This document shows, one piece after another, positions 1-20,795 of a stretch of 20,795 bases of DNA. The DNA lies in IMG/VR virus record IMGVR_UViG_3300027906_000192, positions 1 through 20,795 of that record. One strand, written 5' to 3'. Source of the DNA: a virus. The position numbers and the translations under genes were made by a program. The notes beneath the pieces are model-generated. The model saw nothing but the letters and a program-made list of their open reading frames with translations. It did no database searches and was not told the origin of the DNA. Position 1 is the first letter of the stretch. Every line of letters starts with the position of its first letter.

Positions 1-1
1 C

Positions 2-907
2 AGAACTACTCAGCACGCGTTTCGAGATGAAACTAAGCAATCCTTATTTAATCTTACTAAGATATACGAGCAAATAGATTATATTGAAGAAACAAAGTAT
101 ACAGGTTTAGTCACACAAGGCAATTTTCAATGGCGAGGCGGTATTAAAGATTCAGTAGTGGAATTTAACCCTAATAATAATGGAAGATTTTTTATTTCAT
201 GGGTACCCCCGCATAATATGCAAAATAGGTCTATATCTAAAGGCAACTTAAGATACCCAGCCAATGAGCATTGTGGAGCATTTGGGTGTGATAGTTATGA
301 TATATCAGGCACTGTTGATGGAAGAGGATCCAAAGGATCATTGCATGGACTTACAAAGTTCACCATGGAAGACATCCCACCAAATCATTTTTTCTTAGAA
401 TATATATCAAGACCTGATAACGCTGAAATATTTTTTGAAGATGTTTTAATGGCACTAGTATTTTATGGGATGCCTTTATTAGCTGAAAATAACAAACCAA
501 GATTATTATATTATTTAAAAAGAAGAGGTTACAGGGGTTATTCTATGAATAGACCAGACAAAATTTATAATAAACTATCTGTTACCGAAAGAGAAATTGG
601 AGGAGTACCTAACTCTAGTGAGGATATGAAACAAGCTCACGCAGCTGCAATAGAATCTTATATTGATTCTTATGTAGGTTTTAATGGGGAAAGCCATGGA
701 GACTTGTATTTTACAAGAACGTTAAATGACTGGTCAAAATTTAATCTTAATAACCGAACGAAGCATGATGCGTCTATAAGCTCAGGACTAGCTATAATGG
801 CTTGCAATAAAAACAAGTATGCGCCTGTAGCACAAAGAATAATGCAACCAGTAAATTTAGGAATAAGAAGATATAATAATGATGGAGTTACATCAAAAAT
901 AATTTAA
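2..907 (+). CDS. terL: Terminase large subunit, C-terminal nuclease part (partial at 5' end)
   Basis: This is the end of the large terminase subunit, the motor that cuts concatemeric phage DNA and drives it through the portal. The frame is open from base 2, so the GTG at 158 is an internal codon and the true start, with the ATPase domain, lies upstream of the window. What remains is about 300 residues of the RNase H-like nuclease. Candidate metal-binding acidic residues are the Asp of GCDSYD (bases 290-292), the Glu of FFED (437-439) and the Asp of KHDAS (767-769), in the order expected for TerL nucleases. The stretches around TQGNF.W near the start and FYGMPLLAENN recall crAss-like and marine Bacteroidota phage terminases. 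The portal gene starts four bases after the stop, the usual terL-portal coupling. Family assignment is confident; subfamily placement is from memory. Confidence 0.85.
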   Translation, partial: RTTQHAFRDETKQSLFNLTKIYEQIDYIEETKYTGLVTQGNFQWRGGIKDSVVEFNPNNNGRFFISWVPPHNMQNRSISKGNLRYPANEHCGAFGCDSYDISGTVDGRGSKGSLHGLTKFTMEDIPPNHFFLEYISRPDNAEIFFEDVLMALVFYGMPLLAENNKPRLLYYLKRRGYRGYSMNRPDKIYNKLSVTEREIGGVPNSSEDMKQAHAAAIESYIDSYVGFNGESHGDLYFTRTLNDWSKFNLNNRTKHDASISSGLAIMACNKNKYAPVAQRIMQPVNLGIRRYNNDGVTSKII

Positions 908-911
908 ATAC

Positions 912-3326
912 ATGATTAATACAAACTATAACAGTTCATTCCCTGATCAGGTAGTACCTGATTCCGTAAAGAATAGTTATGACTATGGTATCCAAGTGGC
1001 TCGAGCCATAGAGAATGAATGGTTTAGACAAGACATGGGGGGTGATAGATATTTACAAAACTTCCAAAATTATCATAGATTAAGATTGTACGCTAGAGGC
1101 GAACAACCTGTACAAAAGTATAAAGATGAATTGTCTATTAATGGCGATTTATCTTATTTAAATTTAGATTGGAAAATTGTTCCGGTAATTCCTAAGTTTG
1201 TAGATATTGTAGTAAATGGAATGACTGATAAAGGGTATGAGATAAAATCTTTTGCTACAGATCCTTTTGCGTTACAAGAACGCACTGATTTTGCGTTTAA
1301 AGCAATAAGGGATATAATAAATAAAGAATATATTGAGCAAATGAATGAGGCTACAGGTAAAAATTTTTATGCCTCCGCTCAACCAGATAAGCTTCCTGCA
1401 TCGCGTGATGAATTGGATTTGTTTTTACAGCTTAATTATAAACAAAGTGTAGAAATTGCAGAAGAAGAAATAATAAAAAATGTTTTTTCTTATAACAAAT
1501 ACCCTGATATTCAGCGTAGAATTGCCTATGATTTAGCGGTGTTAGGAATAGGAGTTTCTAAAACTAGCTTTAACTTTTCTGAGGGTATTACAGTTGATTA
1601 TGTAGATCCTGCTTCCGTGGTTTATTCTTATACAGAGGATCCAAACTTTGAAGATGTTTATTATGTAGGTGAAGTAAAGAATTTAAGCTTATCTGAAATA
1701 AAAAGATTATATCCTTATTTAACAAGTGAAGAATTAGAGGAAATCCAAAAATACAAAGGGCCTTCTAATTACACTAATTACGTAAGAAATTATAAAGGTC
1801 AAGACGACGGTAATTTAATATCTGTTTTATTTTTTGAATATAAAACTTACACTAACCAAGTGTTTAAATTAAAAAATACTGATCAAGGGTTGGAAAAAAT
1901 ATTAGAGAAAGATGACTCTTTTGACCCACCTGAGAATGATAACTTTAGCAGAGTATCACGTAGCATTGAGGTCCTATACACAGGGGCAAAAGTATTAGGC
2001 TTAAATAAACTACTTAATTGGAGTTTGGCTGAAAATATGACTCGCCCATCGTCAGATGTTACTAAGGTAAACATGAACTATGCAATCTGCGCGCCTAGAA
2101 TGTATAAAGGTAGAATTGATTCTATTGTGAGCCGAATTACAAGTTTTGCTGATATGATTCAATTAACGCATTTAAAACTACAACAGGTGTTAGCAAGGGT
2201 AGTTCCTGATGGTGTGTATTTAGATATGGATGGTTTAGCTGAAGTTGATCTAGGCAATGGGACAAACTACAATCCAGCGGAAGCATTAAATATGTATTTT
2301 CAAACAGGTAGTATAGTTGGAAGATCATTAACCCAGGATGGAGATTTAAATAGAGGAAAAGTTCCTATTCAAGAATTGCAATCTTCTAGTGGGATGGCTA
2401 AAATTCAATCTTTAATTTCTACTTATCAGTATTACTTACAAATGATAAGAGATGTAACCGGCTTAAATGAAGCAGTAGACGGTAGCACCCCCGATAAAAA
2501 TGCGTTGGTTGGGTTACAAAAAATGGCCGCGGCTAATTCTAATGTGGCTACACGACATATATTAAAGGCTTTAATGTACATAACTATTAAAATTGCTGAA
2601 AATATTAGCTTAAGAGCTAATGATGCTCTTCAATTTCCATTAACTAGAGATGCTCTTCTTAATAGCATTAATACTTTTAATGTTAACACGTTAGAAGAAA
2701 TGGAAAGAGTAGCTATGCATGATTTTGGTATATTTTTGGAATTAGAACCTGATGAAGAAGAAAAGGCTAAGCTTGAACAAAATATCCAAGTAGCTTTACA
2801 ATCAGGAGGTATTGATTTGGACGATGCTATCGATATACGACAAATATCAAATTTAAAGTTAGCTAATCAATTACTGAAATTAAAAAGAAAAGAAAAACAA
2901 GCTAGAGATCAGCAAGCAAATCAAGCTAATATTCAAATGCAAGCTCAAGCTAATGCACAAGCATCCGAGGCAGCAGCTCTAGCGGAAGTACAAAAGCAAC
3001 AAGCTTTAGCAGAAACTAAAGTTCAAATTGAAAAAGCAAAGTCCGATTTTGAATTGGCTAGAATGGAACAAGAAGCTTTAATTAAAAAGCAATTAATGGC
3101 AGAAGAATTTAACTATAATATGCAACTAGCTGAAATTCAGGCAGGAGCGGAAACTAAAAAAGAAAAAGAAATAGAAGATAGGAAAGATAAAAGAGTAAGA
3201 ATACAAGGAACTCAGCAATCTGAACTTATTGATCAAAGAAAAAATGATTTATTACCTAAAGATTTTGAATCTGCGGGTAATGATAATTTGAGTGGCTTTG
3301 GCTTAGAACAGTTTGAGCCAAGGTAA
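912..3326 (+). CDS. Portal protein
   Basis: This is the dodecameric portal at one capsid vertex, through which DNA is packaged and ejected and to which the tail attaches. The 804-residue length is large for a portal but normal for crAss-like phages. Residues 1-640 form the body. The stretch around residues 513-550 (VTGLNEA, DGSTPDKNA, then AAANSNVATRH) has the pattern I associate with portals of this group. From about residue 650 to 760 the protein is rich in Q, A, E and K with few helix breakers, predicting a long coiled coil. In long portals this builds the barrel reaching into the capsid. A charged tail follows. The gene lies directly after terL and before the scaffold-like gene. There is no Shine-Dalgarno sequence before the ATG; the leader AAATAC overlaps the end of terL. 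Short minus-strand frames inside it are shadows. Confidence 0.85.
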   Translation: MINTNYNSSFPDQVVPDSVKNSYDYGIQVARAIENEWFRQDMGGDRYLQNFQNYHRLRLYARGEQPVQKYKDELSINGDLSYLNLDWKIVPVIPKFVDIVVNGMTDKGYEIKSFATDPFALQERTDFAFKAIRDIINKEYIEQMNEATGKNFYASAQPDKLPASRDELDLFLQLNYKQSVEIAEEEIIKNVFSYNKYPDIQRRIAYDLAVLGIGVSKTSFNFSEGITVDYVDPASVVYSYTEDPNFEDVYYVGEVKNLSLSEIKRLYPYLTSEELEEIQKYKGPSNYTNYVRNYKGQDDGNLISVLFFEYKTYTNQVFKLKNTDQGLEKILEKDDSFDPPENDNFSRVSRSIEVLYTGAKVLGLNKLLNWSLAENMTRPSSDVTKVNMNYAICAPRMYKGRIDSIVSRITSFADMIQLTHLKLQQVLARVVPDGVYLDMDGLAEVDLGNGTNYNPAEALNMYFQTGSIVGRSLTQDGDLNRGKVPIQELQSSSGMAKIQSLISTYQYYLQMIRDVTGLNEAVDGSTPDKNALVGLQKMAAANSNVATRHILKALMYITIKIAENISLRANDALQFPLTRDALLNSINTFNVNTLEEMERVAMHDFGIFLELEPDEEEKAKLEQNIQVALQSGGIDLDDAIDIRQISNLKLANQLLKLKRKEKQARDQQANQANIQMQAQANAQASEAAALAEVQKQQALAETKVQIEKAKSDFELARMEQEALIKKQLMAEEFNYNMQLAEIQAGAETKKEKEIEDRKDKRVRIQGTQQSELIDQRKNDLLPKDFESAGNDNLSGFGLEQFEPR

Positions 3327-3336
3327 ATTTTATTAA

Positions 3337-3354
3337 TTAATTTTATATTATCAT
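3337..3354 (+). promoter_or_regulatory. AT-rich leader motif, copy 1
   Basis: The 18 bases here read TTAATTTTAT, three variable bases, then ATCAT. A nearly identical stretch precedes the gene at 6122. The copy ends three bases before the ATG of the scaffold-like gene. It could be a translation leader or a late-promoter element. In such AT-rich DNA chance similarity is a real alternative. Confidence 0.25.
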
Positions 3355-3357
3355 ATT

Positions 3358-4569
3358 ATGCCAACAACAGTAAAACAAGAAGGAGATTTTAAAATAAAAA
3401 AAAGAACTCCAAAAAAATTAGCAGGCAAAGAAGAGGTTATTAAAGTTGATCTTTCAAAACCAGCTACCGAACCTAAAAAAGAAGAAACAAAAGATGCCGT
3501 TCAGGAGCCAAGCACAAAAAAAGTGGATGTACATGAACCACCCAGAGATGGCGAAGAGGTGGGAAAAGGAAACTCCTCAAAACCAGCCATTGCCAAAGAA
3601 ACTGAAGAAAAAACAGTAGAAGAATCTCCAATACAAATTATTGAAGATGAAGAAGATAATTCTGAAGAGGCAGGAGTGGCTGGAAGCAATGAAGCTCCCG
3701 CAGCCATATCGGAACAGAAAGAAGTATTACCGGAAGCAGAAACACAAAAATTACCTGAAGGAGTAGATAAACTAATAAAGTTTATGGAAGAAACCGGCGG
3801 AGATGTACAAGATTATGCCCGGTTAAATGCTGATTATTCTAACGTAGATAGTAATACGCTACTGCGAGAATATTATAAACAAAATAAACCTCATCTAGAT
3901 CAAGAAGATGTAAGTCTTTTATTAGAAGACTTTACATGGGATGAAGAAGTAGATGATGAAAAAGATATACGTAAAAAACAAATTGCGTATAAAGAAGAAG
4001 TTGCAAAAGCCAAAAACTTTTTAGAGCAAACAAAGAGTAAATATTACGAGGAAATCAAGTTGAGGCCCGGCGTTACTCAAGAGCAACAAAAAGCTATGGA
4101 CTTTTTCAACCGATATACCGAAGAACAAAAGCGTAATGATGCAGTTCGAGAAGGATTTATTAATACTACCAAAGACTATTTTTCAAATGATTTTAAAGGA
4201 TTTAATTTTAAATTAGGAGAAAAAAAAGTTCGGTATGCTGTTAAAGATGTTCAATCTACTGCAGATAACCAAAAAGACCTTACAGACTTTGTTGGGACGT
4301 TCCTAGACAAAAACGGTCAAATGAAAGATCCTGCTGGTTATCATAAAGCGATTTACGCTGCCCGAAATGCCGATACTATGGCAACACATTTCTACGAGCA
4401 AGGCCGTGCCGATGCCATTAAAGAACAAGTTGCTAAAACTAAAAACATCACTACTGAGCCAAGGCAAACTGCCCCAGGCGACGTGTTTGTTAAGGGTTTA
4501 AAGGTAAGAGCTATTAGTGGGTTAGACTCTTCAAAATTAAAAATTAGAACAAAAAAATTTAACAATTAA
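3358..4569 (+). CDS. Scaffolding-like prohead assembly protein
   Basis: This is a probable capsid assembly scaffold, inferred from its position between portal and major capsid genes and its composition. The first 135 or so residues are low-complexity, rich in K, E, P and T, and almost certainly disordered. From about residue 137 the sequence becomes ordered and helical, with FMEETGG, a YSNVDSNTLL segment and a charged helix KEEVAKAKNFLEQTKSKYYEEI around residues 215-235 (shown split: KEEVAKAKNFLEQ, then TKSKYYEEI). A more conserved-looking block (RPGVTQEQQ, FSNDFKGF, YHKAIYAARNADT) follows. The C-terminus is strongly basic (LKIRTKKF), suitable for binding capsid protein as in other phage scaffolds. 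A K-rich N-terminus also fits a DNA- or shell-contacting role. The start ATG has no Shine-Dalgarno sequence. Direct homology to a named scaffold could not be tested here; a prohead core protein is the alternative. Confidence 0.65.
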   Translation: MPTTVKQEGDFKIKKRTPKKLAGKEEVIKVDLSKPATEPKKEETKDAVQEPSTKKVDVHEPPRDGEEVGKGNSSKPAIAKETEEKTVEESPIQIIEDEEDNSEEAGVAGSNEAPAAISEQKEVLPEAETQKLPEGVDKLIKFMEETGGDVQDYARLNADYSNVDSNTLLREYYKQNKPHLDQEDVSLLLEDFTWDEEVDDEKDIRKKQIAYKEEVAKAKNFLEQTKSKYYEEIKLRPGVTQEQQKAMDFFNRYTEEQKRNDAVREGFINTTKDYFSNDFKGFNFKLGEKKVRYAVKDVQSTADNQKDLTDFVGTFLDKNGQMKDPAGYHKAIYAARNADTMATHFYEQGRADAIKEQVAKTKNITTEPRQTAPGDVFVKGLKVRAISGLDSSKLKIRTKKFNN

Positions 4570-4579
4570 AATTTAAAAA

Positions 4580-6043
4580 ATGGCAAATGTAGTACCCTCG
4601 TTTGGGTCAATTAAACCTAGTCAGAAACAACAGGTTCTGTCTACAAATTATCTGCAATTTACAGATAAAGCCGGCGATGATTTTTCGGATTTCGCTGCAC
4701 AATATCTTCCTGAGATCTACGAACAAGAAGTAGAGCGATATGGAAACCGAACTCTTTCTGGATTCCTCCGTATGGTAGGAGCAGAAATGCCTATGACTTC
4801 AGATCAAGTAATTTGGTCAGAACAAAATAGATTACACATTGCTTATGACAATGTTTCAAAACTTGCAAACAACGTTGATCTACAATTTACTCTTAATGCA
4901 ACCGCTGGAGCAAATTATGTAGATAATGTAGTTTCTGCTAATCAAACAATTGTAGTAATGAATCCTGCTACAGGCGCTGAAGTAAAAGCTTTGGTTACTG
5001 CTAGTGTCGGATCTAACGCTCTCGGAAGTGCTAATGGTACTCTTACCGTAGCTACTTATACCGGGGCTAATCTTTCTACTACACTTGGAAGCGCTGGTGG
5101 AGTACTTGCTGGTCTTAAAATATTTGTTTATGGTTCTGAATATAGAAAAGGAACTGGTGATGCTGATATTAGAAGCGTAACACCATCTTTCACTCAATTT
5201 AACAATTCACCAATTATTATTAAAGAAAAATATGTGGTCAATGGATCAGATATGGCTCAGATTGGTTGGGTTGAAGTTGCTACTGAAGATGGAACATCTG
5301 GATACCTATGGTACCTAAAAGCTGAATCTGAAACTCGTTTGAGATTTGAAGATTATCTTGAAATGGCTATGGTTGAAGGCGAAAAAGCTGCTGCAGGTTC
5401 TGGAGTTGCTGGTATTGCTACTGATTACGGCGGAACTGAAGGTCTTTTTGCTGCTATTGAAGCTAGAGGTAATGTACTAAATAACTTTAGTGCAGCTGCT
5501 GGTCTAGGAGAATTTGATAGTATTCTTAAGAACCTTGATACTCAGGGTGCTATTGAGGAAAACATGCTTTTCTTAAATAGAAAAACTTCTTTGGATTTTG
5601 ATGATATGCTAGGTAATGTTTCTTCCGGTCTTAACGGAGGTACTGCTTTTGGTCTATTTGAAAACTCTGAAGAAATGGCTTTGAATCTTGGTTTCTCAGG
5701 ATTTAGAAGAGGTTCTTATGACTTTTATAAAACTGACTGGAAATATCTTAACGACGCTTCTACTAGAGGTGCTGTAGCTGTTTCAGCAATTGATGGAGTT
5801 CTTATTCCAGCTGGAACATCAACTGTATACGATCAAATTTTAGGTTCTAATATTCGTAGACCTTTCTTGCACGTTCGATACAGAGCTTCTCAAACAGAAG
5901 ATAGGAGAATGAAGTCTTGGATTACAGGATCTGCCGGAGGTGCTTATACTTCTGACATTGACTCTATGGACGTTCACTTCTTGTCTGAAAGATGTTTATG
6001 TGTACAAGCTGCAAACAACTTTGTATTGTTTACTGCTTCGTAA
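4580..6043 (+). CDS. Major capsid protein (HK97 fold)
   Basis: This is the shell protein of the icosahedral head. The 487-residue length matches the crAss-like major capsid protein (about 490). Residues 36-82 hold the recognisable N-terminal segment (DFAAQYLPEIYEQEVERYG, then LSGFLRMVGAEMP and TSDQVIWSEQ). Roughly residues 104-215 are rich in G, A, T, S and N, with alternating beta character, and probably form an insertion domain on the HK97 core. Residues 219-267 (VVNGSDMAQIGWVEV through RLRFEDYLEMAM) look like the P-domain region. No N-terminal prohead-protease delta domain is evident, so a separate scaffold is plausible. Third positions appear more T/C-rich than in neighbours, as expected for a highly expressed protein. 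The leader AATTTAAAAA-ATGG has no Shine-Dalgarno sequence. An intrinsic terminator follows the stop codon. The minus-strand frame at 4880-5197 is a shadow. Confidence 0.88.
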   Translation: MANVVPSFGSIKPSQKQQVLSTNYLQFTDKAGDDFSDFAAQYLPEIYEQEVERYGNRTLSGFLRMVGAEMPMTSDQVIWSEQNRLHIAYDNVSKLANNVDLQFTLNATAGANYVDNVVSANQTIVVMNPATGAEVKALVTASVGSNALGSANGTLTVATYTGANLSTTLGSAGGVLAGLKIFVYGSEYRKGTGDADIRSVTPSFTQFNNSPIIIKEKYVVNGSDMAQIGWVEVATEDGTSGYLWYLKAESETRLRFEDYLEMAMVEGEKAAAGSGVAGIATDYGGTEGLFAAIEARGNVLNNFSAAAGLGEFDSILKNLDTQGAIEENMLFLNRKTSLDFDDMLGNVSSGLNGGTAFGLFENSEEMALNLGFSGFRRGSYDFYKTDWKYLNDASTRGAVAVSAIDGVLIPAGTSTVYDQILGSNIRRPFLHVRYRASQTEDRRMKSWITGSAGGAYTSDIDSMDVHFLSERCLCVQAANNFVLFTAS

Positions 6044-6056
6044 TTTTTCTGATATT

Positions 6057-6098
6057 AATTACCTCCACTTAATTGTGGGGGTAGTTTTTATCTTTTTT
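6057..6098 (+). terminator. Rho-independent terminator after the capsid gene
   Basis: The stem is 6057-6068 (AATTACCTCCAC) pairing with 6075-6086 (GTGGGGGTAGTT), with two G-T wobbles and a six-base loop TTAATT. It is followed by a T-rich tract (TTTT, A, then TC and seven T). It lies 14 bases after the capsid stop codon. Its place inside a co-directional structural block suggests partial termination, giving more capsid transcript than downstream tail transcript. Confidence 0.7.
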
Positions 6099-6105
6099 TA
6101 ATTAT

Positions 6106-6123
6106 TTAATTTTATTATATCAT
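6106..6123 (+). promoter_or_regulatory. AT-rich leader motif, copy 2
   Basis: This is the second copy of TTAATTTTAT-N3-ATCAT, differing from the copy at 3337-3354 only in the three middle bases. Here the final AT is the beginning of the ATG at 6122. It lies just after the capsid terminator, where a new late promoter or translation leader would be useful. Function is unproven. Confidence 0.25.
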
Positions 6124-6967
6124 GGCTAAAAAAGCTACTCAAGCAGTAAAAGATATTGAGGTTGCACCTCAAATAGTTGAACCTAAGGAAGTTGTAAAAC
6201 CAGCACCTAAAGTTTCAGCGCCTAAAAAACCTAAATGGGAAATTAAGGATAGAACATATTTATTAATGGGCTTAAAAACTCCATTAACCTATACAATAGC
6301 ATCTCGGCATACAAGCCGTTATCCTCTATTGTGGTTTGATGAAGAAAAAAATCAACAAAGAGAATTAAGGTATGCGACTAACCAAAATTCACCTTTAGTT
6401 GACGAACAATCAGGAGAATCCACATTAGGGCACATTGTTTTCAGAAACGGTACTTTAACTGTTACTAAAGAAAAACAAAACTTGCAAAAAATGTTATCTC
6501 TTTATCACCCTATGAGGGGGCTCAAATATAAAGAATTTAACCCAGTTGAAGAAGCTAGTGACGATTTAGAAACAATTGAATATATTATCGAAGCTTTAAA
6601 TATTGCGAGGGATATAGATATAGATCAAGCTGAAGCAATTTTAAGGGTTGAGGTTGGTTCTAAAGTATCTAAGATGAGTTCTAAAGAAATAAAAAGAGAT
6701 TTATTGATTTTTGCTAAAGAAAATGCTCAGCTATTCTTAGAACTTGCTAATGACGAAAATGTACAACTTAGAAATGTAGCTATTAATGCTACTGAACTTG
6801 GTCTACTATCGTTATCGCAAGATCAACGGACCTTTACTTGGGGTAAAACAGGTAGAAAAATAATGAATGTACCTTTCGATGAAAATCCATATTCCGCAAT
6901 GGCTGCATTCTTTAAAACTGATGAAGGTATAGAAGTTTATAAATCTATAGAGAAAAAACTTTTATAA
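6122..6967 (+). CDS. Unrecognised structural-module protein, head-associated candidate
   Basis: I do not recognise a named family for these 281 residues. Residues 1-38 are a linker rich in K, A, P and V (disordered). An ordered region begins at KPKWEIKDRTYLL. Residues about 60-125 look beta-rich, with ASRHTSRYPLLWFD and a HIVFRNGTLTVTKEKQNL segment. From about 145 onward helices dominate: a charged pair of helices around IEYIIEALNIARDIDIDQAE, then a helix ending in NVQLRNVAINATELG. The last 30 residues contain WGKTGRKIMNVPFDENP. There is no signal peptide or membrane segment. The position after the capsid gene, between a terminator and a stable hairpin, suggests its own expression level. A head decoration or auxiliary protein is the best guess from position; a head-completion or DNA-binding role is also possible. 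Confidence 0.8.
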   Translation: MAKKATQAVKDIEVAPQIVEPKEVVKPAPKVSAPKKPKWEIKDRTYLLMGLKTPLTYTIASRHTSRYPLLWFDEEKNQQRELRYATNQNSPLVDEQSGESTLGHIVFRNGTLTVTKEKQNLQKMLSLYHPMRGLKYKEFNPVEEASDDLETIEYIIEALNIARDIDIDQAEAILRVEVGSKVSKMSSKEIKRDLLIFAKENAQLFLELANDENVQLRNVAINATELGLLSLSQDQRTFTWGKTGRKIMNVPFDENPYSAMAAFFKTDEGIEVYKSIEKKLL

Positions 6968-6978
6968 CGTGTAATATT

Positions 6979-7019
6979 TATAATAGATAGGGCCGTAGTT
7001 TTGCGGCCTTACTATTATA
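6979..7019 (+). other. Long intergenic RNA hairpin without U-tract
   Basis: The arm 6979-6995 (TATAATAG, bulged A, TAGGGCCG) pairs with 7004-7019 (CGGCCTTACTATTATA), giving 16 base pairs with one G-T wobble and one bulged A, closed by an eight-base loop. No T-run follows on the plus strand, only AACAAAAAATAAAA before the next ATG. On the minus strand the bases after the hairpin are also not T-rich. It is therefore not a standard terminator. An mRNA-stabilising or processing element, or a U-tract-less terminator, fits better. Confidence 0.6.
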
Positions 7020-7034
7020 TAACAAAAAATAAAA

Positions 7035-7799
7035 ATGGCAATAAACGTAAATACTGTATATCAAACAGTGTTGTCTATTTTAAATAAAGAACAAAGGGGG
7101 TATATGACTCCTGATGAATTTAACAAAGTAGGAACACAAGTTCAACTTGAAATATTTGAAAAATATTTTGAAGATTTAAATCAACAAGCTAGAGTACCCC
7201 AGAGCGATTTAAACTACGCTGATAGACTAGAAAATATAGACGAAAAAGTAGCTATATTTAAAACGTTTGGCAATGCCGCATATAATAATGTATCTCCAAC
7301 CCCTACTAATTACTTCACTTTACCTACTACTGATGCATACGGGCAAGCCGTAACTTTTTATAGATTAGGGGAAGTGACTTATAATAATGATGTTCTTATC
7401 CAGAGACTTCAAAGAAATGACTTTTATACTTCTGAAAAGTCTAAATTAACAAAAGCCACTACAACTTTTCCCACGTATTTATATGAGAATAACAAATTAT
7501 TTGTTAAACCTGATACTATTACTTCAAATGTACAGGTAGAATATGTAAGAAAACCTTTAGATGTTATATGGGGATTTGCTGTTGATAGTACTTTGGGGTA
7601 TTATCAATATGATTCTACTAATTATAATGCAGGGGCTAACCCTCCTACCGGTTCTAGGAATTTTGAATTACAGGAAAGCGAGCAAACAGAAGTCATATTA
7701 AGAATTTTACAATATGCGGGAATTATAATTAGAGATCCAGAAATAGTACAAGCTGCCGCACAACAAGTACAGATGGACGAAATCAATGAAAAAAGTTAA
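7035..7799 (+). CDS. Tail ring / head-tail connector protein
   Basis: This is probably one of the ring proteins stacked under the portal in short-tailed crAss-like virions. The 254 residues begin with a helical segment (QRGYMTPDEFNKVGTQVQLE, then IFEKYFEDLNQQ at residues about 20-50) with the character of a connector N-terminal helix bundle. A beta-rich middle follows (FYRLGEVTYNND, then FPTYLYENNKLFVKPDT, with VQVEYVRKPLD near residue 170). The C-terminus is helical (NFELQESEQTEVILRILQYAG). This pattern is one I associate with conserved virion proteins of marine and gut crAss-like phages. The gene sits six bases before the second connector gene, so the two are likely translated together. The ATG follows an A-rich leader without a Shine-Dalgarno sequence. 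The exact ring number cannot be given from sequence alone. Confidence 0.65.
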   Translation: MAINVNTVYQTVLSILNKEQRGYMTPDEFNKVGTQVQLEIFEKYFEDLNQQARVPQSDLNYADRLENIDEKVAIFKTFGNAAYNNVSPTPTNYFTLPTTDAYGQAVTFYRLGEVTYNNDVLIQRLQRNDFYTSEKSKLTKATTTFPTYLYENNKLFVKPDTITSNVQVEYVRKPLDVIWGFAVDSTLGYYQYDSTNYNAGANPPTGSRNFELQESEQTEVILRILQYAGIIIRDPEIVQAAAQQVQMDEINEKS

Positions 7800-7805
7800 C
7801 AAGTT

Positions 7806-9032
7806 ATGGCAAAACCAGATGGAGGTTTAATACAAGAAACTAATGCACAATATTACGCTGGATCACAAACATTTTTGGCAGATGGAGCTAATAACATATT
7901 CACGACTACTTTTAATACAGACTTAATTTTTGGGAGTTATGATCCTACAGCTGTGAATTATGCAAATAACAATTTTAAGTTATTTACTAGTCCTACTGGG
8001 ATTGCAGGGTCATATACAGAATATGTTCAAGCTTACACTGTATCTAACAATGCGATTACTCTTACAGCTACACCCGCTTTAAATACAGTTATAGTAGTCC
8101 AGCTTAAAACTTTAACTGGGGGAAATTATGGCAACGAAGATGCGTACGGAAATGTAGTAGAAGAAAATTACGGTAATTATGCTTATATAAAAGTATCTGA
8201 ATTAATTACTAATTTCTTAGTAGGATATGTTGGACAAGGGAAGATCATACAAAATGTTAAAAGGAATGATGTTATTTTTCATGTTAAAAGAGCATTGCAA
8301 GAATTTAGCTATGATACTTTACCCAGTATTAAATCACAAGAAGCTACTATCCCCCACAACTTATCCATCCCCATCCCCCAAGACTACGTTAATTACGTGA
8401 AGATGTCATGGGTTGACCAGTTAGGTGTTAAACACATTATATATCCCACCACATTAACTTCTAATCCCGATAGTTTATTACCTCAAGATTGGCAGGGAAC
8501 TCCAATACAGGATAGTTTTAGTGAGGATTTGGATGCAACTTCTTTAACAGAAGCAAGATGGGCTAATGCAAATGACCGCTTAATAAACGGAAATTTAAAT
8601 TTAAATGAAATAAATCAAGGTATTTATCCAGGAAGTTGGTATGGGTTTGGTTATGAAGGATTTTGGGGAGAAAGATACGGATTAGATCCTGAAACTTCTC
8701 AAAGGAATGGCTGGTTCACAATGAATCACCGTGAAGGAACCATGGCCTTTTCCAGTAACCTTAGGGATGCTTTAATAATTTTTGAGTATATATCTGACGG
8801 GTTAGCTTACGACCAAGATATGAAAGTACCTAAAATGGCAGAGGAAGCTATTTATGCTTATGTAAATCACGCTGTACTTTCTACCAAAGTTAACACCCCT
8901 GAATATATAGTTAATAGATACAAAAGAGAAAAAAGTGCTAAACTTCGTAATGCAAAAATTAGATTATCTAATGTTAAATTAGATGAAATAGTTCAAGTAA
9001 TGCGTAATAAATCTAAATGGATTAAAAGTTAA
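7806..9032 (+). CDS. P22 gp4-like ring/stabilisation protein with extra N-terminal beta domain
   Basis: This is a predicted tail stabilisation or ring protein of 408 residues made of two parts. Residues 1 to about 110 form a small beta-rich domain (FLADGANNIFTTTF near 20-33, then EYVQAYTVSNNAITLTATP and VIVVQLKTL). It resembles the N-terminal adaptor domains of T7-type tail fibres and similar virion proteins. From about residue 122 (YIKVSELITNFLVGYVGQG) the connector portion begins, with IFHVKRALQEFSYDTLP, a W/Y-rich middle around residues 275-300 and a basic helical C-terminus (YIVNRYKREKSAKLRNAKIR). The helix-rich plan and position recall P22 gp4 and the crAss-like equivalents. It lies between the first ring gene and the long tail gene, with gaps of only six and four bases. 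The N-terminal comparison is by pattern only and could be coincidental. Confidence 0.65.
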   Translation: MAKPDGGLIQETNAQYYAGSQTFLADGANNIFTTTFNTDLIFGSYDPTAVNYANNNFKLFTSPTGIAGSYTEYVQAYTVSNNAITLTATPALNTVIVVQLKTLTGGNYGNEDAYGNVVEENYGNYAYIKVSELITNFLVGYVGQGKIIQNVKRNDVIFHVKRALQEFSYDTLPSIKSQEATIPHNLSIPIPQDYVNYVKMSWVDQLGVKHIIYPTTLTSNPDSLLPQDWQGTPIQDSFSEDLDATSLTEARWANANDRLINGNLNLNEINQGIYPGSWYGFGYEGFWGERYGLDPETSQRNGWFTMNHREGTMAFSSNLRDALIIFEYISDGLAYDQDMKVPKMAEEAIYAYVNHAVLSTKVNTPEYIVNRYKREKSAKLRNAKIRLSNVKLDEIVQVMRNKSKWIKS

Positions 9033-9036
9033 ATAA

Positions 9037-12000
9037 ATGGCAGAAGTTAAAAATGCTTTTATAAAGTCTAAAATGAATTTAGACCTAGATGCTCGATTAG
9101 TACCTAATGGAGAATATAGGCAAGGCTTTAATATACAGGTTAGTAAATCTGAAGGTGATGACGTCGGCGCATTAGAAAATGTACTAGGGAATGAAGTTGT
9201 TGCTGATTTTGCATCTATAGCTGGAGTGAGTAATTTACAAGTAATAGGCCAATTTACAAGTCCCGTTAATAATACTATATTTGTATTTTTAACAAATAAT
9301 ACTGACCCCACATATTCTACACAACCTACTTTTAACCCAACTGCTAGTAATTTTGTATATGCGTATAATACTTTATCAGGAGAGTCAGTTAATTTAGTAT
9401 CAGGGGCATTCTTAAATTTTTCAACTACAAATTTAATAACAGGTGTAAGTTTGCTTGAAAATTTATTATTTTTTACAGATAATAGAAATCAACCTAGAAA
9501 AATTAATATAACGCGCACTGCCACATATTACACTAATGAAGACCAAATTTCTGTTGCTAAATATGCTCCATTCCAAGCTATAATTTTATATAAAAACTCT
9601 ACAACTCCCGACCCTAACAATGGGGATACCCCTCTTTCTGGGTATGAAAGTACTATGTACGATGTTATTAGCCCCCTTTTACCTGACGGGTCTAAACAAA
9701 ACCCTTATTTTCAAGGTACTTATAATGCTGCAACATCCCCACCTACATATAATTCAACTTACGCAGGGGATCCCGATTATTTAGAGGATAAGTTTGTTAG
9801 GTTTAGTTATAGGTTCAAGTTTGATGATAATGAATACTCTGTAATAGCACCCTTTACACAAGCATGTTTTATACCGCAGCAAGATGGTTATTTTTTAACC
9901 ACAGGGGGAGCTGCCACTACAACTGATGAAGATGAAACATTAAGAAGTAGTATTGTAAGATTTATGAAAAATAAAGTAAATGAGGTTGTTTTACAGATCC
10001 CATTACCTTATAATGCTGCTGGAAATGTTATTACAGGAAATAACTTAGCTACAGAATTAAAAATTCAAGAAATTGAAATTCTATATGCAGAGGATTTTAG
10101 TGCTAATGTTCAAATATTAGAATCTTTAGATTCTACTAAATTTGGAAGTGGGGAAATTATAGAATATACTTATCAAGCAACTAAGCCCTATAGAAGTCTA
10201 CCGGAAAGTGATCTAGTCCGTGTTTATGATAAAGTTCCTGTAAGAGCACTGTCCCAAGAAGTTATTGGTAATAGAGTTGTTTATGGAAATTTTCAAAATA
10301 AACATACCCCTCCTTCTAGCTTAAATTATAATGTAGGCGCATCTCAAAGATCTCCATTTAGTGTAACTGAAGGGAATACGTCAATAGTTGAATATCCTAA
10401 TAGTACTTTAAAACAAAATAGAAATTATCAGGTAGGTGTAGTATTATCTGACAGATATGGAAGATCATCTACTACTTTATTATCAAATAATCAAGCACAA
10501 AGTATTTTAAGTGGAGAAGCTTTTGATGCATCAACTGTTTACCATAATTACAGGGTGCTCAATGATACTACCAATTTGCCTATGAGTACTTTTAGGGGGG
10601 ACTCTCTAAAAATTTTATTTCAAGAAACTATAGAAAGCAATTCTTTCCAAAGTGCTGGTACTCCCGGATTATATAACGGGTCGGTAGGATCTTCAACTTA
10701 TAATCCTTTAGGATGGTACACATATAAAATAGTAGTAAAACAAATAGAGCAAGAGTATTATAATGTTTATACTCCCGGCATTCTAGATGGTCCACCGAAT
10801 GGGGCAACTACAGATGATGCGGTAGGACAAGTTGGTTTTGTAACTTTAATAAGTGATAATATAAATAAAGTACCCAAGGATTTAGTTGATGTAGGACCTG
10901 ATCAAAAACAATTTAGAAGTAGTGTCAGATTATTCGGAAGAGTAACGCCAGAATCATCGGCAACGCCAAGTTATAACACTCCTTTTTACCCTAGCACAAC
11001 ATCACTTATAAGTGAATTTAATTCTATTATTGCAATAGGGAGCCAAAACAATTTATTTGGGACGGCTGGAACCCCTGAAATTTATGATGAGGAATCAAAT
11101 CCGTTTGTAACTCGTATAAGTCAAATACCAACAAATCCTATAGGGTCTTTAAAAAGTGCTGCAACTTCTTATCCCTTTAAATTAGGGGTTTTTGAAACAT
11201 CTCCCTTTGAGTCGTTGCTAGATATTTATTATGAGACATCTTCTTCAGGGTTAATATCTGTTTTAAACAGCGCTATTTTGCAAGGTGATGTAAATTTATC
11301 TACAGGGTTATTTAATTTTACTCCGGATTTTAAAGAAAGTGATCCAGTAGATACGATAATATTAGCGACGTTTGCGCCTCAAACTGCCGCAAGCTTAGCG
11401 GCTGGTGATCTTCCAGTTGCTACATCAGATCTTCATATTGCAAAAATTGAAAATGGTAAGGGCGACGAAGTCCAAATTGGTGATATTGGAGATTTCAAAC
11501 TTGAGCGAATTGCAAAAACGTCATCTGCACCAGTTGATATTAACATTCCGGCTACATTTGATCATTATAATATTAAAACCAATAAACTTTTTTATTATGG
11601 TGTAAATTCTAATACAGAAGATAGATATGTATTTTCATTTACTAATGGTACGGAAACAAACGCTTTAACTGGCACCATTCCATTACAAAATGTTACTCCT
11701 ATAATATATAAGACTGATATATCTAATCCCATCTCTTCTGCTACTATTATTTTAGCCGTGGGGGATAAAACCATTAATGCTAATAATGCAGACTTTAACG
11801 CAGTTAATGGAAGCGCGGATAGTTCTATTGTAGACGAAAATGAATTTCCTCAAAACAAAAGAAGTTTAGAGTGGAGTATCACATCGGCTACACCTAGTAA
11901 TGTTTTTACAATAAATCCTATTACAGGAGTAATAACTGTAGATCAAGATGCAGATCCTAGTGGGTTATATAATTTAGATGTGCGAGTAAGAGATGCGACA

Positions 12001-13437
12001 TTGCACAAAGATTTAACATTAACAGTTACTTTCGGAGAAAAAACGGTAAATCCTGGGTTTGGGTCAACAGAAGAAAGTGTAGTTTCAGAAGCATTAACTA
12101 CTAACGGTGGGAGTTCTTTAGCTATTTACTGGACTTCGGACGCAACTAATGCAAATCAAAATGAAGGTTTAGATAGAACTGTAGGTGGGGTTGGTACTAC
12201 TGCTTTAGCTCTATCTAATACATTAGGGTTCACAAGTGAGGGATACACCAATACCGCAAGCTATAATAGCGGCGGCCCCTCCCCAATTACTTATAAAAAT
12301 ACTGATTATAACGCAATAGGTAGTGCTAAAGGTGTTTTACCTCAAGCAGATGGAGGCCTTTCGGCTGGGACGGGGTATGTAACAGTAAATATAAATTTAA
12401 TGAGCGATGGGTTTGAGGACTTTAATATGAATCAGCCTACTCCCTCAGAGGTATTTGCCATGTTCCCTGTAATTCTCCAGTATAGATCAGCAGGGGGTGG
12501 TCCGAATTCATGGGTAACTGCAAAAGATGTAGAAGGTAATGATTGTACCTTTGGAGGAACACAAAAGAATATTTACGATTATTATGGAGGGGGCAAGCAG
12601 CCTCTTAACGACCAGACTACTTTACAGTACACTGGAACAACGTTTTATAATACACTAGCGGAACATTATAGTTCTTTTGGAGTACAAGCCACAAGTGCTG
12701 GTAACAATAACAATAATGCTTTAAATTCAACTTGTATGGAAATGTGGGTTGAATCTATGAGTAGTAACCACATAGATGGACTTTGGTCTAGTGTATCTAA
12801 GACTTTTGTAATGGGAGAAAGCCAAAGCTATGACTCTTCTTATAATAAGTTTGGGGATTACAGATTGGTTGTAAGGTATCCATGGGGATTAGACAACACT
12901 ACTGGTTCCTCTACTAATTATATAGTAGCGGGATATAATCAAACTCCTAGTGGGGAATGGAATAATAAATCCCTTTTTGAATATAATATTCAGTGGGGAG
13001 ACTTTTATTATCCTGGTTATTCTTCAGCTAATTCTTATTCTTATAGACTTTCGGGGTTGGGATATAGTGGGCCAAGTATAGCCGCGTCCGCAACTCCGTC
13101 ACCAAGTAGAGAATTTTTTGCCCGAGAGTGGCACTTAAAATATGTAAGTCAACTTTATACCGATGCTGCATTGACCACCCCTTGGAATCCCGATACCTCA
13201 ACTCAACCTTGGAGTCCTAGTAATGCTTGGTATTCTTACAGCCCTAATAGTAGTGATATAAACGCAACGAGTGGAACTGATTTTTCTAATGTTTCTAATT
13301 TTGGTGGTATAAATTATAATCAAACCTATAATAATACGAATAGAAGGTGGGTGGCATATTTTGGCCCTGATGGCAAAAAAGTTGCTAGTTATGCACATCC
13401 AGTTATAACAGGAAGAGGATCACCTCTTAATTATTAG
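9037..13437 (+). CDS. Very long tail tube / muzzle-like protein with adhesion-like C-terminal half
   Basis: This is the largest complete gene, encoding 1466 residues. The N-terminus (MAEVKNAFIKSKMNLDLDAR, then PNGEYRQGFNIQVSKSEG) is the signature I associate with the tail tube or muzzle protein of crAss-like and marine Bacteroidota phages. Residues 1 to about 850 are beta-rich with many short repeats of aromatic, N and T residues, consistent with a propeller-like tail body. Residues about 885-1002 look like an Ig/cadherin-like domain: FTINPITGVITVDQDAD followed by YNLDVRVRDA is the typical strand pattern. The remaining 460 residues are rich in G, S, N, Y and W and low in K and E, like receptor-binding modules. 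An in-frame TAA directly abuts the ATG, fixing the start. The next gene appears to carry the usual C-terminal part of this protein. Host-binding function is inferred. Confidence 0.7.
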   Translation: MAEVKNAFIKSKMNLDLDARLVPNGEYRQGFNIQVSKSEGDDVGALENVLGNEVVADFASIAGVSNLQVIGQFTSPVNNTIFVFLTNNTDPTYSTQPTFNPTASNFVYAYNTLSGESVNLVSGAFLNFSTTNLITGVSLLENLLFFTDNRNQPRKINITRTATYYTNEDQISVAKYAPFQAIILYKNSTTPDPNNGDTPLSGYESTMYDVISPLLPDGSKQNPYFQGTYNAATSPPTYNSTYAGDPDYLEDKFVRFSYRFKFDDNEYSVIAPFTQACFIPQQDGYFLTTGGAATTTDEDETLRSSIVRFMKNKVNEVVLQIPLPYNAAGNVITGNNLATELKIQEIEILYAEDFSANVQILESLDSTKFGSGEIIEYTYQATKPYRSLPESDLVRVYDKVPVRALSQEVIGNRVVYGNFQNKHTPPSSLNYNVGASQRSPFSVTEGNTSIVEYPNSTLKQNRNYQVGVVLSDRYGRSSTTLLSNNQAQSILSGEAFDASTVYHNYRVLNDTTNLPMSTFRGDSLKILFQETIESNSFQSAGTPGLYNGSVGSSTYNPLGWYTYKIVVKQIEQEYYNVYTPGILDGPPNGATTDDAVGQVGFVTLISDNINKVPKDLVDVGPDQKQFRSSVRLFGRVTPESSATPSYNTPFYPSTTSLISEFNSIIAIGSQNNLFGTAGTPEIYDEESNPFVTRISQIPTNPIGSLKSAATSYPFKLGVFETSPFESLLDIYYETSSSGLISVLNSAILQGDVNLSTGLFNFTPDFKESDPVDTIILATFAPQTAASLAAGDLPVATSDLHIAKIENGKGDEVQIGDIGDFKLERIAKTSSAPVDINIPATFDHYNIKTNKLFYYGVNSNTEDRYVFSFTNGTETNALTGTIPLQNVTPIIYKTDISNPISSATIILAVGDKTINANNADFNAVNGSADSSIVDENEFPQNKRSLEWSITSATPSNVFTINPITGVITVDQDADPSGLYNLDVRVRDATLHKDLTLTVTFGEKTVNPGFGSTEESVVSEALTTNGGSSLAIYWTSDATNANQNEGLDRTVGGVGTTALALSNTLGFTSEGYTNTASYNSGGPSPITYKNTDYNAIGSAKGVLPQADGGLSAGTGYVTVNINLMSDGFEDFNMNQPTPSEVFAMFPVILQYRSAGGGPNSWVTAKDVEGNDCTFGGTQKNIYDYYGGGKQPLNDQTTLQYTGTTFYNTLAEHYSSFGVQATSAGNNNNNALNSTCMEMWVESMSSNHIDGLWSSVSKTFVMGESQSYDSSYNKFGDYRLVVRYPWGLDNTTGSSTNYIVAGYNQTPSGEWNNKSLFEYNIQWGDFYYPGYSSANSYSYRLSGLGYSGPSIAASATPSPSREFFAREWHLKYVSQLYTDAALTTPWNPDTSTQPWSPSNAWYSYSPNSSDINATSGTDFSNVSNFGGINYNQTYNNTNRRWVAYFGPDGKKVASYAHPVITGRGSPLNY
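13413..13428 (+). other. Small hairpin at the end of the long tail gene
   Basis: AAGAGG (13413-13418) pairs perfectly with CCTCTT (13423-13428) around the loop ATCA, within the last codons before the stop. Only AATTATTAG follows, so it is not a convincing terminator. It could be chance. Confidence 0.3.
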
Positions 13438-13471
13438 TAACTAATATAACAAATAAGTAATTATAAAATAA

Positions 13472-14986
13472 ATGGCTGCTATAATAGAAATAAAATACTT
13501 TAATAGTTTTTTATTAAAAAAAACAGTAAAAGCTGATTACACACCGGTATGGAATGGGTCTTTTGGTATACCCGGTTATAATCCTGGTGAGTCCGGAGTT
13601 GCTACTCCTGCAGTTGCTGACCCCGATAGGAATTGGATGGTGGAAGAATCACGTATTGACGGGGGATATAATAATGCTTCAGTAGGTTATGGTGCAAAAG
13701 CTTATTTAGTAGAGGAAGAGCCCAGCTCTACTGTTAGAACAAATGCTCTTATATATTCTGGTATATTTAATTCTACTACGGGAATAAACAATAGTAACGT
13801 ATTTAGTGTTGCTGAAGATATAACAAGAGCTTTAGATCCCTCGAATGGCACAATACAAAAACTTTATGCACAAGATTATTACTTAACAATATTCCAGGAA
13901 AATAAAGTTAGTAGAGCACCTATAAATAAAAATGTTATATACTCAGCTGAAGGGAATCCAACCGTAACAACGAGTAACATGGTTATAGGAGAGCCGCAAG
14001 CTTATGCTGGGAATTTTGGTATTAGTAGAAATCCGGAAAGCCATGCAGTTTACGGTTTTAGACAGTATTTTACTGATAAAGATAGAAATGCAGTATTAAG
14101 ATTATCTAATGATGGACTAACAGAAATACAGCGATATGGAATGTATGACTTTTTTAGAGACAAACTAAGCGCTTTAGATAGCCAATTTTCTTTAGGAAAA
14201 ATTCCCGGGATGTGGGATATTCATACTAAACAATACGTAGTATCATTACAACCTGCTGATAATTATTCCATAGATGCTTTAGGAAACAAAGCTAATGTGG
14301 CTTACTATACTACTTCTTTTGACGAAAATGTGGGGGGATGGACTAGTTTTTATAACTATAAACCAGCTTTTGGGACAAGCTTAAAAAATTTGTATTATAC
14401 CTTTGATAATGGAACTAGTACGGCACTGCAAGCCAAGTTATACCAACATAATTCTAATTCCGTTTATAGATCTAACTTTTATGGTGCTCAATTTAAAGCT
14501 AGTATTACTTTTATTTTTAACCCTAATCCAAGTACCCCTAAAGTATTTAAAACAATAAATTACGAAGGAAGTAATGGGTGGCAAGTAGATAGTATAATAT
14601 CTGATAGTACAGGTGTAGGCAGTGTTAATACGGGTTGGGCTACAACTTCAATTGGACAAATATATCAGGAATCTAATACTAATGATTCATCTGCTGTTGT
14701 TTATAGCTATAACGAAGGCGCTTATGATAATTATGGTAATAAATATCCCGCACAATTGTTCCCGCCAATTAACTATGCAGGCTTTGTTAGAAAAGAAAAT
14801 AAATACTTTGCTACAATAGTAAATAATAGTCCTGCGGTTTCAGGAGAAGTAAGATATGGCAACCAAATGACCGGTATTAAAGGGTTTTTTACTACTGTAA
14901 CTATTTCAAATGATTTAGTCACTGACCCAGGGGGGATGAAAGAAATATTTGCTGTATCTTCGGAATACATAGGATCAGCTTATTAA
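13472..14986 (+). CDS. Tail protein, muzzle C-terminal-like
   Basis: This 504-residue tail protein has a recognisable core. NVFSVAEDITRALDPSNGTI (about residues 110-129) is followed by LYAQDYYLTIFQENKVSRAP, then GNFGISRNPESHAVYG and YFTDKDRNAVLRLSNDGLTE with YGMYDFFRD. Next come GKIPGMWDIHTKQYVVSL and a GGWTSFYNYKPAF segment. I associate this succession with the C-terminal region of the muzzle/tail-tube protein of crAss-like and marine phages, where I recall it in one chain with the MAEVKN-type N-terminus. Here the two are separate genes. An in-frame TAA immediately precedes the ATG, and the preceding gene ends in another frame 34 bases earlier with TAG-TAA. Two chains are therefore expected. 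The leader TAATTATAAAATAA has no Shine-Dalgarno sequence. The first 100 residues look less conserved. Confidence 0.65.
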   Translation: MAAIIEIKYFNSFLLKKTVKADYTPVWNGSFGIPGYNPGESGVATPAVADPDRNWMVEESRIDGGYNNASVGYGAKAYLVEEEPSSTVRTNALIYSGIFNSTTGINNSNVFSVAEDITRALDPSNGTIQKLYAQDYYLTIFQENKVSRAPINKNVIYSAEGNPTVTTSNMVIGEPQAYAGNFGISRNPESHAVYGFRQYFTDKDRNAVLRLSNDGLTEIQRYGMYDFFRDKLSALDSQFSLGKIPGMWDIHTKQYVVSLQPADNYSIDALGNKANVAYYTTSFDENVGGWTSFYNYKPAFGTSLKNLYYTFDNGTSTALQAKLYQHNSNSVYRSNFYGAQFKASITFIFNPNPSTPKVFKTINYEGSNGWQVDSIISDSTGVGSVNTGWATTSIGQIYQESNTNDSSAVVYSYNEGAYDNYGNKYPAQLFPPINYAGFVRKENKYFATIVNNSPAVSGEVRYGNQMTGIKGFFTTVTISNDLVTDPGGMKEIFAVSSEYIGSAY

Positions 14987-14991
14987 ATTAT

Positions 14992-15369
14992 ATGGAATTA
15001 GTAAAAACTAAAAACGACAATATTATAATGCACAACAATGGAGATATTGTTGATTGTGGGGATATCATACCTGTCACTCATGAATTTGCCGACCAAATAT
15101 ATTTAAGAAAAATGGTTATGCAAAAAAATCAATTGGTAGTTGGGGCAGAGCATAAACACGAGCATGTCTGGTTTTTATTAACTGGAAAAGTATTAATTAA
15201 AGAAAGCGGCGAAACAATTATGCATGAGGCACCTTGTTATACAATTTCAAAGCCAGGTGCTAAAAGAACAATTATAGCATTAGAAGAATCTATTTTTATG
15301 AATGTACATAAAAACCCGAATAACACGAAAAATATTAAAGAATTAGAAAATCAAATAGTAAACTTATGA
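14992..15369 (+). CDS. Small single-domain cupin-like protein
   Basis: This is a 125-residue protein with a cupin-type beta-barrel pattern. The first motif is GAEHKHEHVWFLLTGKVLI (residues 51-69), supplying His54, His56 and His58 and the conserved Gly65. The second motif region contains PCYTISKPGAKRTIIALEES with a late His106 (FMNVHKNP) that could complete a metal site. The usual motif-1 Glu is not at its standard spacing. The metal and reaction cannot be read from sequence. Cupins range from enzymes to non-catalytic binding domains. The gene is packed tightly in the virion block, five bases after the tail gene and overlapping the next start by ATGA, so it is co-translated with structural genes. 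A minor tail component, a chaperone or a sugar-modifying enzyme are all possible. Confidence 0.7.
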   Translation: MELVKTKNDNIIMHNNGDIVDCGDIIPVTHEFADQIYLRKMVMQKNQLVVGAEHKHEHVWFLLTGKVLIKESGETIMHEAPCYTISKPGAKRTIIALEESIFMNVHKNPNNTKNIKELENQIVNL

Positions 15370-16118
15370 GTTTTGTATTAGTAGCAGCAGGAATAGGCGC
15401 TGCAGCAGCCGTAGGGAGTGCCGCTATAGGGGCGCACCAACAAAAACAGGCTTCTAAACATAATAGAAATGAAGCCAACAGACTAGGTAAAGAAATCAAA
15501 AGATTAGAAACAAAAAGATCTTTAGAATTACCTGTAATTAATCCTTATGAAGGTGCCACAGATTTGTCTTTTATGATAGAGGATCTTTCAGGTATGCTTA
15601 GTAATCCTTTTGAAAATTTAGGGGTTGCAACAAAAGCCGCGGAAATACAAATGGAACAAACTGATCTTGCTTTAGCTAATACTTTGGATTTATTAGCTAC
15701 TACAGGAGCAAGCGCGGGTGGTGCTACAGCTTTAGCTAGAGCAGCTGCTGCCGGCAAAAAAGGAGTGGCTGCGAGTATAGAATCACAAGAAGCTAAAAAT
15801 CAACAAATGAGGGCACAAGGGGAAGCCAATTTGCAACAACAAAAAATGGCAGAAGCTCAAAGAGTGCAAAGCGGGAAGTTTGGTGAAGCTACTAGACAGC
15901 AGGATATAGACGCACAAGGCAAATTATTTGTCTTTAGAGAAGAAGACAATAGATTACTTGAACAACTTAATAGAAAACAAGCTCAAATGACTGGTCAGCA
16001 ACAAGCGGCTGCTCAAAGGAGTGCTGATGCGGCAAGTATTATGAGTAGTGGAATTAGTGCTGGAGCGCAAGTGCTGGGTTCTGGAGTAACTGCTTACGGA
16101 GCAAGCTTGGGAAACTAA
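15366..16118 (+). CDS. Internal virion (ejection) protein candidate, small
   Basis: This 250-residue protein is built like small internal virion proteins ejected with DNA (T7 gp14, P22 gp7 and crAss-like cargo proteins). Residues 2-23 form an A/G/V-rich hydrophobic segment (FVLVAAGIGAAAAVGSAAIG), able to enter a membrane. Residues 25-52 form a charged helix. A conserved-looking central block follows (NPFENLGVATKAAEIQMEQT, then ANTLDLLATTGASAGGATAL). A Q- and A-rich helical region runs to about residue 215. The C-terminus is again small-residue rich (SSGISAGAQVLGSGV). The ATG overlaps the cupin stop as ATGA, implying translational coupling. It is the first of three genes of rising size (250, 522, over 1000), recalling the T7 gp14-gp15-gp16 order. 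Function is inferred from composition and position. Confidence 0.65.
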   Translation: MSFVLVAAGIGAAAAVGSAAIGAHQQKQASKHNRNEANRLGKEIKRLETKRSLELPVINPYEGATDLSFMIEDLSGMLSNPFENLGVATKAAEIQMEQTDLALANTLDLLATTGASAGGATALARAAAAGKKGVAASIESQEAKNQQMRAQGEANLQQQKMAEAQRVQSGKFGEATRQQDIDAQGKLFVFREEDNRLLEQLNRKQAQMTGQQQAAAQRSADAASIMSSGISAGAQVLGSGVTAYGASLGN

Positions 16119-16120
16119 GT

Positions 16121-16134
16121 GGCCCGGCGGGGCC
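16121..16134 (+). other. GC-rich hairpin in a 100-base intergenic gap
   Basis: GGCCC (16121-16125) pairs with GGGCC (16130-16134) around GGCG, two bases after the stop codon. The bases beyond are AT-rich but not a T-run. Fourteen consecutive G/C bases stand out in this genome. It may attenuate or process transcripts. Confidence 0.4.
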
Positions 16135-16171
16135 TAAATTTAATAATAACGCATTGCAAAGTCAAATAAAA

Positions 16172-16179
16172 AAAGGAGG
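16172..16179 (+). promoter_or_regulatory. Orphan Shine-Dalgarno-like AAAGGAGG
   Basis: This is the only strong Shine-Dalgarno-like sequence noticed in an intergenic region. It follows a run of A but has no ATG, GTG or TTG at a usable distance. The next gene starts 39 bases after it. It may be chance, a remnant of a lost small gene, or part of an RNA structure (ATTGC at 16153-16157 can pair with GCAAT at 16179-16183). Confidence 0.2.
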
Positions 16180-16218
16180 CAATATAAACGCCACACGCTA
16201 GATTAAAAAATATAAATA

Positions 16219-17787
16219 ATGGCAATACAAATACCAACACCTAAAAGAGGAGGGGCTTATGAAAACCCCGAAACAGTAGTTGTTTCTCAAGCAGCGCCTT
16301 ATACCGATGCAATAAACTCATTTGCTAACGCCTTTGTTACAGCATCTGAAGGTTTAGTTAAAATAAAAAATGAAAAACTTAAAAAGACACTAGCAGAGCA
16401 AGCTAAACTTGCTAAAGATGTTTATATAGATCCTACTAAATTTTTAGAAAGATTTGAAAAAGCCGGAGCAACTGAGCAAGAGTATGATATTGTCAATAAA
16501 TTATTTGATGAAAATGCCCAACTTCAGCTAGATATTGAGGCAGGTTCTTATACAAAAGAAGACTATAAAGATTTAATGGCTCAGAAAAACAAAACGCTTA
16601 CTAAGCTAAACCAAATGGTTGGATTTGCTGGAGAAAGTACGACATTTAAAGCTAAATGGGCTGAAGATTTTAGGGAACAAGCTAGAACTATGAGTAATCA
16701 AGGTTACGCCTCTGCTGTTGGAAATGAGGAATACATTGCGGCGGCTAATATATTTTCAGGGGTAACTACCGTGGACAAACCTGGTAATGTTGAAATATTT
16801 TTTAAAGAAGGATCTGATACTCAAATGGTTAGAATTACAGGGGGTGATTTGACAGAAGCCTATGAAGTGCCGCTAGCTTCTTTTTTATCTAATCAACTTC
16901 CTACTGTCCCTAAATATGATGATGAAATAATTGAGTCATTAAAAAATAATAATATTTTAGACAATAACGGGCGATTAACTAAGTATGCAAAAAATATGAC
17001 AGAAAGGCAATATTTTGCAGCAGTTAACAATCTCGTAGCTACAAAAATTGAAGGCTTTAGTGAAAATATAAGCCAAGCTAATAGCTTAGGTCTTGAGGTA
17101 TTTGGCCTTAAGGATCCATTTACTTTATCGATGCAAGACGGCGTCCCTGGGACAGAACTAAGCCCAGAAGACCAAAAGAAGTTAACAGCTGCGGGCGAAG
17201 CGTATACTTTAACCATTATACCTAAGCATGTATATGAACCGGAGGGACCCAGCGCTAAAGAGCTAGCCCGAAGCAACAAAGCGGCTAGAGAAAAGGCTAA
17301 TCAAGATGCGTTTAAAGAATTAATAGATGAAAAGTTAACAACTATTGGGTTGACAACTACACCAACAGGCCAATTTATAGGTACGGTAAATCCTTTAAGC
17401 AAAGATGGAGAAATTAATGCTGCATTTGAAAGAGGCTTGTCCGGGTTAGGTTATCAAATAGAGGAAAGAATTCCAGGCAAGGATGAAAATGAATATATAG
17501 GAATAAGAATAAAGCCTCAAGCTGGAACTGCTGGAAATGGAATTGATGTTTTAAATAATGAAAATGCCCCAGTATTTATTTATAACTTAATGCTCGCGGA
17601 GGGCTACAGTGTGCGAGACGCTAAAGATTTTGCTTATAGAAGTATACCGACCCTGGGTCCTCAAGAAGGGGATTTAGACGACGGAAAAAAATGGGATGAT
17701 AAGTTAAAAAAGTGGGTGGAAGTAAAACCCGAAGATGAATCTGTAACAGACCAAGGACAAAAATATAATCAATATCAAAGAAAATAG
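16219..17787 (+). CDS. Internal virion (cargo) protein candidate, medium
   Basis: I do not recognise a named family in these 522 residues. The N-terminus (AIQIPTPKRGGAYENPETV) is a short basic/proline segment. Residues about 25-160 are strongly helical and charged (EGLVKIKNEKLKKTLAEQAK, then FRE and further helices). A mixed middle follows, including TGGDLTEAYEVPLASFL and MTERQYFAAVNNLVATKIEG. The last third contains FERGLSGLGYQIEERIPG and YNLMLAEGYSVRDAKDFAYR, and the tail is charged and disordered. There is no membrane segment or signal peptide. It lies between a small protein with a membrane-type segment and a giant polyvalent protein, five bases before the latter, so an ejected internal protein is the natural inference by analogy with the T7 and P22 gene order. 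The ATG follows AAAAAATATAAATA with no near Shine-Dalgarno sequence; an in-frame TAA lies two codons upstream. Confidence 0.6.
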   Translation: MAIQIPTPKRGGAYENPETVVVSQAAPYTDAINSFANAFVTASEGLVKIKNEKLKKTLAEQAKLAKDVYIDPTKFLERFEKAGATEQEYDIVNKLFDENAQLQLDIEAGSYTKEDYKDLMAQKNKTLTKLNQMVGFAGESTTFKAKWAEDFREQARTMSNQGYASAVGNEEYIAAANIFSGVTTVDKPGNVEIFFKEGSDTQMVRITGGDLTEAYEVPLASFLSNQLPTVPKYDDEIIESLKNNNILDNNGRLTKYAKNMTERQYFAAVNNLVATKIEGFSENISQANSLGLEVFGLKDPFTLSMQDGVPGTELSPEDQKKLTAAGEAYTLTIIPKHVYEPEGPSAKELARSNKAAREKANQDAFKELIDEKLTTIGLTTTPTGQFIGTVNPLSKDGEINAAFERGLSGLGYQIEERIPGKDENEYIGIRIKPQAGTAGNGIDVLNNENAPVFIYNLMLAEGYSVRDAKDFAYRSIPTLGPQEGDLDDGKKWDDKLKKWVEVKPEDESVTDQGQKYNQYQRK

Positions 17788-17792
17788 TATTC

Positions 17793-20700
17793 ATGGTTTC
17801 ATATCAAGTAAATGGTAAAATCTATGATCTTCCTGAAGAAGAAGTTCAAGGATTTTTAATTGAATTTCCAGATGCAGTGCTAGTTGAAGAAGACGAAACT
17901 GTGGAAAAGCCAATACCTTCACCGGAAGAGAGTGCACCTGTGGAGGAAAATGTAGCGCTCGACAATATGGTATCAGAGCCGGTAGATACTTCTTTGGAAT
18001 TACCTACAACGTATAAAGTTAATGGAAAAATTTATGATTTACCTAAAGAAGAGGTTGCTGGGTTCCTAAGTGTTTTTACGGATGCTGAGCCTTATGAGGG
18101 CGAAGAATCTATTCAAGAGCTTCAAAAAGCTCAACCTAATGGTGAAGCGGTTGATGGATTTTGGGAGTCTTTATATGTTTCTTTTATGAATTCTTTAGAT
18201 AATATTGAACTACAAAGACAATCGGCTGCTCTTATTGAAGATGTTGAGGACGGTGAATTAGAAGCAGAAAATGCCGCAAATTACGTTGTTGCCATGCAAA
18301 ATGTAAATGACAATCAACAAATACAATCTGTAAAAGATTACGATGCCACTGTAAAAAAATACCAAGCCCAAGGAGATAATGGGATGATCGCATCACTAAA
18401 AGGACTATATGATAATCCGGAAGCAGGTTTTGCTATGGCTATTAATTCTTTAGGGACAGTGTATGGTTCTATAGCTGTTGGCGAAAATGTTAAAACAGGT
18501 TTAAAATATGCTGGAGCTGGCGCAGCAACCGGAGCAGTAGCTTCGTCTATAGCGGGTACTGTGGGTGGGCCTTTAGGTACTCTACTTGGAACTATTGGTG
18601 GAACAATAGGAGGGGGATTAAGAGGTTTTTATTTTGGGGCGATGAAACAATTAGAAACTCAATTACTTTTTAGTGAGTTATTAAATGAAAGAATAGAGGG
18701 AGAAATTACTGCTCAAAAAGTTACTGATATTTTTGAAGATAAAGAATTTGTTAATGATATATTAAATAAAGCAGAAAATAGAGGAATTGGAGTTGCTGCT
18801 GTAGAAACTATGCTGGCATTTTTACCCATTAAAGCTGGAGGAGTAATGAGTAAAGCTATAAAAGGAGCTTCTGGGAATGTTGGGCGAGCCGTAGCCGGTA
18901 CTGCAGGCAGAATTGTTACAACGGGGGTGTTGGAGGCAGGAGTAGGAATGTTAGGAGAAGCAACAGGGCAATTAGCATCTGGGCAAGAACTTGATTTAAG
19001 AGAAATAACAGAAGAAGGTATAATAAGCCCCTACGGTAAAGCTATAACCCTTAGAGAATACGTTTCTAATGTTAGAACACTCCAAGATGAAGTAAAAATT
19101 TCAAGTACATTAAAACCTACTAAATATAAAAATGTTTCTGAACTATTTGCTGACAAAACATCTTCTGAAACTCAGGTAAATATTTCAAAATTAAAAAGGT
19201 CTCAAAAAATATTAGATTTACAAGTAGATGCCCAGGTTAATAAAAACGAAATAACTAAAGAAGAAGGCGATAATATTAAAAGAAATTTTAGAGATACGCA
19301 GGGCGCTGTTAACCGCATAAAGCCTTTAAACTTTAATACTGAGCAAGAAACTAAAGCTGTTGAGTTATTAAAAGAAAAACAACAACTTTTAAATGAAATT
19401 AAAGAAGTTGACGAAAAAGCATTAACTCAACCTCAACAAGAAAGAGTTAATGTAATTGATAAAGAGCTTAACAATTTAAGAGTTGAAAGAGCAACTGAAA
19501 CTATAACAGAGGCTGTTGATCCATCGAGAGTAATACTTGTAGAAAATGATCAAGAATTACAAAATAAATATGACATTAAAGGAGCCAATTATTCTGCAGC
19601 AGGTGGATTTTTTAAAGATGGCAAATTTTATATAAACAAAGAAGTTGCTGGGCAATTTGAAACAATTACAGAACCTTCGCATGAATTACTTCACCCTATA
19701 TTAAAAGAGGTATTAAAAGCTAACCCTCAAGAACTAGTAGATGAATTTAAAAAAGTAATAGGCGAAGATAATGTTAGAGCGGTTCAAAAAAGAATTGACG
19801 GTATTGATGTTTATACAAACGAATACATGGAAGCAAATCCCGATGAGTTTATAACTCAATTTGGGGATATGATTTTAGAGGGTGAAATTACCTATAATGA
19901 TAATATTTTTACTAAGATAGGTGATTACATAACTCCTTTACTTAGAAAATTTGGATTTAAAAAAATAAAATTTGACAGTGGTAGGGATGTTTATAATTTT
20001 ATGCGTGAATATTCTAAAGGGATTGAGCGCGGTAAATTATCTGAAGATGTAAAAGCTGTTATCCCTACAGAATTACAGTCCGAAGAAACTTTTTCTGTTA
20101 AAAAGGCTAGTGTATTAGAAGCTATAAATAAACTTGTCCCTCAGGATATTACTACACAAGAAGAATACCAAAGTTTTATAAGGGATGAAAGGTCATCTTT
20201 CCCTAAGCTTTATAGAGCGATTACTGAGCAAGGCGGAGTAATTAATAATTATATTAGAAAAATATCAACTTCGCCAGAAGAAGTGCAAAAAACAGTTGAA
20301 AGATTAGTTGAGAGAACATTAAAGTTTAACCCTGAAGCTGAACGTAAAGATACAAAAAAGGCTGTAGGCATAGAAGCTTTTGGCGAAAGAATATTTGCTG
20401 ATATACAATTTGCTAGAAAAGGATCTAAGCTTGAATTATATGAAGAAAGCGAAAAAACTAAAAGAGAAAGCAGAAGAGAAGACCGTGAAGATGGCTTTGA
20501 AACTTTAGCTGCGCCAGAAACTGAAATTGAAACTACACCCGCCCCACCTGCGCGCGGTAGAAAGCTAGTTAAAAAGCAAGCGCTTAGTGAAGAAAACCAA
20601 AAAGCATTAGAAAAAGTTATTGCAGAAGCAGATTTTACAGAAGAAGAGCTTACGTTTAAAACATTACCCAATGCAGCAATAGAAATTTTTGCAAAAGAAA

Positions 20701-20795
20701 TTGGTATACCTGCTAAAAAATTTGCTGGTAGCTCTAATTTTACTCAAGATGAACTGGGTAAAGTTATAACATATATTGAAGAAAATATAGATATA
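17793..20795 (+). CDS. Giant polyvalent virion protein with zincin-like HELLH site (partial at 3' end)
   Basis: The frame is open from the ATG at 17793 to the window edge: 1001 codons without a stop, so the C-terminus lies beyond the window. Residues 4-28 and 74-98 carry the same motif (Y.VNGKIYDLP.EEV.GFL, then F.DA), identical at 19 of 25 positions and separated by an acidic linker. Residues 240-282 are a glycine-zipper-like stretch (GTVGGPLGTLLGTIGG), and about 331-397 form another small-residue hydrophobic region; both could enter a membrane. Around residue 630 is HELLH (His630, Glu631, His634), preceded by strands ending GKFYINKEV and followed by a candidate third ligand Glu685 (NPDEFITQF), the layout of zincin-type peptidases. 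Residues about 885-930 are disordered. It is likely packaged and ejected with the DNA. Peptidase activity is inferred. Confidence 0.75.
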   Translation, partial: MVSYQVNGKIYDLPEEEVQGFLIEFPDAVLVEEDETVEKPIPSPEESAPVEENVALDNMVSEPVDTSLELPTTYKVNGKIYDLPKEEVAGFLSVFTDAEPYEGEESIQELQKAQPNGEAVDGFWESLYVSFMNSLDNIELQRQSAALIEDVEDGELEAENAANYVVAMQNVNDNQQIQSVKDYDATVKKYQAQGDNGMIASLKGLYDNPEAGFAMAINSLGTVYGSIAVGENVKTGLKYAGAGAATGAVASSIAGTVGGPLGTLLGTIGGTIGGGLRGFYFGAMKQLETQLLFSELLNERIEGEITAQKVTDIFEDKEFVNDILNKAENRGIGVAAVETMLAFLPIKAGGVMSKAIKGASGNVGRAVAGTAGRIVTTGVLEAGVGMLGEATGQLASGQELDLREITEEGIISPYGKAITLREYVSNVRTLQDEVKISSTLKPTKYKNVSELFADKTSSETQVNISKLKRSQKILDLQVDAQVNKNEITKEEGDNIKRNFRDTQGAVNRIKPLNFNTEQETKAVELLKEKQQLLNEIKEVDEKALTQPQQERVNVIDKELNNLRVERATETITEAVDPSRVILVENDQELQNKYDIKGANYSAAGGFFKDGKFYINKEVAGQFETITEPSHELLHPILKEVLKANPQELVDEFKKVIGEDNVRAVQKRIDGIDVYTNEYMEANPDEFITQFGDMILEGEITYNDNIFTKIGDYITPLLRKFGFKKIKFDSGRDVYNFMREYSKGIERGKLSEDVKAVIPTELQSEETFSVKKASVLEAINKLVPQDITTQEEYQSFIRDERSSFPKLYRAITEQGGVINNYIRKISTSPEEVQKTVERLVERTLKFNPEAERKDTKKAVGIEAFGERIFADIQFARKGSKLELYEESEKTKRESRREDREDGFETLAAPETEIETTPAPPARGRKLVKKQALSEENQKALEKVIAEADFTEEELTFKTLPNAAIEIFAKEIGIPAKKFAGSSNFTQDELGKVITYIEENIDI
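17802..17876 (+). repeat. 25-residue coding repeat, copy 1
   Basis: This encodes residues 4-28 of the giant protein (Y.VNGKIYDLP.EEV.GFL, then F.DA). It is repeated at 18012-18086 with 19 of 25 residues identical. The conservation at protein level, with different third bases in places, suggests selection on the motif. Confidence 0.8.
18012..18086 (+). repeat. 25-residue coding repeat, copy 2
   Basis: This encodes residues 74-98 of the giant protein, the second copy of the VNGKIYDLP motif. The 45-residue linker between the copies is acidic and proline-containing, so the two copies probably act as separate small binding units. Confidence 0.8.

What the first reader, a model, noticed from the sequence alone, without database searches (positions are those of the whole stretch)
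19590..19900. HELLH zincin-like site in a probable ejected protein
His630-Glu631-xx-His634 with Glu685 downstream, and a preceding GKFYIN strand, match the layout of zincin-like peptidase domains found in phage polyvalent proteins. In an ejected protein this could act on host cell-envelope or defence proteins, or process virion proteins.
Basis: partly seen in the sequence, partly recalled or inferred. Interest (0 to 1): 0.6.

Follow-up and report, generated by a model that had tools for sequence, protein, structure and literature searches.

The report
Conserved metalloprotease domain in virion protein
A marine short-tailed phage of the kind that infects flavobacteria carries, inside a giant virion protein probably injected into the cell, a zinc-protease site whose four key residues are unchanged in almost all of about 147 distant relatives, so it is very likely a working enzyme, although its target is unknown.

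Summary
The giant ORF at 17793-20795, cut by the contig end, has H630-E631-L-L-H634 and E685; its only two histidines in 1001 residues are those of HELLH. In 147 distinct homologues (46 clusters at 50% identity, median pairwise identity 34%), H630 and H634 are 147/147, E631 146/147 and E685 146/146; the single deviant lies in a broken gene. AlphaFold models of the window domain (pLDDT 78) and of a relative (pLDDT 90, pTM 0.84) show the zincin order: strands and helix, HExxH helix, glutamate helix. The best, though weak, structural match (Z 5.0 and 4.8) is anthrax lethal factor, a zincin. The phage is related to Cellulophaga, Flavobacterium elemo and Maribacter podoviruses. The giant gene ends a small-medium-giant triad; in phi18:3 the counterparts are virion proteins by MS/MS. 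Complete relatives are mostly 2000-3600 aa with the zincin near 27% of the length. No library names the domain, but zincins in injected phage proteins are already described (Iyer 2017), so this is a new, widespread member of a known kind. Catalysis, ejection and substrate are unshown; processing of phage proteins is slightly favoured over attack on host proteins.

The parts
17793..20795 (+). giant virion protein gene, at least 1001 aa, cut by the contig end
   Evidence: ORF; relatives L002, L003, L004; complete relatives mostly 2002-3593 aa
19530..20042 (+). zincin-type metallopeptidase domain, about residues 580-750
   Evidence: conserved block in 147 homologues; AlphaFold models
19620..19637 (+). 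GKFYIN, predicted strand before the active-site helix; N615 is N in 134/147
19680..19694 (+). HELLH: proposed zinc ligands H630 and H634, general base E631
19812..19814 (+). Y674, Tyr in 114 of 130 homologues with a residue here; possible transition-state helper (inference)
19845..19847 (+). E685, proposed third zinc ligand, in the second active-site helix
   Evidence: 146/146; helix 115-126 of the model
19953..20033 (+). conserved C-terminal element of the domain (residues 721-747: G721, F727, V733, N735, F736, Y740, G747)
17802..17882 (+). first copy of the N-terminal module YQVNGKIYDLPEEEVQGFL (residues 4-30)
18012..18092 (+). second copy of the N-terminal module (residues 74-100)
18423..18851 (+). 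variable region with three hydrophobic Gly/Ala-rich segments (residues 211-229, 247-266, 331-353)
15366..16118 (+). small virion protein of the triad (250 aa)
   Evidence: profile matches phi38:1 gp099, elemo gp20, Panino WZE63591 and phi18:3 gp120, the last found by MS/MS
16219..17787 (+). medium protein of the triad (522 aa)
   Evidence: position only; no sequence match to phi38:1 gp100 or phi18:3 gp121 found

Best explanation
Residues ~580-750 of the giant protein form a catalytically competent zinc metallopeptidase of the zincin type: H630, H634 and E685 hold Zn2+, and E631 activates water to cut a peptide bond. The domain sits in the largest, last member of a small-medium-giant set of virion protein genes, the position held by T7 gp16 or the N4 virion RNA polymerase, so it is most likely packaged and ejected with the DNA. 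Its most likely job (about 45%) is to cut the giant polypeptide itself or its ejection partners, during assembly or once they have crossed the envelope. Shown: the site, its near-invariance, the family, and synteny with MS-verified virion proteins. Predicted: the fold. Inferred: zinc binding, catalysis, ejection, substrate. The confidence given is for an active zincin peptidase in a virion protein, not for the substrate.
For: The four residues are near-invariant across 46 clusters at 50% identity, while only 10 of 167 assessed columns reach 95%. E631, which is needed for catalysis and not for zinc binding, is as constant as the ligands. The only two histidines of the window protein are the two of the motif. 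The models have the zincin order of elements, and lethal factor is the top structural match in both. 21 of 61 relatives match the metallopeptidase profile M78 weakly and 6 match SprT-like. The syntenic giant gp123 and small gp120 of phi18:3 are virion proteins by MS/MS, and gp120 is homologous to the window's 250-aa protein. Precedent for zincins in injected proteins, including processing of P1 DdrB: PMC5512222.
Against: No assay and no coordinates. The structural Z scores of about 5 are below the tool's threshold for trust. No sequence or profile match to a characterised zincin family above a curated cut-off. phi38:1, phi18:3 and Panino giants lack any HExxH, so the activity is not essential in all related phages. 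No cleavage product is known, and ejection is by analogy only.
Confidence: 0.82

Rival explanations
1. The zincin is an injected effector that cleaves a host protein (envelope, defence or transcription) early in infection, rather than processing phage proteins.
For: Zincins in conflict systems act as effectors as well as autoproteases (PMC5512222). The domain is present in some related giants and absent from others, and its sequence is diverse (median pairwise identity 34%).
Against: No substrate is known. Within the domain the window and L002 are nearly identical while the neighbouring region differs strongly, which gives no sign of an arms race in the zincin itself.
Confidence: 0.38
2. The fold is a zincin but serves only structure or metal binding in the giant protein, without proteolysis.
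For: No product has been seen; N4 virion RNA polymerase is packaged unprocessed although the region with its MPTase is needed for packaging (PMC5512222).
Against: The general base E631 is kept in 146/147 homologues; the one change is in a broken gene. Structural zincin-like domains usually lose it (established knowledge, e.g. lethal factor domain I).
Confidence: 0.08
3. HELLH is a chance motif in a coiled-coil or helical linker.
For: The flanks are rich in Glu and Lys and helical.
Against: Expected number of motifs 0.0005; near-invariance over 147 homologues; ordered strands and helices in the models.
Confidence: 0.01

Closest known systems
Zincin-like MPTase domains of phage and plasmid polyvalent proteins (Iyer et al. 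2017, PMC5512222; e.g. P1 DdrB, N4 virion RNA polymerase)
   Same: HExxH on one helix and a Glu on the next, after a three-strand/helix unit; embedded in a very large protein; in N4, last in a small-medium-giant virion gene set
   Different: No detectable sequence or profile match to N4 gp50 or P1 DdrB; no match to PF18818 (control silent); no second recognisable enzyme domain in four complete relatives by Pfam
Anthrax lethal factor (peptidase family M34)
   Same: Best structural match for both models: domain I Z 5.0 and catalytic domain Z 4.8 for L136; HExxH plus downstream Glu, and a Tyr before the Glu
   Different: 8-12% identity, Z near 5 only, no sequence match; resemblance of fold only, nothing to suggest a toxin of animals
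Flavobacterium phage elemoE gp18 (3694 aa, annotated structural protein)
   Same: Syntenic giant gene with HEIFH and downstream EE; profile match probability 96%, E 1.8e-9
   Different: Domain lies near residue 1543 of a much longer protein, which also has a DUF3293 domain
Cellulophaga phage phi18:3 gp123 and phi38:1 gp101
   Same: Same position after homologous small virion protein; gp123 found in virions by MS/MS
   Different: No HExxH; no direct sequence match to the window giant found
Peptidase_M78 / IrrE-like (PF06114)
   Same: Weak matches in 21 of 61 homologues, best E 7e-5
   Different: The window domain itself has no match; a minority of members only

Membership tests
Zincin superfamily (HExxH + Glu type) | HExxH active-site motif | tested here: met
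   residues 630-634; His 147/147, Glu 146/147
Zincin superfamily (HExxH + Glu type) | third ligand Glu on a later helix | tested here: met
   E685 146/146, in predicted helix
Zincin superfamily (HExxH + Glu type) | core fold: three-stranded sheet, helix, two active-site helices | tested here: inconclusive
   order of elements fits in confident models; structural match to lethal factor only Z 3.8-5.0
Zincin superfamily (HExxH + Glu type) | ligand side chains converge on one zinc site | not testable with these tools
   no coordinates returned
Zincin superfamily (HExxH + Glu type) | zinc binding and proteolysis | not testable with these tools
   needs purified protein
MPTase-PolyVal (PF18818) | profile match above curated cut-off | tested here: inconclusive
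   no match in the window, but the 14 control genomes were silent too; not among the families shown for the 61 homologues
Polyvalent proteins (Iyer 2017) | several domains of disparate biochemical activity in one polypeptide | tested here: inconclusive
   Pfam finds no other domain in the window or in five complete relatives, but most of the protein is unannotated; six relatives have a second HExxH
Polyvalent proteins (Iyer 2017) | transferred into the host with the DNA | not testable with these tools
   inferred from gene order and MS/MS of relatives
Podovirus ejection-protein triad (T7 gp14-15-16-like) | small, medium and giant internal virion proteins encoded in a row | tested here: inconclusive
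   order present; small protein homologous to virion proteins, giant syntenic with MS/MS-verified gp123; internal location and ejection not shown
Peptidase_M78 (PF06114) | profile match above curated cut-off | tested here: inconclusive
   none for the window; 21 of 61 relatives weakly, best E 7e-5

The most novel reading that the evidence does not exclude
A previously unnamed metallopeptidase family, fixed about a quarter of the way along the giant ejection protein of a large group of marine flavophage-type podoviruses, is an injected protease that cuts a specific host protein to open the cell to infection, with exchangeable N-terminal modules acting as loading tags.
Probability: 0.2. Interest if true: 0.7.

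Novelty: new member of a known kind. Interest (0 to 1): 0.42.

Why it matters
Their giant virion proteins have no annotated function. A conserved protease there gives a concrete activity to test, and a cultured phage (elemo on Flavobacterium) carries a relative in which to test it.

Tried and rejected
Pfam, PHROG and NCBIfam scans of the window protein and its homologues gave no confident name. PDB sequence search with the 61-member profile: none. tblastn of the giant proteins and of the domain against cultured phages: none; only profile methods find elemo gp18. Foldseek against PDB was uninformative, giving globins and spidroins from the helical part, and BFVD gave only weak hits to large phage proteins. 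hhalign to N4 gp50 and P1 DdrB was no better than a reversed-sequence control. One bacterial-genome scan found only two MAG contigs, possibly phage. PHROG 32588 matches the region before the zincin in L090; I first took it for phi38:1 gp101, but gp101 matches a different PHROG and has no direct match to L090, so its source is unresolved. Chance motif rejected.

Full report
What is there. The window is a 20,795-base virus record holding the end of a probable terminase gene, the portal (912-3326), a probable scaffold (3358-4569), the capsid protein (4580-6043), several structural genes, then three genes of 250, 522 and at least 1001 aa, the last running off the contig. The capsid protein is 38-51% identical to those of an uncultured podovirus (ctfjg026), Maribacter phage Panino, Flavobacterium elemo phages and Cellulophaga phi38:1, and 23% identical to that of phi18:3. 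The host is therefore probably a flavobacterium (inference).

The observation. The 1001-aa protein has only two histidines, both in HELLH, and composition predicts 0.0005 such motifs.

Conservation. The close relatives L002 and L003 keep the site, although L003 is only 36% identical over the domain. Searching 24 virus records that share the capsid protein found the domain in 12, and a better profile added 3; the rest may be fragments. Further scans brought the set to 147 distinct sequences in 46 clusters at 50% identity, with median pairwise identity 34%. H630 and H634 are 147/147, E631 146/147 and E685 146/146. The one E-to-D change is in L188, whose gene is broken into pieces. One caution: a pattern used includes the EE at E685, so that column is partly selected in those loci. 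The searches did not use it, and E685 is invariant there as well.

Fold. An AlphaFold model of window residues 570-779 (61 sequences) has mean pLDDT 78 and pTM 0.73. A relative, L136, with 111 sequences reaches pLDDT 89.7 and pTM 0.84. Both show a small strand/helix unit, then the HExxH helix, then a later helix that bears the conserved Glu. This is the arrangement that Iyer et al. give for the zincins of polyvalent proteins (PMC5512222). VIA-align ranks anthrax lethal factor first for both models; for L136 its domain I gets Z 5.0 and its catalytic domain Z 4.8, against 3.4 for the next unrelated row. Z near 5 is weak by the tool's own standard, and residue distances could not be read. The fold is consistent with a zincin but is not proof; the conservation carries the argument.

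Protein context. Sixty-five relatives (some duplicated) have an ORF complete within the locus; all but one, the broken L188 gene (1051 aa), are 2002-3593 aa long, and the zincin lies at a median 27.5% of the length. Between the window and L002, residues ~121-480 differ strongly while the zincin is nearly identical, which points to exchange of modules. The variable part contains three hydrophobic Gly/Ala-rich segments. The most conserved part of the family is the far C-terminal region, which is missing from the window. Pfam recognises no other domain in complete relatives.

Virion location. In phi18:3, gp120, gp121 and gp123 (about 228, 500 and 1935 aa) are annotated from MS/MS proteomics. A profile of the window's 250-aa protein matches phi38:1 gp099, elemo gp20, Panino WZE63591 and phi18:3 gp120. 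The giant protein thus takes the gp123 position. N4 has the same small-medium-giant order with its virion RNA polymerase last, and that protein also carries an HExxH. Ejection is inferred by analogy with T7 and N4 (established knowledge) and with the crAss001 cargo proteins (PMC10172136).

Relatives. elemo gp18 has a divergent but significant copy (probability 96%, E 1.8e-9), so the family reaches cultured phages. The phi38:1, phi18:3 and Panino giants have no HExxH, and ctfjg026 has two other HEFGH sites. The domain is therefore optional in this protein position.

Mechanism. A competent zinc peptidase is the natural reading, because E631, needed for catalysis rather than zinc binding, is as constant as the ligands. 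What it cuts is open. Precedents point both ways: P1 DdrB is processed before packaging, while N4 virion RNA polymerase is packaged whole. I give about 45% to cleavage of the giant or its partners, 38% to a host target and 8% to a non-catalytic role; the remainder is other roles or error.

Verdict. It is a widespread, so far unnamed, new member of a known kind, and moderately interesting.

Noticed in passing
17802-18092; giant ORFs of L118-L196: The N-termini of the giant proteins look like exchangeable 30-40 aa modules of several types (the window has one type twice), followed by a similar acidic linker; possibly packaging or loading tags.
   Followed up: partly
L152, L153, L155, L157, L161, L163 giant ORFs, residues ~2125-2347: A second, different HExxH (AHEKKH...WE..AN.AE) lies near the C terminus of six relatives, suggesting a second metallopeptidase-like domain.
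   Followed up: partly
14992-15369: A 125-aa protein matches the short tail fibre family phrog_12032 (E 9e-19); by eye it resembles a cupin.
   Followed up: no
L110:31756-37245 (Maribacter phage Panino): The syntenic giant of Panino carries a tRNA-methyltransferase-like stretch (phrog_4752) instead of the zincin, so this protein position may hold different enzymes in different phages.
   Followed up: partly
L003 residues ~1500-1980: The most conserved part of the giant family is an unnamed C-terminal region without a Pfam match, absent from the window because the contig ends.
   Followed up: no
L188:4054-10866: The giant gene is broken into three reading frames and is the only copy with HDxxH: either a decaying gene or an assembly error.
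   Followed up: partly
17793-20795: Histidine is nearly absent from these giant proteins (2 of 1001 residues in the window; 0.25% in two complete relatives), whose reason is unknown.
   Followed up: no
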